This document shows, piece after piece, positions 1 to 64,000 of a stretch of DNA of 64,000 bases. The stretch's first letter is position 1. Every line of letters starts with the position of its first letter. The notes beneath the pieces are model-generated. The model had not been told where the DNA came from. It saw only the letters and a list, made by a program, of their open reading frames with translations, and ran no database searches. The stretch comes from Sinomicrobium soli (lineage in GTDB: Bacteria; Bacteroidota; Bacteroidia; Flavobacteriales; Flavobacteriaceae): contig NZ_QLNV01000006.1 in assembly GCF_003285545.1 (NCBI RefSeq), positions 248,001-312,000 on the forward strand, read 5' to 3'. A program made the translations under genes and the position numbers.

Positions 1-302
1 TGCAGGGTAAGCGATCCGCCGGCATGCGGGATTTTCACCGTGTATATTTTTGGTTTCTTTGGAAGCAGTATATAACACATCCGGATATACGCCGCGGTAA
101 GCAATAGCCATGCAGGGCCCTGGGCTATAGCTACGATTTTTAAACCGACTGTTCCCGGAATGTGCCAGTACCAGGTAAACCCGGCCAACAGGGACATGAT
201 CCCGGTGGCCGCAAAACCCTTATGGATGCCCTGGAACCTTATGGCCGGGAAGAAGAGTAGTAGTGTAAATACGGGGAGGTAGATATAATTATAGGGAAAC
301 AT
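1..302 (-). CDS. Conjugation coupling protein (VirD4/TraG-like), N-terminal fragment
   Basis: Open frame of 100 codons from an ATG at 302, running off the left edge. The fragment has three hydrophobic stretches (about residues 8-21, 29-44 and 48-70) and then a basic, soluble-looking segment. That is how the membrane-anchored N-terminus of a type IV coupling protein looks before its ATPase domain. It lies 19 bp downstream of the relaxase gene in the same direction, the usual bfmA-mobB-coupling protein order in Bacteroidota elements. The name rests on position and topology only, because the ATPase motifs lie outside the window. The protein would link the relaxosome to a conjugation channel in the inner membrane. 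Confidence 0.55.
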   Translation of the reverse strand, partial: MFPYNYIYLPVFTLLLFFPAIRFQGIHKGFAATGIMSLLAGFTWYWHIPGTVGLKIVAIAQGPAWLLLTAAYIRMCYILLPKKPKIYTVKIPHAGGSLTL

Positions 303-321
303 TGTTTGAAGTAATATAAGG

Positions 322-1344
322 TTAATAGCCGTGTTCTGCATCTTTGGTGACATTAATGGCCTTGCGCAGCGCTTTAATGGTCTTAAGGGCGAGCTGGGTT
401 TTGGTAGTGGGGATAGCGAGTTTCGGGATACCGATGCCAGATTCCCGGAGAATCGAGAGGGCCTTTTTCCGCTCTTTTTTCGGAGCTTTTAAAAGCAGTT
501 CAAAGTATTTTTTAGGATCGTTTACCATCAGTTTACGCGCCTGGTAGTGTTCCGCAAAATTGCGCCGGTAGCCGGTCATACGGTCAAAGGTCTTCTCGGT
601 ACTTGAAAAAAAATGATCCCGGTCAAAGCCCCGTTTGACCGTTTTTCCGTTGAGCTCGACCTGGGAAGCCTTGTATTTACCCCCGGGAGAGAGGCTATAG
701 GTATTGGTATCATCTTTACGGCTGACAATAAGATGAATATGGGTCTGGAGCCCCGGTTTGGGCATGCCTTGTGCAATGAGCTTCCCGTCTATTTTATGCG
801 GGGCGGCTTCGGTAAGCTGTTTGATCCGGGTTTTCATGTCCCGGATATTGCCCTTCAGCTCCCCGCGTTCCACTTTTCGGATATTGTTGTTAAGCCGGGC
901 AATTTTCCTGGAGTAGGGAGCATTTTCGCGGATCTCCAGGTCAAAGCCCTTGTAGGAGCGGTGATGTTCGATCTTGGCGTAGTATTTCAGGTCATTAACC
1001 GTAATTTCCCGGTCCCGGTGAAAGGATTGGGCGTAGCTTTTCATCACTTCCCGGGTATACTCCTTGAGGCTCATGGTCCCTTTTTGCAGATGCTGTAGTT
1101 CCCGTTTACTGGGATTTATGGTAATGGAGTAGAAGCGGGGTTCGGTTTTCCGGAGCTTGGCGGTATTGCTGTCAATGTCCTTAATAACCTCTTTCCGGTG
1201 AACCTTATCGTGCTCCTGGTTAAAAAAATGTTCCTTGGCCTGTGGTGCCTTATCTTCATTTTCCTTTTCGAGATAATCCACGAAATCGGACACACTATTA
1301 CTATAGGTGTCGCTCATACGCTGCGATGTGATGGTGACATACAT
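322..1344 (-). CDS. MobB/DUF5712-type relaxase
   Basis: 340 aa. Resembles the DUF5712/MobB relaxase family of Bacteroidota mobile elements. These enzymes nick oriT and lead the strand into the recipient. Visible: an N-terminal FVDYLEKEN segment, FYSITINPS (about 71-79), YYAKIEHHR (about 121-129), the HIH pair at 202-204 as likely metal ligands, and the conserved SLSPGGKYKAS and KRGFDRD segments, followed by a basic tail. The ATG at 1344 is 4 bp after the stop of the BfmA-like gene, so the two are translationally close. The coupling protein follows. Family-level call is firm; nicking activity is inferred. Confidence 0.85.
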   Translation of the reverse strand: MYVTITSQRMSDTYSNSVSDFVDYLEKENEDKAPQAKEHFFNQEHDKVHRKEVIKDIDSNTAKLRKTEPRFYSITINPSKRELQHLQKGTMSLKEYTREVMKSYAQSFHRDREITVNDLKYYAKIEHHRSYKGFDLEIRENAPYSRKIARLNNNIRKVERGELKGNIRDMKTRIKQLTEAAPHKIDGKLIAQGMPKPGLQTHIHLIVSRKDDTNTYSLSPGGKYKASQVELNGKTVKRGFDRDHFFSSTEKTFDRMTGYRRNFAEHYQARKLMVNDPKKYFELLLKAPKKERKKALSILRESGIGIPKLAIPTTKTQLALKTIKALRKAINVTKDAEHGY

Positions 1345-1348
1345 GATA

Positions 1349-1945
1349 TTACTGTTTAAGGTTTAACTTTCGTTTGAGGCGTTCCAGGGCTTCTACCGGT
1401 AGGTCGATACGCAGGTAGGGTTTGCCGAAATTGCTCCGGATGGGTTTTACCTTGTCCAGGAATGTTGTAATTTCTTTTTTGGTATGAGATAGTTCCTGTA
1501 CGGCCCGGTTATGTTTCTCTTTGTATAGTGAGACTTGCTCCAAGGCCTCTTCCAGGTCCAGGTTGGTGAGGGGCGATGTCTTGTCTCCCGAACCGGGGAT
1601 GTTTTTTTTCTCCTGCCGTTTTTTCTTTCCGGGAACTTTGGATTTTCCCCGGGCGGTATCCGCCTGTTCAAAGAGATTTTGGAGCATGGCTACGGTAGGT
1701 TTGGTCTGGTGTTTTTCCATGTCTTTTATGATGGCCACTACGGCATGCAACCGGCTTTTGAGTTTCTTTTCCAGGGTAACCATATTGGGGCCCAGTATCT
1801 CGTTTGGTGACAGTTTGTTGATTTCAAAGAAATCCAGCATGGAAGCCATCGCCTGGCTATGGTTGGGAGCGATCTTTTTGGAGAATACCCGGAACCGGTC
1901 TGCGATCTTTTTTTTAATCCGTATGGTGGCGAATTCATATTTCAT
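1349..1945 (-). CDS. BfmA/BtgA-family mobilization accessory protein
   Basis: 198 aa. Matches the BfmA/BtgA type of mobilization protein, a relaxosome accessory factor thought to bind oriT DNA. The N-terminus (FATIRIKKKIADRFRVFSKK, then a helical HSQAMASMLDFF segment) looks like a small DNA-binding helical domain. The middle is lysine-rich, and the C-terminal half has a coiled-coil-like stretch around residues 130-170. First gene of the bfmA-relaxase-coupling protein set. It starts 20 bp from a large inverted repeat that could be part of oriT or an autoregulatory site. Start ATG at 1945. Confidence 0.8.
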   Translation of the reverse strand: MKYEFATIRIKKKIADRFRVFSKKIAPNHSQAMASMLDFFEINKLSPNEILGPNMVTLEKKLKSRLHAVVAIIKDMEKHQTKPTVAMLQNLFEQADTARGKSKVPGKKKRQEKKNIPGSGDKTSPLTNLDLEEALEQVSLYKEKHNRAVQELSHTKKEITTFLDKVKPIRSNFGKPYLRIDLPVEALERLKRKLNLKQ

Positions 1946-1965
1946 GGTATTCTTCTCTTTTGATA

Positions 1966-2285
1966 GGGATTTGACGCAAAAAATGACGGTTTTTCGGGCA
2001 CTGGCGGCGGTTTTGCGTCAAAAATCCCGGTATTGTCTGGTTGATTATTAATGGGGTCTTCTTTCAAAATTCTGTAATTCAGTGTTTTAACATCAATAAA
2101 AACACTGTAACGTCGCTTTAGCGCGTTACCCTCTTGCTATTCCTTTTTTGTCCCGCAGGGACAAAATGATTTTCCCGGACTTGACCATCCGGGAGATTTT
2201 TAAGTGCGATTTTTCAGTACGGCCATAAGGAAAGTCAAACCGATCCGGCTTGTCGGATCATACGGTAGCCGTACCAAAGTGGGAT
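1966..2285. other. Candidate origin of transfer (oriT) with multiple inverted repeats
   Basis: Non-coding DNA directly upstream of the mobilization genes with at least seven perfect or near-perfect inverted repeats. They are: 1966-1981/2011-2028 (GGGATTTGACGCAAAA type); CAGTGTTTT 2080-2088 with AAAACACTG 2099-2107; GTAACG 2107-2112/CGTTAC 2124-2129; TTTTGTCCC 2146-2154/GGGACAAAA 2158-2166; TCCCGGA 2173-2179/TCCGGGA 2188-2194; GTACGGC 2217-2223/GCCGTAC 2268-2274; and, nested inside the last, GATCCG 2242-2247/CGGATC 2254-2259. Dense hairpins next to the relaxosome genes are typical of oriT. The nic site cannot be placed. Positions 2286-2430 hold nothing recognisable. Confidence 0.5.
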
Positions 2286-2430
2286 ATGATATCCTGTCTT
2301 AAATATAGGCACAATCCCGGTCAGGGAAAAACGCGATTTCCCTGCAATTAGGCATATTTGTGAGGGAATCGTATGGAAATGATTTTTTGAGGATCTCAAA
2401 ACGTCAGATGCTGCCGGTAACGATCAAAAA

Positions 2431-2454
2431 AAAGACCCTTTTGCAAGGGCCTTT
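2431..2454 (-). terminator. Terminator of the small gene at 2462-2650
   Basis: On the minus strand a 10-bp stem (AAAGGCCCTT with AAGGGTCTTT, one G-U pair) closes on a GCAA tetraloop and is followed by a T-run. It begins 7 bp after the stop of the small gene, which supports that gene being expressed. Confidence 0.7.
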
Positions 2455-2461
2455 AAGAGAA

Positions 2462-2650
2462 CTATTTCTCCTGTGGCGTTTCTGTTTGTTCTTTGGAATA
2501 TTCGTATCGGAATATCCAAAGATTGACCACCAGGGTAAATGATTTTTCTTTGGTGTTTTTGTTTTCCACCACCTTTTTGGAGGTGTTGGATGTTTTCCTG
2601 GGGTGTTTGCGTGCCGGGATCTCCAGCGATTTTTTGACTGTTGTCTTCAT
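2462..2650 (-). CDS. Small lysine-rich protein of unknown function
   Basis: 62 aa, ATG at 2650, stop TAG at 2462. Residues 1-38 are strongly basic (many Lys/Thr/Ser) and are followed by FTLVVNLWIFRYEY, which could be a beta-strand or short amphipathic segment. I do not recognise the family. Support for a real gene: a strong intrinsic terminator immediately downstream, an AT-rich leader, and an upstream 44-bp sequence element that also precedes the parB-like gene at 20157-21959. An overlapping frame starting at 2657 is judged a shadow. Possibly a small nucleic-acid-binding protein of the mobile element; that is inference. Confidence 0.5.
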   Translation of the reverse strand: MKTTVKKSLEIPARKHPRKTSNTSKKVVENKNTKEKSFTLVVNLWIFRYEYSKEQTETPQEK

Positions 2651-2673
2651 AATGCATGCATTTAAGTTATTAA

Positions 2674-2808
2674 TTATTTACCGTGAAGGCCGTTCTTCAG
2701 AAAAATTTCAGCTCAAAAGGAAACGGAATAAAAAGCGAGGCACGAGCGGCTTTATGCCGTAGTCTTTTGATGGGAATATTTTTTAAGGACGACCTTTACG
2801 GTGAATAA
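2674..2808. repeat. 18-bp inverted repeat bracketing a shared upstream element
   Basis: 2674-2691 and 2791-2808 are inverted copies of an 18-mer with three mismatches (core ACCGTGAAGG). They enclose the 44-bp element at 2717-2760. The remaining intergenic DNA to 2983 contains a further hairpin (2861-2899) and the radC terminator. Confidence 0.5.
2717..2760. repeat. 44-bp element, copy 1 (other copy at 22029-22072)
   Basis: Shares GGAAACGGAATAAAAAG and CGGCTTTATGCCGT with 22029-22072, differing at about six positions. Both copies lie about 70 bp upstream of a minus-strand gene (the small gene ending at 2462 and parB). The 3' end forms a small CGGC-TTTAT-GCCG hairpin. Likely a shared promoter or regulator site. 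Confidence 0.6.
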
Positions 2809-2860
2809 GGGATAGGTTTGTTTCCGGTATGCCCCGACCATAAAAAACGAGCTTGCCCCT

Positions 2861-2899
2861 TATCGCTTTTTGGGCGTTCGATCCGCGCAAAAAGCGATA
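2861..2899. repeat. Perfect 11-bp inverted repeat
   Basis: TATCGCTTTTT (2861-2871) and AAAAAGCGATA (2889-2899) form an 11-bp stem with a GC-rich 17-nt loop. It lies between the radC-like gene and the small gene upstream of it. It has no T-run, so it is not an obvious terminator. Confidence 0.55.
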
Positions 2900-2934
2900 T
2901 GTAAAGCGTATTACTTCTAAGGGATGGGCACAAA

Positions 2935-2963
2935 AAAACCTTTGAGCATACCCCAAAGGTTTT
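2935..2963 (-). terminator. Terminator of the radC-like gene
   Basis: AAAACCTTTG (2935-2944) pairs perfectly with CAAAGGTTTT (2954-2963). On the minus strand the stem is followed by a T-run. Located 20 bp after the radC-like stop. Confidence 0.75.
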
Positions 2964-2983
2964 ACTTATGATTCCGGTTATGG

Positions 2984-3442
2984 TTACAGGATTCTTTGAT
3001 CGGCAAAACTGTAGTATTCCCCGGATGGGCTGAGGATAATATGATCCAGTAGCTTAATATCGAAATATTTGCATGCCCGTTGGATTTTCTTCGTTATTTT
3101 AATATCTGCATCACTCGGGCAAAGTATTCCGGAGGGGTGATTATGGGCTACAATCAGTGCCGTACTGAGCGTTTTAAGGGCTATGGCCATCAGGATACGG
3201 ATATCCACCAAGGCGCCGGTAATCCCGCCTTTGGACAATTCATAAACCCCTTTGAATTTATTGGAATTGTTCAGCAATAGTACCTTAAAGGATTCATGCA
3301 GGGCTATGGTATCCTTATCCCAGAGGTGATATAAGACCTCCTTAGCGTGTTTTGAGGAAATGACCTTTTCATGTTCCTTAATACTTAACCTATTCCTGTA
3401 ACTCACCTGTATTTCGTTAAGGGTGTATTTTTGCTGTTTCAT
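2984..3442 (-). CDS. RadC-like JAMM/MPN-domain protein
   Basis: 152 aa, a short RadC-family protein that is essentially only the JAB/MPN core. The metal-binding motif is complete: HNHPSG at 100-105 and the downstream SDAD ending at Asp113 (H-x-H-x7-S-x-x-D). RadC-like proteins of this length are common on Bacteroidota mobile elements; their biochemical role is not established and the old 'DNA repair protein' name is doubtful. The ATG at 3442 is preceded by a TTAACC motif 19 bp upstream, shared with three other genes of this element. A terminator follows. Confidence 0.85.
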   Translation of the reverse strand: MKQQKYTLNEIQVSYRNRLSIKEHEKVISSKHAKEVLYHLWDKDTIALHESFKVLLLNNSNKFKGVYELSKGGITGALVDIRILMAIALKTLSTALIVAHNHPSGILCPSDADIKITKKIQRACKYFDIKLLDHIILSPSGEYYSFADQRIL

Positions 3443-3473
3443 CGTGGAAATTTTTATGAATGGTTAAAAGGGA

Positions 3474-3500
3474 AAAAAGGGAGCGGGTAGCCCCCTTTTT
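3474..3500 (-). terminator. Terminator of the DUF6876 gene
   Basis: On the minus strand an 11-bp stem (one G-U pair) with loop TACCC and a T-run, starting 5 bp after the stop at 3506. Plus-strand arms are 3474-3484 and 3490-3500. Confidence 0.7.
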
Positions 3501-3505
3501 GAGGT

Positions 3506-3886
3506 TTAGTATTCACTGGGTAGGAGTAACGTACGATCGGTAAAGTAGAATTTGATGTGTGGTAACGGGAAGTCCGTATAGGCGTAATTGGCCGTATAAA
3601 AGACATTCCCATTCCCGTCGTCATAGGTCAGGGTGGCTACACACCCTTTTTCCTTTTGCTCCTGCTCATTCCAGAGGTTCAGGGTAATACATGCAAAGGA
3701 GTGCGGGTTTAGCGGGCTAACGCAAACAGCGCAAATATCGATCACCAGCCAAAAGCAACCGGCTTTATCCACGAGGTATTGCACTCCTTCAGTGTACCGG
3801 GCATTAAAGAGCTGGAGGGTGTAAAAGGTCTCTGACCCGGTAAAATGTTTCAATTCTTCTGAAATTTTTTTAGCTTTGATATTCAT
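3506..3886 (-). CDS. DUF6876-family protein
   Basis: 126 aa. The pattern (FTGSE near residue 16, EGVQYLVDKAGCFWLVIDI, then TYDDGNGNVFY and the end DFPLPHIKFYFTDRTLLLPSEY-type tail) matches DUF6876, a family carried by Bacteroidota plasmids and conjugative elements and without known function. No signal peptide or membrane segment. Single-gene unit: its own terminator downstream, and a leader with TTAACC 16 bp before the ATG, the same motif seen before ssb, radC and parB. It is probably part of the element's housekeeping set. Confidence 0.8.
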   Translation of the reverse strand: MNIKAKKISEELKHFTGSETFYTLQLFNARYTEGVQYLVDKAGCFWLVIDICAVCVSPLNPHSFACITLNLWNEQEQKEKGCVATLTYDDGNGNVFYTANYAYTDFPLPHIKFYFTDRTLLLPSEY

Positions 3887-3921
3887 TTTGATTTCCTTTA
3901 AAGGTTAATAAATGAGAAAAG

Positions 3922-3959
3922 AAAGAGGGTGCCGTCTTAGGAAGATTAACACCCTCTTT
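3922..3959 (-). terminator. Terminator downstream of ssb
   Basis: AAAGAGGGTG (3922-3931) and CACCCTCTTT (3950-3959) form a perfect 10-bp stem with an 18-nt loop, 8 bp after the ssb stop. A/T runs on both sides suggest it can work in both directions. Confidence 0.7.
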
Positions 3960-3967
3960 TGCTTGAA

Positions 3968-4309
3968 TTATTCCGGTTTACCACCTAACAGGAGGATTTC
4001 GGAAGCTACGACCTCGGTCACATAACGGGTGTGCCCTTCCTTGTCCTCGTAGGATCGGGAGGTGAGTTTGCCTTCCAGGGCAATTTCCTTGCCTTTTCCG
4101 GCATACTTTTCGGCAATCTCTGCATTTCTACCCCAGGCTACAATAAAGTGCCATTGGGTGGACTGCACTTTTTCTCCTTTAGTGTTTTTGTAATACTCGT
4201 TGGTGGCGAGTGAAAAACGGGTTACTTTCCTACCATTTTTCAGGGTAGTGATTTCAGGGTCTTGCCCTACATTTCCGATGAGTTGAACTCGGTTTCTTAA
4301 TGTACTCAT
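3968..4309 (-). CDS. ssb: Single-stranded DNA-binding protein (short, mobile-element type)
   Basis: 113 aa OB-fold SSB. Typical start (MSTLRNRVQLIGNVGQDPEI), the TQWHFIVAWGRNAEIAEKY core and KGKEIALEGKLTSRSYEDKEG. It would coat single strands made during conjugation or element replication. It ends shortly after the OB-fold with LLLGGKPE and lacks the acidic DDDIPF-like tail that chromosomal SSB uses to recruit repair proteins. A TTAACC motif lies 17 bp upstream of the ATG, and copy A of the 350-bp repeat begins 52 bp upstream of the start. Confidence 0.93.
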   Translation of the reverse strand: MSTLRNRVQLIGNVGQDPEITTLKNGRKVTRFSLATNEYYKNTKGEKVQSTQWHFIVAWGRNAEIAEKYAGKGKEIALEGKLTSRSYEDKEGHTRYVTEVVASEILLLGGKPE

Positions 4310-4360
4310 AATTGAAAAAATTAAAGGTTAATAAATACCCCTTGTAGCGTTGACAGCGAT

Positions 4361-4708
4361 TAAATTTTAAGGGGTGTTTGTTTGCTTTCTTACGTGCGCA
4401 GCACCATAAATGAAGTGGGTTCTGTCCAGGCTTTCGGGAAGAAATCGGGAGGGTCCGCCACGTAGTTTTTACCGAAGGGCTAAAAACAAGGCAGTGGATA
4501 CCGGCATTTGTTTCAGAAACTTGTCTTGGCCTGGACAGGTTCCATGGGGTATTAGGAATTCTTTCAGACCCGGTTATGAGGGAGCGTACCGGTAGTTAAG
4601 CGAGTGAAATGACCGGTGTCCTGATTAGAATTCGTTATACCGCACTTGTTTTTCCGTTGTCCCGGAAAAACATGCAGAGCTTCATTTATTATAAACCCTT
4701 AAAATTTA
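4361..4708. repeat. ~350-bp structured repeat, copy A, with inverted termini
   Basis: 348 bp bounded by TAAATTTTAAGGGG at the left (4361-4374) and its complement CCCTTAAAATTTA at the right (4696-4708). A second copy is at 5684-6034 at the same length. Internal hairpins seen in both copies: GTGC-GCA-GCAC; GTTTTTA with TAAAAAC; TGTCCAGGC with GCCTGGACA (perfect here, one mismatch in B); a GTTTTTCC(G)/(C)GGAAAAAC stem near the right end. No protein-coding frame is conserved. It lies just upstream of ssb. Could be a structured RNA gene, a single-strand origin, or a MITE-like element. Confidence 0.8.
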
Positions 4709-4709
4709 G

Positions 4710-4868
4710 GGGGGGCTTACCCCGGGTTTTTGGCTATTCGACCAGCAAATGCATGAGGAAGCATTTGCCGAGAATGGCATCGAAAAAACTTGGGGTGAGG
4801 CGGGGAGGGGGATTATTGGAATTGCCACGGGAATAGCCGGAAATACGGAAGTCTCAGAGAGTGTTTAA
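4710..4868 (+). pseudogene. Possible gene remnant or small ORF after repeat copy A
   Basis: Open stretch between the stop at 4707-4709 and TAA at 4866-4868; an internal ATG at 4749 would give 39 aa ending in IIGIATGIAGNTEVSESV. The composition (acidic start, Gly/Ala/Ile-rich end) looks protein-like but I recognise no family. Because it begins exactly at the edge of repeat copy A it may be the tail of a gene interrupted by that element. The rest of 4869-5006 holds only hairpins (GCAAATGC/GCATTTGC 4745-4768; TAGGAAG/CTTCCTA about 4956-4977). Confidence 0.2.
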
Positions 4869-5006
4869 ACAGCTTTAATTGATTTTTCTTGAATGGTTCC
4901 CTTAATAGTTTTAAGGATGAAAAAAAGAGATTGTGGTGATCGTGGAAAACGTGATATAGGAAGCGCTTACTTCCTATCACGGAGCGTAAATACAATCACC
5001 AAATCC

Positions 5007-5034
5007 CAAAAAAAGGCCCGGCTTAAAGCCAGGC
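5007..5034 (-). terminator. Terminator overlapping the stop of the 180-aa gene
   Basis: On the minus strand GCCTGGC and GCCGGGC pair around a TTTAA loop that contains the TAA stop codon, followed by CTTTTTTT. The stop codon therefore sits inside the terminator hairpin. Confidence 0.7.
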
Positions 5035-5565
5035 ATTACACATTCCGTGTAGAATTTCCATATCCTCACAAATCCGGCTGATCACACGGTCCAGCAGGAT
5101 GGCCTGCCCGGTGGTACAGCGTCCCCAGTAGTAATTTTGTCCATCAGTAAGTATTGGTTTACTGTAAGCTTTCAATTCATTTGCGAGCCAGGGGGTAATG
5201 ATCCACCATTCATAGATTTCCCACATCTGTTGTTCAGCGTTTTCCAGAGCTTCAATGTCATTTTCCAGGGCCGAGATACGGCTGATCAGAGCGGTATTGT
5301 CGGGATCTTCTTCCAACAGGATTTCTGCCTCTTCCAATGCTTCCTGCCAGGTTTCAAGCTGGTATACTTTTTCGGTTTCCGAGTAGTGATTTCCTTCGGC
5401 ATCCGTATAGTAGTATAGATGGGTAATGTCATCCAGGCTAAAGGGAGCATCCGGATCTTCATGAGACAAGATGTATTCCACCAACAGGTTCACCGGAGCC
5501 AGGACTTCCCGGTTGACAAATTTCCTTTTGATCTCCTGGTTTTTGATACTGTTCCAATTTTCCAT
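5023..5565 (-). CDS. Conserved mobile-element protein of unknown function
   Basis: 180 aa, acidic. N-terminal half has LEEAEILLEEDPDNTALISR and an acidic helix (about 80-115). The C-terminal half has IYEWWIITPWLANELKAYS, then DGQNYYWGRCTTGQAILLD and a short helical end. I associate this WITPWLA...YYWGR.TTGQAI pattern with accessory proteins on Bacteroidota conjugative elements, but no function is known. Soluble, no signal peptide. Single-gene unit with its own terminator. It lies between the two copies of the 350-bp repeat, and copy B starts 118 bp upstream of its ATG at 5565. Confidence 0.7.
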   Translation of the reverse strand: MENWNSIKNQEIKRKFVNREVLAPVNLLVEYILSHEDPDAPFSLDDITHLYYYTDAEGNHYSETEKVYQLETWQEALEEAEILLEEDPDNTALISRISALENDIEALENAEQQMWEIYEWWIITPWLANELKAYSKPILTDGQNYYWGRCTTGQAILLDRVISRICEDMEILHGMCNAWL

Positions 5566-5683
5566 AACTTCCGTGTTTTAAGGGTATGTATACGATCCAT
5601 ATATTGTTTGTGCCTTGTTTTAAGGTTGGACGCGCCTATTGGTCTAAGGCTGATATTCGAATAAGATGGTTATGTAAGACACT

Positions 5684-6034
5684 TAAATTTTAAGGGGGTG
5701 TTTGTTTGCTTTCCTACGTGCGCAGCACCATAAAACAAGTGGGTTCTGTCCAGGCTTTACGGGAGAAATCGGGAGGGTCTGCGACGTGGTTTTTACCGCA
5801 GGGCTAAAAACGAGGAAGTGGAAGCCCGCATTTGTTTCGTAAACTTGTCCTGGCCTTGACAGGTTCTACAAGGGCCTTAGGAATTCTTTCTGACTGATTT
5901 GCGGGTGAGCGATACCGCAGTTTAGCGAGGCAAGCAAATCGTGTCCTGAATAGAAGTCCTTGGGCACTGCCCTGTTTTTCGAGGCCCCGAAAAACAACCA
6001 GGGCTTTTTTTATTATAAAACCCCTTAAAATCTT
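5684..6034. repeat. ~350-bp structured repeat, copy B
   Basis: Second copy of the element at 4361-4708, roughly three quarters identical by eye. Left terminus TAAATTTTAAGGGG (5684-5697); right terminus CCCCTTAAAAT (6022-6032) is degenerate at its last bases. Where the primary sequences differ, pairing is kept: a GATTTGC/GCAAATC stem here replaces a GACCCGGT/ACCGGTGTC stem in copy A. The GTTTTTCG/CGAAAAAC hairpin is enlarged here by CCCTG/CAGGG and followed by seven T, like a plus-strand terminator. Confidence 0.8.
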
Positions 6035-6393
6035 TTGGCCAATGACCGGGTTTCAGACAGCCCCGGCAAGGCCCCAAGAAGGGCTTGACGAAGGGATGGC
6101 GTGAAGAAACCCTGTCCTTGGACTTCCTTATTTGATTATTGCGCCATGAACGGAATTTAAACCTGCCTACTATGAGGCACGTTGTCTTGTGGTAGTTGGT
6201 AGATGATGCAGTAGACTTTCCGGTTCTTACAGGAACCGGGAACAGGAGTGGAGATTTTATGGAAGGGGAAATGGCTGCCTTCGGATTAACCGGACAACGG
6301 ATTTTACGGTGTATATGGAAATGTATCCATGGATAAGGGTAAGGAATAGGTTTATACCACTGGGGATATTATACCAAACAGGCCATCATGGAA
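6035..6393. other. Non-coding interval between repeat B and the methyltransferase gene
   Basis: No convincing coding frame on either strand. Contains a long-range inverted pair GGGTTTC/GAAACCC at the left and a 7-bp perfect hairpin CCGGTTC-TTACAG-GAACCGG near 6219-6238. It marks the junction between element backbone and the cargo operon. Confidence 0.35.
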
Positions 6394-7158
6394 CTATGAC
6401 CTTGTCCCATAGAGGAACAGGCGCTTGAACGCATATATGGCCGGAAATTTGAAGGTCGAGCGGATACGGTTTTTAAATTCAGTGACGAACAGCTCTTGCT
6501 GTTTTTCCGACATGCGTTCCATATAAGGAATCAATGCAGAACCCGAAATAAAATCAAAGAGTTTATCCGGTCCATCCGCAATGATGGGATATACCTTTTG
6601 GATGATTTGTATTTGCCCCAGGCCACTGTCGAACATGAGTTGGGCGTAGTCGTCCATGCCCAGCACAGGTGATAGTCTGCGGTAACCCTGAAGGAAACCT
6701 GCAAAGGGTCGTTCCTGTACGAGTTCGAGCAGTATCCTATTGAGCAGATTTTCGTTCTGTACGGGCATCTGTATGGCAAATTGCCCGTTGGTATGGAGTT
6801 TCGCCATTAACGCGGGAAAGAGTTCCTGATGCCCATTTGCCCATTGCAGGGCGGCATTACTGAAAATGAGGTCCCAGGTGGTACCATCCCGGGCAAAGGC
6901 CTCCACGGAGCGGTTCTGGAACCGTACATTGTCCCCGGCAAACTTTTCCGAGCCTGCGAGCATTTCCGCTGAGGAATCAATACCCAGAAAATGGGCCTTT
7001 TCGAATTTCCCGGAGAGCAAGGCGGTCTGTTCCCCGGTCCCGCAACCGATGTCCACACCCTTTTTCAATCCTTTTTCTGATATCATATCCATGAGGTCGA
7101 AAAAAGGGTGGTACCTGATTTGTTTGAACTGGTTGTATGTATCCGGGTTCCATGGCAT
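6394..7158 (-). CDS. Trans-aconitate 2-methyltransferase-like SAM methyltransferase
   Basis: 254 aa from the ATG at 7158. A TTG six bases earlier would overlap the AraC stop; I prefer the ATG because Tam-family proteins start with W-N-P-x-x-Y, seen here as MPWNPDTYNQF. Class I SAM fold: VDIGCGTG at 35-42, acidic LGIDSSAEM strand-2 end, and the SNAALQW motif typical of Tam, which methylates trans-aconitate to relieve aconitase inhibition. Last gene of the SDR-AraC-Tam operon, 2 bp after the AraC stop. The true acceptor cannot be told from sequence. Confidence 0.75.
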   Translation of the reverse strand: MPWNPDTYNQFKQIRYHPFFDLMDMISEKGLKKGVDIGCGTGEQTALLSGKFEKAHFLGIDSSAEMLAGSEKFAGDNVRFQNRSVEAFARDGTTWDLIFSNAALQWANGHQELFPALMAKLHTNGQFAIQMPVQNENLLNRILLELVQERPFAGFLQGYRRLSPVLGMDDYAQLMFDSGLGQIQIIQKVYPIIADGPDKLFDFISGSALIPYMERMSEKQQELFVTEFKNRIRSTFKFPAIYAFKRLFLYGTRS

Positions 7159-7160
7159 AT

Positions 7161-8000
7161 TCAATGTGATTTTGATGCAATGTCCAATCTGGCCAGCAAC
7201 TGGGTGGGTGCATAGCCATATTGTTTTTTAAAGGCAAAGGAAAAATGGGACAGGTTCTCAAAGCCCGTTTCATAACACACCTCGATGGGACGCCTATGGT
7301 TTTCGGTAAACAGGTAATGGGCTCTTTCCAGGCGTTTGTACGTCAGCCAGCGTTGTGGTGTAGTGCCAAAGGTTTTGTGGAAGTCCCTTTTGAACGTGGT
7401 CAGGCTCCTCCCGGTGAGATAGCTGAATTTCTCCAGCGGCATGTTGAACATAAAATTCCTTTCCATAAAGGCCGCCAGGTCTATTTTATGCGGTTCCTCA
7501 AAATTGGCCAGTACATGGTCGATCCCGGGGTCAATATTCCTGAGGATACTGATGGCCTCGTTGATCTTCAATGAGGCAATATCCCCTGGAAAAGTTCCCT
7601 GCATTTCAAAATAGGGGATGAGCGATGCCATGCAACTCCGTAAAAGGGGATGCTCCCGGAAACTCCTTATTTTGCCAGGGGCAGGTCTTGGGGTCATTTC
7701 CCTGTCCCTGTAAAATTCACGGAGCCTATTTATGGAGAGGTGCATGGCCACGGCCTTGTGCGGCAATCCGTCCTTTGGTACATTGATGATGGTGGCCAGC
7801 AGGTGCCGTGGTATCATGAAGGTACTTCCCTTACCGAACACCAGGTTTTCATCGGCACCTATAACCCTGGTTTCCCCCGAGATCAACCATACCAGCAGAT
7901 GGTCGTCAAAGGCGGCCTCTGTCTTGAACAGCTTGCCCCCGTAGCAGGAAAGTTTGATCTCGGGATTGATGTAATCCACTGTATAGTCCATGGCCTCCAT
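7161..8000 (-). CDS. AraC-family transcriptional regulator
   Basis: 279 aa. C-terminal AraC/XylS double helix-turn-helix (about 180-275) with EKFSYLTGRSLTTFKRDF and the second-helix motif PIEVCYETGFENLSHFSFAFKKQYGYAPTQ-like region. The N-terminal half looks like a cupin-type ligand domain. The gene sits between an SDR oxidoreductase (10 bp upstream) and the Tam-like methyltransferase (2 bp downstream), so it most likely controls this operon. A direct repeat of ACTTTGTTCAAA upstream of the operon is a candidate binding site. Ligand unknown. Confidence 0.88.
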   Translation of the reverse strand: MEAMDYTVDYINPEIKLSCYGGKLFKTEAAFDDHLLVWLISGETRVIGADENLVFGKGSTFMIPRHLLATIINVPKDGLPHKAVAMHLSINRLREFYRDREMTPRPAPGKIRSFREHPLLRSCMASLIPYFEMQGTFPGDIASLKINEAISILRNIDPGIDHVLANFEEPHKIDLAAFMERNFMFNMPLEKFSYLTGRSLTTFKRDFHKTFGTTPQRWLTYKRLERAHYLFTENHRRPIEVCYETGFENLSHFSFAFKKQYGYAPTQLLARLDIASKSH

Positions 8001-8010
8001 ACCTGCAAAG

Positions 8011-9015
8011 TTACGAAATGGAGCCGGTGTCGAAGGTCAACCCGGTCATTTCTTCACTCCATTTCCACAAGCGTTTTGCATTTTCCCTGTCCAGGGAATA
8101 GGGTTTGACCCCACCGATGACGGAAGTATTCTCTCCCAATTGTGCCACATCCACGTTTTCGCAATACACCCCGCCCATTTCATTCAGCATGGGGCTGGTG
8201 GCACACCAGACCGTTGTGGCAGCTCCCTGGGGAATGGTCTTCAGCGAAGCTGCGACTTCGGGCAGGATGTTTCCCTCCGCATCGGTGTACCCCAGCTTTT
8301 GGAACAGGTCTGTTGGTGCTTCCCGGGAGAGTTCCGTTCCGCCCACGGCACCGGGACAAAGCGCATAGGCCCTGACCCCGTATTTTTTTGCACGGGCATC
8401 CAGTTCAAGGGAAAACAGGTTCATGGCGGTTTTTGACTGCCCGTAGCCCAAAAGGGTCTCATAGTCCCGTTGCCTGAAATGCGGGTCTTCAAAGTCAAAA
8501 TCAGCGAACTGGTGCCCTCCGGAAGAGACATTGACCACCCTTGCCCCCTGTGCATTTTTAAGGGCAGGCCATAGCCTGGCGGTAAGCTGGAAGGGTGCCA
8601 GGTAATTTGTGGCCAATTGGGACTCGAAGCCACGTTTGTCCCGGCGCAACGGCACCCACATAATGCCTGCATTGTTGATAAGCAGGTGGAGTGGTCTTTG
8701 TGAGGCGAGGAACTTTTCGGCAAAGGCAACTATGGAGGCCGGTTCCATTAAGTCCATGACCTCGATTTCTACATTTGCGATGCCATCCAGGTTCCGTTTT
8801 GCCTTTTCGATGTCCCTTGCCGGAACGATGACACTGGCCCCGGCACTTGACAACGTGCTTACGGTCTCCAGTCCGATACCTGTATTTCCCCCGGTAACAA
8901 TAGCTGTTTTCCCGCTTAGGTCAATGCCCCGGATGACCTCGCTTGTGGTAGATTTTGCATTGAAACCTGAACCGATGGGGCGTTGCTGGGCCCCCTGATA
9001 ATTGGTGTGTTCCAT
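8011..9015 (-). CDS. Short-chain dehydrogenase/reductase
   Basis: 334 aa classical SDR, similar in shape to WWOX/retinol-dehydrogenase-like bacterial oxidoreductases. Rossmann motif TGGNTGIG (41-48), NNAG (114-117), catalytic Ser165 region and Tyr191-x3-Lys195 (YGQSK). The first 30 residues and the C-terminal lid (MTGLTFDTGS) are longer than the minimal SDR. Presumably cytosolic and NAD(P)-dependent; substrate unknown. First gene of the operon with the AraC regulator, which suggests an inducible oxidation of a small hydrophobic alcohol or ketone. Confidence 0.88.
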   Translation of the reverse strand: MEHTNYQGAQQRPIGSGFNAKSTTSEVIRGIDLSGKTAIVTGGNTGIGLETVSTLSSAGASVIVPARDIEKAKRNLDGIANVEIEVMDLMEPASIVAFAEKFLASQRPLHLLINNAGIMWVPLRRDKRGFESQLATNYLAPFQLTARLWPALKNAQGARVVNVSSGGHQFADFDFEDPHFRQRDYETLLGYGQSKTAMNLFSLELDARAKKYGVRAYALCPGAVGGTELSREAPTDLFQKLGYTDAEGNILPEVAASLKTIPQGAATTVWCATSPMLNEMGGVYCENVDVAQLGENTSVIGGVKPYSLDRENAKRLWKWSEEMTGLTFDTGSIS

Positions 9016-9063
9016 TTTTTAGATTTTTTGATGGAACAAAGGTAGGGGCGTTGATTACGGGGA

Positions 9064-9098
9064 ACTTTGTTCAAACGTCCGAAAACACTTTGTTCAAA
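9064..9098 (-). promoter_or_regulatory. Direct repeat upstream of SDR-araC-tam operon
   Basis: Two exact copies of ACTTTGTTCAAA (9064-9075 and 9087-9098), 23 bp apart, about two helical turns, 50-85 bp upstream of the SDR start. AraC-family proteins usually bind such direct repeats, so this is a candidate operator. The rest of 9016-9349, between the divergent SDR operon and the catalase gene, is AT-rich toward katE and holds nothing else recognisable. Confidence 0.5.
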
Positions 9099-9349
9099 AG
9101 GTCTATGGTTTTTATCTTTCCCGGATTCCGGAAATTATAGGGAACTCATTGTCGGGTAACTTACGGAAGAACCTTTCCGGTCACCGGTTCGGGAAATGTG
9201 TTCCGGGTTTAGCTTGTGGAGATAATGGAGGTTGTGCAATTGATTTTTATAACAGGGTTTGGTAAAATACTGTTAAAAAGGTGTTGTTCTTACTTGATGT
9301 TGTTGATTTTTACTATATTATATAACATAAAAGTTCAAAAAGTATTAAG

Positions 9350-11485
9350 ATGGCAACTAAAAAGACAAAGGGCGGTAATGAAAAAAAAGTGCAATTGAAT
9401 AAGGATATGGTGGATAATAAGGATAAAATCCTTACCACAAATCAGGGAGTAAATGTGCACGACAACAATAACACGCTTAAGGCAGGGGAGCGCGGTCCGT
9501 CCCTGCTGGAAGATTTTATCTTTCGCGAGAAAATATTCCATTTCGATCACGAGCGTATCCCCGAGCGTATCGTACATGCCAGGGGTAGTGCGGCACATGG
9601 CACCTTTACCCTGTACAAATCACTTAAAAAATATACCAGGGCTTCTTTTCTCTGTGATACCGGGACAGAAACTCCCGTATTTGTCCGCTTTTCCACGGTT
9701 GCCGGCTCGAAAGGCTCTACCGATCTTGCCAGGGATGCACGTGGTTTTGCCGTAAAGTTCTATACCCATGAGGGCATATTCGACCTGGTGGGAAATAATA
9801 TACCGGTGTTTTTTATACAGGATGCTATTAATTTCCCCGATCTTATACATGCCGTAAAGCCCGAGCCGGATAACGAAATGCCGCAGGCGGCATCGGCTCA
9901 TGATACGTTCTGGGATTTTGTATCCCTGATGCCCGAGGCGGCTCATATGGTGATGTGGACGATGTCTGACCGAGCCATTCCGAGAAGCCTGAGAATGATG
10001 GAAGGTTTCGGTATACACACTTTCCGGCTGGTCAATGAAAAGGGAGACTCCGTATTTGTGAAATTCCACTGGAAACCCCTTCTGGGAGTTCACGGGGTTG
10101 CCTGGGATGAAGCCCAGAAGATCTCCGGATTCGATGCTGATTTTCATCGCCGGGACCTGTGGGAAAATATCGAAAAGGGAAATTACCCGGAATGGGAACT
10201 CGGATTGCAGATTTTTACGCAGGAAGAAGCCGATAAATTTTCTTTTGACGTGCTGGACCCTACCAAGCTTGTTCCGGAAGAACTGGTACCTGTACAGCGC
10301 GTAGGAAAAATGACGTTGAACCGAAATCCTGAGAATTTCTTTGCCGAAACCGAGCAGGCAGCCTTTCATCCCGGGCATATTGTTCCCGGTATTGATTTCT
10401 CTGACGATCCCTTGTTGCAGGGAAGATTGTTCTCGTATTCCGATACCCAGCTGAGCCGCCTGGGGAGTACCAATTTTCACGAACTGCCGATAAACCGTTC
10501 CGTGGCACCGGTGCACAATAACCAGAGAGATGGTTTCATGAGACGGGATATCGTAAAAGGCAAGGCGAGCTATTTTCCTAACAGTCTCGGGGGCGGCTGC
10601 CCTTACCATGCCATGATGGAAGGACGGGGGTTTGGGTCCTATCCCGAAAAGGTCAGTGCCCCGAAAGTAAGGGGAAGGAGCAAGAGCTTTGCCGATCATT
10701 TTACCCAGGCCAGGCTTTTTTATCAAAGTCAGACCCCGGAAGAACAGGCCCATATAGCCGATGCCTACAGTTTTGAGCTGGGCAAGGTGGGGGGCGTGGC
10801 CATCCGGAAGCGATATCTTGGCATATTGGCGGAAATAGACCGTGACCTGGCCGGGAAGGTGGCCTCCAGACTCGGGCTTCGGGTACCGAAGGGACTGTCT
10901 GAAGATACTCTACGGTTTGCCAGGCAGAACCATCCCGATTACCCGGTAAAACCACCGAAGCCGGAAGTGGAAAAATCCCCGGCACTGAGTATGGCCATGC
11001 AGAAGAATAACAGCATAGCCACGCGGAAGATTGCATTTCTTGTGGCCGGTGGTGTAGCCGATAATTCCGTAGACCAGCTTAAAAAGGAGCTTGAAAAAGG
11101 AGGTGCCGAGGTGGTCTTCATCGCTCCCGATGTAGGAAATATAAAAACTTCTGGTGGTCAGAAAATTGAGATCGGCCACAGTTTCCTTACCGATGCTTCC
11201 GTATTGTACGACGGTTTGTATGTGCCGGGAGGAGAAAAATCGGTAAAAACACTGCAAAAGGAGCCCGATGTCTTTCATTTTATCCATGAAATGTACCGCC
11301 ACTGTAAGCCCCTTGCCTTTTCTGAAGATGCGGAACAACTGCTGGAGCACACCTATATAAAAAAGGAAAAGAACGATAAAGGGTTGCTGTTTGGCTCCGG
11401 TAACACCCTGGTAAAAGGCTTTATTTCCGCCCTGAAAAGTCACAGGGTATGGGAACGCGAGCCGAAAAGGAAAGTCCCTGCCTGA
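9350..11485 (+). CDS. katE: Large-subunit (HPII-type) monofunctional catalase
   Basis: 711 aa, the size of clade 2 catalases. Decomposes hydrogen peroxide to water and oxygen in the cytosol. Catalytic His76 ([10 protein letters not shown]), distal Asn149 (LVGNN), proximal haem ligand Tyr363 with Arg359 in [12 protein letters not shown]. Residues about 555-700 form the extra flavodoxin/DJ-1-like domain of HPII enzymes ([22 protein letters not shown]). Monocistronic-looking; the next gene starts 54 bp downstream. On a mobile element it would be an oxidative-stress fitness gene. Confidence 0.96.
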
Positions 11486-11539
11486 ACCTCCGTTTTCTGC
11501 ACTGCCCCGCCATACCCCGTTTGAATATTAATCTCAAAA

Positions 11540-12487
11540 ATGGTTATGAAAATAAAACCTTCTTCACTTCCCGTAGGGAACACCCCGCTGGTACGAATGC
11601 AGCACGTGTTTTCTTCGCAGGCCCTACAGTTTTATGCCAAACTGGAATATATGAACCCCGGTGGAAGTATTAAGGACCGTACGGCAACGCGGATTATAAA
11701 AAGGGCTATTGAAAATCGGCATATTACCCGGGAAACGACTATTGTGGAGTCTACTTCCGGAAATATGGGGATTGGTCTGGCAAGAATATGCCGCCTTATG
11801 GGGCTTAGGCTCGTCCTTGTAGTGGACCCTTATATCAATCCCCAGGCCGAGAAGATTCTACGGGCTTTCGGCGCGGAACTGGTATGTGTAGAGGAGGATG
11901 ACGGTAAAGGAGGTTTTCTCAACACTCGTTTGCAGAAGGTCAAAGACCTGCTTGATACGCTTCCCGACAGTTTTCATCCGGATCAATATACCAATCCCGA
12001 CAATCCCGGCGCCCATTTTGAGACCGTAAAGGAAATCCTCCAGTCTTTACAGCGCGTACCGGACTATATTTTTGTTCCTACCAGTACCTGCGGAACGCTG
12101 ATGGGGATCTACGGAGGACTGGAAAACCTGGGGCATCAAACGCGACTGGTGGCTGTAGACGCCGAAGGGAGTGTCATCTTCAAGGATACATCGGCAAAGC
12201 GGCGTATTCCGGGAATGGGTTCTTCAAGACCATCCTCATTCGTCAAAACGGAAAAAATTTACCGGGTACTTCATATCGCCGAAAAAGATATCGTAGCAGC
12301 CTGCAGGAGAGTGGTGGAGACCGAAGCAATGATTATAGGAGGATCTTCCGGTGCGGTTATTGCAGCAGTGACGCAACTTAGTCCCGAAATACCGCCGGGT
12401 AGTGATGTAGTAGGGATATTTGCCGATAGTGGCGAGCGGTACCTGGATACGATTTATAATGAGACATGGGTAAATGCGGGGCAATGA
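11540..12487 (+). CDS. SbnA-like PLP-dependent synthase (cysteine synthase fold)
   Basis: 315 aa fold type II PLP enzyme of the cysteine synthase/CBS family. Schiff-base Lys45 in PGGSIKDRTA, substrate loop STSGNMGIGLA, and the PLP phosphate loop TSTCGT. Closest in pattern to SbnA, which joins O-phosphoserine and glutamate to N-(2-amino-2-carboxyethyl)-glutamate, the precursor of 2,3-diaminopropionate in staphyloferrin B, and to rhizobial y4xP. Its linkage to an FAD/NAD(P) protein and a Y4yA-type enzyme supports such a role over plain cysteine synthesis. Overlaps the next gene by ATGA, so the pair is translationally coupled. Product not determinable here. Confidence 0.75.
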   Translation: MVMKIKPSSLPVGNTPLVRMQHVFSSQALQFYAKLEYMNPGGSIKDRTATRIIKRAIENRHITRETTIVESTSGNMGIGLARICRLMGLRLVLVVDPYINPQAEKILRAFGAELVCVEEDDGKGGFLNTRLQKVKDLLDTLPDSFHPDQYTNPDNPGAHFETVKEILQSLQRVPDYIFVPTSTCGTLMGIYGGLENLGHQTRLVAVDAEGSVIFKDTSAKRRIPGMGSSRPSSFVKTEKIYRVLHIAEKDIVAACRRVVETEAMIIGGSSGAVIAAVTQLSPEIPPGSDVVGIFADSGERYLDTIYNETWVNAGQ

Positions 12488-14280
12488 TCTGGACCAGGGC
12501 ACATATAGGTTGCGGAAACCGGGAAGAACGCTGTTGGCAGTCGTTTTATGCCCGACATAGCCGCCTGCCCGACCCCGGCTCATTCCGGCATATTGCGGTG
12601 GTGGGAGGAGGGCCTAAAGGACTTTATGCTTTGGAACGGGCGGTCAGTGCGCTTAAGGATGGTTCCGGGAAGTGCTGCATCCACTGGTTCAACAGCGATA
12701 ACTTTTTTGCCTGTGGCCCCAATTTCAGGACAACCCAGCCGGAATTCCTGCTCATAAACTTTTGTATCGGCCATATCCGATGTCATACCCGTGCGCTTCC
12801 CGTATCGGTAATTCCGTCTTTTCCCGACCTGGTGGAATGGATAGCGGCAAAAACCACTTCGGAGGAACGTCCGGCTGCAGAGGATTTTGCTTCCAGGGCG
12901 CTTGTCGGGACCTATCTGCGGGATTACCTGTATTGCTTGTTCGACCACCTTCCGGAACATATTGAGATCTGTATGGTGGCCCGTGAGATCACGGCAATGG
13001 AGCCACTACCCGGTGGGCGGATAGCTTTTCCTCCGTTGCCGGGATACGTTTACCGGAGCGTGTTGTTGTGTACAGGGCATTGTTATGATAATAGCACTTC
13101 TTTTCCGGACGAGATTACGGAAAAGCCGGGGTTCCTTTACTTCAGGTCGCCCTATCCGGTAGCCTTGCTCGATGCCATTCCGGCCGGGGATGCCGTTGCT
13201 GTTCTGGGAATGGGGCTATCGTTTACGGATGTGGCACTTGCCCTTACCGAAGGAAGGGGAGGCCGTTTTCACGGGAGAGATACCCTGACCTACAGTCCCT
13301 CGGGGAGCGAACCGTTGCTGTACCCTTTTTCCAGGAGTAATCTACCCATGATCCCCCGTATGGGGATATACCACAAGACATACCGTCTGTTTTATCTCAG
13401 CCAGGAATGGGCAGACCGGCTTAAAAAGAAAAAGCCCCTTGATTTTACATCGGATATCCTCCCGGTGCTTCAGAAGGAAATATGTTTTGCCTATTACAGT
13501 ACCCTACTCGGATCCAGGGAGGAAAATGCCGTTTCTGAATATATGGACAAACTTCCCGGAGCACAGCGTTTCGGGTGGAAGCAGCTGTTGTTTCCTGCTG
13601 CGCAATGGCAGAAAGAGTACTCCTCATACGGAGCATTTATTATCGATTATATGGCCCATACCATAGCCGAGGCTGAAAAAGGTGAATGTCACAGCCCGCT
13701 TATGGCTGCCGCAGCAGTATGGCGCATCGCCACACCGCTGGTTGCACAGTTATATGAGTTCTGCGGGTTTACCGGTGAGTCGCACCGTGAGTTCCTCAAG
13801 AACTGGTACGGCCCGTTATCCAGGGTAAGTTTCGGTCCGCCGGTAGTTAACATGAAAAAAGTCCTTGCCCTGATACGGTCGGGGACCATACGCCTGCCCG
13901 GCGAGCCCCCTGCACAGCTTCGGGTGGACCAGGAACAGGTAATGTTATCGGTCCCGGACGGTTTGCAGACCGTTACCGCCCTAATCGATGCCCGTATAGC
14001 CCGCGCCGCTCTGGAAAAAGGGAATAACAGGCTGTATGCAAACCTTAACGATAAGGGGCTGGTAACTCCGCTGGTTAATGATACCTTCCGTGTGGGGGCC
14101 ATAACCTTAGACCGGAACGGAAGGGTGATTACCGCCTCCGGAAGTGTCTTGCAGGTGTATGCCTATGGCACTCCTACCGAGGGAACAGTACTTGACAATG
14201 ACAGCCTTTCGCGTGAAAAACATAATTTCGGGGCACTCTGGGCCCGGACTTTAAAAGAAAATTGTTATGAAAAAACCTGA
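12484..14280 (+). CDS. FAD/NAD(P)-binding protein of an amino-acid/siderophore-type cluster
   Basis: 598 aa from ATG 12484, chosen because it gives the standard ATGA overlap; an upstream ATG at 12466 adds six residues. Rossmann dinucleotide motif VVGGGPKG (39-46), an internal second one near VAVLGMGLSFTDVALAL, and CTGH, as in NAD_binding_9-type FAD/NAD(P) proteins. Likely a cytosolic oxidoreductase. It lies between an SbnA-like synthase and a Y4yA-like PLP enzyme, overlapping both. An attractive but unproven role is oxidative cleavage of the SbnA product, done in staphylococci by the unrelated SbnB, or hydroxylation of the pathway amine. Confidence 0.7.
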   Translation: MIWTRAHIGCGNREERCWQSFYARHSRLPDPGSFRHIAVVGGGPKGLYALERAVSALKDGSGKCCIHWFNSDNFFACGPNFRTTQPEFLLINFCIGHIRCHTRALPVSVIPSFPDLVEWIAAKTTSEERPAAEDFASRALVGTYLRDYLYCLFDHLPEHIEICMVAREITAMEPLPGGRIAFPPLPGYVYRSVLLCTGHCYDNSTSFPDEITEKPGFLYFRSPYPVALLDAIPAGDAVAVLGMGLSFTDVALALTEGRGGRFHGRDTLTYSPSGSEPLLYPFSRSNLPMIPRMGIYHKTYRLFYLSQEWADRLKKKKPLDFTSDILPVLQKEICFAYYSTLLGSREENAVSEYMDKLPGAQRFGWKQLLFPAAQWQKEYSSYGAFIIDYMAHTIAEAEKGECHSPLMAAAAVWRIATPLVAQLYEFCGFTGESHREFLKNWYGPLSRVSFGPPVVNMKKVLALIRSGTIRLPGEPPAQLRVDQEQVMLSVPDGLQTVTALIDARIARAALEKGNNRLYANLNDKGLVTPLVNDTFRVGAITLDRNGRVITASGSVLQVYAYGTPTEGTVLDNDSLSREKHNFGALWARTLKENCYEKT

Positions 14281-15673
14281 TTATCTGCCGGAACTCACCC
14301 CGGTGGTCCATCCGTGGGTACACGAACTGCTACGACAGGAAGAGCGTATGGAAACAGCATTATCACTGCACGGGTCGCCGGTAAATATCCACTGTACGGT
14401 GCCTTTCCGGGAAAATATCGGAAAATTCCGGTCCGTTTTCGATAACCTCGGACTCGAATATACCTTGTTTTTTGCCCGTAAGGCCAATAAATGTCTGGTA
14501 TACCCTGAAGTAGCCCTGGGCGAAGGGGAAGGTGTGGATACGGCCAGCTATACGGAGCTCCGGGAATGTCTGGAACAGGGAGCCGATCCACGCAAACTGG
14601 TGGTTACTGCAGCGGTCAAGAACAAAGCGCTCGTAAAACTTGCCGTGACGCATGGCGTTCCCCTGGTCATCGATAACGAAGACGAATGCCGGTTAATTCA
14701 ATCGGTTTGTGAGGAGGCAGGGTGTACGGTACCGGTGCAGCTCAGGGCCAGTCATTTTCGCTATGAGGGAGAGGTATTGTACAGCCGGTTCGGGTTTCCG
14801 GTAGGAGAAATTCCCGGTTGGGCAGGCCGGAACCTTGGCCATGACGGAACATATCACCTTTTGAAGTATCGCGGACTTCATTTTCATCTCAGTGGTTATT
14901 CTACCGGGCAAAGGGCAGAAGCCTTATGGCAGTGCCTGGAGGCCGTACGTCTGCTGAAAGAGAAAGGTTTTGCTACCGAAAGTATAGATATGGGCGGAGG
15001 AATACTGGTAAACTATCTGGAACAGCAAACCCAGTGGCGCGATTTTTTCCGGGAGCTGGAGAAGTCGGTAAGGGGAGACCGCAGCCCCATAACCATTCAC
15101 AACGACGGCCTGGGACTGCAGTTGTACCGCGGAGAGGTTATCGGCAGCCCGCAGGTATATCCTTATTTTAACCGGGAACACGGGGCAGAATTTCTCAGAA
15201 CCGTGCTGGACAGTACGAATGAAAAGGGTGAGCGCTTGTGCGAGGTGCTCCGTTCGCAGGGTATCCGGGTGCACCTGGAACCGGGCAGGTCGCTACTGGA
15301 CCAGTGCGGGATAACGCTGGCAAAAGTATGCTTTACCAAAAAGGACAGCGCCGGAAATACTCTGGTGGGACTGGAGATGAACCGCACCCAGCTCAGGAGT
15401 TCCAGTGCCGATTTTCTTTCCGACCCTGTTCATATAAGCCGTGTTTCCAGCTCCGGGCCGGAAGCCGAAGGATATCTGGTAGGCGGATATTGCCTGGAAC
15501 AGGAATTTATACTCAAACGAAAAATAAGGTTCCGGAACCTTCCTGTAACAGGAGACTGGATCGTTTTTATCAATACGGCAGGGTATATGATGCATTTTTA
15601 CGAATCCCGGGCCCACAGGTTCGAACTGGCGGCAAATCTTCTTTACGAAGAGGACAAATTATATGGCATTTAG
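14267..15673 (+). CDS. Y4yA-family PLP-dependent decarboxylase-like enzyme
   Basis: 468 aa fold type III (alanine racemase-like) PLP enzyme related to diaminopimelate/ornithine decarboxylases and to rhizobial Y4yA. PLP lysine at K72 (FFARKANK), FHLSGYS for the His stacking on PLP, GGG in IDMGGGILVNY, and EPGR (HLEPGRSLLDQCG). The catalytic Cys-x-Asp motif of true decarboxylases is only loosely present as GGYCLEQEFI. The ATG overlaps the FAD gene by 14 bp; the stop is 3 bp from the convergent dnaE stop. Likely decarboxylates a diaminopropionate-type or related amino acid. Confidence 0.8.
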   Translation: MKKPDYLPELTPVVHPWVHELLRQEERMETALSLHGSPVNIHCTVPFRENIGKFRSVFDNLGLEYTLFFARKANKCLVYPEVALGEGEGVDTASYTELRECLEQGADPRKLVVTAAVKNKALVKLAVTHGVPLVIDNEDECRLIQSVCEEAGCTVPVQLRASHFRYEGEVLYSRFGFPVGEIPGWAGRNLGHDGTYHLLKYRGLHFHLSGYSTGQRAEALWQCLEAVRLLKEKGFATESIDMGGGILVNYLEQQTQWRDFFRELEKSVRGDRSPITIHNDGLGLQLYRGEVIGSPQVYPYFNREHGAEFLRTVLDSTNEKGERLCEVLRSQGIRVHLEPGRSLLDQCGITLAKVCFTKKDSAGNTLVGLEMNRTQLRSSSADFLSDPVHISRVSSSGPEAEGYLVGGYCLEQEFILKRKIRFRNLPVTGDWIVFINTAGYMMHFYESRAHRFELAANLLYEEDKLYGI

Positions 15674-15676
15674 ATT

Positions 15677-18655
15677 TTATTTTCTTACAAATGCTCTTGA
15701 AGCCTGTCTGGGATCAGGTTTCAGGGGTTGTTTTTTGGTGGCCATAACCTCTAAACTATAATGCCCGAACTCCTCGGTCACCGTTCCATAACAGGCATAG
15801 ATGCCCTTGCCATGAATGGGCGTTTGGTCCATGACCTGCGGAAAGTGGACACAATCAAAGAAATTCCCCTCCAGGTCCAGCATGGTGGTAAAGCGCATGA
15901 CTTCCCCTTTGGAGGTGGTATTGGTACGAGTGTGCACCATGGCACCATAGACCAGTATCTTTCTGTTCAAATGGTCCGGAAAATCCTGGTACACAAGTCG
16001 GCTCTTTGGTTCCCCGTCCATCAGGGCATAGTACCCGCATAGGGGGAAACCCAATAGTTCCAGTTGGTCGTAGGCATCCTCAACGGGGTGGGAGGGCAAC
16101 TGGGGCAGCTTGAAGTTCCGGTGCCTGGGCTTGAACAGTAGTGTCTGGGTCGTGCGTTTACCATAGGCACGGGTCTTGAACACCGCATGCCAAAGGACTT
16201 CCTTTTTGGGCACCCCAAAACAACGGAAGGCATCGATACGTACCAGTATGGAGAGTTGTTCTATGGAAATGGGCACCCGGTCGATAAAATCATCAAAGTC
16301 CCGGAACTTGCCATGGAGCTGCCGTTCGGTCAGCAACCGCTGGATGACAGGCCGTTCGAGATCCCGCAGGTTTCCCAGCCCCAGGTAAATGTTACGTCCA
16401 TGAATGATATTGATATGGTCGCTCCGGTTGATACAGGGCGGAAGGATGGAAGCCCCCCACATTTTGGCCTCATGGACATAGAGTTCCATATCGTAGAAGC
16501 CACCGCCATTGTTGAGCACGGCGACCATGAACTCCAGCGGGAAATAACATTTCAGGTAAAGGCTCTGGTAACTTTCCACGGCATAGGAAGCGGAATGTCC
16601 CTTTGCAAAGGCATAGCCTGCAAAACTCTCAATCTGCTCCCAGACCATGTTGGTCAAAGCGGCATCATGGTCCCTTTCCTTACAGTTGACAAAAAACTTG
16701 GTCCTGACGGCCTGGAATTCCTCCCGGGAGCGGAACTTGCCGCTCATGCCCCTGCGCAGGACATCGGCCTCGCCCAGGTCCAGCCCTGCAAACAGGTGGG
16801 CCACTTTAAGTACATCTTCCTGATACACCATGATGCCATGGGTCTCTGGCATGATCACCAAGAGAATGGGATTGGCCTGCTTCCGGCGTTCCGGTTCCCG
16901 CTCCCTACGGATATATTCGTCCTTCATTCCCGAGGAGGAGACACCCGGGCGGATGACGGAACTGGCGGCTACCAGTCCCAAGTAGTCATGGGTGCCCAGT
17001 TTTTTCATCAGGCCCCGCATGGCCGGAGACTCCACATAATAGGCCCCGATGGCCCGACCTTCGCTTAACAAACGGTTGATGTTGGGGTCCCGTTTGAGGC
17101 GTTCCACATCCTTGATGTCCCATAGTTCCGCTTCGGGCTGGTTCTCCCGAATGATCGAGATGGCCTCCTTGATCTTGGCCAGTCCACGTTGTCCCAGGAT
17201 ATCGAACTTGAAAATCCCCACATCCTCGGCAATGATCATATCGAACTGTACCGTCGGAAAACCTTTGGGCGGTAGAGTAGTGGCCGAATAGTAATGCTCG
17301 GAACGGTCCAGGATTAAGATTCCCGAGGAATGTACGCTGACGTAGTTGGGCATCCCGTGAATATAGGTGGCGTATTTCAAAACCAGCATGGAGAGCTCAT
17401 CCAGGTCATGGTGTTTGAGACGGTCCGAGACCAGCTTGTCGATTTCTTCATTGGGCAGGCCGAAGACCTTGCCCAGTTCCCGGACGGCGGCCCGGTACTT
17501 AAAGGTGTTGTAGGTGCCCAACAGGGCGACATGGTCAAAACGTTTAAAGATATAGGCCGTGACATCGTCCCGGTCCCATGTCGAGAAATCAATATCGAAA
17601 TCAGGGGGCGAGGCCCGAAATGGGTTGATGAACCTCTCGAAATACAGGTCCAGTTCGATGGGGTCCACATCGGTGATACCGATTAGGTAGGCCACCAGGC
17701 TATTGGCCCCGCTACCCCGTCCCACATAAGGATAGTCCCTGGACCGGGCATAGGAAACAATATCGTGGTTGATGAGGAAGTAGGATACGAAGTCCAGTTT
17801 CCGGATGGTTTCCAGTTCCCGTTCCATCCGTTGTCTTACATTTTCCGAAGGGTTGGCATAACGCCTGGGCAGCCCTGCTTGGGCGAGTTCCCTCAACTTT
17901 TGGAAATCGGCTTCTTTCGATTCCAGGAAGCGGGATTGGTTCTGGGAGACCCTGTCCTTCCCGAACCCGAAATCAAGGGAACTGTCCTCCAGCAATTTCC
18001 GGGTATTGGCCAGGATATGGGGAAAGTCGGCCAAAAGCCCTTCCACCTCCGAAATGGGCCGCATGGTATCGTCGGGGTTGCCCTGTTCCGATTGGGGCAG
18101 TTTACTGAGCAGGGTATTCAGGCCGATGGCCCTGAGCAGCCGATGGGTATTGAAATCCTTTTTGTTCCTGAAGGTCACGGGCTGCAAGAGCACCAGTCTA
18201 TCGTGCTCATTCCGGTAATGGGAAAAACGCAGTTTGCGCAGTTGCCCCAGGGATACCCCGATGAATTCACGTTCCCGGAACCGGGAGCGTTCCTCTTTCA
18301 GTACCTTCTCAAAAGGGTAAATAATATAGGCATTATCAAAGGCCGGAGCATCGGGGGCTATTGGTTTTCCCGAATGCAGGTGCCCGGACAAAAAGGCATT
18401 GAGCTCTCGAAATCCTTCATTGTTCTTGGCTAATGCCACGAACTGCTGTTGGTTGCCGTTGCGGAAATCAATGCCCACCACGGGCTTGATACCTTGCATC
18501 CGGGCCAGGCGTACAAAGTTCATGGCCACGGAGGTATTGTTGATGTCGGTCAATGCCAACGTCCGGACCCCTTGGGCTTCGGCTAGGGCCAAGAGTTCCT
18601 CCTCGGAAAAAGTTCCGTAGTTCAGGGAGTAATATGTATGGCAATTCAGGTACAT
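15677..18655 (-). CDS. dnaE2: DnaE-type DNA polymerase III alpha subunit (error-prone, DnaE2-like)
   Basis: 992 aa, about 15% shorter than replicative DnaE. N-terminal PHP domain (NCHTYYSLNYG, then LTDINNTS), polymerase core with VGRGSGANSL (311-320), catalytic acids in PDFDID (351-356) and KFDILGQRGL, a helix-hairpin-helix region, and a C-terminal OB-fold (ILVYGAMVHTRTNT). Replicative features such as the beta-clamp/tau tail are absent. Its ATG overlaps the dinB stop (TAATG), so both polymerases are made together, like ImuB-DnaE2 mutasomes. No ImuA-like gene is visible. Expected role: damage-induced mutagenic translesion synthesis. Confidence 0.85.
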   Translation of the reverse strand: MYLNCHTYYSLNYGTFSEEELLALAEAQGVRTLALTDINNTSVAMNFVRLARMQGIKPVVGIDFRNGNQQQFVALAKNNEGFRELNAFLSGHLHSGKPIAPDAPAFDNAYIIYPFEKVLKEERSRFREREFIGVSLGQLRKLRFSHYRNEHDRLVLLQPVTFRNKKDFNTHRLLRAIGLNTLLSKLPQSEQGNPDDTMRPISEVEGLLADFPHILANTRKLLEDSSLDFGFGKDRVSQNQSRFLESKEADFQKLRELAQAGLPRRYANPSENVRQRMERELETIRKLDFVSYFLINHDIVSYARSRDYPYVGRGSGANSLVAYLIGITDVDPIELDLYFERFINPFRASPPDFDIDFSTWDRDDVTAYIFKRFDHVALLGTYNTFKYRAAVRELGKVFGLPNEEIDKLVSDRLKHHDLDELSMLVLKYATYIHGMPNYVSVHSSGILILDRSEHYYSATTLPPKGFPTVQFDMIIAEDVGIFKFDILGQRGLAKIKEAISIIRENQPEAELWDIKDVERLKRDPNINRLLSEGRAIGAYYVESPAMRGLMKKLGTHDYLGLVAASSVIRPGVSSSGMKDEYIRREREPERRKQANPILLVIMPETHGIMVYQEDVLKVAHLFAGLDLGEADVLRRGMSGKFRSREEFQAVRTKFFVNCKERDHDAALTNMVWEQIESFAGYAFAKGHSASYAVESYQSLYLKCYFPLEFMVAVLNNGGGFYDMELYVHEAKMWGASILPPCINRSDHINIIHGRNIYLGLGNLRDLERPVIQRLLTERQLHGKFRDFDDFIDRVPISIEQLSILVRIDAFRCFGVPKKEVLWHAVFKTRAYGKRTTQTLLFKPRHRNFKLPQLPSHPVEDAYDQLELLGFPLCGYYALMDGEPKSRLVYQDFPDHLNRKILVYGAMVHTRTNTTSKGEVMRFTTMLDLEGNFFDCVHFPQVMDQTPIHGKGIYACYGTVTEEFGHYSLEVMATKKQPLKPDPRQASRAFVRK

Positions 18656-19869
18656 TATTGCTGTCTATGGGCCAATAAAATAGGAGGCTTTCCATCAAAG
18701 GGGTTCCCGCCCCTTCCGATGGTACGGGCACCCAGGGCCGAGGCCCGCATCAGGGCGGATTCCCCGAAGCGGTTGCGGATCTTGTCCATGGCCTGGTAGA
18801 GGTCCAGTCGTTTGTCGCTGTCCTCAAACAAATCTATCTGATAGTAGCCACCCACGATATGGCTGTAGTTGACCCCGACCAGACGGATGAGCATCCTGCG
18901 CTGGTACAGGGAATGGAATAATTCCCGGACCAGGGGGATAAGGATATGGTCGGCACTGGTATAGGGAATGCGTTTCTGTTTGGTATAGGTCTGGAAATCG
19001 CTGTAGCGTATTTTCACGCTGACACAGCCCGTCATTTTCTGGCCACGCCGCAATTGGTAGGCCAGGTTCTCGGCCATGGCCACCAGCGTGGTCTCCAGTT
19101 TGTCCATATCGATGGTGTCCTTGCCGTAGGTACGCTCGGAAGAAATGGACTTTCGTTCATGGAAGGGGACGAGGGGCGGGTTGTCCAGTCCGTGGGCCCG
19201 CATCCAGATGGTACGGCCATGGACGCCAAAGCCACTTTCCATCATTTCCAGGGGCAGTTCCTGAAGGGTGCGGATCGTGGTGACTCCCATATTGGACAAA
19301 AGTCCATAAGTCTTTTCCCCGACGGAGGGCAGTTTCCGGATGGAGAGCGGGGCCAGGAACTCCCGTTCGTAGCCGAAATCGATCATCATCTGGTTGTTGG
19401 GCTTGGCCTCCCCGGTGGCCACTTTGGAGACCACCTTGTTCTTGGACAGTCCGAAGGAGATGGGCAGCCCGGTTTCCTTCAATATCCGTTGGCGCAGTTC
19501 CGAGGCATATTTATAACACCCGAAAAAACGGTCCATGCCCGAAAGGTCGGCATAGAACTCGTCCACACTGGCCTTTTCAAAGAGGGGAACACTTTCGCGG
19601 ATAATCTCCGTTACATTGTCTGAAAACTTCATGTAGGTACCGGCATTGCCCTTGATGACCGTTGCCTCCGGGCAGAGCCTGCGGGCCACTTTCATGGACA
19701 TGCCCGAATGCACCCCGAACCGCCGGGTCTCATAGCTGCATGCCGCCACAACCCCCCGATCGCCAAGGCCACCGACAAGCAGGGGCCGTTTCATCAAACG
19801 GGTGTCCAGCAGTCGTTCACAGGACACGAAAAAGGTGTCCAAATCCATATGGAGAATTGTAGTGCTCAT
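18655..19869 (-). CDS. dinB: Y-family DNA polymerase (DinB/Pol IV-like)
   Basis: 404 aa from ATG 19869; an in-frame TTG at 19893 falls inside the operator and is rejected. Catalytic acids in HMDLDTFFVSCE (Asp9, Asp11) and SVDEFYADLSG (about 100-110), palm and thumb helix-hairpin-helix (LPSVGEKTYGLLSNMG), and a little-finger domain to the end. Unlike many ImuB proteins, the catalytic residues are intact. First gene of a two-gene translesion operon; two TTGGA-N5-TCCAA palindromes lie within 45 bp of its start, implying repressor control. Confidence 0.92.
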   Translation of the reverse strand: MSTTILHMDLDTFFVSCERLLDTRLMKRPLLVGGLGDRGVVAACSYETRRFGVHSGMSMKVARRLCPEATVIKGNAGTYMKFSDNVTEIIRESVPLFEKASVDEFYADLSGMDRFFGCYKYASELRQRILKETGLPISFGLSKNKVVSKVATGEAKPNNQMMIDFGYEREFLAPLSIRKLPSVGEKTYGLLSNMGVTTIRTLQELPLEMMESGFGVHGRTIWMRAHGLDNPPLVPFHERKSISSERTYGKDTIDMDKLETTLVAMAENLAYQLRRGQKMTGCVSVKIRYSDFQTYTKQKRIPYTSADHILIPLVRELFHSLYQRRMLIRLVGVNYSHIVGGYYQIDLFEDSDKRLDLYQAMDKIRNRFGESALMRASALGARTIGRGGNPFDGKPPILLAHRQQ

Positions 19870-19878
19870 TATTAAAAA

Positions 19879-19912
19879 TTGGATATATTCCAAGTAATTG
19901 GAAAATGTCCAA
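19879..19912 (-). promoter_or_regulatory. Double palindromic operator of the dinB-dnaE2 operon
   Basis: Two copies of TTGGA-N5-TCCAA: 19879-19893 (spacer TATAT) and 19898-19912 (spacer AAATG), centres 19 bp apart. They lie 10-43 bp upstream of the dinB ATG, where a repressor would cover the promoter. The spacers differ while all four arms are identical, as expected of a protein site. Confidence 0.7.
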
Positions 19913-20109
19913 AATTACAAAAGAAGGGACGTTGTTTCCAAACTTTAACAATTTTTACTTTTTACATGGGAAGAGGGGACGATGAGTTATTCGATAAGGC
20001 AGTCCGGATATAAGCTTCCCGGTAACACAAACCTTTATTGTCAGAAAGCGGGTTTCTGATATCCATTATATGCCTCCGGAAATTTCTCCGAAAATAAATG
20101 GGAGTAAAA

Positions 20110-20135
20110 AAAGAGTCCGGTTTCCCGAACCCTTT
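20110..20135 (-). terminator. Terminator of the parB-like gene
   Basis: Minus strand: 11-bp stem AAAGGGTTCGG/CCGGACTCTTT (two G-U pairs) with a GAAA tetraloop, then a T-run. Starts 21 bp after the parB stop. Confidence 0.75.
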
Positions 20136-20156
20136 AATCATTTCCCATCCTGAGGG

Positions 20157-21959
20157 TTACCCCTTCGAGGCCTTGACCTGTTTTTGGAGTGCCTTGATCC
20201 GTTCCTTCAGCCTCTTCTCTCGTTTGTCTCTATCCTGGACATAGCGGGTTTCAATGGCTTCCACATCAGCCTTATAGTACTCCTTCATGGCCATATAAAA
20301 GGCAACATTGGTACTGTCATTGGTATGGTTCCGCTCCCCGAAGTGTACCTGACTGGTGAGCAGAAACCGGATAAGCCTGTTCAGGGTAGCTTCTTTAAAG
20401 TGCTTCCTGAAATGGTTCACGATCTCTTCCCTGGAGCCTTTGATGGTATCTCCAAAGAAACCCTGGAAGTGCTGGCCTTGGGCGGTATACCCGATATTAT
20501 TCTGGTAAAGGGAGATGGCAAAAGCGGCCATTTCGTCGGTGGACAAGGGTTTATCCATGTTGATGTACTCCGTTTCCCGGATCATTTGTACCACTTCCTC
20601 GAACAGCTTGTTGTTTTCGATTTCCTTTTTCCGGGTTTCCCGTGCTTTGATCTTGGTAATCTGTTCTTCCGGGGTACATTCAGACATTTTTCGCTTTTCC
20701 AGGGGCAGGGTATGGGTAGCTTCTTTCCCGTTGGCGTTTTCCCTCATCTTAACGAAGATCTCTTCGGTCTTATAGGTGTCGGTATCCAACAGCATACCTT
20801 TTTCAAATCCGTTTGTAGTGGCAGAATCATAATGCTTCTTCGCTTGCTTGTATTCTTCTAAGGCTTCATCCAGGTTCTCTTGTAGCTGCTGATCTGTATA
20901 CTCGTAAAACCGATTTTGATACTTGATGGCCTTCAGGGTCGGTTCTACCGGTTTTTTAATAATCTCCAGCTCATCGATCATGGAGATGGTAAAACCCTGT
21001 TTTTCCATTTGAGCGATAACCATTTGGTTACGTTCCTCATCTTTCCAGTACTTGCTGATCTCGGGTACTAACCGGAACCCTTCCTTTTTGGCCCTTTCGA
21101 TCAGGTTCAATAGGGTCCTGGACTTTTTGCTTTCAAAACAGGCTGTTCGGGTACAGACCATTTTACCTTCGCCAAAGAGGTTACCCTGGTTGGCGGCATT
21201 AAAGGGGCAGATGGTACAGGCTCCTGTTTTGGGCATTAGTTTTTTATCGGATAGATCAAAGGGAGCCTTGGCCAGGTCAAAGGTTTGTTGGTCTACCATT
21301 CGTTTGACCTGGTTGGCCTGGAACTTCCCATTCAGGCTTTCCAGCATCATCTGTTGTTCCCCGGCTTCGAACAGTGCTACGGCTACCCCGAGAGAAAGGG
21401 ACATTTCTCCACTTCTGATGAACTCTTTGAACCCTTCGATCAGCCCTGCCAGTTTAAGCCGTTGCCGAACGAAATTTTCTGAGCGCCCCAGGCGTTTGGC
21501 AATCTCTGCCGGATCGTATATATCGACCAGGAAAGCGATGGCCTCGGCCTCTTCGGTGGGTTCCACATCCTTGCGTTGCAGGTTTTCGATGATCTGCACC
21601 TCCATGATGTCGTTACCGGAGTATTCTCTGACCATGACTGGAATGGTCTTTTGCCCTGCCAGTTTACTGGCCCGGTAGCGGCGTTCGCCCATAACGATGA
21701 TGAAATTCTTACCTGATCTCCGGACAGTGATGGGTTGCAGTACCCCGTGCTGGGCAATGCTCTGAGCCAATAATTTTAAGCCTTCATCGTTGAAGGTCTT
21801 TCGGGGCTGGTTAGGATCGGGTTTTACGGAATCCATGTCCAGGTATTGCACCTGAAGGAGGGAGGATTTTCTGGCAACTTCATTTTTGGAAGTGTTCGGA
21901 GTTGTTTTTCTTTTACCCGCAGTTTTGCCGGTTTGTCTTTGTTTTGTCTTCGTTTCCAT
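20157..21959 (-). CDS. parB: ParB/RepB/Spo0J-family partition-like protein
   Basis: 600 aa, about twice the usual ParB length. N-terminal ParB/Srx domain with GERRYRA (91-97), the CTP-binding motif, and ENLQR (125-129), then a KorB-type helix-turn-helix around EIAKRLGRSENFVRQRL. Residues near 248-280 contain four cysteines (CTICPFN...CTRTACF) that may bind zinc. The long C-terminal part is helical and charged. Such ParB proteins sit on conjugative elements and may aid maintenance or regulation; no parA is in the window. Leader has TTAACC 15 bp before the ATG and the 44-bp element about 70 bp upstream. Confidence 0.87.
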   Translation of the reverse strand: METKTKQRQTGKTAGKRKTTPNTSKNEVARKSSLLQVQYLDMDSVKPDPNQPRKTFNDEGLKLLAQSIAQHGVLQPITVRRSGKNFIIVMGERRYRASKLAGQKTIPVMVREYSGNDIMEVQIIENLQRKDVEPTEEAEAIAFLVDIYDPAEIAKRLGRSENFVRQRLKLAGLIEGFKEFIRSGEMSLSLGVAVALFEAGEQQMMLESLNGKFQANQVKRMVDQQTFDLAKAPFDLSDKKLMPKTGACTICPFNAANQGNLFGEGKMVCTRTACFESKKSRTLLNLIERAKKEGFRLVPEISKYWKDEERNQMVIAQMEKQGFTISMIDELEIIKKPVEPTLKAIKYQNRFYEYTDQQLQENLDEALEEYKQAKKHYDSATTNGFEKGMLLDTDTYKTEEIFVKMRENANGKEATHTLPLEKRKMSECTPEEQITKIKARETRKKEIENNKLFEEVVQMIRETEYINMDKPLSTDEMAAFAISLYQNNIGYTAQGQHFQGFFGDTIKGSREEIVNHFRKHFKEATLNRLIRFLLTSQVHFGERNHTNDSTNVAFYMAMKEYYKADVEAIETRYVQDRDKREKRLKERIKALQKQVKASKG

Positions 21960-22028
21960 GATACATGAATTTATGGTTAAACAATATTTGAGCAGGACAC
22001 CAAGCGGAAGACAAATTTTTGGAGTGGC

Positions 22029-22072
22029 AAGGAAACGGAATAAAAAGTGAGGGAGGAACGGCTTTATGCCGT
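22029..22072. repeat. 44-bp element, copy 2 (upstream of parB)
   Basis: Second copy of the element at 2717-2760, 70 bp upstream of parB in the same orientation relative to the gene. Ends in an ACGGC-TTTAT-GCCGT hairpin. Likely part of the parB promoter. The following DNA to 22209 shows nothing else. Confidence 0.6.
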
Positions 22073-22209
22073 CCCTTGTCCGAGAAAAGTTTGCGAGCTT
22101 AACTTTCGGGAATATTGTATGAGCATATATTTATAGTACTGTTTTTTTCTAAGCTAAGCGCTGTTCTAAAGGTAGCCCTGTGTTTGTTAGGGAATCTGGA
22201 ATCATGATT

Positions 22210-22246
22210 GTTCATTATTTTAAGATGTTCATGAAACATGAACAAA
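22210..22246. promoter_or_regulatory. Operator-like repeat, copy 1 (GTTCATG-N3-CATGAAC)
   Basis: 37 bp, 30 of 37 identical to 23224-23260. Contains GTTCATG-AAA-CATGAAC. The 3-bp spacer is AAA here and TTT in the other copy, whereas the 7-bp arms are identical, so the palindrome looks selected. It lies 183 bp upstream of the HEPN-like gene. The DNA in between (22247-22429) has no gene. Confidence 0.6.
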
Positions 22247-22429
22247 TAGAAAGTTGGGCGAATCCAGTAAAAAGCCAACTCGTTGAGTAGGTTAAAAAGG
22301 ATCACTGCAACCAATTTTTAAGAGGATGAAAATTTGGATCTTTTTGGGGAAATTGAGTATATTGGATACCTGTAGTGTATTTTGATTGAAGAAAGAAAAG
22401 TTGTGTAACTGCTGTATGTGAAATAGCTT

Positions 22430-22939
22430 ATGGACGGGGTTCTCGAAATGGTATATTTAGGTGAGATTGTCTTGCAATCCAAGATTGCAAAAAAGGCTTC
22501 CGATCGTCTGTCCGTTACCTATGAGAATTTCGACGAGATTGAAATTTGGTCTTCGATCCAATCCATTCTTGCGGCAGCCGGGAACCTCTCCAAGATACTC
22601 TGGCCCCAGAAAAAGCATTGTGCCCGTGGCAAACATTTGCGGAGGCTACTCAATGTCGATAACGATAATTTACTTTCATACCGTACGTTCCGAAATCATT
22701 TCGAGCATTATGACGAACGAATAAGCGATTGGTTTTCAAATCAATCCTCCGCTGTCTATAGAGATTTGGATATCGATCCTTTCCCATCAACCTGGAAAAT
22801 GGTCGATCGCAATAAAAATGGCTCATACGATCCCCTTGCGAAGGTCTTAACATTTCGGGGCAAATCATTAAACTTGAGAGAGGTTTTGGATGCTATAGGG
22901 GACATTCAACTTAATTGCGGTTCTTTCAGATTGACTTGA
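22430..22939 (+). CDS. HEPN-like protein of unknown function
   Basis: 169 aa, all-helical in appearance. Contains R88-N-H-F-E-H93 (RNHFEHYDERI), which fits the R-x4-6-H motif of HEPN ribonucleases, preceded by a helix with SIQSILAAAGNLSKILWP. I recall related uncharacterised proteins that share the 'EMVYLGEIVLQSKIA' type of start. HEPN proteins are often toxins or defence RNases; activity here is inference from the motif only. No nucleotidyltransferase antitoxin is adjacent, but an AbiE pair lies 340 bp downstream and both units have a copy of the same operator-like repeat upstream. Confidence 0.6.
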   Translation: MDGVLEMVYLGEIVLQSKIAKKASDRLSVTYENFDEIEIWSSIQSILAAAGNLSKILWPQKKHCARGKHLRRLLNVDNDNLLSYRTFRNHFEHYDERISDWFSNQSSAVYRDLDIDPFPSTWKMVDRNKNGSYDPLAKVLTFRGKSLNLREVLDAIGDIQLNCGSFRLT

Positions 22940-23063
22940 ACTATTGTAAAAAGTAACCAGAGGACTATAAACGTAGTACAGGCTTCATAGTGCTTCACTT
23001 TCAACTTTGCCATTAATTAAGTTTTCACTTTCGTCTGCATTGCGTTCGCATATTCCAATTCAA

Positions 23064-23106
23064 CCTAAGCTTTGGCAGTAAACTAAAATTATTGCCAAAG
23101 CTTAGG
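23064..23106. repeat. Perfect 14-bp inverted repeat
   Basis: CCTAAGCTTTGGCA (23064-23077) and its exact complement (23093-23106) around an AT-rich 15-nt loop. There is no T-run on the plus strand, so it is not a classical terminator. It lies between the HEPN-like gene and abiEi, in an interval (22940-23280) otherwise empty apart from the abiE promoter. Confidence 0.6.
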
Positions 23107-23223
23107 AAAATGACAGGTCCGGATTTGTTATCAGGAGAACGTTTCTTTGTTGTTTGTACAGAAAAACAAAAAATAATGATGTGAATAAAATAATCTTGAA
23201 GGGATGGTGAAATTATCAATAAT

Positions 23224-23260
23224 GTTCATTATATTTGAATGTTCATGTTTCATGAACAAA
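23224..23260 (+). promoter_or_regulatory. abiE promoter and autoregulatory palindrome, copy 2
   Basis: Contains TATATTTG (23230-23237), a perfect Bacteroidota -7 element (TAnnTTTG), followed directly by the palindrome GTTCATG-TTT-CATGAAC (23241-23257), 23 bp before the abiEi ATG. AbiEi antitoxins are known to repress their own operon by binding inverted repeats at the promoter, so this is the likely binding site. Confidence 0.65.
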
Positions 23261-23280
23261 GCTTCAAAATGAACTAAGCA

Positions 23281-24279
23281 ATGGATTTTCTGTATTTTAA
23301 AAACTTCATCGAAGGCTTGGATATGGATATCGAGGCCAATTTCCTGAGCGCACCGGACCCTCCCGGACTGCCGGTGTATGAACTCAACGGTGAACAGGTT
23401 TCTGTTTATTTCAGAAATGAGATCAGGCAGCACAATGTACCGTTCATCCTAAAGGAGGAACAGGAATTTCCGTTATTGGTGGCCGCCAGGTACATTACCC
23501 CAACGGCCAAGGATATGTTGAGGGCCGAAAGGATCAATTATATGGACAGTTTTGGCAATGCCTATTTCAACCTTCCCGGGTTGAGGGTGTATCTGGAACG
23601 CCATAATGCGACGCCCTATGTAAAGCCTTCCTCAAAAGTGTTTACGCAGGCCGGGGGACAACTGATCTATCATTTTCTACAAAACCCCGATCTGGTCAAC
23701 GAGACCCAACGTTATCTGGCACATATCAGCATGATTTCCCTGGGGAGCGTGAGCAAGGTCATGCAGGGGCTGTCCGAACATGGCTATATTTTCCACGAGG
23801 GCGAAAACAAAAGATACCAGCTCTTGGGATATAAGGAACTATTGGACCGCTGGGTACCTCTGGTCAATGAAAAGATATTGCCCAATTTCCTGTTGGGCAC
23901 CTATTCCTTTTCCGGAGATTTACAGAGCGACTGGAAGAACCAATTCTTAAGGCCCCAGGTATTCTGGAGTGGGGAGCCGGCCGCAGCATTGCTGACCGAT
24001 GATTTCTTTCCACAGAAATTCAGTATGTTCACCACGTTCAGGGAAAAGAGGGATATCCTCCAGACCTTAAAACTCGTACCGGACCCCAATGGGAATGTTA
24101 CCTTATATGCACCGTTCTGGATGGAAACCAACAAAATGGAAACGGCTTCTAACTATGTAGGGTATAAAAATGTGGTACATCCGGTACTGATATATGCCGA
24201 GTTGGTATATTCAGGGGAACCAAGAAATCTGGAAATGGCACAAAACATCTTGAATGAGTACCTCGAACCACAGTTTTAA
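23281..24279 (+). CDS. abiEi: AbiEi-family type IV antitoxin
   Basis: 332 aa. First gene of a two-gene unit with an AbiEii-type nucleotidyltransferase, overlapping it by 26 bp. A winged-helix segment is visible around residues 150-190 (MISLGSVSKVMQGLSEHGYI), then a C-terminal domain of the size expected for AbiEi. Known members neutralise the toxin without binding it directly and repress the operon through the winged helix. The N-terminal 60 residues are not familiar. The family call rests largely on the partner gene and the layout. Confidence 0.7.
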   Translation: MDFLYFKNFIEGLDMDIEANFLSAPDPPGLPVYELNGEQVSVYFRNEIRQHNVPFILKEEQEFPLLVAARYITPTAKDMLRAERINYMDSFGNAYFNLPGLRVYLERHNATPYVKPSSKVFTQAGGQLIYHFLQNPDLVNETQRYLAHISMISLGSVSKVMQGLSEHGYIFHEGENKRYQLLGYKELLDRWVPLVNEKILPNFLLGTYSFSGDLQSDWKNQFLRPQVFWSGEPAAALLTDDFFPQKFSMFTTFREKRDILQTLKLVPDPNGNVTLYAPFWMETNKMETASNYVGYKNVVHPVLIYAELVYSGEPRNLEMAQNILNEYLEPQF

Positions 24280-25111
24280 AGCATATTCCTTTGCCCAGCA
24301 CGGGGAGGTTTACAGAATTCTGGAAAAGGTTTTTGCTGAACATGGAGTCAACTATTACCTGATAGGGGCCAATGCAAGGGATATTGCCCTGTACCGGGCG
24401 GGGGAAAGACCGATAAGGGCCACAGCTGACATTGATTTTGCTATAATGGTCCCGGACCATGATCGATACAATGCCATAAAACTGGAACTCAAAAAGTATG
24501 GATTTGATGATGTAGGACGAAATATGCCTTACCGGATGTTCCATGAAGGATCAAAGACGGTACTCGATCTGTTGCCGTTCGGGGGTATTGAGGAAAACAG
24601 GATGGTTTCCTTCCTGAATGAAAAGATAGAGCTTTCAGCAGTGGGGATGCAACAGGTGGCGGAAGACATTGAAATGTTTGAACATCCGGAAGGGTTCAGC
24701 ATACCCTTTAGCCCTGCACATGGCTTGGTAATCCTGAAGTTGATTGCCTGGTCCGAAAAACCGGAGATCCGGATGAAGGACCTGGGCGACACGGCGGAAA
24801 TCTTACGGATCGCCTGGGCACTATATGAACCGGAACTCTACCGGGAGAATGCCGAACATGCCGATCTGTTCGGGTTGGAAGATTTTGAAATGCATAGTGT
24901 TTCGGCACGGATTATGGGCCGGAAAATGCAGCGCATCCTGAAACTGGATCGGGACCTGGGTGATAAGATCAAAGGATTGTTAGAGAAAGAACTGGATGCA
25001 GAAACCGGGCCGCTGACTCTGGCCTTGGCCAAGGCATTGGATAAAGACCTCGCCTTCGCCAGAAAAATAGTCAGGGCCATGCAAACGGGCATTTTGGAAT
25101 TTGATGCATAA
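24254..25111 (+). CDS. abiEii: AbiEii/AbiGii-family nucleotidyltransferase toxin
   Basis: 285 aa. Nucleotidyltransferase (DUF1814-like) fold: IGANARDIAL helix in place of the G-S motif (38-47) and RATADIDFAI with Asp59-x-Asp61 as metal ligands. The C-terminal half (from about 150) is helical, LVILKLIAWSEKPEIRMKDLGD carrying the conserved Lys/Asp-rich motif of the family. AbiEii toxins are GTP-dependent nucleotidyltransferases that stall growth and cause phage abortive infection. Encoded directly after and overlapping AbiEi. Confidence 0.82.
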   Translation: MSTSNHSFKAYSFAQHGEVYRILEKVFAEHGVNYYLIGANARDIALYRAGERPIRATADIDFAIMVPDHDRYNAIKLELKKYGFDDVGRNMPYRMFHEGSKTVLDLLPFGGIEENRMVSFLNEKIELSAVGMQQVAEDIEMFEHPEGFSIPFSPAHGLVILKLIAWSEKPEIRMKDLGDTAEILRIAWALYEPELYRENAEHADLFGLEDFEMHSVSARIMGRKMQRILKLDRDLGDKIKGLLEKELDAETGPLTLALAKALDKDLAFARKIVRAMQTGILEFDA

Positions 25112-25285
25112 TCGAAATGGAACAATATGTTTAAGAACTTATTTTCAAACATGGAATTCACCAGTGGGACCGGGTTCTTTAAAGTGAACAAAAATGAGTT
25201 AATTGAAATAAACCAACTAAACGGCAACGGTCATTTTGGATATATTCTTATTACTGAACGCAAAATCTTCAGGAAACGCTTCAGG

Positions 25286-26566
25286 CTAAACTATTCTCAA
25301 ATGATCATATTTCGTTTCCGTGTATTCCAAGTTTTTCTTTGAACTCTTCAGTTTGGATTTTAATTGCATCATATCCTTGCTGATTTTCTTTTCAACGACC
25401 CTGGCATACTTCTGTGTAGTTGATAATTTGGTATGGCCCAACATTTTTGAAACCGTTTCAATGGGGACATCATTTAAAAGAGCTATCGTGGTTGCAAAAG
25501 TATGACGCGCCACATGGAAGGTGAGATTCTTATCAAAATTACATAGTTTGGCAATTTCCTTAAGATATTTATTAATCTTTTGGTCACTGAATACCTGTAA
25601 TAGTGAATAGTTATTTTCAGCAGATGGATAATCGGCATATTTTTCAAGAATTTCTTTAGCTTCATCCAACAACGGCAGCTTAACAGGAGTCTTAGATTTC
25701 TGGCGTCTAACCATAATCCATTCTTCTCCATCTATTCCATTGACGATGTCCTTTTTTTTCAAATTCTTCACCTCAATATAACAAAGCCCTGTATAGCAGG
25801 AGAAAACAAATATATCCCGTACCAAGCACATGCTTTTATTTGAAATAGTAAGCATGACCATTGAATCAAGTTCAAACTGTTCCAGAAATGGGCAATCAAA
25901 CTCTTCATACTTCAGCTGGTACAAGGCAAACGGGTTTGTCTTGATCCACCCGTGTTTCAAGGCTAAGGTGGTCATCTTTTGCAAGCGTTCGAGGTGTTTC
26001 ATAATCCCATTGTTGTTGAGTGGTTGGCCTTCCCGTAATGGGGGACAAGTGCGGAGATAATCTTCAAAGTTTACTATGAATGTATAACCTACCTGGACCA
26101 GTGGAATATCTTTTGACTTATATTGCTTTTTTATAAATCGCTCGACATACTTTTCCGTGGCACCATAATTCCCCCTCGTACCAGGCGCCAGTTTCTTCAG
26201 TTCATGCTCCTTATGATACTTTAGAAGTTCCTTAACAGTCGTAACAGCTCTGTCCTTCCCCAGGTAGCGGGCCTTAATGGCCTGTGCTGTTATTGGTCTT
26301 TCTTCATTCTTTAATTCCTTATAAGCCTTTTTAATTTGGGAAACGATCAAATCAAGATTGTCGTTGAGGAATTTTGCTTTTTCTTTCCGTTTCTTTACCC
26401 TGGTTGCTTTGGTACACCAATGTTGTTCAAGGACGGCTTCCTTGGTACTGATGTCGGCATAAAGGCTGTTTATCCAGATACGTGCATAGATCGGGATCGT
26501 TCGATCTTTTCTGATGGCGGTTTTTTTCAACCAGAAGTGAACATTGAATGTGTGTGTAATTGTCAT
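25286..26566 (-). CDS. int: Tyrosine recombinase (integrase) of the element
   Basis: 426 aa from ATG 26566 (the preceding GTG is rejected). Arm-type N-terminal domain (KKTAIRKDRTIPIYARIWING-like start), SAM-like core-binding domain (about 105-200), and catalytic domain with HVARH (His/Arg II), LGHTKLSTTQKYARV (His/Trp position and the Tyr nucleophile). The first catalytic arginine is replaced: TGLCYIEV has Cys where TGLR is usual, as also seen in CTnDOT-type integrases of Bacteroidota. It sits 230 bp from the 3' end of tRNA-Tyr, the likely attachment site. Probably catalyses integration and, with an excisionase not seen here, excision. Confidence 0.93.
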   Translation of the reverse strand: MTITHTFNVHFWLKKTAIRKDRTIPIYARIWINSLYADISTKEAVLEQHWCTKATRVKKRKEKAKFLNDNLDLIVSQIKKAYKELKNEERPITAQAIKARYLGKDRAVTTVKELLKYHKEHELKKLAPGTRGNYGATEKYVERFIKKQYKSKDIPLVQVGYTFIVNFEDYLRTCPPLREGQPLNNNGIMKHLERLQKMTTLALKHGWIKTNPFALYQLKYEEFDCPFLEQFELDSMVMLTISNKSMCLVRDIFVFSCYTGLCYIEVKNLKKKDIVNGIDGEEWIMVRRQKSKTPVKLPLLDEAKEILEKYADYPSAENNYSLLQVFSDQKINKYLKEIAKLCNFDKNLTFHVARHTFATTIALLNDVPIETVSKMLGHTKLSTTQKYARVVEKKISKDMMQLKSKLKSSKKNLEYTETKYDHLRIV

Positions 26567-26568
26567 CA

Positions 26569-26694
26569 CTTTCGTTTTAGATTGGAAAATCAGTTAAAAC
26601 GAAAGCCAAATCGCCTCGAAAGTCAAATACGGGCCTTGAACTGTAAATTTAGGAATTTATCTCCTAAACTAAATAGGACATCAAATAGGACATC
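26569..26694. promoter_or_regulatory. Integrase control region with arm-type-like repeats
   Basis: Dense repeats between int and the tRNA: an 11-bp inverted repeat CTTTCGTTTTA/TAAAACGAAAG (26569-26579/26595-26605) right before the int ATG; a direct repeat CGAAAGYCAAAT (26600-26611, 26617-26628); an inverted repeat TTTAGGA/TCCTAAA (26648-26654/26662-26668); and a tandem duplication AAATAGGACATC (26671-26682, 26683-26694). Direct repeats here fit integrase arm sites; the palindrome fits int autoregulation. Confidence 0.5.
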
Positions 26695-26723
26695 AATGAA
26701 TACGCTTTTAAATGGATACAAAA

Positions 26724-26754
26724 AAAACCAGTGAAAATACATTTCACTGGTTTT
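26724..26754. terminator. Bidirectional terminator between tRNA-Tyr and int
   Basis: AAAACCAGTGAAA (26724-26736) pairs perfectly with TTTCACTGGTTTT (26742-26754), flanked by A- and T-runs on both sides. It would end tRNA transcription before the integrase gene. Confidence 0.8.
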
Positions 26755-26797
26755 CATTTATTTACGTATTAAAAGTTTAATTTTAATACCCTATAAG

Positions 26798-26879
26798 TGG
26801 GGAGAGCAGGATTCGAACCTGCGAAGGTAAAACCAACAGATTTACAGTCTGTCCTCGTTGGCCGCTTGAGTATCTCCCC
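26798..26879 (-). tRNA. tRNA-Tyr (anticodon GUA)
   Basis: 82 nt class II tRNA with a long variable arm. Acceptor stem GGGGAGA/TCTCCCC, discriminator A, T-arm GGTTCGAATCC, anticodon GTA at 26843-26845 (complement), no encoded CCA. The tyrosine recombinase and the element lie at its 3' side, so its 3' part is the probable attachment site. Confidence 0.95.
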
Positions 26880-26919
26880 TAAGCTTTTGTCATGTAGTAT
26901 ACCCGGTAAACGAGCGGTG

Positions 26920-26949
26920 CAAATATAGGATTGTTTTGCTTTTGTACAA
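26920..26949 (-). promoter_or_regulatory. tRNA-Tyr promoter
   Basis: On the minus strand TATATTTG (26927-26920) matches the Bacteroidota -7 consensus TAnnTTTG, with TTG (26949-26947) 19 bp upstream as the -33 element. Located 40-70 bp before the mature tRNA. Confidence 0.7.
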
Positions 26950-27010
26950 GTAAAAATTTCAGGAAGTTCGGGGATGAAATTACAACTATCTGAAGGTGTT
27001 GGTTTTGGGC

Positions 27011-27937
27011 TTATTGACGGATTGGGCCCTCGTCAGAGATCCGGGTAATAATCTCGGAAGGCTCCGATTGGAAATCTACCCGGAGGGTACCGGGCTGTTT
27101 TCTGAACCAGGTGAGCTGCCGTTTGGCGAACCTCCGGGTGTTCTTTTTGATTTCTTCTACGGCAAATTCCAGTTCGCAATCTCCTTCCAGGTAACGGAAC
27201 AATTCCTTGTACCCTACGGTCTGAAGTGCATTCAGGTGCTGGTGGGGGAGCAGGGCTTTAGCTTCTTCCAGCAAACCGTTCTGCATCATGAGGTCTACCC
27301 GGCGGTTGATCCGGTCGTAGATTACCTGCCGTTCTGCATCCGGTGTTATGGAAAGGGTGTTGAAAGGGCGGGATTGTTTTTTCCCCTTGAGAAAGGAAGA
27401 ATACGGTTTTCCGGTGCCCTTGCTTATTTCCAGGGCGCGGATCACGCGTTGCGGGTTATGGAGGTCTACCTGTTGGTAATACAGGGGGTCCAGTGCCTTC
27501 AATTCCTGCTGTAATGCGGTAATTCCTTCTTTGCGGAGCGTAGTGTTCAGCGCATCTCTCAGGGCTGGGGATACTTCCGGGAAATCGTCGAGCCCGTACA
27601 GTACGGCATTGACATAAAGACCGCTGCCCCCGGCCATAATAACCGTATCGTGTTCCTGGAAGAGGTCTTTCAGGAGCGCTATGGCATCCTGTTCAAAATC
27701 GCCTACGGTGTAGGTTTCGAATATGCTTTTGTGCTGGATAAAATAATGGGGGACTGCAGCGAGCTCTTCCGGTGAAGGAACTGCGGTACCTATGGACATT
27801 TCCCTGTAAAACTGCCTGGAGTCTGCAGACAGGACTACGGTCTTGAAATGCCTGGCCAGTTGAATGGCCAGTGCGGTCTTGCCTATGGCCGTAGGCCCTA
27901 CAACGCTGATCAGGTATTTACTGTTTTCCGGTTCCAA
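27011..27937 (-). CDS. miaA: tRNA dimethylallyltransferase
   Basis: 308 aa. Adds a dimethylallyl group to A37 of tRNAs reading UNN codons, including the tRNA-Tyr encoded next door. P-loop GPTAIGKT (about 14-21), SADSRQFY, TAVPSPEEL and the GGSGLYV motif, then RVIRALE and the C-terminal RRFAKRQLTWFR segment. Start is TTG at 27937: no ATG occurs before residue 47 and the P-loop requires this start. Follows the ion-channel gene by 20 bp on the same strand. Confidence 0.95.
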   Translation of the reverse strand: MEPENSKYLISVVGPTAIGKTALAIQLARHFKTVVLSADSRQFYREMSIGTAVPSPEELAAVPHYFIQHKSIFETYTVGDFEQDAIALLKDLFQEHDTVIMAGGSGLYVNAVLYGLDDFPEVSPALRDALNTTLRKEGITALQQELKALDPLYYQQVDLHNPQRVIRALEISKGTGKPYSSFLKGKKQSRPFNTLSITPDAERQVIYDRINRRVDLMMQNGLLEEAKALLPHQHLNALQTVGYKELFRYLEGDCELEFAVEEIKKNTRRFAKRQLTWFRKQPGTLRVDFQSEPSEIITRISDEGPIRQ

Positions 27938-27957
27938 GTTCGAATAAGAGATAAAAA

Positions 27958-28845
27958 TTAATCTTCCCCTCCGTTATCCTGTCCGGGAAGGGCAGGGAGT
28001 TCTTTTCCGCAGTGATAGCAATACCTCGCCTGCGGTATATAGTTTGGGGTCTGGCATTGGGTACATATTCTGCCTCCTGCCTTAAGGGCCTTTTCATGCT
28101 CTTCCCTTTCGCGTTTTGACTTGGCGTATTCCACTGTTACGATACCGGTAGGAACGGCTATGATACCGTAACCGAGGATCATGATGAGCACGGCGATAAG
28201 CTGTCCCAGCTCCGACTGCGGGGCGATATCCCCGTATCCCACGGTGGTCAGGGTAACGATGGTCCAGTATATACTCCTGGGAATACTGGTGAAACCGCTG
28301 TTGTGGTCCTGTTCGATAATAAACATTAACGAGCCGATAACCACAGAGATAATGAGCACCGTATACAGGAACACCACGATCTTTGTCCTGCTCGCGGTAA
28401 GTGCTTCCCTGAGCTGTGAAGCTTCCCCGATAAAACGCATCAGCTGAAGGATACGGAATACCCTTAGCAGTCTCAGCGATCTTATGGTAGCCAGCACGTG
28501 AGTGTTTATAAAGAAAAAGGACAGGTACATGGGCAGTATGGAAATGAGATCGATAATCCCGTAAAAACTGAAGATGTAATTCCATGATTTTTTGACGGTT
28601 ATGATCCTGAGAATATACTCAATGGTAAAGATGATGGTGATAACCCATTCCAGGATCATGAGAAGGTTGTGATACTTGCTGTCTATCTCCTCGATACTTT
28701 CGAACATGACCACGAAAATGCTGAGTATGATAAGAATGAGAATGCAGATATCAAACAGCCTCCCTGCAGGAGTATTCACCCCATATATAATGATATGGGT
28801 CTTCTGTTTCCATATCTCGTATCTGGATTTTATTTTCTCTCTCAC
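27958..28845 (-). CDS. Voltage-gated-type potassium channel with C-terminal zinc ribbon
   Basis: 295 aa inner-membrane ion channel. Six hydrophobic segments; S4 is rich in arginine (RSLRLLRVFRILQLMRF, about 122-138), the pore has the K+ filter TVGYGD (201-206). After S6 a short coiled coil leads to a zinc ribbon with two Cys-x-x-Cys pairs (CTQC, CYHC) near residues 260-280. Start is GTG at 28845. The ribbon is unusual for a channel and could be a cytosolic sensor or assembly domain. Confidence 0.88.
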   Translation of the reverse strand: MREKIKSRYEIWKQKTHIIIYGVNTPAGRLFDICILILIILSIFVVMFESIEEIDSKYHNLLMILEWVITIIFTIEYILRIITVKKSWNYIFSFYGIIDLISILPMYLSFFFINTHVLATIRSLRLLRVFRILQLMRFIGEASQLREALTASRTKIVVFLYTVLIISVVIGSLMFIIEQDHNSGFTSIPRSIYWTIVTLTTVGYGDIAPQSELGQLIAVLIMILGYGIIAVPTGIVTVEYAKSKREREEHEKALKAGGRICTQCQTPNYIPQARYCYHCGKELPALPGQDNGGED

Positions 28846-28913
28846 GGTTTTCCGAAAGTAAGTTTGTGATGTGTAAGTATTTCCGGTATAAATATAAGAG
28901 TTAAATTCGGCAA

Positions 28914-30329
28914 TTAAGAATTTGTGCCCCCATGATTGCCCGGTTTCCCCGGAGTATCGAATTCTACGATCTTATACCCGTTGTTCTTTCTGAGAAAAGA
29001 CTGTATGATATGCCGTGCGTCTGCCGTGTTTTCCATAGGGGTGAGCACCTTTTTCAGAATCTCGATATTGTTTACCTGGTAGTTTAGGTCAAAGAATGCA
29101 ATTCCTTTAAAAACAGACTCTTCTATCATAACAACGCTGCGTTCTCCGGTACTCCGCCCCTTGTCGATGATAAGCATATTGTCGTGAGGATAACTGTATT
29201 TCTCCAGTGCATTCCGCACCCTTTGATTATAGCTTTCTGCCGGTTCCCGGCCCACGCATGCTCCGCGACACTGCTGTACCGTGTAGTTATGGCAGTGTTT
29301 CCGGGCTTCGGATATGCCTGTGAGTTTCGGGCATAATCCGTATTCTTCGGTCATTTTGTAGAGCAGGGTCCGGGCTTCATGTACGGAAGTGAAGGTCATT
29401 ACCGCGGATTGATGCTTTTTCTGGCGTTTCCCGGTACTGTCGATATAGAGGTTCAGGTATCCTTTTTCGTCCGTCCCGCAATACAGTCCGAAGGAAAACA
29501 GGGGAAACCGGTATTGCGGATTGTATTTCGGCCTGTTTTTCCTGATCTCATCGTGCTCCTTGAGGGACGCGATAAGCACACTTCCGGTTTCTTCATAGGT
29601 CACGGCACTGACTTCCTGCTGGATGAGCTTCGACCTCTTTCCGGTGCGTGTAAACTGTTTGTTGACCTTGTTCCTTATATTCTTGCTTTTTTCAATAAAG
29701 ACAATGTTGCCGTCCTTGCGGTGTACGTAATATACTCCTGTGGTTTCGGGAAGTTCTTCCACGATATGCAGCAGTTTGGGAGACAGTGTCCCCGTATCTT
29801 CAGATTTGATACTTTCCCTTACGATGGTCTTGGACTGGTCTTTGGCCAGCAACAGCTTAAAAAGCTTTACGGTAGCCTGGGCATCGCCATTGGCCCTGTG
29901 CCTGTCGCTTACCGGGATCCCGAGAGAGCGGACCAGTTTTCCCAGGCTATACGATCCGGCTTCGGGTATCAGTTTCTGAGAAAGTTCTACCGTACAGAGT
30001 GTTTTCCGCTTGTAGTCGAACCCCAGTCGCTGAAATTCGGTACGGAGTATGCGATAGTCGAACTGGGCGTTATGAGCTACTATGGTACAGTTTTCGGTGA
30101 TCTCGACAATGCGTTTTGCCACCTCGTAAAATTTCGGGGCAGACCGCAGCATGGCATTGTTTATCCCGGTCAGGTTTACCACAAAGGGCTGTATTTCCTT
30201 TTCGGGGTTTATCAGACTGATAAAACGGTCCGTAACCTTGTGTCCGTCAAACCTGTGTATGGCTATTTCGGTAATCCCCTCTTCATTGTATTGACCTCCT
30301 GTCGTTTCGATGTCTAATATTGCGTACAT
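28914..30329 (-). CDS. DEDDh exonuclease fused to a GIY-YIG nuclease domain
   Basis: 471 aa. N-terminal DnaQ-like 3'-5' exonuclease: DIETTG (6-11), HNAQFD, and HRANGDAQAT with His and Asp of the DEDDh set. Residues about 200-290 are a UvrC-like GIY-YIG domain (TGVYYVHRKDGN...KSKNIRNKV); the rest resembles the Cys-containing tail of such fusions (HCHNYTVQQCRGACVG). This architecture is common in Bacteroidota and is usually annotated as DNA polymerase III epsilon-like/excinuclease Cho-like. Presumed DNA repair role in the cytosol. 62 bp downstream of the YggS-type gene. Confidence 0.87.
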   Translation of the reverse strand: MYAILDIETTGGQYNEEGITEIAIHRFDGHKVTDRFISLINPEKEIQPFVVNLTGINNAMLRSAPKFYEVAKRIVEITENCTIVAHNAQFDYRILRTEFQRLGFDYKRKTLCTVELSQKLIPEAGSYSLGKLVRSLGIPVSDRHRANGDAQATVKLFKLLLAKDQSKTIVRESIKSEDTGTLSPKLLHIVEELPETTGVYYVHRKDGNIVFIEKSKNIRNKVNKQFTRTGKRSKLIQQEVSAVTYEETGSVLIASLKEHDEIRKNRPKYNPQYRFPLFSFGLYCGTDEKGYLNLYIDSTGKRQKKHQSAVMTFTSVHEARTLLYKMTEEYGLCPKLTGISEARKHCHNYTVQQCRGACVGREPAESYNQRVRNALEKYSYPHDNMLIIDKGRSTGERSVVMIEESVFKGIAFFDLNYQVNNIEILKKVLTPMENTADARHIIQSFLRKNNGYKIVEFDTPGKPGNHGGTNS

Positions 30330-30391
30330 ATATCCCTGATCCGCAGAACCCGTCCGTTTTCCCCTCGTGGGCGGAGGTGTTCTGAAAAAAT

Positions 30392-31051
30392 TTAATGATA
30401 GTTCCTCGCCCCAAATATACTACTTCCTATCCGAACCATGGTACTGCCGCAATCTATTGCGATCCTGTAATCACCGCTCATCCCCATGGAAAGGACCTGT
30501 ATTTCAGGAGATAAGGAAGACGATTTGTCGAACAGTTTTTTCAGGCCGGAAAACTCTTTTCTCACCTGTGCTTCATTATCCGTAAAAGTAGCCATACCCA
30601 TAAGCCCGACCACCTTTACATGGGTCAAAGTATGGAGTTCTTCCGACCGGAGCAGCTCCAGTACCTCGTTTTCGTCCATTCCGAACTTGGTCTCTTCCTC
30701 GGCGATGTGCACCTGCAGGAGACAGGAAATGCTCCGGTGGTATTTTGCGGCCTGCTTGTTGATCTCCCTGAGGAGTTTCAGGCTGTCTACCCCGTGAACC
30801 AGGGAGACGTATTCGGCCATGTATTTTACCTTGTTCCGCTGGACATGCCCTATCATGTGCCATTCGGTATCTTCGGGCATCTGCTGCCACTTTCCTGTCA
30901 TTTCCTGTATCTTGTTTTCCCCGAAAATACGCTGTCCCGCCCTATAAGCTTCCATCAGGTCTGCGACCGGTTTGGTTTTGGATACGGCAACCAGGCTTAC
31001 ATGCCCGGGAAGCTCCTCTTTAATCGCTTTCAGATTTTCAGATATACTCAT
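30392..31051 (-). CDS. YggS/PLPBP-family PLP homeostasis protein
   Basis: 219 aa from ATG 31051, chosen because family members begin MSI-x-NL; a TTG at 31087 would add 12 residues. Alanine-racemase-like TIM barrel without the second domain. PLP lysine K25 (VAVSKTKP), FGENKIQEM, WHMIGHVQRNKVK, LSMGMSGDY and STMVRIGSSIFG are all family hallmarks. Buffers cytosolic pyridoxal phosphate and affects amino acid balance; no catalytic reaction is known. Lies in a minus-strand series with DUF1015 (51 bp upstream). Confidence 0.95.
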   Translation of the reverse strand: MSISENLKAIKEELPGHVSLVAVSKTKPVADLMEAYRAGQRIFGENKIQEMTGKWQQMPEDTEWHMIGHVQRNKVKYMAEYVSLVHGVDSLKLLREINKQAAKYHRSISCLLQVHIAEEETKFGMDENEVLELLRSEELHTLTHVKVVGLMGMATFTDNEAQVRKEFSGLKKLFDKSSSLSPEIQVLSMGMSGDYRIAIDCGSTMVRIGSSIFGARNYH

Positions 31052-31102
31052 CATTCCTTGATTCAGATAAAATTTAAAATTTGTCAATACCCCCGGAGCA
31101 TC

Positions 31103-32347
31103 TCAAATCTCACTTAGTGAGTAAATGGTCAGACCGCTTCTTAGTTTCGGTTCGATAAATGTGCTTTTAGGAGGCATTTTCAATCCTGCATCGGCCGTGG
31201 CCCTGATCTCATCCATGGTAAGGGGGAGCATCCCGAAACCTACGGTGTATTTTCCCTTGTCTATCTGTGTCTTCATGTCAACGATATTGTTTTTCCCGCT
31301 GCCATAGCCTATCCGGTTGTCGTTCCGGAGGTCCGCTATCCCCAATACCGGTTTCAGGATGGTATCGTACAGTAACTGCGGATCCAGAGTACTCAGCACA
31401 TCCCCGAAACGATACGCGGTCTTTCTCAGGTAGAGGGAGTAGAACTCTCCGTCGAGATACATGGTAAAATGGTGTTTTTTTGAGGGTTTATACCATTCCG
31501 TATCCCGGTCCTCTATACGGTAATACTCATCGAGCCTGATCAGGAAATCCTCTTTTGAAAGCCCGTTGAGCCCCTTGACCATACGGTTGAATTCATATAT
31601 CCTGAGGGAAGATTCCGGTATAAAATATCCCATAAAGAAATTATAGGGCTCTTTCCCGGTATGGTGAGGATTAATTTGTTGCCTGCGTTCTGCGAGGAGG
31701 ACCGATGAGGCCGTCCTGTGATGCCCGTCGGCGATGTAGATACTTTTCATCGCGGAAAATTCGTTCCGGACCGCTGCTATTTTTTCAGGGTTCGACAGCT
31801 TCCACAGGTAATGGGTTATCCTGTCTGTGGTGGTGAATTCGTATTCGGGAACGGCCGCGGTCACTTCGGCAATGACTTTTTCGAGGGGTGCGCTGTCAGG
31901 ATAGGTAAGCAATACAGGCTCAGAGTTGAACCCCACCGTATCCAGGTACTCCATAAACAGTTCTTCCCGCGTCCTGATGGTTTCTTCGTGTTTTTTGATC
32001 ACGTCATTTTTGTAATCATCCACACTTGCACCTCCCAGAAAACCACAGAAAACATGTTTCCTGGTTTTTTGTTTATAGATGTACAGTGAAGGTGTTTCAT
32101 CCCGGATAAAAATTTCCTCTTCCCTGAATTCCAGGTACCTGTTCCGCACCAGCCTGAACCGGTCCTCACCCGAAACCTCCCGGTGAAACTTATATCCGGG
32201 ATTAACGATATGCAGGAAAGAGTAGGGGTTATACCTGAGCCTGGCTTCCCGTTCTTTTTTGGAATAACTCTCATACGACCTCGACGCTACCAGTCCCACC
32301 TTGTCCCTGGAAGGCCGTACGGCCCTGAAAGGTTGAATTAATGCCAT
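31103..32347 (-). CDS. DUF1015-family protein
   Basis: 414 aa, full length for DUF1015, starting IQPFRAVRPSRDKVGLVASRSYESYS. Other family hallmarks: IYKQ, GFLGGASVDDY, KKHEETIRTREE, YIADGHHRTASSVLLAER (a conserved His pair and Arg, about residues 204-221) and the end segment GFGMLPLTMDEI. The conserved histidines suggest a metal or phosphate site, but no function is established. Soluble. Sits between the hydroxyacyl-CoA dehydrogenase gene and yggS on the same strand. Confidence 0.9.
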   Translation of the reverse strand: MALIQPFRAVRPSRDKVGLVASRSYESYSKKEREARLRYNPYSFLHIVNPGYKFHREVSGEDRFRLVRNRYLEFREEEIFIRDETPSLYIYKQKTRKHVFCGFLGGASVDDYKNDVIKKHEETIRTREELFMEYLDTVGFNSEPVLLTYPDSAPLEKVIAEVTAAVPEYEFTTTDRITHYLWKLSNPEKIAAVRNEFSAMKSIYIADGHHRTASSVLLAERRQQINPHHTGKEPYNFFMGYFIPESSLRIYEFNRMVKGLNGLSKEDFLIRLDEYYRIEDRDTEWYKPSKKHHFTMYLDGEFYSLYLRKTAYRFGDVLSTLDPQLLYDTILKPVLGIADLRNDNRIGYGSGKNNIVDMKTQIDKGKYTVGFGMLPLTMDEIRATADAGLKMPPKSTFIEPKLRSGLTIYSLSEI

Positions 32348-32468
32348 GCGCTGTTCTCTTTTTTACGAGGGGCAAATGTGGCCCCTGTGTTGTTTATTGT
32401 TGTTGTTGCGGCAATGCGCGGGAGGTACATTGTTCGAATATCCGTAATTTTTATATGTGTGATATGTG

Positions 32469-32490
32469 GAGACGCAAAATATTGCGTCTC
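32469..32490. repeat. GAGACGCAA hairpin after the dehydrogenase gene
   Basis: GAGACGCAA (32469-32477) and TTGCGTCTC (32482-32490) with a 4-nt loop. The right arm ends in the dehydrogenase stop codon. I recall similar GAGACGC hairpins scattered in many bacterial genomes; here it may slow or end transcription. Confidence 0.55.
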
Positions 32491-33377
32491 TACGAAAACA
32501 TGGGGGATATTTTTTCTGCCTTTTTGCTCTCGCTGTAATCGTAGAACCCTTCGCCCGATTTTACCCCCAATTTTCCGGCGGTGACCATATTCACCAGCAA
32601 CGGGCAGGGCGCGTATTTCGGGTTCTTAAATCCGTCATACATGACGTTCAGGATCGACAGGCACACATCCAGCCCGATAAAGTCGGCCAGTTGTAAGGGA
32701 CCCATGGGGTGGGCCATCCCCAGTTTCATCACGGTATCTATTTCCGCAACTCCCGCCACACCGTGATAGAGGGTTTCCACAGATTCGTTGATCATGGGCA
32801 TCAGGATACGGTTGGCTACAAAACCGGGGTAGTCATTGACCTCTACCGGTATTTTCCGGAGTTGTCCGGAGAGGGCGGTAACGGTCTTTGCGGTTTCGTC
32901 GGAGGTGTCGTATCCCCGTATGATCTCCACCAGTTTCATCAGGGGAACGGGATTCATAAAGTGCATGCCTATTACCTTGTCCGGTCTTTGGGTTACCGAA
33001 GCGATACGGGTAACGGATATCGACGATGTATTGGTCGCCAGAACGGTATCTTCATGGCAGTATTCCTCCAGTTTTCGGAAGATATCCAGTTTAAGGGCAG
33101 TATTTTCGGTAGCGGCTTCCACCACCAGGGAGACTCCGGCAACGGCTTCTTTCATATCTGTTGAGAGAGTTATCCGGTTTAGTGTTGCCGTTTTATCTTC
33201 TTCACTGATGGTTTCCCTGGCGATCATCCGGTCGAGGTTTTTCGCTATGGTAGCCATTCCCTTTTCCAGCGCCTGTTCACCAATATCGACGAGACTTACC
33301 TTAAAGCCGGATTGTGCAAAAGTATGAGCGATACCGTTTCCCATTGTTCCGGCACCGATAACTGCAATATTCTTCAT
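32490..33377 (-). CDS. 3-hydroxybutyryl/3-hydroxyacyl-CoA dehydrogenase
   Basis: 295 aa, single-domain NAD(P)-dependent dehydrogenase. Rossmann motif GAGTMGNGIAHTFAQSG (8-24), the ENTALKLDIF segment, TNTSSISVTRIA, GMHFMNPVPLMKLVEI (catalytic His/Glu region) and NRILMPMINES of the C-terminal helical domain. Oxidises 3-hydroxyacyl-CoA in butanoate or fatty acid metabolism. Family and length match PaaH/Hbd. A Gfo/Idh/MocA gene is 133 bp upstream. Confidence 0.92.
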   Translation of the reverse strand: MKNIAVIGAGTMGNGIAHTFAQSGFKVSLVDIGEQALEKGMATIAKNLDRMIARETISEEDKTATLNRITLSTDMKEAVAGVSLVVEAATENTALKLDIFRKLEEYCHEDTVLATNTSSISVTRIASVTQRPDKVIGMHFMNPVPLMKLVEIIRGYDTSDETAKTVTALSGQLRKIPVEVNDYPGFVANRILMPMINESVETLYHGVAGVAEIDTVMKLGMAHPMGPLQLADFIGLDVCLSILNVMYDGFKNPKYAPCPLLVNMVTAGKLGVKSGEGFYDYSESKKAEKISPMFS

Positions 33378-33510
33378 AGTGTGCTATTTATGTGTTTAGT
33401 GTAAATGTTCTCTGGCTGTCCGGGGTACGTTCCGGGCCTGTCACGAGGCTGCCGGCCGGCAACAGAACAGGCTGTTCTGCATCGCCGGGAACAACGGGGC
33501 CCCGGTATGT

Positions 33511-34470
33511 TCAGAAGTTGGCGATGATCTCCATGGCCACTTTAAGAGCTTCCTTGCCCTGGGTAAGGGTAACTACGGGCGAGGTGTTGTTTGCAATGGC
33601 GTCGGCAAAGGTTTCCAGCTCGTCGAGAATGGCATTGTTGACCGGAATTTTCGGATTTTCGAAATAGATCTGTTTCTTGATCCCTTCGGCATTCTGGAGG
33701 ATCAGGGCAAACTCATCCTCTTTGCGGGGGGCATCTTTCATTTTGACGACTTCCACTTTCTTTTCCAGGAAATCTACCGAGATATAGGCATCCTTCTGGA
33801 AGAAGCGTGATTTGCGCATGTTTTTTAACGAGATCCTGCTGGCCGTAAGGTTGGCCACACAACCATTTTCAAAGGCAATACGCGCATTGGCAATATCCGG
33901 CGAATTACTGATCACCGAAACCCCGCTGGCATTGATGCTTTTCACGGGAGCATCTACCAGGCTCAGTACAATATCGATATCGTGTATCATAAGGTCCAGT
34001 ACCACCGGAACGTCGGTCCCCCTCGGGTTGAACTCGGCAAGCCGGTGGGTTTCTATAAACATCGGGTTCCGTATCTTATCTTTTACTGCAAGAAAGGCAG
34101 GGTTAAAACGCTCTACATGCCCCACCTGTCCCTGGCCCCCGTGTTTCCCGGCCAGGGCTATGATCTTTTCGGCCTCCTCCACGGTATTGGCAATGGGCTT
34201 TTCTATAAAAATATGCTTCCCTTTTTCGAGGGCCTTTTTTGCACAGTCGTAATGCGACAGGGTAGGTGTGACAATATCAACCACATCAACGGCCTCAATA
34301 AGCTCTTCTACCGAGGAAAACATATGGTACCCGAATTCCCTGGCCACTTTTCTCGCATTTTTCTGATCCGGATCATAAAATCCGGCAAGTTCGTATTTTG
34401 AAGACTGCTTTAATAATCTAAGGTGAATCTTTCCGAGGTGCCCGGCACCCAGAACTCCGGCTTTAAGCAT
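33511..34470 (-). CDS. Gfo/Idh/MocA-family oxidoreductase
   Basis: 319 aa. N-terminal Rossmann fold with GVLGAGHLGKIHLRLLKQ (6-23), the EKPIANT motif carrying the conserved Lys (about 94-100), and GQVGHVERFNPAF leading into the substrate domain. Cytosolic NAD(P)-dependent dehydrogenase acting on sugars or sugar derivatives; substrate unknown. Appears to be the first gene of the minus-strand series that includes the hydroxyacyl-CoA dehydrogenase. ATG at 34470. Confidence 0.9.
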   Translation of the reverse strand: MLKAGVLGAGHLGKIHLRLLKQSSKYELAGFYDPDQKNARKVAREFGYHMFSSVEELIEAVDVVDIVTPTLSHYDCAKKALEKGKHIFIEKPIANTVEEAEKIIALAGKHGGQGQVGHVERFNPAFLAVKDKIRNPMFIETHRLAEFNPRGTDVPVVLDLMIHDIDIVLSLVDAPVKSINASGVSVISNSPDIANARIAFENGCVANLTASRISLKNMRKSRFFQKDAYISVDFLEKKVEVVKMKDAPRKEDEFALILQNAEGIKKQIYFENPKIPVNNAILDELETFADAIANNTSPVVTLTQGKEALKVAMEIIANF

Positions 34471-34611
34471 AGGAACAGTTTATTGATTTCAACAAAAATA
34501 AGGTTTTCGGATCAATACCACCAAGATTATACAGGGATTATTAAGGGTTGTTGCAGGTTTAAGCTCGGAGCCTGAAGTCGGGAGTCGGGAGTTGTTATTC
34601 CGATTGCAATG

Positions 34612-34757
34612 GAGGAATCTCCGGTCTTACGATATGTTATTGAAGTTTCTTTGGGCTGGGGTGTAGATTCCCTGCCTGCCGGACAGGCGGGTTCACTCCG
34701 CTGCGCTGCGTTCTGAATGACAGGATTGTCCCGAGCGCAGTCGAGGAATCTCCGGTC
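34612..34757. repeat. Intergenic repeat with GAGGAATCTCCGGTC ends
   Basis: The 15-mer GAGGAATCTCCGGTC occurs at 34612-34626 and again at 34743-34757, bounding a segment with GCCTGCCGGACAGGC and CGCTGCGCTGCG hairpin-prone motifs. It looks like one of the dispersed intergenic repeats of flavobacterial genomes. Between the divergent Gfo/Idh/MocA and pcm genes; the rest of 34471-34880 holds no gene. Confidence 0.5.
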
Positions 34758-34880
34758 AAACCAAACCTTCAACTTGTAACCAAATCAGCGAACTCAAACT
34801 AAGAACTAATAAACTATTTACGGATTTGCCCAATAGTTTTTTCGTCGTAACTTTACCTGCACATCAATTGCAATACGATC

Positions 34881-35522
34881 TTGAAAGATACCCTGAAACA
34901 TAAAGGAAAGCGCAACAGGCTTGCAGAAATCATTGCGGGCAAGGGGGTTTCGGACCCCGGGGTGCTGGATGCCGTCAGGCAGGTGCCCAGACATCTTTTT
35001 ATGGATAGCAGTTTTGAAGATCACGCCTATCAGGACAAGGCTTTTCCCATAGCTGCCGGACAAACCATATCACAACCTTTTACCGTAGCCTTCCAGACGG
35101 AACTGCTGGAGGTTGCCCCGGGAAAAAAGATCCTGGAGATCGGTACCGGAAGCGGGTACCAGACGGCCGTACTTCTGGAAATGAAAGCCAGGGTATATAC
35201 CATAGAACGGCAACTGGAACTGTTTAAACGGACCAGCCTTTTTCTCCCCAAACTGGGGTATCGCCCCAAAAAAATGATTTTTGGCGATGGGTATAAGGGA
35301 CTCCCGGAAGAGGCTCCTTTTGACGGTATTATTGTAACCGCCGGAGCACCGGAGGTGCCGAAGCCATTGCTGGCCCAGCTGAAAATAGGAGGGCGGCTGG
35401 TGATCCCCGTCGGGGAAGATACCCAGATCATGACCATGTTTGTCCGCAAGTCGGCAAAGGAATTCGCAAAGAGTGAGTTCGGGGAATTCCGTTTTGTCCC
35501 CCTGCTGGAAAATAAGAGTTAA
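34881..35522 (+). CDS. pcm: Protein-L-isoaspartate O-methyltransferase
   Basis: 213 aa. Repairs isoaspartyl residues in aged proteins using SAM. Family motifs in order: VPRHLFM (about 35-41), DKAFPIAAGQTISQPF (52-67), ILEIGTGSGYQTAVL (SAM loop), and FDGIIVTAGAPEVP. Start is TTG at 34881: no ATG lies upstream of the conserved N-terminal helix. Stand-alone gene; DUF6364 gene follows 132 bp later. Confidence 0.95.
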   Translation: MKDTLKHKGKRNRLAEIIAGKGVSDPGVLDAVRQVPRHLFMDSSFEDHAYQDKAFPIAAGQTISQPFTVAFQTELLEVAPGKKILEIGTGSGYQTAVLLEMKARVYTIERQLELFKRTSLFLPKLGYRPKKMIFGDGYKGLPEEAPFDGIIVTAGAPEVPKPLLAQLKIGGRLVIPVGEDTQIMTMFVRKSAKEFAKSEFGEFRFVPLLENKS

Positions 35523-35654
35523 AGGGCAATTATTGATCCGCATAACCCCCTGTCTTAACAATCGGGGCGGTTTAAGGAATTATATGAGCTGCAGTTCGTT
35601 TTTATATTTCAGTATTACGTATAATATTTGTATATTTACATGTAAAACAATGGT

Positions 35655-35849
35655 ATGGACAAGAAACTCACATTAAGTCTCGATCAGGCTGTCATTGAAA
35701 AGGCAAAGGTTTATGCCAGGTCGAACAATATAAGTTTGTCAAAGCTTATTGAGTCTTATCTGGCTTCACTGACAAAGCGCACAAAAAGAAAACCGGAAAT
35801 TACACCTCTGGTGGAAAGTTTAAGCGGTGTTATTGATCTGCCGAAATAG
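35655..35849 (+). CDS. DUF6364-family antitoxin-like protein, probably truncated
   Basis: 64 aa. N-terminal ribbon-helix-helix-like start (KKLTLSLDQAVIEKAKVYARS-type, then SLSKLIESYL), as in DUF6364 proteins that pair with PIN-domain toxins. Full members continue for about 20 more residues after the SLSGVI segment; this one stops at DLPK. No PIN gene follows, and the next 600 bp belong to the ilv leader region. Probably a solitary remnant of a toxin-antitoxin pair. An AT-rich promoter region precedes the ATG. Confidence 0.7.
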   Translation: MDKKLTLSLDQAVIEKAKVYARSNNISLSKLIESYLASLTKRTKRKPEITPLVESLSGVIDLPK

Positions 35850-35971
35850 CCAGGCCATCATTCCGGGTGTATACCGGGTTTCATCTGTAACATAATACAC
35901 GATTATTATGATTTTATGACTTAAGGGGAAATAAAATCTGTTTCGGGGCTTGGTAATTGAAAAAACTTTAT

Positions 35972-35979
35972 GATATTTG
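35972..35979 (+). promoter_or_regulatory. Possible -7 element of the ilv operon
   Basis: GATATTTG deviates from TAnnTTTG at the first base only and has a TTG 19 bp upstream. If used, transcription would begin at or very near the first leader ATG (35985), making leader peptide 1 nearly leaderless. Confidence 0.35.
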
Positions 35980-35984
35980 TTCAC

Positions 35985-36044
35985 ATGAAAAGATATTTCA
36001 TACATATTATTACTGTCATTACTGTGGTGATTATATCATCGTAG
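35985..36044 (+). CDS. ilv operon leader peptide 1
   Basis: 19 codons: MKRYFIHIITVITVVIISS. Of the residues, six are Ile and three Val, with two Thr, as expected for a peptide that senses charged tRNA-Ile and tRNA-Val. A strong terminator follows 31 bp after the stop. Directly after the stop GGGAATGG (36047-36054) can pair with CCTTCCC of the terminator's left arm, giving an alternative anti-terminator. Layout is that of a classical ribosome-mediated attenuator. Confidence 0.8.
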   Translation: MKRYFIHIITVITVVIISS

Positions 36045-36075
36045 CAGGGAATGGTATGTATGAAACGATCTGAAG

Positions 36076-36106
36076 AGCCTTCCCTGAAACCGGGAAGGCT
36101 TTTTTT
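36076..36106 (+). terminator. ilv attenuator terminator 1
   Basis: AGCCTTCCC (36076-36084), loop TGAAACC, GGGAAGGCT (36092-36100), then six T (36101-36106). Perfect 9-bp stem. Ends transcription when leader peptide 1 is fully translated. Confidence 0.9.
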
Positions 36107-36126
36107 ATTTCATCTGACCCTTAAAA

Positions 36127-36192
36127 ATGAATATTGTGATAAGGAATACGGTCATTATTATAGTCATCGTCATTAGCCTGTTTCCGGGTTGA
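36127..36192 (+). CDS. ilv operon leader peptide 2
   Basis: 21 codons starting ATG AAT ATT and ending TTT CCG GGT TGA. The peptide begins MNIVIRNTV and continues with the run IIIVIVIS; Ile and Val make up more than half of it. GATACAG (36191-36197), overlapping the stop codon, is exactly complementary to CTGTATC (36223-36229) in the left arm of the following terminator. A ribosome finishing the peptide would cover it (termination); a ribosome stalled on Ile/Val codons would free it (read-through). Confidence 0.82.
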   Translation: MNIVIRNTVIIIVIVISLFPG

Positions 36193-36216
36193 TACAGTGG
36201 TCTTATGCCGTATGCG

Positions 36217-36261
36217 AAGGGCCTGTATCAACCGGATGGTGGATACGGGCCCTTGATTTTT
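36217..36261 (+). terminator. ilv attenuator terminator 2
   Basis: AAGGGCCTGTATC (36217-36229) pairs with GATACGGGCCCTT (36242-36254) over 13 bp (one T-G), followed by GATTTTT. The left arm is shared with the anti-terminator pairing to 36191-36197. From here to ilvD (36262-36447) no further leader or gene is seen. Confidence 0.88.
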
Positions 36262-36447
36262 AAGGCTGTCGTAATTTTTGGATATGATAGTTGAATGCAT
36301 TTTAATATGTTGTAAATCAACAGTGTAATAATTCATGAGGGATGTTGAGTTTAAAGAACGGAATTCATGTTAAAATGCTGGTGATTTTATATAAAATAAT
36401 TTAGCTGTTCGTAAAGTATTGTAGAGAAAACTAATTTTTATTGAAGA

Positions 36448-38121
36448 ATGTTAAATACGTATAGTAGACAAGTTACCCAGGACCCTACCCAGCCCGCAGC
36501 TCAGGCGATGCTCCACGCATTGGGGCTCAGCGATGAAGACCTCAAAAAACCACTGGTAGGCATTGCGAGTACGGGGTATGAGGGCAATCCGTGTAACATG
36601 CACCTTAACAAATTGTCTGAATATGTAAAACAGGGTACTGCGGAAGTTGATCTTATCGGTCTCATTTTTAATACGATCGGGGTGAGCGACGGTATATCGA
36701 TGGGGACGGAAGGAATGCGTTATTCTCTCCCTTCGAGAGATATTATCGCAGATTCTGTCGAAACCGTAGTCAAGGGAATGTGTTATGACGGTGCCGTAAC
36801 CGTAGTGGGATGTGACAAGAATATGCCGGGAGCACTTATGGCTCTTTTAAGAATAAACAGGCCGGCGGTACTGGTCTATGGCGGAACCATCGCTGCAGGA
36901 TGTCACAACGGGAAAAAACTGGATGTAGTTTCTGCTTTTGAAGCCTGGGGCGGAAAGGTGGCCGGAAGCATATCGGAAGAAGAGTATAAAAATGTGATCC
37001 ACAAAGCTTGCCCGGGGGCCGGTGCCTGCGGGGGAATGTATACGGCCAATACCATGGCTTCTGCCATAGAGGCGATGGGGATGGCCATACCGCAGAATTC
37101 CTCTATCCCGGCAGAGAACGACGGCAAGAAGGAAGATTGTATAGCTGCCGGAAAAGCATTGAGACACCTGCTTGAGAAAGATATTAAACCCAGGGACATC
37201 GTTACCAGGAAAGCATTGGAAAATGCTTTTCGCCTGGTTACCGTACTCGGAGGGTCTACCAATGCAGTACTTCATTTTATGGCGATAGCCAAGGCGGCGG
37301 AGATAGAATTCTCCCTGGACGATTTCAGGAGGATCAGTGAAAACACTCCTTTCCTGGCCGACCTGAAACCCAGCGGGAAATACGTCATGGAAGACCTTCA
37401 CAGGGTGGGAGGTATTCCTGCCGTACTGAAATTTATGCTGAAGGAAGGGATGTTACACGGCGACTGTCTTACGGTTACCGGGAAAACGCTGGCAGAAAAT
37501 CTCGAAGCTTTTCCCGATCTGGAAGAAGGGCAGGACATCGTGCGGTCCCTGGACCATCCCATTAAGAAAACGGGACATATCCGCATTCTGTACGGCAATC
37601 TTGCCGAAGAAGGCGCAGTGGCGAAGATCACCGGGAAAGAAGGGCTGAATTTTACCGGGAAAGCCAAGGTGTTTGACGGTGAATTCGAAGCCAACCGGGG
37701 GATAAAGGAAGGTAAGGTACAAAAAGGCGATGTCGTTATCATTCGTTATGAAGGACCGAAAGGAGGCCCGGGAATGCCGGAAATGCTCAAGCCTACTGCC
37801 GCTATTATGGGGGCCGGACTCGGGAAGGAAGTGGCCCTTATTACAGACGGACGCTTTTCGGGAGGGTCGCACGGTTTTGTGGTAGGGCACGTATCTCCGG
37901 AGGCCCAGGACGGCGGAAACATAGCCCTGGTGAAAGACGGGGATGTCATTACCATAGATGCCGAAAAAAATACCATAGAAGTGGAACTTACGGAAGAAGA
38001 ATTAAAAGCGCGAAGGGCCGGATGGCAACAACCTCCGCTGAAACACAAAAAAGGAATATTGTATAAATACGCCAGGACGGTTTCATCTGCATCACAGGGT
38101 TGTGTAACAGACGAATTCTAA
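36448..38121 (+). CDS. ilvD: Dihydroxy-acid dehydratase
   Basis: 557 aa. Dehydrates 2,3-dihydroxy-isovalerate and -methylvalerate to the 2-keto acids of valine and isoleucine. Iron-sulfur cluster cysteines in [16 protein letters not shown] and [17 protein letters not shown]-terminal [20 protein letters not shown]. First structural gene of the ilv operon, 255 bp after leader peptide 2, so its expression is likely controlled by the two attenuators. Start ATG gives [13 protein letters not shown]. Confidence 0.97.
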
Positions 38122-38198
38122 ACATCTTTAATCCGTATGGAGTATACCGGATAAACGTCTGCAATACCCCATAACCGGCGTAGCAATAATAGATAAGT

Positions 38199-39932
38199 AT
38201 GGAAACATTAAAGGAAAGATTAGCAGAAACGGAGACAAAGGCAGCCATAAGAATAAGTGGTGCGGAAGCCGTTATCCGTTGCCTTCTCGAAGAAGGAGTG
38301 GATCTGATTTACGGATACCCCGGAGGTGCCATTATGCCGGTGTATGACGAATTGTTTAAGTTCCAGGACCAGTTGCATCACGTGCTTACCCGCCACGAGC
38401 AGGGTGCTGCACATGCGGCCCAGGGATATGCGAGGGTTACCGGAAGGGTAGGGGTCGCCATGGCAACCTCGGGCCCGGGAGCAACCAACCTGGTTACCGG
38501 TATTGCCGATGCACAGATAGATTCCACCCCCCTGGTGTGTATTACCGGGCAGGTGGCCCGTCACTTGCTGGGAACCGATGCCTTTCAGGAAACCGATATC
38601 ATAGGGATATCGACCCCGGTGACCAAATGGAGTTACCAGGTCACCAGGGCTGCCGATATTCCCAAAGCGCTGGCCAAGGCCTTTTATATAGCACGCTCCG
38701 GACGTCCCGGACCCGTACTGATCGATATTACGAAAAATGCCCAGTTCGAGGAATTTGACTTCTCTTATAAAAAGTGTACCGGTATCCGGAGTTATAAACC
38801 GAAACCGGTGGTAAAACCGGAAAAGGTACAGGAAGCGGCTGCGGTAATTAATGCGGCAAAGAAACCGTTTATTGTGTTCGGACAGGGCGTCATACTGGGC
38901 AGGGCCGAAGCGGAATTAAAAGCCTTTATTGAAAAGACGGGGATTCCGGCTGCCAGTACGGCTCTGGGGCTTTCCGCATTGCCTTCCGATCACGAATTCC
39001 ATACGGGAATGGTCGGGATGCACGGTAATTATGCCCCCAACCTGCTGACCAACGAATGTGATGTCCTTATCGCACTGGGTATGCGTTTTGACGACAGGGT
39101 TACGGGAAACCTGGAAACCTATGCCAGGCAGGCAAAGGTGCTCCATTTCGAGATCGATCCGGCAGAGATCGACAAGAATGTAAAAACCGATGTGGCAGTG
39201 CTGGGTGACCTGAAGGAGACACTCACACAATTATTGCCCCTCCTTGAAGAAAACAGGCATGAATCCTGGCATCAGAAGTTCAAGGATATGCATGCCATAG
39301 AATACGATAAAGTGATCAGGAACGATCTTTTCCCGGAAAAGGAAAAACTCACCATGGGAGAGGTTATAAGACGGATCAATACCAGGACAAACAACAATGC
39401 GGTGATCGTTTCCGATGTGGGACAACACCAGATGATCGCCTGTCGTTATGCCCGGTTCAATCAGACCAAGAGCAATGTAACCTCAGGGGGGCTCGGTACT
39501 ATGGGGTTTGCCCTTCCGGCAGCCATAGGTGCCAAAATGGGAGCAATGGAGAGAGAAGTCGTAGCCATCATAGGCGACGGGGGCTACCAGATGACCATCC
39601 AGGAACTCGGGACCATATTCCAGACGAAAGTCCCGGTAAAGATCGTGGTACTCAACAATGACTTCCTGGGCATGGTGCGCCAGTGGCAACAATTGTTCTT
39701 TGACAAACGCTATGCCTCTACCGAGTTGATAAACCCGGATTTTGTCACCATTGCCAAGGGGTACCATATTCCGGCAAAACGGGTGACCAGAAGGGAAGAT
39801 CTCGACGCAGCCATAGATGAGATGATAGCTTCGGAAGAAGCTTATTTTCTCGAAGTCTGCGTGGAAAAGGAAGACAATGTATTTCCCATGATCCCTACGG
39901 GGGCATCGGTATCCGATTGCAGGCTGGAATAA
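38199..39932 (+). CDS. ilvB: Acetolactate synthase, large subunit
   Basis: 577 aa ThDP enzyme joining two pyruvates, or pyruvate and 2-ketobutyrate, the first common step of Val/Ile synthesis. N-terminal ThDP glutamate in RHEQGAAHAAQGYAR, MATSGPGATN, the FAD-binding middle domain, and ThDP/Mg motif GDGGYQMTIQELGT with the NN of VVLNND. Follows ilvD by 77 bp and is followed by its regulatory subunit gene 36 bp later. ATG at 38199. Confidence 0.97.
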   Translation: METLKERLAETETKAAIRISGAEAVIRCLLEEGVDLIYGYPGGAIMPVYDELFKFQDQLHHVLTRHEQGAAHAAQGYARVTGRVGVAMATSGPGATNLVTGIADAQIDSTPLVCITGQVARHLLGTDAFQETDIIGISTPVTKWSYQVTRAADIPKALAKAFYIARSGRPGPVLIDITKNAQFEEFDFSYKKCTGIRSYKPKPVVKPEKVQEAAAVINAAKKPFIVFGQGVILGRAEAELKAFIEKTGIPAASTALGLSALPSDHEFHTGMVGMHGNYAPNLLTNECDVLIALGMRFDDRVTGNLETYARQAKVLHFEIDPAEIDKNVKTDVAVLGDLKETLTQLLPLLEENRHESWHQKFKDMHAIEYDKVIRNDLFPEKEKLTMGEVIRRINTRTNNNAVIVSDVGQHQMIACRYARFNQTKSNVTSGGLGTMGFALPAAIGAKMGAMEREVVAIIGDGGYQMTIQELGTIFQTKVPVKIVVLNNDFLGMVRQWQQLFFDKRYASTELINPDFVTIAKGYHIPAKRVTRREDLDAAIDEMIASEEAYFLEVCVEKEDNVFPMIPTGASVSDCRLE

Positions 39933-39968
39933 ACAGGAAGGGTAATAACAGAAATCAGCATATAAAAA

Positions 39969-40493
39969 ATGAATAATACATATACTGTTTCCATATATTC
40001 GGAAAACAACATAGGCCTGCTGAACCGTATTTCAGCGATCTTTTTGAAACGACATATCAATATAGAGAGCCTTACGGTCTCGGAGTCGGAGATCGAAAAT
40101 GTAAGCCGCTTTGTGATCGTGGCCGATATGAGTGAAGACCAGGTGCGCAAAATAGCGGGACAGCTGGAAAAGCAGATAGAGGTCATCAAGGCCTACTATC
40201 ACACCGATGAGGAAACCATCTATCAGGAGACCGCATTGTTCAAGATAAAGTCAAGCCTGCTGTTTGACGAACGGCAGATACAGAATATCATAAAAAATAG
40301 CAATGCCAATATCGTTACGGTGGCCCGGGAATTTTTTGTCATAGAAAAAACGGGAAGGCGGCACGAAACCGATGCGCTGTACGACGAGCTCGTACCTTTC
40401 GGGATCATGCAGTTTGTCCGCTCGGGCAGGATAGCCGTGTCGAAGAGCGAAATGAACATATCGGCCCTGCTCCGGGAATTTCAGAATGCCTGA
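39969..40493 (+). CDS. ilvN: Acetolactate synthase, small regulatory subunit
   Basis: 174 aa. N-terminal ACT domain (YTVSIYSENNIGLLNRISAIFLKR, then NIESLTVSESE) binding valine for feedback control, followed by the ALS small-subunit C-terminal domain with DERQIQNIIKNSNANIVTVA and the end RSGRIAVSK. Size matches IlvH/IlvN. Binds and activates IlvB. Follows ilvB by 36 bp. Confidence 0.95.
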   Translation: MNNTYTVSIYSENNIGLLNRISAIFLKRHINIESLTVSESEIENVSRFVIVADMSEDQVRKIAGQLEKQIEVIKAYYHTDEETIYQETALFKIKSSLLFDERQIQNIIKNSNANIVTVAREFFVIEKTGRRHETDALYDELVPFGIMQFVRSGRIAVSKSEMNISALLREFQNA

Positions 40494-40575
40494 CCCGGTT
40501 TAGGGTCCGCGGAGGGAGATTCTTGTCACCAAGCATTAAATAAACTAAAATTGAATTTTAAAATAAACTATAACA

Positions 40576-42045
40576 ATGGCAAATTATTTTAACACGCTTC
40601 CGTTGAGGCTTCAGTTACAGCAATTAGGAGTATGTGAATTCATGGACAGCTCCGAATTTGACGAAGGTGTAAAAAAACTTTTAGGTAAAAAGATCGTAAT
40701 TGTAGGATGTGGGGCCCAGGGACTTAACCAGGGGCTCAATATGAGGGATTCCGGCCTGGATATTTCTTATGCCCTTCGTGAAGCAGCCATTAAAGAACAA
40801 CGGCAATCGTATAAAAATGCCACCGGGAACGGTTTTAAGACAGGCACCTATGAGGAGCTTATCCCTACGGCAGATATGGTGTGTAACCTGACCCCGGACA
40901 AACAGCATACTTCGGTGATCAGTACCGTGATGCCCCTGATGAAAAAAGGAGCTACACTGTCTTATTCGCACGGGTTCAACATCGTGGAAGAGGGCATGCA
41001 GATCCGTGAAGATATCACCGTGATCATGGTAGCCCCGAAATGTCCCGGTTCTGAGGTAAGGGAAGAGTACAAACGCGGATTCGGGGTTCCTACCCTTATT
41101 GCGGTTCATCCCGAGAACGACCCGAACGGGGACGGACTGGAACAGGCCAAGGCTTATGCTGCAGCTACCGGCGGGCACCGGGCCGGGGTATTGCGCTCTT
41201 CTTTTGTAGCGGAAGTGAAGTCTGACCTTATGGGAGAACAGACCATTCTGTGCGGACTGCTGCAAACAGGGTCTATCCTGAGCTTCGATAAAATGGTGGA
41301 AAAAGGTATCGAGCCCGGATATGCGGCCAAGCTGATACAATACGGATGGGAAACCATCACCGAGGCCTTGAAACACGGGGGGATCACCAATATGATGGAC
41401 CGCTTGTCCAATCCCGCCAAGATAGAAGCCTTTCGCCTTTCGGAAGAGTTGAAAGATATTATGCGCCCGCTGTTCCAGAAGCATATGGACGATATCATGA
41501 GCGGTCATTTTTCCAAAACTATGATGGAGGACTGGGCCAATGATGATAAAAATCTCCTGACCTGGAGAAAGGCCACCGGGGAAACGGCTTTTGAAAAGAC
41601 GGAAATCACCTCAGACCCTATTCCGGAACAGGAATATTTCGATTGTGGCGTACTGATGGTAGCCTTTGTAAAATCAGGTGTGGAGCTGGCTTTTGAGACC
41701 ATGACCGAAGCCGGGATCATTGCAGAATCGGCGTATTACGAATCGCTGCATGAAACACCGCTTATAGCCAATACCATTGCCAGGAAAAAACTCTATGAGA
41801 TGAACAGGGTCATTTCGGATACGGCGGAGTACGGGTGCTATCTCTTCGATCATGCCTGTAAGCCCCTGCTGGGAGACTTTATGAAAAAGATAGATACCGA
41901 CGTGATCGGAACATCTTTCGGTACGGATAATACCGTAGATAACCGGGAACTCATACAGGTCAACGACCAGATAAGGAAACACCCGGTAGAGAAAGTCGGG
42001 GCGTATTTGCGTGCGTCGATGACCGAGATGAAGAAAATAGTTTAA
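40576..42045 (+). CDS. ilvC: Ketol-acid reductoisomerase (class II, long form)
   Basis: 489 aa, the long class II form as in E. coli (491 aa) with a duplicated knotted domain. Isomerises and reduces acetolactate with [24 protein letters not shown] dinucleotide loop (about 41-59), [17 protein letters not shown] giving Arg/Ser for NADPH preference, [11 protein letters not shown], and [11 protein letters not shown] with the Mg-binding acids. Preceded by an AT-rich 82-bp gap after ilvN. Confidence 0.97.
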
Positions 42046-42136
42046 TTTCACGATTGCAACTAAGACCATTACCCCGGGGAGTGTTCCGGGGTATTGGTTT
42101 TCAGCCGGACCACTTCGTTTGAACAAGGAACAAAAG

Positions 42137-42874
42137 ATGAACAGAGAATCTGCGAAACAGGATTTCAGCCATAAGTCGACCAACGAAGAGATAAGATCGC
42201 GTTTCGACAAGGATGTGGAACGTTTTTCCAACCTGGACACCGGTCAGAAATCGACCATAGATGCACCGGTTTCCCTGGAGCTCATTACCGGGGCGGCAAA
42301 AGCGGTGAACCCGGAAGCCACCGATCTCCTCGATATCGGATGCGGAGCGGGTAATTATACCCTTAAAATGCTTTCCAGGATACCGGACCTGAACTGTAGT
42401 CTCGTAGACCTTTCGTTACCCATGCTCCGCAGGGCAGAGGAACGCATCAGGCCGAATACCGGCGGACGTATAGAAACTTTTTACGGGGATATCCGGGATG
42501 CCCGCTTTTCAGACGGGCAGTTCGATATTGTCCTTGCGGGAGCCGTAATGCACCATCTGAGGGATGATAGCGACTGGGAGAGCGTCTTTGAAAAGGTGTA
42601 TCGTATTTTAAAACCCGGAGGAAGTTTCTGGATATCAGACCTTGTTGCACACGATTCGGGAAAAATACACACCTTTTTCTGGAAAGAATACGGCAGGTAC
42701 CTGGAACAGATAGGCGGGGCTGATTACAGGCAGAATGTATTTGAGTATATCGAAAAGGAAGATTCGCCGAGATCGGTGACCTACCAGATGGAATTATTGC
42801 GAAAAACAGGATTCGGCGAAGTAGAAATTTTACATAAAAACGGCTGTTTTGCTGCTTTTGGGGCCATTAAGTGA
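42137..42874 (+). CDS. Class I SAM-dependent methyltransferase inside the ilv operon
   Basis: 245 aa from ATG 42137 (a TTG at 42119 is possible but less likely). SAM loop LLDIGCGAGNYTLKML, acidic SLVDLSLPM, DIVLAGAVMHHL and LKPGGSFWISD are typical of UbiE/COQ5-like class I enzymes. Substrate unknown. It sits between ilvC (91 bp) and ilvA (13 bp) on the same strand; its tight spacing with ilvA suggests co-expression with branched-chain amino acid synthesis, but no known pathway step needs a methyltransferase. Confidence 0.85.
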   Translation: MNRESAKQDFSHKSTNEEIRSRFDKDVERFSNLDTGQKSTIDAPVSLELITGAAKAVNPEATDLLDIGCGAGNYTLKMLSRIPDLNCSLVDLSLPMLRRAEERIRPNTGGRIETFYGDIRDARFSDGQFDIVLAGAVMHHLRDDSDWESVFEKVYRILKPGGSFWISDLVAHDSGKIHTFFWKEYGRYLEQIGGADYRQNVFEYIEKEDSPRSVTYQMELLRKTGFGEVEILHKNGCFAAFGAIK

Positions 42875-42887
42875 CCCAAGGCAGTAA

Positions 42888-44177
42888 ATGACAAGCCGAA
42901 AACAGAAAAGATTTATGGACGTGACTACGAAATATATACCTGAGATAAAACAGGTAAAGGAAGCTGCAGAAACTTTAAAAGGAGTGGCCGTACGCACACC
43001 TCTTGCTCCCAGTATGACCTATTCGGGGGCATTCGGCGCCAATGTACTCCTGAAACGGGAAGATCTCCAGGTGGTCAGGTCATATAAGATCAGGGGGGCA
43101 TATAATAAGATCAGGTCTCTTTCCGGTGATGAAAAGGCCCGCGGAATTGTCTGTGCCAGTGCGGGAAATCACGCCCAGGGGGTGGCGATGTCCTGTAACA
43201 AGCTGGGCATAAAGGGAACCATCTATATGCCCGTGCCTACGCCGAAACAAAAGATCAGCCAGGTAAAAATGTTCGGAGGGGACCAGATCGATATCGTACT
43301 GGAAGGCGATACGTTCGACGACTCCAACAAGGCGGCCCTGGCGGAATGCCGCAAACAGGGAAAAACTTTTGTACATCCTTTCGACGATGAAAAAGTGATC
43401 GAAGGACAGGCCACCGTGGGGCTTGAGATCCTGGAACAGGCCGATACTCCCATCGACTATCTGTTCGTACCCGTAGGAGGGGGCGGACTGGCTTCCGGGT
43501 TGTCGGCGGTATTCAACGCCCTTTCACCTCAGACCAGGATTATCGGGGTAGAGCCCGAAGGGGCCCCCTCCATGAGCAGGTCTATCGAGAACAACCGCAA
43601 TACCGAACTGGACCGTATAGAAAAGTTTGTCGACGGTGCCGCAGTGAAAAGGGTAGGCGACAAGACCTTTGAAATATGCAGGCAGTTTCTTCACGATGTC
43701 ATCACCGTTCCCGAAGGAAAAGTCTGCCAGACTATCCTGGACCTTTACAACAAGGATGCCATAGTGGTAGAGCCTGCGGGTGCCCTTACGATCTCAGCCC
43801 TGGATTTTTACCGCGATACCATAAAGGATAAGACGGTGGTATGCGTGGTAAGCGGGAGCAATAACGATATTACCCGTACGGCCGAGATCAAGGAAAGGGC
43901 CCTGTTATATGCCAATCTCAAACATTACTTTATTGTGCGTTTTCCACAGAGGGCAGGGGCACTCAAGGAATTTGTGGCCGAGATACTCGGGCCCAATGAC
44001 GATATTACCCATTTCCAGTATACCAAGAAACACAGCCGGGAAAATGCCCCCGCAGTGGTAGGTATCGAGCTCAAAAGTGAGGCCGATCTGGAGCCTCTTA
44101 TCGAACGTATGAAGGAACACCACTTTTATGGAGATTATCTCAATAACAAACCGGACCTGTTCCAATTCCTGGTGTAA
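42888..44177 (+). CDS. ilvA: Threonine ammonia-lyase (threonine deaminase), biosynthetic
   Basis: 429 aa fold type II PLP enzyme making 2-ketobutyrate from threonine, the entry to isoleucine. PLP lysine in VRSYKIRGAYNK, SAGNHAQGVA, GGGGLASGL phosphate loop, and a C-terminal ACT-like domain (LKHYFIVRFPQRAGALKEF) for feedback control, single-copy rather than the double domain of E. coli IlvA. An ATG at 42915 (MDVTTKYIPEI) is an equally likely start. Last recognisable Ile/Val gene of the operon. Confidence 0.94.
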   Translation: MTSRKQKRFMDVTTKYIPEIKQVKEAAETLKGVAVRTPLAPSMTYSGAFGANVLLKREDLQVVRSYKIRGAYNKIRSLSGDEKARGIVCASAGNHAQGVAMSCNKLGIKGTIYMPVPTPKQKISQVKMFGGDQIDIVLEGDTFDDSNKAALAECRKQGKTFVHPFDDEKVIEGQATVGLEILEQADTPIDYLFVPVGGGGLASGLSAVFNALSPQTRIIGVEPEGAPSMSRSIENNRNTELDRIEKFVDGAAVKRVGDKTFEICRQFLHDVITVPEGKVCQTILDLYNKDAIVVEPAGALTISALDFYRDTIKDKTVVCVVSGSNNDITRTAEIKERALLYANLKHYFIVRFPQRAGALKEFVAEILGPNDDITHFQYTKKHSRENAPAVVGIELKSEADLEPLIERMKEHHFYGDYLNNKPDLFQFLV

Positions 44178-44244
44178 TTAACAGCCTTACCATCAAGATT
44201 AAAAACACAAAAACAAATCATTAACCACAAACATCAACACACTA

Positions 44245-45834
44245 ATGCAAAGCGTAAAAGAAGAGTTCAGGATCAAAGAACCCTTGCGTCAGGAAACCTA
44301 CCTTGCCAACGGGGAACTCCTAAAATGGGAAGGGGCTTTTGCCGAGGTATATTCTACCATACAGACCCGGAGTGACAATGGGGAATACGGGCCCACCCTG
44401 CTGGGGACAGTGCCTGATATGGACAAGGCTTCGGCGCTGCAAGCCCTGGATGCAGCCTGCAATGCATACAACAAAGGGCAGGGGTTATGGCCCACCATGA
44501 AGGTGGAAGACCGCATCGCCTGTATGGAAAAGTTTGTTTCCCAGATGAAAACGAGGAGGGCAGAGGTTGTAAAACTCCTGATGTGGGAAATAGGAAAGAA
44601 CCTTCCCGATTCCGAAAAGGAATTCGACAGGACGGTAGAATATATTTATTATACGATCGAGGACTACAAGCAGCTGGACCGGGATAGCGCCCGGTTTGCA
44701 AAGCACGGTGGGGTTTATGCCCATATCCGCAGGGGGCCGCTCGGGGTGGTGCTCTGTATGGGGCCGTACAATTACCCGCTCAACGAGACTTTTGCATTGC
44801 TGATTCCCGCACTGATCATGGGGAATACCGTAGTGTTCAAACCCGCGAAACACGGGGTTTTGTTACTTACTCCCCTACTGGAAGCTTTTAAGAACAGTTT
44901 CCCGGAAGGCGTGGTGAATGTTATTTTCGGAAGGGGAAGGGTAGTGGCAGCCCCCATCATGAATACCGGGCGTATTGATGTGCTGGCCCTTATCGGAAAC
45001 AGCAAATCGGCCATAGCCCTTCAGGATCAGCATCCCAATAAGAACAGGTTAAGGCTGGTTATGGGACTGGAAGCCAAGAACCCGGCTATCGTATTGCCGG
45101 ATGCCGACCTGGACCTTGCCATAGACGAATGTATCTCAGGAACCCTTTCCTTTAACGGCCAGCGCTGTACGGCTCTTAAAGTACTCTATGTACACGAAGA
45201 TATAGCTGATGAGTTCAACAGGAGGTTTTCTGAAAAGGTGGATGCACTTAAATTCGGTAATCCCTGGGAGCCCGGAGTAATGCTGACCCCGCTTCCGGAA
45301 CCGGGAAAACCGGGCTATATAAAGGAACTGATAGATGATGCCGTAAGCAAAGGGGCAAAGGTGATCAACAAAAAGGGAGGAGAACTTTCGGAGAATTATA
45401 TCTATCCCGCGGTGCTTTACCCGGTGAATAAGGAGGCCCGTGTGTACAGTGAAGAGCAGTTTGGCCCTGTGATCCCTGTACTCTCTTTTAAAAGTATACA
45501 GGAACCCCTTGACGATATGGCCGAATCCAATTACGGACAGCAGGTGAGCCTGTTCGGGAAAGATATCAAGACCCTGGCCCCGCTTATCGACACGCTGGTA
45601 AACCTGGTGTGCAGGGTAAATCTCAACAGTTCCTGCCAGAGGGGGCCGGATGTTTATCCGTTTACGGGAAGAAAGGATTCCGCCGTGGGAACGCTCAGCG
45701 TTCACGATGCCCTGCGTTCGTTCTCCATACGTACGTTTGTGGCGTCGAAAGACAACGACTACAACAGGAAAATCCTCGAAGAACTGCTGGCGAGCAAGGC
45801 TTCCAACTTTGTCAACACGGATTATATTTTATAA
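44245..45834 (+). CDS. gapN: NADP-dependent non-phosphorylating glyceraldehyde-3-phosphate dehydrogenase
   Basis: 529 aa aldehyde dehydrogenase superfamily. GapN-like features: [47 protein letters not shown] with the catalytic Glu, and [10 protein letters not shown] with the catalytic Cys. Oxidises glyceraldehyde-3-phosphate straight to 3-phosphoglycerate, making NADPH in the cytosol. That would supply reductant for IlvC upstream, but linkage is only positional (67 bp after ilvA). Two hairpin terminators follow. Confidence 0.9.
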
Positions 45835-45849
45835 ATCATCATTAGGGGC

Positions 45850-45884
45850 CCCCGGTCATTTTATTACCGGGGATTCTTTTGAAT
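45850..45884 (+). terminator. gapN terminator
   Basis: CCCCGGT (45850-45856) and ACCGGGG (45866-45872) with a CATTTTATT loop, followed by ATTCTTTT and a further T-rich stretch. 15 bp after the gapN stop. Confidence 0.8.
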
Positions 45885-45900
45885 TTTTTTGACCAATAAA

Positions 45901-45935
45901 AAAAAGAGATTGCCTTTTCGGAGCAATCTCTTTTT
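45901..45935. terminator. Bidirectional terminator between gapN and leuB
   Basis: AAAAAGAGATTGC (45901-45913) pairs perfectly with GCAATCTCTTTTT (45923-45935), loop of 9. Separates the converging ilv-gapN and leu transcripts. Confidence 0.85.
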
Positions 45936-46060
45936 TATTATTTTAATTCAAGTGTTTCCGGATTTTTGCTTCCGTGCCGGATCGTCAAAACATATATTAC
46001 TTCCAGGCAATAACCCACCCGTTAAACACAATAATGTATTTTTTGAAACGGATAAGGCCA

Positions 46061-47179
46061 TTATATAATGGTAGATTGCCCGAATTCTATGTTCTCCCGG
46101 TTTATCTGGGTACTGTCGTCGTTATGGAGGATATAGTCGGCTATAAAGTCGCCTACCTTAACAGTTCCATAAGTACTTTCCTTGTCCAGGTCGGGGGTGA
46201 CCACGCCGCGTTCCAGCGATTTTTCCACAGCCAGTTTTACAGCATCGGCTTCCTCCTGGAGATTAAAGTGCTCCAGCAGCATGGCTGCGGAGAGAATGGA
46301 CGCTACCGGGTTGGCAATATCCTTGCCTTTGGCCTGCGGATACGAACCGTGAATGGGCTCGAACATGCCGATATCACTCCCTACCGAGGCAGAAGCCAGC
46401 AATCCTATGGATCCCCCTATGACGCTGCCTTCGTCGGAGATAATATCGCCGAACATATTCTCGGTCAGGATAACGTCGAATTGCCCGGGGTTCAGGATGA
46501 TCTGCATGGCGGCATTATCGACAAAGAGGAAGTCAAGTTCCACATCCGGATAACTTTCCCCGATACTGCCGACCACCCTTCTCCAGAGCCGGGAGGTTTC
46601 CAGTACATTGGCCTTGTCTACCAGGGTCAGTTTCTTACGCCTGCTCCTGGCGGCCTTAAAGGCGAGATGTGCAATGCGTTCGATCTCTGATTCCGAGTAT
46701 TCGCAGAGATCGGAAGCGGTGCTGCCGTCTTCACTGAGCTTTTTCTCCCCGAAATAAATTCCCCCGGTCAACTCCCTGTATATGGTGAAATCCGTTCCCG
46801 AAATAATGTCCTTTTTTAAAGGAGATTTTTCTATCAGGGTAGGAAAGGCCTTTATAGGCCGGATATTGGTGAAGAGCCCGAGTGATTTTCGCAGTTTGAG
46901 CAACCCTTGTTCGGGACGCACTTTTGCTTTCGGGTCGTTATCGTATTTGGGATCGCCGATGGCCCCGAAAAGTACGGCGTCTGATCTCTTGCATACGGCG
47001 AGGGTCGCTTCGGGCAGCGGATCGCCGGTTTCGTCAATGGCTGCCGCCCCGACGGGGGCTTCTTCAAAGTGAAAGCTGTGTCCGAATGCTTCACCTACGG
47101 CCTGGAGCGATTTTACGGCCTGCTCCACGACATCAGGACCGATGCCGTCTCCGGGTAAAAGGGCGATATTCAATTTCAT
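46061..47179 (-). CDS. leuB: 3-isopropylmalate dehydrogenase
   Basis: 372 aa. NAD-dependent oxidative decarboxylation of 3-isopropylmalate in leucine synthesis. GDGIGPDVVEQAVK start, TIYRELTGGIYFGE, LVDKANVLETSRLWRR with the catalytic Lys, MFGDIISDEGSVIGGSIGLL and PIHGSYPQAKGKDIANP. Last gene of leuA-leuC-leuD-leuB; its ATG is 11 bp after the leuD stop. Confidence 0.97.
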   Translation of the reverse strand: MKLNIALLPGDGIGPDVVEQAVKSLQAVGEAFGHSFHFEEAPVGAAAIDETGDPLPEATLAVCKRSDAVLFGAIGDPKYDNDPKAKVRPEQGLLKLRKSLGLFTNIRPIKAFPTLIEKSPLKKDIISGTDFTIYRELTGGIYFGEKKLSEDGSTASDLCEYSESEIERIAHLAFKAARSRRKKLTLVDKANVLETSRLWRRVVGSIGESYPDVELDFLFVDNAAMQIILNPGQFDVILTENMFGDIISDEGSVIGGSIGLLASASVGSDIGMFEPIHGSYPQAKGKDIANPVASILSAAMLLEHFNLQEEADAVKLAVEKSLERGVVTPDLDKESTYGTVKVGDFIADYILHNDDSTQINRENIEFGQSTII

Positions 47180-47190
47180 AACTACGGTTT

Positions 47191-47772
47191 TTATTGCTGT
47201 TCAAATGCTTCTATCTTGTCTTTTTTACTGATCAGGAAATCGATATCGTCATATCCGTTGAGCAGGCATAATTTCTTATAGGGGCCGATGTCAAAGGTAG
47301 CCTTGTCCCCGGAGCCTTTTACAGCGATGTACTGTTCCTCGAGGTTGACAAGAATTTCCGTTTCCGGGTTTTCCTGTACGGTGTTGATCAGTTTCTTGAG
47401 GTATTCGGGAGTTACCTGCACGGGCAGCAGTCCGTTGTTCAGGGCATTGCCCTTGAATATATCGGCAAAATAGCTGGATACGATAACCTTAAGCCCGTAA
47501 TCTGCCAGTGCCCAGGCGGCGTGCTCCCGACTGGACCCGCACCCGAAATTATCACCGGCAATAAGGATGGTCCCCCGGTATTTAGGGTCGTTAAGGGTGA
47601 AAGAGGTATTCTCCGAGCCATCCTTGTTGTAACGCCAGTCGCGAAACAGGTTTTCTCCGAATCCCGATTTGTTGGTCGCCTTGAGAAACCTGGCGGGAAT
47701 GATCTGGTCGGTATCTATATTTTCTATGGGCAACGGTATGGCCCTCGAGGTATGTGTGGTAAATTTTTCCAT
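47191..47772 (-). CDS. leuD: 3-isopropylmalate dehydratase, small subunit
   Basis: 193 aa swivel-domain subunit. [20 protein letters not shown], the active-site loop [18 protein letters not shown] and [11 protein letters not shown] are characteristic. Works with LeuC to isomerise 2- to 3-isopropylmalate. 15 bp downstream of leuC and 11 bp upstream of leuB, all in one operon. Confidence 0.97.
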
Positions 47773-47787
47773 GTTGTCATTGTATTG

Positions 47788-49182
47788 TTATGCGAAAACC
47801 GCTGTTTCTTCTTCATAGGGGGCTGCGACAGCTCCCTTTACGGCTGTTGCAGCGGCAATCAGCGGACTGGCCAGGATGGTCCTGGCGCCCTGGCCCTGGC
47901 GCCCTTCAAAATTCCGGTTGGAAGTAGATACACAGTATTCTCCTGCGGGTATCTTGTCGTCGTTCATGGCCAGGCAGGCCGAACATCCGGGCTGTCGCAA
48001 TACAAACCCGGCTTCTTCGAAAATTTCTCTGAGCCCTTCTGCCTCGATCTGTTTCGCTACCTGCTGCGATCCGGGAACGATCAGGGCATTGACATTTGCC
48101 GCCTTCTGCTTTCCGCGGATATATTCCGCCGCGACGCGGAAGTCTTCGATCCTGGAATTTGTACAACTCCCTATGAAGACGTAGTTGATGGGTTTCCCGA
48201 GCAGGCTTTCTCCTTTCTCAAATCCCATGTATTCCAGCGATTTTTCAAAAGAGATATCGTCTGTTACTGGGATGTGTTCATCTATTTTTATGCCCATTCC
48301 GGGATTGGTACCATAGGTAACCATGGGACCGATATCTTCGGCGTCGAAGGAGTATTCCTTGTCAAATACAGCCCCTTCGTCGGTTTTCAGGGTTTTCCAG
48401 TACGCTGTTTTCTTTTCGAATTCCTCCCCTTCGGGAGCAAATTCACGGCCCCTGACATACTCAAAGGTAGTTTCGTCTGGGGCTATCATTCCGCCGCGGG
48501 CACCCATTTCAATACTCATGTTGCACACCGTCATCCGGCCTTCCATACTCATGTTTTCGAAGACGTCCCCGGCGTATTCCACAAAATGCCCCGTTCCGGA
48601 ATTCGTGCCCAGTTTGGCAATGATATAAAGAATGACATCTTTGGGGAGTACCCCTTTTTTCAGTTTTCCGTTTACGCTTACCCTCATTTTTTTGGGTTTG
48701 CTCAGCAACAGGCACTGGCTGGCAAAAACCTGGGCTACCTGGCTTGTTCCTATACCAAAGGCAATAGTGCCGAAGGCTCCGTGTGTGGAAGTATGGCTGT
48801 CGCCGCATACCATCGTCATTCCCGGTTGGGTGATCCCCAGTTCCGGGGCCATGACGTGAACAATTCCCTGGTACTTATGCCCAAGCCCGTACAGCGTTAT
48901 CCCGTGTTTTTCACAGTTTGTGGTAAGTTGTTCCAGCTGGTTCCTGGAAAGCGCATCCTTTACCGGCAGGTGCTGATTGAGGGTGGGTACGTTATGATCG
49001 GCCGTAGCTACGATCTGATCGGGCCGGAAAACGGGAATGTTGCGCTGTTCCAGCTCGGCAAAGGCCTGCGGACTGGTAACTTCGTGGATCAGGTGCTTGT
49101 CTATATATAAGATCTGTGGTCCGTTCTCTACGGTATCGACCACATGGCTGTCCCATACCTTATCAAATAATGTCTTTTTCAT
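47788..49182 (-). CDS. leuC: 3-isopropylmalate dehydratase, large subunit
   Basis: 464 aa from ATG 49182 ([15 protein letters not shown], the family's usual start; an upstream ATG at 49206 adds eight residues). Aconitase-type enzyme with a 4Fe-4S cluster: [22 protein letters not shown] and [10 protein letters not shown] supply the three cysteines. Partner of LeuD. Follows leuA by about 93 bp. Confidence 0.97.
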
Positions 49183-49275
49183 CTGTTTTTTTACTTTTAG
49201 TTGCATGGTGAGCAGGCGAGATAGACCGGGGAAGAGTTTTTAAGTTTTTAAGTTTTGCCGGTCTGCCCCTTATGG

Positions 49276-50448
49276 TTACACGGCCCTGATCTCACCGAGT
49301 TTACAGACCTGCATGATCTCGTGGATATCATCGTCCAGGACTTCCTTCTTCACGTCGGCAAATTTCAGAAATTCCCGGTATACGTCATCCAGTTGCAGCT
49401 TGGTAAGTTCATAGCCTACCTTTTTGGCCCGGTACGCCAGGGCAGCCCTTCCGCTCCTTGCGGTGAGCACAATGGCAGATTCCGTAACCCCCACATCGGC
49501 CGGGTCTATGATCTCGTAGGTTTCCCTGTTTTTTATGACCCCGTCCTGGTGAATTCCGGAACTGTGGGCAAAGGCATTGGCCCCCACTATGGCCTTGTTG
49601 GGCTGTACGGGCATTCCCATACTCTCCGACACCATTTTACTGGTGCTGTACAACAGCCGCGAATTGATATTGGTATCGAGGTCGAGGGCAGGGTGCTGGC
49701 GCAGGATCATCACCACTTCTTCAAGAGAAGTATTTCCGGCGCGTTCGCCTATACCGTTTATGGTACACTCTATCTGTCTTGCCCCGTTGACCACCCCGGA
49801 GATGGAATTGGCGGTAGCCAATCCCAGGTCGTTGTGGCAGTGGCACGACAGGACGGCTTTTTCAATACCTTTTACATTATCCCTCAGGTATTTGATCTTG
49901 GCACCGTATTCTTCGGGCAGGCAGTATCCGGTGGTATCCGGAATATTGAGTACGGTAGCTCCCGCTTCGATAACGGCTTCGCATACCCGGGCCAGGAATT
50001 CGTTGTCCGTACGTCCTGCATCCTCGGCATAAAACTCCACATCGTCTACAAAGGTTCTGGCGTAGCTCACTGCAGTTACGGCCCTTTCTACGATCTCTTC
50101 CCTTGTTGCCCTGAACTTATGTGTGATATGAGAATCAGAAGTTCCTATACCGGTATGGATACGGGGTTTCCGGGCATACTGCAGGGCTTCCGCAGCTACT
50201 TCGATGTCTTTTTTAACGGCCCTGGTAAGCCCGCAAACCGTTGCATTTTTGACTATCTTTGCTATTTCGACGACCGAGGTGAAATCCCCCGGGCTGGAGA
50301 TGGGAAAACCGGCTTCTATGACATCGACCCCGAGTTCGTCCAGGCGTCGGGCTATAACCAGTTTCTGATCGGTGTTCAACTTACAGCCGGGAACCTGTTC
50401 GCCATCGCGGAGGGTGGTGTCAAAGATTTGTACTTTTTCTTTACTCAT
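49276..50448 (-). CDS. leuA: 2-isopropylmalate synthase
   Basis: 390 aa, the short form without the C-terminal LeuA dimer regulatory domain of about 120 residues that binds leucine in long enzymes. Condenses acetyl-CoA and 2-ketoisovalerate. [16 protein letters not shown] (metal Asp, catalytic Arg), [27 protein letters not shown] (metal His pair), [15 protein letters not shown] homocitrate or citramalate synthase is less likely given the leuC/D/B neighbours. First gene of the leu operon. No leader peptide or terminator is seen in its 155-bp upstream region, unlike the ilv operon. Confidence 0.93.
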
Positions 50449-50603
50449 GTCAAATTATTAGTCTTAATTTTATTTTTCTATTACGAATTTATATTTTGCA
50501 AATTCAAACAAAGGGTTTTGTCTGAAGGGCTTTACAATGCTTAACCAAAAAATATAAAACTTAACAATTTGATAATTAGGTTTTTAAATCTTATTTTATT
50601 ACA

Positions 50604-52148
50604 ATGACAAATGCGCAAAAAGATTCGTTGTTTATACTGATTAAATCCCTTTCGAAATCTGAAAAACGACAATTCAAACTGTATGTCAACCGCCTCGGGG
50701 TGAATGCCGATGCCAAGTTCCTCGCACTTTTTAACCTGCTGGACAAAATGAAGGATTACAGTGAAAAGGAGATCCTGAAGAGCGGGATCGTCAAAAAGCA
50801 GCAGTTGTCTAACCTCAAGGCCCATTTGTACAAACAGGTACTGGTGAGCTTACGGCTGAACCCGGTAAATCAGAATATCCGGATACAGATCAGGGAACAG
50901 CTGGATTTTGCTACCATATTGTATCACAAGGGGCTCTATCGGCAAAGTCTCAAGATCCTGGAAAAGGCGAAGCAGTTTGCCATTGAGAACGAGGAAAAGA
51001 ATATAGCCTTTGAGATCGTGGAGTTCGAGAAAATTATCGAGACCCAGTATATCACACGCAGTATCAGCGGCCGTGCCGACGAATTATCGGTACAGGCCAA
51101 GGAACTGAGCATACAGAATGTTATTGCCAGCAGGCTTTCGAACCTGTCGCTGCAGCTCTATGGCATATTGCTGAAATCGGGATATGTGAAAAGCGATGAA
51201 GAACATCAGCGCATAGCCGAATATTTTAATTCGCGCCTGCCCCATTACCGGCTTGAAGATCTCGGTTTCCGGGAAAAACTATGGCTCTACAAGGCGTATT
51301 TGTGGTATAGTTTTCTCACCCAGGATTTTCTTTCCAGTTTTAAATACGCCAGTAAACTGACCGACCTGTTTCACGAAAACGAACAGATGATCTACATGAA
51401 CCCGGTGTATTACCTGAAAAGTAACAATTACCTGCTGGAGGCCCTGTTCATGCTCAAATACGGCACGCAGTTCAAGGCCGTATTACACAGACTGGAGGAG
51501 GTTATCGCATCCGGGCCTTTTCCGAAAAACGAAAATGTGGCATCACTGTCTTTCCTTTACATCTATATCAACAAGCTGAATCTTCACTTTATGGAGGGGT
51601 CTTTTGAGGAAGGTTTGATGCTGGTAGATGAGATCCTGTCTCAGTTGAAAGTACACAAAGATACTATTGATGAACATCACGTCATGGTGTTCTATTACAA
51701 GATCGCCTGCATGTATTTCGGTAATGGCGATAACCGCATGTGTATTGCCTATCTCAAAAAGATCATAGACAACAAAAATCTTACCATGCGGGAAGACCTG
51801 ATGTGTTTTTCGAGGGTGCTGAGCCTGGTGGCACATTACGAAGCAGGAATGGACTACCACCTCGATGTACAGCTGAAGAGTACCTATAAGTTTCTGCTCA
51901 AGATGAACGACCTCCATGAAGTGCAGAAGGAAATGATCAGGTTTCTGCGTAACCTTGGCAATATCTATCCCCATGAGCTGAAAGGGGAGTTCAGGAAATT
52001 ACACGCCAGGTTCAAGGAACTGGACAATGACCCCTATGAACGAAGAGCATTCCTGTACCTGGATATTATCTCCTGGCTGGAAAGTAAAATAGAAAATAAA
52101 AGCGTGGCCGAGATTATCCGGGAAAAGTCAAGGGCACTGATACGGTAA
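50604..52148 (+). CDS. Conserved Bacteroidota protein with helical-repeat appearance
   Basis: 514 aa, no signal peptide or membrane segment. Predicted almost entirely helical, with repeated pairs of amphipathic helices resembling TPR/SEL-type solenoids (for example LYRQSLKILEKAKQFAIENE, about 110-130, and the YKIACMYFGNGDNRMCIAYL-type pair near 370-390). Begins with a basic helix containing SKSEKRQFKLYVNR. I recognise it only as a conserved protein of this phylum with no assigned role; a scaffolding role would be guesswork. A GNAT gene follows after 5 bp, so the two form an operon, divergent from leuA. Confidence 0.75.
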   Translation: MTNAQKDSLFILIKSLSKSEKRQFKLYVNRLGVNADAKFLALFNLLDKMKDYSEKEILKSGIVKKQQLSNLKAHLYKQVLVSLRLNPVNQNIRIQIREQLDFATILYHKGLYRQSLKILEKAKQFAIENEEKNIAFEIVEFEKIIETQYITRSISGRADELSVQAKELSIQNVIASRLSNLSLQLYGILLKSGYVKSDEEHQRIAEYFNSRLPHYRLEDLGFREKLWLYKAYLWYSFLTQDFLSSFKYASKLTDLFHENEQMIYMNPVYYLKSNNYLLEALFMLKYGTQFKAVLHRLEEVIASGPFPKNENVASLSFLYIYINKLNLHFMEGSFEEGLMLVDEILSQLKVHKDTIDEHHVMVFYYKIACMYFGNGDNRMCIAYLKKIIDNKNLTMREDLMCFSRVLSLVAHYEAGMDYHLDVQLKSTYKFLLKMNDLHEVQKEMIRFLRNLGNIYPHELKGEFRKLHARFKELDNDPYERRAFLYLDIISWLESKIENKSVAEIIREKSRALIR

Positions 52149-52153
52149 TAGGA

Positions 52154-52666
52154 ATGAGAATCTTAACAATACAGGAAATATCTACCTCTGAAATTCCGCT
52201 GATACAGGATATGGCAAAACGTACATGGCCATCAACCTTTAAAGATATTCTTACCCCGGAGCAGATTGATTATATGCTGGAAATGATGTATTCGGAGAAA
52301 GCGCTCAGAAAGCAGATCGATGTGCTCGGGCACCGTTTCTTTGTCACGGGAAAAGACGGTAAAATGCTCGGTTTTATTTCCTGTGAAACAGGGTGTGGAA
52401 ATAATAATACCACGAAAATACACAAGCTGTATGTCGTTCCGGAAGCCCAGGGCAGGGGAGCCGGCAGGTTCCTGATAGACCGTGCAAGAGCTGTGGCCCG
52501 GGAAGCCGGAGACCGTATTTTGTCTTTAAATGTAAACAAATTCAATCCCGCCGTCCGTTTTTATGAAAAGATCGGGTTCAGTACCGTAGCCGAAGAAGTG
52601 ATCCCCATAGGAAAAGGATATGTAATGGATGATTTTGTGATGGAATGGGCTTTTTCCGTGGAGTAA
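52154..52666 (+). CDS. GNAT-family N-acetyltransferase
   Basis: 170 aa. GNAT fold with the acetyl-CoA pyrophosphate loop VVPEAQGRGAGRFLIDRA (R/Q-x-x-G-x-G/A) near residues 95-112 and the NKFNPAVRFYEKIGF strand-helix of motif B. Acceptor could be an amine, antibiotic or protein N-terminus; not determinable. Starts 5 bp after the helical protein's stop. Confidence 0.9.
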   Translation: MRILTIQEISTSEIPLIQDMAKRTWPSTFKDILTPEQIDYMLEMMYSEKALRKQIDVLGHRFFVTGKDGKMLGFISCETGCGNNNTTKIHKLYVVPEAQGRGAGRFLIDRARAVAREAGDRILSLNVNKFNPAVRFYEKIGFSTVAEEVIPIGKGYVMDDFVMEWAFSVE

Positions 52667-52862
52667 TACCTGGGTTATAGCTTCTATATTCTGCAGATGG
52701 CAGGAAAAAGAGTGTTGAAAAGTACCCGTTTTTAGTTATATTGGCAAATCATTAACTCATTATTGTTTTCCGGTAACAGATTATGATTGATAATGCTCGT
52801 ACCTGGTAATACAACCAAAAAAAACGTGCTCGAAAACACTTTCTTGATAAAACAACAAACCC

Positions 52863-54626
52863 GTGAAAAGACAAAAACACCATTCCCTGTTGCTATTCCT
52901 GGCGGTTATTTTATGTACTGCCTGCAATACTTCCCGTCCGGAACGATCCTGTGAGACCTATGCAGAAGCCGAAGATCCGGAAGTACCGGACGACAACTGG
53001 CCGGCAGTTGACGGATTTCAGCTTTCTTTCGGGACCATTGATACGCGCTATGCCAAATCGGCCGTACCCGATGTGGAAGCTTCCGTGCACTGGAAGGGGA
53101 GTGGCTGGCGCGGGGAGCGGGTTTCGGCACAGATGGTCATGTGGTCTGATATCCCCGTAAAACAGGTGGAATTTGAATTCTCCCCTTTTAAGACAGACGA
53201 TGGAAAAGTGATGGATGCGTCTGTCGCCCGGGCCCGGTTTGTGCGTTATGTACTCACAGATGCTTTCGGTCTGGGATGCGGGCACCGGAAACCGGAAGAT
53301 TTCCCGGTTTCCCTGTCGGCGGATGCCCTGGATAATGCAGATTGTATGGATATGGAAGCCCGTACCACCCGGCCCGTATGGCTCAGTTTCGATATTCCTC
53401 CGGGGGCTGCTCCCGGAATATATACCGGAACCTTAAGCGTATTTGCGAGAGATCATAAGCCCCGGGAACTTGATATCACCCTCGAGGTCCTGCCACAGAC
53501 ACTGCCCGGTCCCGGAGACTGGGCTTTTCACCTGGACATGTGGCAGCATCCCTCGGCAGTAGCCCGGGTAAACGGGGTAGAGGTATGGTCTGAGGAGCAC
53601 TGGGAATTGCTGAAAGTACCCATGCAGATGCTGGCCGGTGCCGGGCAAAAGGTAATTACCGCCAATGTCAACAAAGACCCCTGGAACAACCAGACCCACG
53701 ACCCGTATGAAGATATGATCAGCTGGACCAGAAAGGCCGACGAAAGCTGGGAATACGATTATACCGTATTCGACCGGTGGATCAGTTTCATGATGGACCT
53801 CGGGGTGGATAAGCAGATCAACTGTTATTCCCTGTTGCCGTGGAATCACGAGATCCACTATATGGACGAAGCTTCGGGAGAGATGGTCAATATAAGTGCA
53901 AAACCGGGAACGGAAATATTCCGGGATACCTGGACCCCCTTCCTCAAATCGTTCCGGGACCATCTCGGGTCCAGGGGATGGCTGGAGATTACCAATATAG
54001 CCATGGATGAGCGCTCACCGGAAGAGATGAAAGAAGCCCTTCAGTTGCTGGAAACGACGGTTCCCGAACTGGGGGTCGCCCTGGCCGACAATCATAAGAG
54101 CTACCGCGAATATCCCATGTTAAAGGATATCTGCGTGGCTTACGGGGCATCCTTCGACCAGGAGGACCTTGAATTCAGAAAGGAAAACGGGCTTATCAGC
54201 ACCTATTACGTATGCTGTTCTGACGGGTTTCCCAATATCTTTACCTTTTCAGACCCTTCGGAAGCTGTGTTTATGGGGTGGTACGCCATGGCCGCCGGGC
54301 TCGACGGCTACCTGCACTGGTCTTATAATTCCTGGACAGAACAGCCGCTGACCGATTCCCGTTTCCGCACCTGGCCGGCCGGGGATACGTACGTCATTTA
54401 TCCCGGCGGCAGGAGTTCCATCCGTTATGAAAGAATGAAAGAGGGGATACAGGATGCCGAAAAAATCCGTATTTTAAGAGAGGCGTTCACGGCGGCATCC
54501 GATACGGAAAAATTGCAGAAACTCGAAGAAGGGATCTCAAAATTCGATATTAAACAAGCTCCTGAAACACCCTGTGCTTCATTGGTAAACGAGGGAAAGC
54601 AGTTGCTCTATGACTTGAGCAGATAA
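52863..54626 (+). CDS. GH123-like lipoprotein glycosidase (DUF4091)
   Basis: 587 aa. Lipoprotein signal LLFLAVILCTAC with lipidation Cys21, so anchored in a membrane facing periplasm or cell surface. An N-terminal beta-sandwich (about 50-215) precedes a TIM barrel with the DUF4091 features of GH123. Asp382-Glu383 in NIAMDERSPEEM matches the Asp-Glu pair used for substrate-assisted catalysis in GH123 beta-N-acetylgalactosaminidases. Start is GTG at 52863. The GH29 fucosidase gene follows 23 bp later, suggesting joint attack on a fucosylated, GalNAc-containing glycan. Confidence 0.8.
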   Translation: MKRQKHHSLLLFLAVILCTACNTSRPERSCETYAEAEDPEVPDDNWPAVDGFQLSFGTIDTRYAKSAVPDVEASVHWKGSGWRGERVSAQMVMWSDIPVKQVEFEFSPFKTDDGKVMDASVARARFVRYVLTDAFGLGCGHRKPEDFPVSLSADALDNADCMDMEARTTRPVWLSFDIPPGAAPGIYTGTLSVFARDHKPRELDITLEVLPQTLPGPGDWAFHLDMWQHPSAVARVNGVEVWSEEHWELLKVPMQMLAGAGQKVITANVNKDPWNNQTHDPYEDMISWTRKADESWEYDYTVFDRWISFMMDLGVDKQINCYSLLPWNHEIHYMDEASGEMVNISAKPGTEIFRDTWTPFLKSFRDHLGSRGWLEITNIAMDERSPEEMKEALQLLETTVPELGVALADNHKSYREYPMLKDICVAYGASFDQEDLEFRKENGLISTYYVCCSDGFPNIFTFSDPSEAVFMGWYAMAAGLDGYLHWSYNSWTEQPLTDSRFRTWPAGDTYVIYPGGRSSIRYERMKEGIQDAEKIRILREAFTAASDTEKLQKLEEGISKFDIKQAPETPCASLVNEGKQLLYDLSR

Positions 54627-54649
54627 TACCATAAAACAAACATTACATT

Positions 54650-56884
54650 ATGCGTAAGCCATTATTATTTACAGCACTTGTGGCCCTGGCATCGGCCTGT
54701 ATCGCCCAGAATGATATACCATTCCGGAATACCATAGCTATTGATCCGGGGGATAGCAAGGAACGCATCGTTGAAAAGGCGGCACATATCATCCCGACGG
54801 CCAATCAGCTGGATGCATTGAAGAATGAGTTTATTGCATTCATACATTTCGGTCCCAATACCTTTACGCGAAAGGAATGGGGGAGCGGTACCGAAGACCC
54901 TGCGGTCTTTGACCTGGAGGAACTGCATACCGACCAGTGGTGTGAAGCCATGAAGGCAGCCGGAATGAAGATGGTCATACTCACGGTAAAACACCACGAC
55001 GGTTTTGTTTTGTGGCAGAGCCGGTACACACAGTACGGCATCATGTCTTCCGGATTCCGGGACGGCAAGGGAGACATCCTGAAAGAACTGTCTGCTTCCT
55101 GCCGGAAATACGGGTTAAAACTGGGGATCTACCTTTCCCCGGCAGACCTCTACCAGATCGAGAATCCTGACGGACTGTACGGGAACCTGAGTACCTATAC
55201 CCGGCGAACCATTCCCCGGGAAGTGCCGGGAAGGCCTTTTGCCGATACCACGAAGTTTGAGTTTGTAGTGGATGACTACAATGAGTATTTCCTGAACCAG
55301 CTGTTTGAGCTGCTCACCGAATACGGCCCTGTTCACGAAGTGTGGTTCGACGGGGCCCATCCGAAACGAAAAGGGGGGCAGCGCTATAATTACAAGGCCT
55401 GGAAAGAGCTGATCCATACCCTGGCCCCTGAAGCTGTGATCTTCGGAAAAGAAGATGTTCGCTGGTGTGGCAATGAATCGGGAAAAACGCGGTCTACGGA
55501 GTGGAACGTGATCCCCTACGGGGAAAACCCCGATACGGCCACACACTTTCCGGATATGACGGACGAAGACCTCGGCAGCAGGGAAAAACTCTATAAGGCA
55601 AAATACCTGCACTATCAGCAGGCAGAGACCAATACCTCCATCCGCGAAGGCTGGTTTTACCGGGACGACCACCTGCAGAAAGTGAGAAGTCCGGATGATG
55701 TATTCGATATCTACGAACGCTCCGTAGGGGGAAATTCTACCTTTCTCCTGAATATCCCGCCGAACAGGGAAGGCAGGTTTTCTCCGGAGGATGTAAGCGT
55801 ACTGAATGAAGCCGGCCGGCGTATAAGGGAAACATACGGGAACAATCTTTTTAACGGTGCTTCGGCCCCGGAAGCAGTGCTGGACAACGACCTCAGTACT
55901 TTTGTGCCGTTAAAAGGGGAACAGAAGGAAATCGTGATCAATACCCCGGCACCGGTAACCCTTAACCGCCTGTCGGTGCAGGAGGCAATCGATACACATG
56001 GCGAACGTGTGGAAAAGCATACTGTGGATGCCTGGACAGGGGATTCGTGGAAAGAAATCGCATCGGCCACCAATATCGGATATAAGCGTATCCTGCGGTT
56101 TCCCGAGGTAACGGCATCCAGGTTCAGGCTGCGTGTGGAGGCCAGCAGGCTCGATCCTTCCATAGCCACCATAGGCGCTTTTTATTATGAAACCCGTCCG
56201 CCGCAACTACAGGTTTCCAGGTCCGGCGACGGAAAAGTGAATATCCGGCCGGTGGAGACCGGTTTCAACTGGAAACCCCATAATGAAAGTATTTCTGAAA
56301 ATCTCTATAAAAACATGGACATCCGGTATACTGTAGACGGTAGCCTGCCCACAATGAAGAGTACAGCGTATTCGGGGCCTTTTGAACTTGACGGGGGAGC
56401 GGTAAAGGCAGTGGCCGTGATCAGGGGAGAGAAAGGCCCGGTAACCTCGGAAGTGCTGGGAATACCGAAAAACGGCTGGAAGGTAAAGGAAACGGATAGT
56501 GAATCCGCAAGGCATAAGGCAGGGATGGCCATTGATGAAGACAGGAATACCTGGTGGCAATCGGAAAGTTCGGAGAGGCAACATTACATAGTGGTAGACC
56601 TGGGGGAAGAATATGTGTTAAGTGGTTTTGCCTATACTCCCCGGAAACAGGACAGCCGGGGAATGATGGCCGGGGGAATCATAGAGGTGAGTACGGATGG
56701 CAAGAACTGGAAACCTGCGGGAGTGTTTGAATTCGGCAACCTGGTCAACGATCCTACCACCCGGAAATACATGTTCGGCAGTCCCGTACTGGCCAGGCAG
56801 GTACGAGTCACCGCAACGGAGATCGCCGGGGAAGACGATACTCTTGCCATAGGCGAGCTGGACTTCTATGAACGCCTGGATTAA
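54650..56884 (+). CDS. GH29 alpha-L-fucosidase with C-terminal carbohydrate-binding domains
   Basis: 744 aa secreted enzyme. Signal peptide of about 20 residues (cleavage after CIAQ likely; ASAC could also act as a lipobox). GH29 barrel with FIHFGPNTF (64-72), TVKHHDGFVLW (112-122), and EVWFDGA with nucleophile Asp234. Linker regions from 400 onward are a discoidin/F5-8C-like domain, a chitobiase-type TVDGSLPT segment, and a second discoidin-like domain at the C-terminus. The acid/base cannot be fixed by eye. In an operon with the GH123-like gene. Confidence 0.92.
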   Translation: MRKPLLFTALVALASACIAQNDIPFRNTIAIDPGDSKERIVEKAAHIIPTANQLDALKNEFIAFIHFGPNTFTRKEWGSGTEDPAVFDLEELHTDQWCEAMKAAGMKMVILTVKHHDGFVLWQSRYTQYGIMSSGFRDGKGDILKELSASCRKYGLKLGIYLSPADLYQIENPDGLYGNLSTYTRRTIPREVPGRPFADTTKFEFVVDDYNEYFLNQLFELLTEYGPVHEVWFDGAHPKRKGGQRYNYKAWKELIHTLAPEAVIFGKEDVRWCGNESGKTRSTEWNVIPYGENPDTATHFPDMTDEDLGSREKLYKAKYLHYQQAETNTSIREGWFYRDDHLQKVRSPDDVFDIYERSVGGNSTFLLNIPPNREGRFSPEDVSVLNEAGRRIRETYGNNLFNGASAPEAVLDNDLSTFVPLKGEQKEIVINTPAPVTLNRLSVQEAIDTHGERVEKHTVDAWTGDSWKEIASATNIGYKRILRFPEVTASRFRLRVEASRLDPSIATIGAFYYETRPPQLQVSRSGDGKVNIRPVETGFNWKPHNESISENLYKNMDIRYTVDGSLPTMKSTAYSGPFELDGGAVKAVAVIRGEKGPVTSEVLGIPKNGWKVKETDSESARHKAGMAIDEDRNTWWQSESSERQHYIVVDLGEEYVLSGFAYTPRKQDSRGMMAGGIIEVSTDGKNWKPAGVFEFGNLVNDPTTRKYMFGSPVLARQVRVTATEIAGEDDTLAIGELDFYERLD

Positions 56885-56900
56885 TAATGGTTTTCAAAAG

Positions 56901-57611
56901 CTATTCCTCCATCGTATGATATACGTTTTGTACATCGTCGTCCTCTTCTATTTTTTCCAATAGTTTTTCGATGTCCGCCACTTGTTCGGGGTCGAGTTTT
57001 TTGGTCACCTGCGGGATCCTTTCGAAACCGGAAGACAGTATCTCTATATCCCGGCTTTCCAGTTCCTTTTGTATGGCCCCGAAACTCTCGAAGGGGGCAT
57101 AGATCAGGATACCGTCGTCATCGGCAAAAACCTCTTCGGCACCGAAATCTATCATTTCGAGTTCCAGTTCCTCGATATCGAGACTTTCCCCGTTAATACG
57201 GAAATTACAGGTATGATCGAACATGAATTCCACAGAACCGCTGGTACCGAGGCTGCCGTTGCACTTGTTGAAATAACTTCTGATATTGGCAACGGTCCGG
57301 TTGTTATTGTCCGTAGCAGCTTCTACCAGTACGGCTATACCGTGCGGGCCATAGCCCTCGAACAGTACCTCTTTGTAATTTTCGGTATTTTTATCGGAAG
57401 CCCGTTTTATGGCCCGCTCTACATTGTCCTTGGGCATGTTGGCGGCTTTGGCATTCTGGATCACGGCCCTCAGCCGGGCATTGGTCTCAGGATGGGGGCC
57501 GCCTTCCTTTACTGCAATGACAATATCCTTTCCTATCCTGGTGAACGTTTTGGCCATGGCTCCCCAGCGTTTGAATTTTCGTGCTTTTCTGAATTCAAAA
57601 GCTCTTCCCAT
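56901..57611 (-). CDS. YebC/PmpR-family regulator or translation factor
   Basis: 236 aa. Typical start (MGRAFEFRKARKFKRWGAMAKTFTRIGKDI), the KAANMPKDNVERAIKRAS helix, EGYGPHGIAVLVEAATDNNNRT and the acidic C-terminal domain. YebC proteins were annotated as transcription regulators; recent work on the family points to helping ribosomes through proline stretches. Converges with the GH29 gene (17 bp) and is divergent from the DinB-fold gene. Confidence 0.93.
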   Translation of the reverse strand: MGRAFEFRKARKFKRWGAMAKTFTRIGKDIVIAVKEGGPHPETNARLRAVIQNAKAANMPKDNVERAIKRASDKNTENYKEVLFEGYGPHGIAVLVEAATDNNNRTVANIRSYFNKCNGSLGTSGSVEFMFDHTCNFRINGESLDIEELELEMIDFGAEEVFADDDGILIYAPFESFGAIQKELESRDIEILSSGFERIPQVTKKLDPEQVADIEKLLEKIEEDDDVQNVYHTMEE

Positions 57612-57758
57612 ATAAAATTTGTTTGGTTATAAAAATCGTTGTGTCTGTGCAAAAATAAAAAGTAAACGCTTAATGTACAATGAACGCATTTAAAGTTTCC
57701 GCCGTCCGGGGTGTATATTGTCAAAAAAATAATTTATATTCATCAAAAACATTACGAT

Positions 57759-58277
57759 ATGAATTCGCGGGAACTGGAAGACAGGGAGTATCAGTATTAT
57801 TATCAGAAATACATCCTCAGGCTGGAGGAGACCTCACTTATGGAAGCCTTTAAAAATACGGAACACGAATTTGTAAACCATGTTAAGGCACTGGACCGGG
57901 AAAAATTGTTATACCGGTACGCCGAAGACAAGTGGACGGTTGCCGAGGTCATCCAGCACGTCATAGATACCGAACGTATCTTTACCTATAGGGCCCTGCG
58001 TATAGCGAGGAATGACGCCACCGACCTCCCCGGGTATGAGCAGGATGAATACGTGCCGTTTTCCGGGGCGAATGACCGGAGTACAAAAGAGTTGCTGGTC
58101 GATTTTAAGGCTGCGCGCCTGAGTACGGTATCCCTTTTTCACTCCTTTACCGATACCATGCTGCTCCGTACCGGTTCGGTAAGCGGTAATCATATATCGG
58201 TAAGGGCGATAGGTTTTATTATTTCCGGACATCTCGACCATCACCTGAACATCCTCAGGGAGCGGTATTCTGTATAA
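57759..58277 (+). CDS. DinB-fold (DfsB-like) putative metalloenzyme
   Basis: 172 aa from ATG 57759 (MNSRELEDREYQYYY; an upstream non-ATG start is rejected). Four-helix DinB/YfiT fold with metal histidines at VIQHVIDTER and HLDHHLNIL (H-x3-H). Members are thiol-dependent transferases or of unknown activity; it is unrelated to DNA polymerase IV. Upstream 147 bp separates it from the divergent yebC-type gene. Confidence 0.88.
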   Translation: MNSRELEDREYQYYYQKYILRLEETSLMEAFKNTEHEFVNHVKALDREKLLYRYAEDKWTVAEVIQHVIDTERIFTYRALRIARNDATDLPGYEQDEYVPFSGANDRSTKELLVDFKAARLSTVSLFHSFTDTMLLRTGSVSGNHISVRAIGFIISGHLDHHLNILRERYSV

Positions 58278-58360
58278 ATATACCCGGATATACCGGGTTG
58301 TCAATCGATACTGCCCGGATGGTGCAGACAGTCATTGTGTGGTTGTCACGAATAAAAAAA

Positions 58361-58386
58361 AGGCTGTCTTCCGGGAAAAACAGCCT
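58361..58386. terminator. Bidirectional terminator
   Basis: AGGCTGT (58361-58367) and ACAGCCT (58380-58386) between an A-run and a T-run. Separates the convergent DinB-fold gene and the acidic 98-aa gene, whose stop codon lies 6 bp further. Confidence 0.75.
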
Positions 58387-58391
58387 CTTTT

Positions 58392-58688
58392 TTATTCGTT
58401 GTCAGGATCGTTATCGTCAGGAATATCCACAGAATTCCCTATATCTCCCGAATCAAAATCATCATCTTCTTCTTCATCAAAATTTTCCATGGTGTTCGCC
58501 AGCCTGGTACTCACTTTTACCAGGTACACCGCCTCGTCAGTACGCACCTCCAGGGCTTCAACGGTCTCATTGCTGGCATTCTTGAACCTTATGATGTCGT
58601 CATCGCCGTATCCGTCGGGATATTTTTCTACCAACAGGGTCAGTATTTCGTTGGTAAGCTTCTTGTAATCAACTATAATTCGTTTCAT
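58392..58688 (-). CDS. Small acidic protein of unknown function
   Basis: 98 aa from ATG 58688 (MKRIIVDYKKLTNEILTLL); an upstream alternative start is rejected because the family-like core begins here. First 70 residues look like a compact alpha/beta domain (DYKKLTNEILTLLVEKYPDG, then KVSTRLANTM); the last 30 are a disordered, very acidic tail (EEEDDDFDSGD...DDNDPDNE). Conserved-looking but not assigned to a function. Possibly the last gene after the DHS-like gene region, though 72 bp lie between and they run in the same direction, the DHS-like gene being downstream. Confidence 0.65.
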   Translation of the reverse strand: MKRIIVDYKKLTNEILTLLVEKYPDGYGDDDIIRFKNASNETVEALEVRTDEAVYLVKVSTRLANTMENFDEEEDDDFDSGDIGNSVDIPDDNDPDNE

Positions 58689-58760
58689 GAAGGGAGTTGT
58701 TAATGCTGCCTGAAAATAAATTAAAATAAATTTTGTACGCAAGTAATTTTATGCTGCATT

Positions 58761-59729
58761 TTACATATCTAACAAATATGCAAAAATCAGGGGGGCTACT
58801 ATGGTGGCATCAGACTCTATGATAAACTTCGGGGTATCCATATCGAGCTTTCCCCAGGTTATTTTTTCGTTGGGAACAGCTCCCGAATACGACCCGTAGC
58901 TGGTCGTGGAATCGGAGATCTGGCAGAAATAACTCCAGAAGGGTACATCGTGCATTTCCAGGTCCTGGTAGAGCATGGGAACCACACAGATGGGAAAATC
59001 GCCTGCAATACCGCCTCCTATCTGGAAGAAGCCCACACCGTTGCCTGAATTTTTACCGTACCAGTCTGCCAGGTAAGCCATGTATTCGATGCCGCTTTTT
59101 ACGGTAGATGCCTTGAGTTCGCCCTTAATGACATATGAGGCAAAGATATTTCCCATGGTACTGTCTTCCCACCCGGGTACCACAATGGGCAGGTTCTTTT
59201 CGGCTGCGGCATACATCCAGGAATCTTTGAGGTCTATCTCGTAATATTCTTCGAGTACGCCGGAGAGCAACAGCTTGTACATATATTCGTGGGGGAAATA
59301 GCGTTCTCCCTTGTCGTCCGCATCCTTCCATATCCTGAAAATATGCTTTTGAAGGCGGCGAAAGGCCTCTTCTTCGGGAATACAGGTGTCGGTGACCCGG
59401 TTCAGTCCCTGTTCCAGAAGTTTCCATTCGTCTTCGGGAGTGAGATCGCGGTAATGGGGCACACGCCTGTAGTGGGAGTGGGCCACAAGGTTCATGATAT
59501 CTTCTTCGAGGTTGGCCCCGGTACAGGAAATGATCTGTACCTTGTCTTTCCGGATCATCTCGGCAAAGATCTTGCCCAGCTCCGCAGTACTCATGGCCCC
59601 GGCAAGAGTGACCATCATTTTGGCACCGCCTTGCAGTTGCTGCTCGTAAGCCCTGGCCGCATCAACAACGGTAGCTGAATTAAAATGCAGGTAATACTTT
59701 TCAATAAATTGGGAAATAGCGCCTTTCAT
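58761..59729 (-). CDS. Deoxyhypusine synthase-like protein, probable homospermidine synthase
   Basis: 322 aa from ATG 59729 (MKGAISQFIEKYY). DHS fold: TLAGAMSTAELG (41-52), SCTGANLEED (69-77), GGGIAGDFPICVV, and SGAVPNEKITWGK with Lys294 at the position of the catalytic lysine of eukaryotic DHS. Bacteria lack eIF5A, and bacterial DHS homologues are known to make homospermidine from putrescine using NAD. It lies downstream of an agmatinase-family gene (94 bp) and arginine decarboxylase, which supply putrescine. Homospermidine is a common major polyamine in flavobacteria. Substrate is inferred, not proven. Confidence 0.88.
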   Translation of the reverse strand: MKGAISQFIEKYYLHFNSATVVDAARAYEQQLQGGAKMMVTLAGAMSTAELGKIFAEMIRKDKVQIISCTGANLEEDIMNLVAHSHYRRVPHYRDLTPEDEWKLLEQGLNRVTDTCIPEEEAFRRLQKHIFRIWKDADDKGERYFPHEYMYKLLLSGVLEEYYEIDLKDSWMYAAAEKNLPIVVPGWEDSTMGNIFASYVIKGELKASTVKSGIEYMAYLADWYGKNSGNGVGFFQIGGGIAGDFPICVVPMLYQDLEMHDVPFWSYFCQISDSTTSYGSYSGAVPNEKITWGKLDMDTPKFIIESDATIVAPLIFAYLLDM

Positions 59730-59823
59730 ATTTGTTCGTTTTTGAGATTTAATAGCCGGTGTGCTACGTATATTTTCTTCTGACTTCGAGCTTCCCGGCT
59801 TCCGACTCTTTCTGTTCGTGTTG

Positions 59824-60720
59824 TTAATCGTCATAGTCTTCTTCCTCGTCTTCATCGGGTTTTCCCGAAGCATACCTGAATTTATAGGCCAGCATTTTGT
59901 AATACAGTTTGGCCGCAAGAAAATCCGACGATTTTTCCTTTTCGTTCGGACAGAGTTCAACGATATCAAACCCGACCACATTTTTCTTTTTAAAGATCTT
60001 TTTCAGGAATTCCAGGGTTTCATACCAGAGCAATCCTCCCGGTTCCGGGGTGCCGGTGGAGGGAAGGATGGAAGGGTCGAAAGCGTCGAGGTCTATGGTT
60101 ATAAAGACATTTTCGGTCATCTGGTGCACGGCATTGGTGATCCATTCGTCGTCACGGATGATATCATGCGCGAAATACACCTGGTTCTCGTCCATGTTTT
60201 CCAGTTCCGAAATGTCCATGCTGCGTATGCCCACCTGAATGAGGTTGGTCGTTTTGCTGGCCTCGTATACCGCGCAGGCATGATTACAGGCCGACCCTTC
60301 GTATTTGGGCCTGAGGTCTGCATGAGCATCGATCTGTACTACGGTAAGGTCTTCGAAACATTCGTTAAACGCCCTTATCGTCCCGATGGAAACAGAGTGT
60401 TCCCCTCCGAAAACGGTAACGAACTTCTCCTGGTTTATATAGCTCCTGGTGATTTTATGTACCGTATCCACCATTTTTTCGGGAGAGGAGTTTTCCGTAA
60501 TTGCAGGGGCCAGGTAAACCCCCTTTTTATAAGGTTCCGACCGGGTCTCTATATCGAACAGTTCCATGTTCTCGGAAGCGTGCAAAAATGCTTCCGGTCC
60601 TTTGTCTGCTCCTTTCTGCCAGGTACTGGTCCCGTCATAGGGTACCGGGATCAACACTACTTTGGCATCGTCAATGCGGGCATATTTATCAGGGATCCCG
60701 GCATATGTTTTTTTGTTCAT
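59824..60720 (-). CDS. speB: Agmatinase (arginase/ureohydrolase family)
   Basis: 298 aa from ATG 60720 (a GTG just before is rejected). Binuclear manganese ligands complete: GGEHS, QIDAHADLR (His/Asp cluster) and TIDLDAFDPS. The C-terminus is an acidic tail (KPDEDEEEDYDD). Next to arginine decarboxylase the likely reaction is agmatine to putrescine and urea. Arginase or formiminoglutamase activity cannot be excluded by eye. Middle gene of the polyamine operon. Confidence 0.9.
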   Translation of the reverse strand: MNKKTYAGIPDKYARIDDAKVVLIPVPYDGTSTWQKGADKGPEAFLHASENMELFDIETRSEPYKKGVYLAPAITENSSPEKMVDTVHKITRSYINQEKFVTVFGGEHSVSIGTIRAFNECFEDLTVVQIDAHADLRPKYEGSACNHACAVYEASKTTNLIQVGIRSMDISELENMDENQVYFAHDIIRDDEWITNAVHQMTENVFITIDLDAFDPSILPSTGTPEPGGLLWYETLEFLKKIFKKKNVVGFDIVELCPNEKEKSSDFLAAKLYYKMLAYKFRYASGKPDEDEEEDYDD

Positions 60721-60832
60721 CACAGTTTGATTTTTGACATCAACCGCTTTACTGCGGCATTGTTCGGATTAAACACATTAAATATAGATCATAAAACAAT
60801 GATAATCAATACCGGGACATTCGGTTCCGGTG

Positions 60833-62233
60833 TCAGTTTTCATCATACCCGAGGATCCTGAGCAGGTCTTCTGCCTTTTGCTGTTCTGCAAACACTTCGG
60901 TAGTCATATTACCTTCCTCATCCCTGTCGATAAGAATATGTTTCGGAGAGGGGATAAGGCAATGCTGCAACCCGCCAAACCCGCCGATAGTCTCCTGGTA
61001 GGCCCCGGTATTGAAGAACCCTATATAGAGCGGCCTGCTCTTGCTGTACTTGGGCAGGTAGATCGCGTTCATGTTCTGCTCACTGTTGTAATAATCGTCA
61101 CTGTCGCAGGTAAGTCCGCCCAGCAGCACCCTTTCGTATTCATCGTTCCAGCGATTGATCGCCAGCATGATAAAACGCTTGCTGATGGCCCAGGTATCGG
61201 GCAGGGTGGTGATAAAGGAAGAATTGATCATGTTCCATTTTTCCCGGTCATTCTGTTGTTTCTGATACAACACCTCGTAAATGGCCCCGCCGCTTTCGCC
61301 CACCGTAAAACTGCCGAACTCCGTAAAAATATGGGGTACGGGCACGTCGGCCTCGTCGCAGGCGATCTTGATCTGGTTGATGATCTCATCGACCATATAT
61401 TCGTAATCGTAATTAAAGGCCAGCGAACTTTTTGTCGGGAAACCGCCACCGATATTAAGGCTGTCTACCGTAGGGCATATTTTCCTCAGCTGGGTATACA
61501 CCCTGAGGCATTTGAGCAGTTCATTCCAGTAATAGGCCGTATCCCGTATCCCGGTATTGATAAAAAAATGCAGCATCTTAAGCCTTACATCCTTATTGCC
61601 GGCAATGGCCCGGTTATAGAAGGGAACGATATTCTTATAGCCTATCCCCAGCCGGCTGGTATAGAACTCAAACTTGGGCTCTTCTTCCGAGGCAATGCGG
61701 ATGCCGATGTCGAAACTGCCGTCAATAGCCTCGTTCAACAGGTCGATCTCCTCGTAATTATCGATAATGGGAATACATTTTTTATGTCCGCTGTTCACCA
61801 GGCCGGCGATATTCCGGATGTACTGGTCCCTCTTGAACCCGTTGCACAACACATAGTGATCAGGAGTGAGTTTTCCCTGCTTCAGCAGGTTGTTGACGAT
61901 ATTGATATCGAAAGCCGAAGAGGTTTCTATATGAATGTCATTTTTGAGAGCTTCCTTGAGAACATGCTCGAAATGAGAACTCTTCGTACAGTAACAATAG
62001 TGATATTTGCCGTCGTAATCATGTACCTGTATGGCCTTGTCGAACCATTTTTTGGCCTTCTGTATGTTATTGCTGATCTGGGGCAGGTAGTTGAATTTCA
62101 GCGGTGCCCCGTATTTCCTGACCAGGGCCATGAGGTCTATGTCGTGAAATTTAAGGGTGTCATTGTCCAGGGTAAATTCTTCCTGCGGAAAATAATAGGT
62201 CTGATCGATAAGATCAATGTATTTGGTCTTCAT
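60833..62233 (-). CDS. speA: Arginine decarboxylase (biosynthetic, short Bacteroidota form)
   Basis: 466 aa fold type III PLP decarboxylase, shorter than the E. coli SpeA (about 660 aa). PLP lysine K84 (YCTKSSHFEHV), GFKRDQYI, LNIGGGFPTKSS glycine loop, TEFGSFTVG replacing EPGR, and LGGLTCDSDD carrying the catalytic Cys of the second site. Produces agmatine from arginine. First gene of the speA-agmatinase-DHS-like operon (112 bp to the next gene). Confidence 0.92.
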   Translation of the reverse strand: MKTKYIDLIDQTYYFPQEEFTLDNDTLKFHDIDLMALVRKYGAPLKFNYLPQISNNIQKAKKWFDKAIQVHDYDGKYHYCYCTKSSHFEHVLKEALKNDIHIETSSAFDINIVNNLLKQGKLTPDHYVLCNGFKRDQYIRNIAGLVNSGHKKCIPIIDNYEEIDLLNEAIDGSFDIGIRIASEEEPKFEFYTSRLGIGYKNIVPFYNRAIAGNKDVRLKMLHFFINTGIRDTAYYWNELLKCLRVYTQLRKICPTVDSLNIGGGFPTKSSLAFNYDYEYMVDEIINQIKIACDEADVPVPHIFTEFGSFTVGESGGAIYEVLYQKQQNDREKWNMINSSFITTLPDTWAISKRFIMLAINRWNDEYERVLLGGLTCDSDDYYNSEQNMNAIYLPKYSKSRPLYIGFFNTGAYQETIGGFGGLQHCLIPSPKHILIDRDEEGNMTTEVFAEQQKAEDLLRILGYDEN

Positions 62234-62616
62234 TACAATACTGCTTTTTTTAATTTGCGGATAAAGGGCTTAAAGTATACTACAATATATAAAAAAAGCG
62301 GGAAGATCAAATGCGCAGGGCAACGGCACTCGTTGCGGCAATTGCCGCAGAACAAGAGTAAAATCTGGATAGAATTCCGGAAGTGAGCTTAAAAAACCGG
62401 TGGTCCTTCCTGAGCACCGTATACCATAACGACTTCCTCCTTATGGCACACCCGGGATTATAAACGAGTTTCATTCCTGTTTAGCCTAATCGGCTACAAA
62501 AATGTAGAAAAAAAATAAGTTGCCAAACAGGGAACGACTTTTTTTAGAAAAAAATATACGAATCTCAATGATTTGAAAATGAAATAAATACGCATGTTTC
62601 CGGCAGATGCGGGCAT
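62234..62616. other. Intergenic region between speA and the AraR-like gene
   Basis: No gene recognised on either strand. Contains the perfect 16-bp palindrome TGCGGCAATTGCCGCA (62334-62349), about 100 bp upstream of speA, which could be an operator or a small hairpin, and AT-rich DNA toward 62616. speA would be transcribed away from here. Confidence 0.4.
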
Positions 62617-63306
62617 TTACATCTTAAAAGTAAAGCCATCGGAAACCTTTTTTTCATATTTCTCCTTGTCAAATTCGTAGAGAAAAGATCCCTTCCTGGA
62701 TGATGTCATGTCCTTTTCTTTCAGTTTGACAAGAACGTCGAGCTGTTTTATTTTTTTCTGAAAGTTCCTTTTGTCCAGTTCCTCGTCCAGGATAACCTCG
62801 TACAGTTTCTGAAGCTGCCGCATGGTAAACTTTTTGGGAAGCAATTCAAAACCGACAGGGTTGGTGGAAGTACGCCTTCTCAACCTCCGCAATGCCTTGT
62901 TCAGCATTTCGTGGTGGTCAAAAATCAATGGAGGAATATCCCCGATAGAGAACCACTGGGCAGAATGCTGATCCAGCAGCTTGGGATTGTGGTCATTAAT
63001 ATTGATAAGGGCATAATACGCCACAGAGATCGTACGCTCCACAGGGTCGCGATCGATCTTGCTGAACCCGTACAGCTGTTCCATATATACTTCATCAAGG
63101 CCTGTCAGGGTTTGCAATACCCGGTTGGCGGCCTCGTCAAGAGTCTCGTTTTTCTTAAGGAACCCTCCCATGAGGGACCATTTTCCCATTTCGGGTTCAA
63201 ACCCTCTCTTTATGAGAAGCAGTTTGAGATCATCTTCATCAAACCCGAATATAATACAGTCGACTGCTACAAGCGCTTTGTCTTCCTGATTGTAATTGTA
63301 ATCCAT
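62617..63306 (-). CDS. AraR/NrtR-like Nudix-fold transcriptional regulator
   Basis: 229 aa from ATG 63306 (MDYNYNQEDKALVAVDCIIF); a TTG at 63357 would add 17 residues. N-terminal Nudix fold with a broken Nudix box: GGFLKKNETLDEAANRVLQTL lacks the REUxEE acids, so hydrolysis is unlikely. C-terminal winged helix (about 145-225, KKFTMRQLQKLYEVIL, KRNFQKKIKQLDVL). This matches the NrtR-type family that includes AraR of Bacteroides, controlling L-arabinose use. Divergent from a GH51 arabinofuranosidase gene, which supports that role. Confidence 0.85.
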   Translation of the reverse strand: MDYNYNQEDKALVAVDCIIFGFDEDDLKLLLIKRGFEPEMGKWSLMGGFLKKNETLDEAANRVLQTLTGLDEVYMEQLYGFSKIDRDPVERTISVAYYALININDHNPKLLDQHSAQWFSIGDIPPLIFDHHEMLNKALRRLRRRTSTNPVGFELLPKKFTMRQLQKLYEVILDEELDKRNFQKKIKQLDVLVKLKEKDMTSSRKGSFLYEFDKEKYEKKVSDGFTFKM

Positions 63307-63535
63307 ATGTAACAAAAAATTTTCCGCACTATCTTTCTTTATTGAGACACTTGTCAAAGAGGAGAAGAGATATTGCCCAGTGTAAGATACGTCTTATCCG
63401 GCAGGTAAATATACATTTAATTTTAGGAAAATCGAAAAGGGGTATTTTAAAAGTGCCTGTTGAGCGTAAATTTTGTTGAATATATCACACATACAGATTT
63501 TTTTCTTCCGAAAGTGTGGTATTCACATTTTTTGA

Positions 63536-63553
63536 TTACATTTACAAATGTAA
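63536..63553 (+). promoter_or_regulatory. Candidate AraR operator
   Basis: TTACATTT-AC-AAATGTAA: 8-bp perfect arms with a 2-bp spacer, 26 bp upstream of the GH51 start and 230 bp from the regulator's start. A weaker related site TAAAT-N4-ATTTA lies at 63405-63418. Placement and symmetry suit the neighbouring AraR-like protein. Confidence 0.55.
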
Positions 63554-63578
63554 AACATACACTTTTAAAATAACCATT

Positions 63579-64000
63579 ATGACAGCCAAAGCCTTTATTT
63601 TAACGCTGGTTTCTTCCTTCTCGGTGCTTTGTGTAAGCGGGCAGCAGATCAGGATAGATACCGGTGCGGGGGAGTACAAGATCAGTAAACACATATACGG
63701 GCATTTTGCCGAGCATCTGGGCCGGTGTATATACGACGGATTTTATATCGGTGAAGATAATACTGCCATTCCCAATACCAACGGGGTGCGCAATGATATA
63801 GTGGAAGCCCTTAAAGCCCTGAAGATACCGAACCTGCGGTGGCCCGGGGGATGTTTTGCCGACACCTACCACTGGAAAGACGGGATAGGCCCGAGGGAAG
63901 AGCGTCCCACGATAGTAAACCGCTGGTGGGGCGGAGTTACCGAAGACAACAGCTTCGGCACCCACGATTTCCTGGATATGTGCGAACTCCTGGAGACGGA
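63579..64000 (+). CDS. GH51 alpha-L-arabinofuranosidase, N-terminal part
   Basis: 140 codons from ATG 63579, running off the right edge. Signal peptide of about 22 residues ([18 protein letters not shown]), so exported. Then the GH51 start [20 protein letters not shown], the hallmark [20 protein letters not shown] and [18 protein letters not shown]. The catalytic Glu pair lies beyond the window. Releases L-arabinose from arabinan or arabinoxylan fragments. The AraR-like gene is divergent, with a palindrome in between. Confidence 0.92.

Follow-up and report, generated by a model that had tools for sequence, protein, structure and literature searches.

The ilv genes of the analysed window (the whole stretch of DNA under study, 64,000 nt from Sinomicrobium soli) are preceded by two consecutive leader modules. 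We read these, with a probability of roughly 0.85, as a pair of complete ribosome-mediated attenuators of transcription that follow each other on one transcript and would sense the supply of Ile and Val. The sequence and its comparison with relatives reveal Ile/Val-rich leader frames, predicted terminators, antiterminators and local hairpins, a promoter-like box in front of first leaders only, and a fixed order of the modules.

The leader region in the window

The leader region is arranged in the order protein-isoaspartate methyltransferase gene, DUF6364 gene, leader 1, leader 2 and ilvD. The genes next to the leaders are:

35655-35849, + strand: small DUF6364 gene (Pfam PF19891), co-directional with and upstream of the ilv leader
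36448-38121, + strand: ilvD, dihydroxy-acid dehydratase (NCBIfam TIGR00110)
38199-39932, + strand: ilvB, acetolactate synthase large subunit (NCBIfam TIGR00118)
39969-40493, + strand: ilvN, acetolactate synthase small subunit (NCBIfam TIGR00119; Pfam ALS_ss_C)
40576-42045, + strand: ilvC, ketol-acid reductoisomerase (NCBIfam NF003557)
42119-42874, + strand: class I methyltransferase-like gene between ilvC and ilvA, under every NCBIfam cut-off among the 25 shown
42888-44177, + strand: ilvA, threonine ammonia-lyase (NCBIfam NF006390)

The DUF6364 family is presumably antitoxin-like; no second small gene was found between this gene and the ilv leader. The closest named IlvD relatives among the matches listed belong to Sinomicrobium weinanense (86%) and S. 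oceani (85%). A second IlvD-like dehydratase with 45% identity lies elsewhere in the genome (L002, G000:C12:56594-58222).

Both modules consist of the same elements:

35985-36044, + strand: leader peptide 1 (module A), MKRYFIHIITVITVVIISS and stop, 19 codons
36026-36040, + strand: local hairpin A, GGTGA/TCATC, over the last Ile codons (covariation; window pairing by eye)
36046-36056, + strand: antiterminator left arm A, AGGGAATGGTA, pairing with 36076-36084 with one bulged U
36072-36106, + strand: terminator A, hairpin 36072-36104 and 7-T run 36100-36106 (folding, terminator scan, covariation)
36127-36192, + strand: leader peptide 2 (module B), MNIVIRNTVIIIVIVISLFPG and stop, 21 codons
36175-36190, + strand: local hairpin B, AGCCTG/CGGGTT, abutting the antiterminator arm (covariation; window pairing by eye)
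36186-36197, + strand: antiterminator left arm B, GGGTTGATACAG, pairing with 36223-36233 in 11 contiguous pairs
36217-36261, + strand: terminator B, hairpin 36217-36254 and interrupted T-run with T's at 36257-36261 (folding, covariation)

A reading of this DNA from its sequence alone had described two Ile/Val-rich frames of 19 and 21 codons before ilvD, and both withstood closer analysis. ATG-initiated ORFs that are 12-40 aa long and contain 9 or more Ile/Val within 12 residues occur at only these two sites on both strands of the 64 kb; dinucleotide shuffles of 35900-36300 produced at least one such ORF in 1 of 2000 cases and two in none of 2000. A chance origin of the ORF pair is excluded. 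An in-frame ATG at 35970, upstream of the start at 35985, lengthens ORF 1.

The same reading had placed a strong hairpin with a T-run behind each leader. The hairpins were confirmed by folding z-scores of -7.7 (terminator region A) and -4.4 (B), with 0 of 200 shuffles as stable in either case, and the T-run of A was found as described. The T's 3' of the terminator B stem are broken up (TTGATTTTT), and a strict terminator scan gave no entry for B; terminator B of the window may be weakened by this interruption.

The modules in related genomes

We compared 144 distinct ilvD loci, comprising 80 ilvD upstream regions from named genomes (the best 80 of at least 567 matches) and those of further relatives. 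The latter gave 79 matching places, of which 30 entered as loci and 40 were fetched; nine were left out (two lie at contig ends, two match only in part and five come from 0.6-Mb genomes), and L124, cut by a contig end, was dropped. Five loci identical to others were removed (L032, L033, L055, L079, L101), after which all upstream regions differed; one near-copy pair remains (L070, L073). Module A was defined by the arm GGGAATGG or a close variant and a CCTTCC...GGAAGG terminator (CCTTCCC pairing), module B by the arm TGATACAG and a CTGTATC...GATACAG terminator. Covariance models R1 and R2 were trained on 35 of 42 A modules (alignment A1) and 31 of 31 B modules (alignment A2), respectively; seven A modules whose ORF overran the arm or which looked odd were kept from A1. 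For each place the best module on the ilvD strand was counted, and opposite-strand and weaker cross-model matches were removed. The models match their training rows by construction; they also detected module B of L006 and the Tenacibaculum and Gelidibacter tandems before ilvE, all outside the training sets.

With these models, 26 loci carried A-B, seven A-A, 36 A alone, 30 B alone and 45 neither, the last count being an upper bound with fewer than 1,300 bases upstream in 16 of the 45. Module A stood first in 26/26 A-B loci. Conservation of both peptides in relatives, which the sequence-only reading had proposed as a check, was thus found in these 26 loci, including 6/6 genus genomes searched (the window's own and five others, two of them equal to the named Sinomicrobium records). 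Within the genus, the DNA just upstream of module A hardly aligns, whereas module A itself aligns throughout. The A-only class contains five weak rows of 34-44 bits (L038, L132, L142, L149, L150), and one B-only row, L037 (47 bits), is without a leader ORF. Two places about 1.1 kb before ilvD (L146 and L147; R1 45.9 and 44.9 bits) were excluded, and the similarly distant L100 and L140 included.

Six A-A loci are labelled Aquimarina (L046, L052, L066, L083, L098, L110) and one is a Bacteroidia MAG (L105). Both of their modules score best with model A, and their terminators are of the TCCCTTT and CCCTTC types; the A-A arrangement would represent a rebuilt or strongly diverged tandem.

Elsewhere in the own genome, no further module was detected among the candidates scored (150 of 2941 first-look candidates for R1, 150 of 1888 for R2): the next best matches had E 0.0038 (R1) and E 0.0175 (R2), and an Ile/Val leader was absent at six R1 places (L153-L158, of which L155 is also the next best match of R2).

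Both terminators covary. In terminator A 96.4% of the cells are paired, with a covariation of 0.237 versus 0.136 in shuffles (reached by 0/500); the values for terminator B are 99.7% and 0.303 versus 0.175 (0/500). Antiterminator B is paired in 87.2% of cells (slid controls up to 36.9%) with a covariation of 0.221 versus 0.174 (0/500), and antiterminator A in 83.5% (slid controls up to 64.2%), both counts being biased because predicted complementarity was among the criteria for choosing the modules of A1 and A2. Support for antiterminator A rests on pairing above the slid controls, because its covariation is weak (0.146 versus 0.137, reached by 74/500 shuffles).

The local hairpins, which played no part in module picking, lie over or next to both the antiterminator arm and the final control codons. 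Covariation was 0.652 versus 0.326 in shuffles for hairpin B (31 rows of A2; 0/500; best slid control 0.184) and a moderate 0.313 versus 0.208 for hairpin A (35 rows of A1; 0/500). Pairs with changes on both sides are not clearly above shuffles, their count being reached by 467/500 for B and 155/500 for A. Leaders of the trp type contain a comparable 1:2 hairpin. The local hairpins might also serve to pause the polymerase.

The segment at or just after each stop codon that had been proposed to pair with the left arm of the terminator was recovered here and agrees with nascent folding, for which we assumed that a ribosome covers 14 nt from the first base of the A-site codon. Antiterminator A of the window is predicted to form 7-9 pairs with the ribosome up to codon 17 (the last Ile), 3 at codon 18 and none at codons 19-20; for antiterminator B the predicted count stays at 11 as far as codon 16 (the last Ile), drops to 8 and then 5, and is zero from codon 19 onwards. 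Across relatives, 60/76 A and 43/55 B modules are predicted to form an antiterminator while the ribosome occupies the last Ile/Val codon and to lack it when the ribosome is at the stop codon, the full on/off pattern being missing in 16 and 12, respectively. The genus itself contains exceptions: in L003 the antiterminator of module B never forms, and in L006 that of module A persists at the stop codon. When the whole terminator RNA was folded, the minimum-energy structure contained the terminator wherever the ribosome was placed in A, and in B with the exception of one position. Because the terminator, once complete, gives the more stable structure, the antiterminator must act kinetically, during growth of the RNA. 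In ribosome-free RNA the antiterminator forms in 39/76 A and 12/55 B modules; a consistent contrast between A and B without a ribosome is present in the window and was not conserved in relatives.

The window shares with leader-peptide attenuators a short ORF rich in control codons, biosynthetic genes downstream (ilvD, ilvB, ilvN, ilvC, ilvA) and a terminator after each leader. An exclusive antiterminator governed by ribosome position is predicted, with weak covariation in A and with the terminator prevailing in the completed RNA.

In the 76 A and 55 B leaders (the 56th B place, L037, having no leader and being excluded), Ile makes up 33% and 30%, Val 14% and 16% and Leu 5% of residues, a composition biased by the threshold of at least 4 Ile/Val in 12 that was set for these ORFs. 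The likely signals are therefore Ile and Val rather than Leu. Within the A-B loci the two leaders, for which the sequence-only reading had suggested possibly different Ile/Val thresholds, carry similar loads (on average 6.6 Ile with 2.7 Val in A and 6.5 Ile with 2.5 Val in B). Val is encoded by GTC at 170 of 350 positions in the leaders of 131 modules versus 10.8% in ilvD genes; this bias could come from tRNA choice or from RNA pairing.

Promoters, history and competing explanations

Promoter-like elements lie on both sides of the tandem:

35950-35979, + strand: likely promoter P1, TTG 35950-35952, 19 nt, GATATTTG 35972-35979 (one mismatch to TAnnTTTG)
36275-36404, + strand: block before ilvD, conserved in the genus, with motifs also in relatives lacking a detected attenuator
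36275-36289, + strand: block motif TTTTTGGATATGATA
36345-36356, + strand: block motif TTGAGTTTAAAG
36368-36377, + strand: block motif TGTTAAAATG
36397-36404, + strand: candidate P2 box TAATTTAG (one mismatch to TAnnTTTG)

In P1 the TTG at 35950-35952 corresponds to the -33 element of the consensus. The box ends 5 nt from the ATG of leader 1, and the predicted transcription start at about 35984 lies 1 nt before this ATG. A possible -7 element at the first ATG had been noted from the sequence alone, correctly, and relatives have a comparable box at this place: when one mismatch is allowed, TAnnTTTG is most frequent at 16-17 and 12-13 nt upstream of first leaders, with up to 22 occurrences at one position (best of 200 shuffles, 8). 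A pattern set after these peaks were seen (TAnnWTTG, AATATTTG or TATATTTG, ending 3-10 nt before the leader, and not covering the window box GATATTTG) was found before 64/98 first leaders, namely 43/69 A-first and 21/29 B-first (shuffle means 1.4 and 0.6), and missed 26 and 8. Before second leaders it was found in 0/33. All promoter and block-motif shuffles preserve base counts only.

Because the box stands before first leaders only, both attenuators most likely lie in series on one transcript. From the most frequent spacings, a 5' UTR of 4-6 nt is predicted for A-first and of 0-1 nt for B-first leaders, and the first leader would be leaderless or nearly so. Transcript mapping in F. psychrophilum located the sigma-A box at -12 to -5 and reported a leaderless share of only 5.5% among mapped mRNAs (PMC9723704).

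The conserved block and the second promoter-like box between terminator B and ilvD extend the sequence-only reading. In the 144 loci, the block motifs TTGAA[TC]AT[GC], TTGA[AG]TTTA[AG] and TGTTAAAA were present in 32, 26 and 41 loci (shuffles 1.3, 0.8 and 4.3), and 46 occurrences of TAnnTTTG begin 51-70 nt upstream of the gene. The final 230 nt before ilvD in relatives contain TTGAATATG, TTGAATTTAA and TGTTAAAA motifs with and without attenuators. A CTG..CAG palindrome is weakly enriched in some loci (21/144 versus 11.4 in shuffles). The block is likely to comprise a second promoter and an operator. Such a second, unattenuated promoter may provide basal expression that bypasses both attenuators; if it is real, attenuation sets the P1 share of expression only.

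Taken further, the block and its box, as a DNA operator or other cis element, could be the main control, with the attenuators merely trimming the transcript from upstream. We regard this as possible, if rather unlikely. TAnnTTTG is present in the 210 nt before ilvD in 71/144 loci against a mean of 25.8 in shuffles, and it is found in 43 of the 99 module-bearing loci and in 28 of the 45 others; such control would leave the conserved tandem and the tandem's own promoter box unexplained, and the window box TAATTTAG carries a mismatch.

The strength of the terminators bears on whether both modules are functional. Terminator B exceeds terminator A in stability in the 26 A-B loci (median -19.3 versus -16.1 kcal/mol; paired difference -3.55, p 7e-5). 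We had considered that A terminators might be weaker in tandem loci and found the opposite, with a median of -16.05 (n=26) versus -13.3 in A-only loci (n=33 with a hairpin of 36; p 0.008).

A quick tree of 125 IlvD proteins was built, in which 20 of the 39 short loci from L112 onwards were included and the other 19 are absent. A-B rows are spread across its deep branches, and one of them belongs to the 13 most distant rows. On this tree the module states, five in number, require 38 changes versus a mean of 72 in 200 shuffles, and 44 of its 122 inner branches are open. Because a single order occurs in 26/26 loci and each module is recognisably homologous, we favour an old A-B tandem from which one module would have been lost repeatedly; the tree leaves room for repeated assembly.

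A single module suffices in many relatives, and one of the two in the window could likewise be a decaying remnant heading for the single-module state, with the other alone functional. The 36 A-only and 30 B-only loci and the many state changes required by the tree speak for such decay; retention of both modules in every genus genome searched and the more stable A terminators of tandem loci speak against it, and we judge it improbable.

Outside the surveyed loci, a class-wide draw of 395 genomes, scored at low sensitivity, gave tallies of at least 18 and at least 20 genomes with matches, which are lower bounds because ten candidates were scored per genome. Adjacent same-strand pairs of matches were present in G000, G419 and G394, of the same family, and in G481 and G314, of two other Bacteroidia families. 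Among 11 places fetched from this draw, L184-L187 read as two Ile/Val leaders, each with its own hairpin, those of L184 being less dense (5 and 6 Ile/Val in 12, with Leu also present). An ilvE-like gene follows in L184, L186 and L187, and L185 ends at the contig end; a tandem also precedes an ilvE-like aminotransferase gene where ilvE stands before ilvD (Tenacibaculum, Gelidibacter and some others), the identity of ilvE being assigned by family for L187 only and elsewhere by likeness. Another Flavobacteriaceae genome, G248, has three model-A matches on three contigs (C12:105245, C23:497079, C1:1040890; E 7.4e-8 to 3.0e-5), and attenuators of the module-A type may serve several operons there.

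A long structured leader ahead of an amino-acid operon could also be a T-box, a riboswitch or another Rfam-type element. This is very improbable: in the leader (35900-36460, E up to 1) no T-box, riboswitch linked to branched-chain amino acids or other Rfam 15 family reached its gathering score, and in the whole window only a tRNA outside the leader did so. Below the threshold, the best matches are again to families of leader peptides, Phe_leader (38.3 bits, E 7.5e-5) and Thr_leader (33.5 bits, E 1.8e-4), both to module A only and both under the gathering score of 55 bits, and the codon content and paired alternatives fit leader attenuators. The same scan of 12 relatives, in which an Rfam element was again sought and rejected, gave just a tRNA and one Flavo-1 RNA. 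The latter (Rfam RF01705) lies downstream of ilvD in an Aquimarina genome (L098, 6543-6644).

That terminator A just ends the transcript of the co-directional DUF6364 gene, with ORF 1 arising by chance, has next to no probability, given the 1 in 2000 shuffles with such an ORF and a module A conserved in relatives and aligning throughout the genus.

Proposed mechanism and known systems

For two attenuators in series we propose the following course. Transcription would start from P1, on the first AUG or a few bases away from it, and a ribosome would translate leader 1. When Ile- or Val-tRNA is short, the ribosome would stall on the Ile/Val codons and leave GGGAAUGG free; free GGGAAUGG would capture the left arm of terminator A while the right arm is still to be transcribed, and the polymerase would read on. 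At good supply the ribosome would reach the stop codon and cover the antiterminator arm, allowing terminator A to form. Polymerases that pass A would meet the independently translated leader 2, where the test would be repeated with the stronger terminator B. The fraction of polymerases reaching the ilv genes would then be roughly the two read-through probabilities multiplied, and the response would be steeper and deeper than with a single attenuator. We infer termination, stalling, the amino-acid response and the multiplication of decisions from the arrangement of the elements. The balance tips slightly towards a more extended picture, in which a same-signal two-stage switch with an essentially leaderless first leader and multiplied termination would be ultrasensitive, and in which the A-then-B order would be old in Flavobacteriaceae and lost one module at a time in many lineages, with similar tandems in other Bacteroidia families.

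On this reading, bacteria distant from the enterobacterial models would stack two complete ribosome-sensing attenuators before one operon and keep or drop them in a fixed order. What is gained from a second attenuator for the same signal (dynamic range, steepness or noise) becomes a testable question, for which relatives offer natural single- and double-module pairs as well as predicted leaderless or nearly leaderless starts of the first leader. The covariance models can annotate leaders that Rfam 15 does not recognise in the window or the 12 relatives.

The enterobacterial ilvGMEDA (ilvL), ilvBN (ivbL), trp, his and thr operons have one attenuator each, and in the ilvL and ivbL leaders Leu codons also serve as signals. 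The window resembles them in its leaders rich in control codons, terminators, predicted exclusive antiterminators and downstream biosynthetic operon; it differs in having two modules, a Leu content of about 5% and a first leader predicted to be leaderless or nearly so.

Tandem T-boxes take two decisions in one leader. Tandem riboswitches have been described for metE (PMC3641672) and as a Boolean-logic pair (cited in PMC8632094). The series layout is shared with these systems, which sense a metabolite or tRNA by RNA, without a translating ribosome. Two leader peptides also precede ermB, according to the account in PMC8274638, where they mediate translational attenuation induced by erythromycin rather than amino-acid-sensing termination of transcription.

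In the same family as the window, transcript mapping of F. psychrophilum gave 'strong clues' for leader-peptide attenuation before amino-acid operons (PMC9723704); the sections of that report consulted here describe no tandem. In the open-access literature we found no tandem ribosome-mediated attenuator with the same signal in both parts. The tandem attenuators of Salmonella mgtCBR, with two short ORFs, respond to ATP and proline and were called a singular example by their authors, who contrast this leader with that of metE, which has two intrinsic terminators (PMC3641672). Compared with mgtCBR as described there, the window carries the same control codons in both modules and a predicted intrinsic terminator for each. 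Leader-peptide attenuation as such is known; a series of two for the same signal, as the sequence suggests, would be new.
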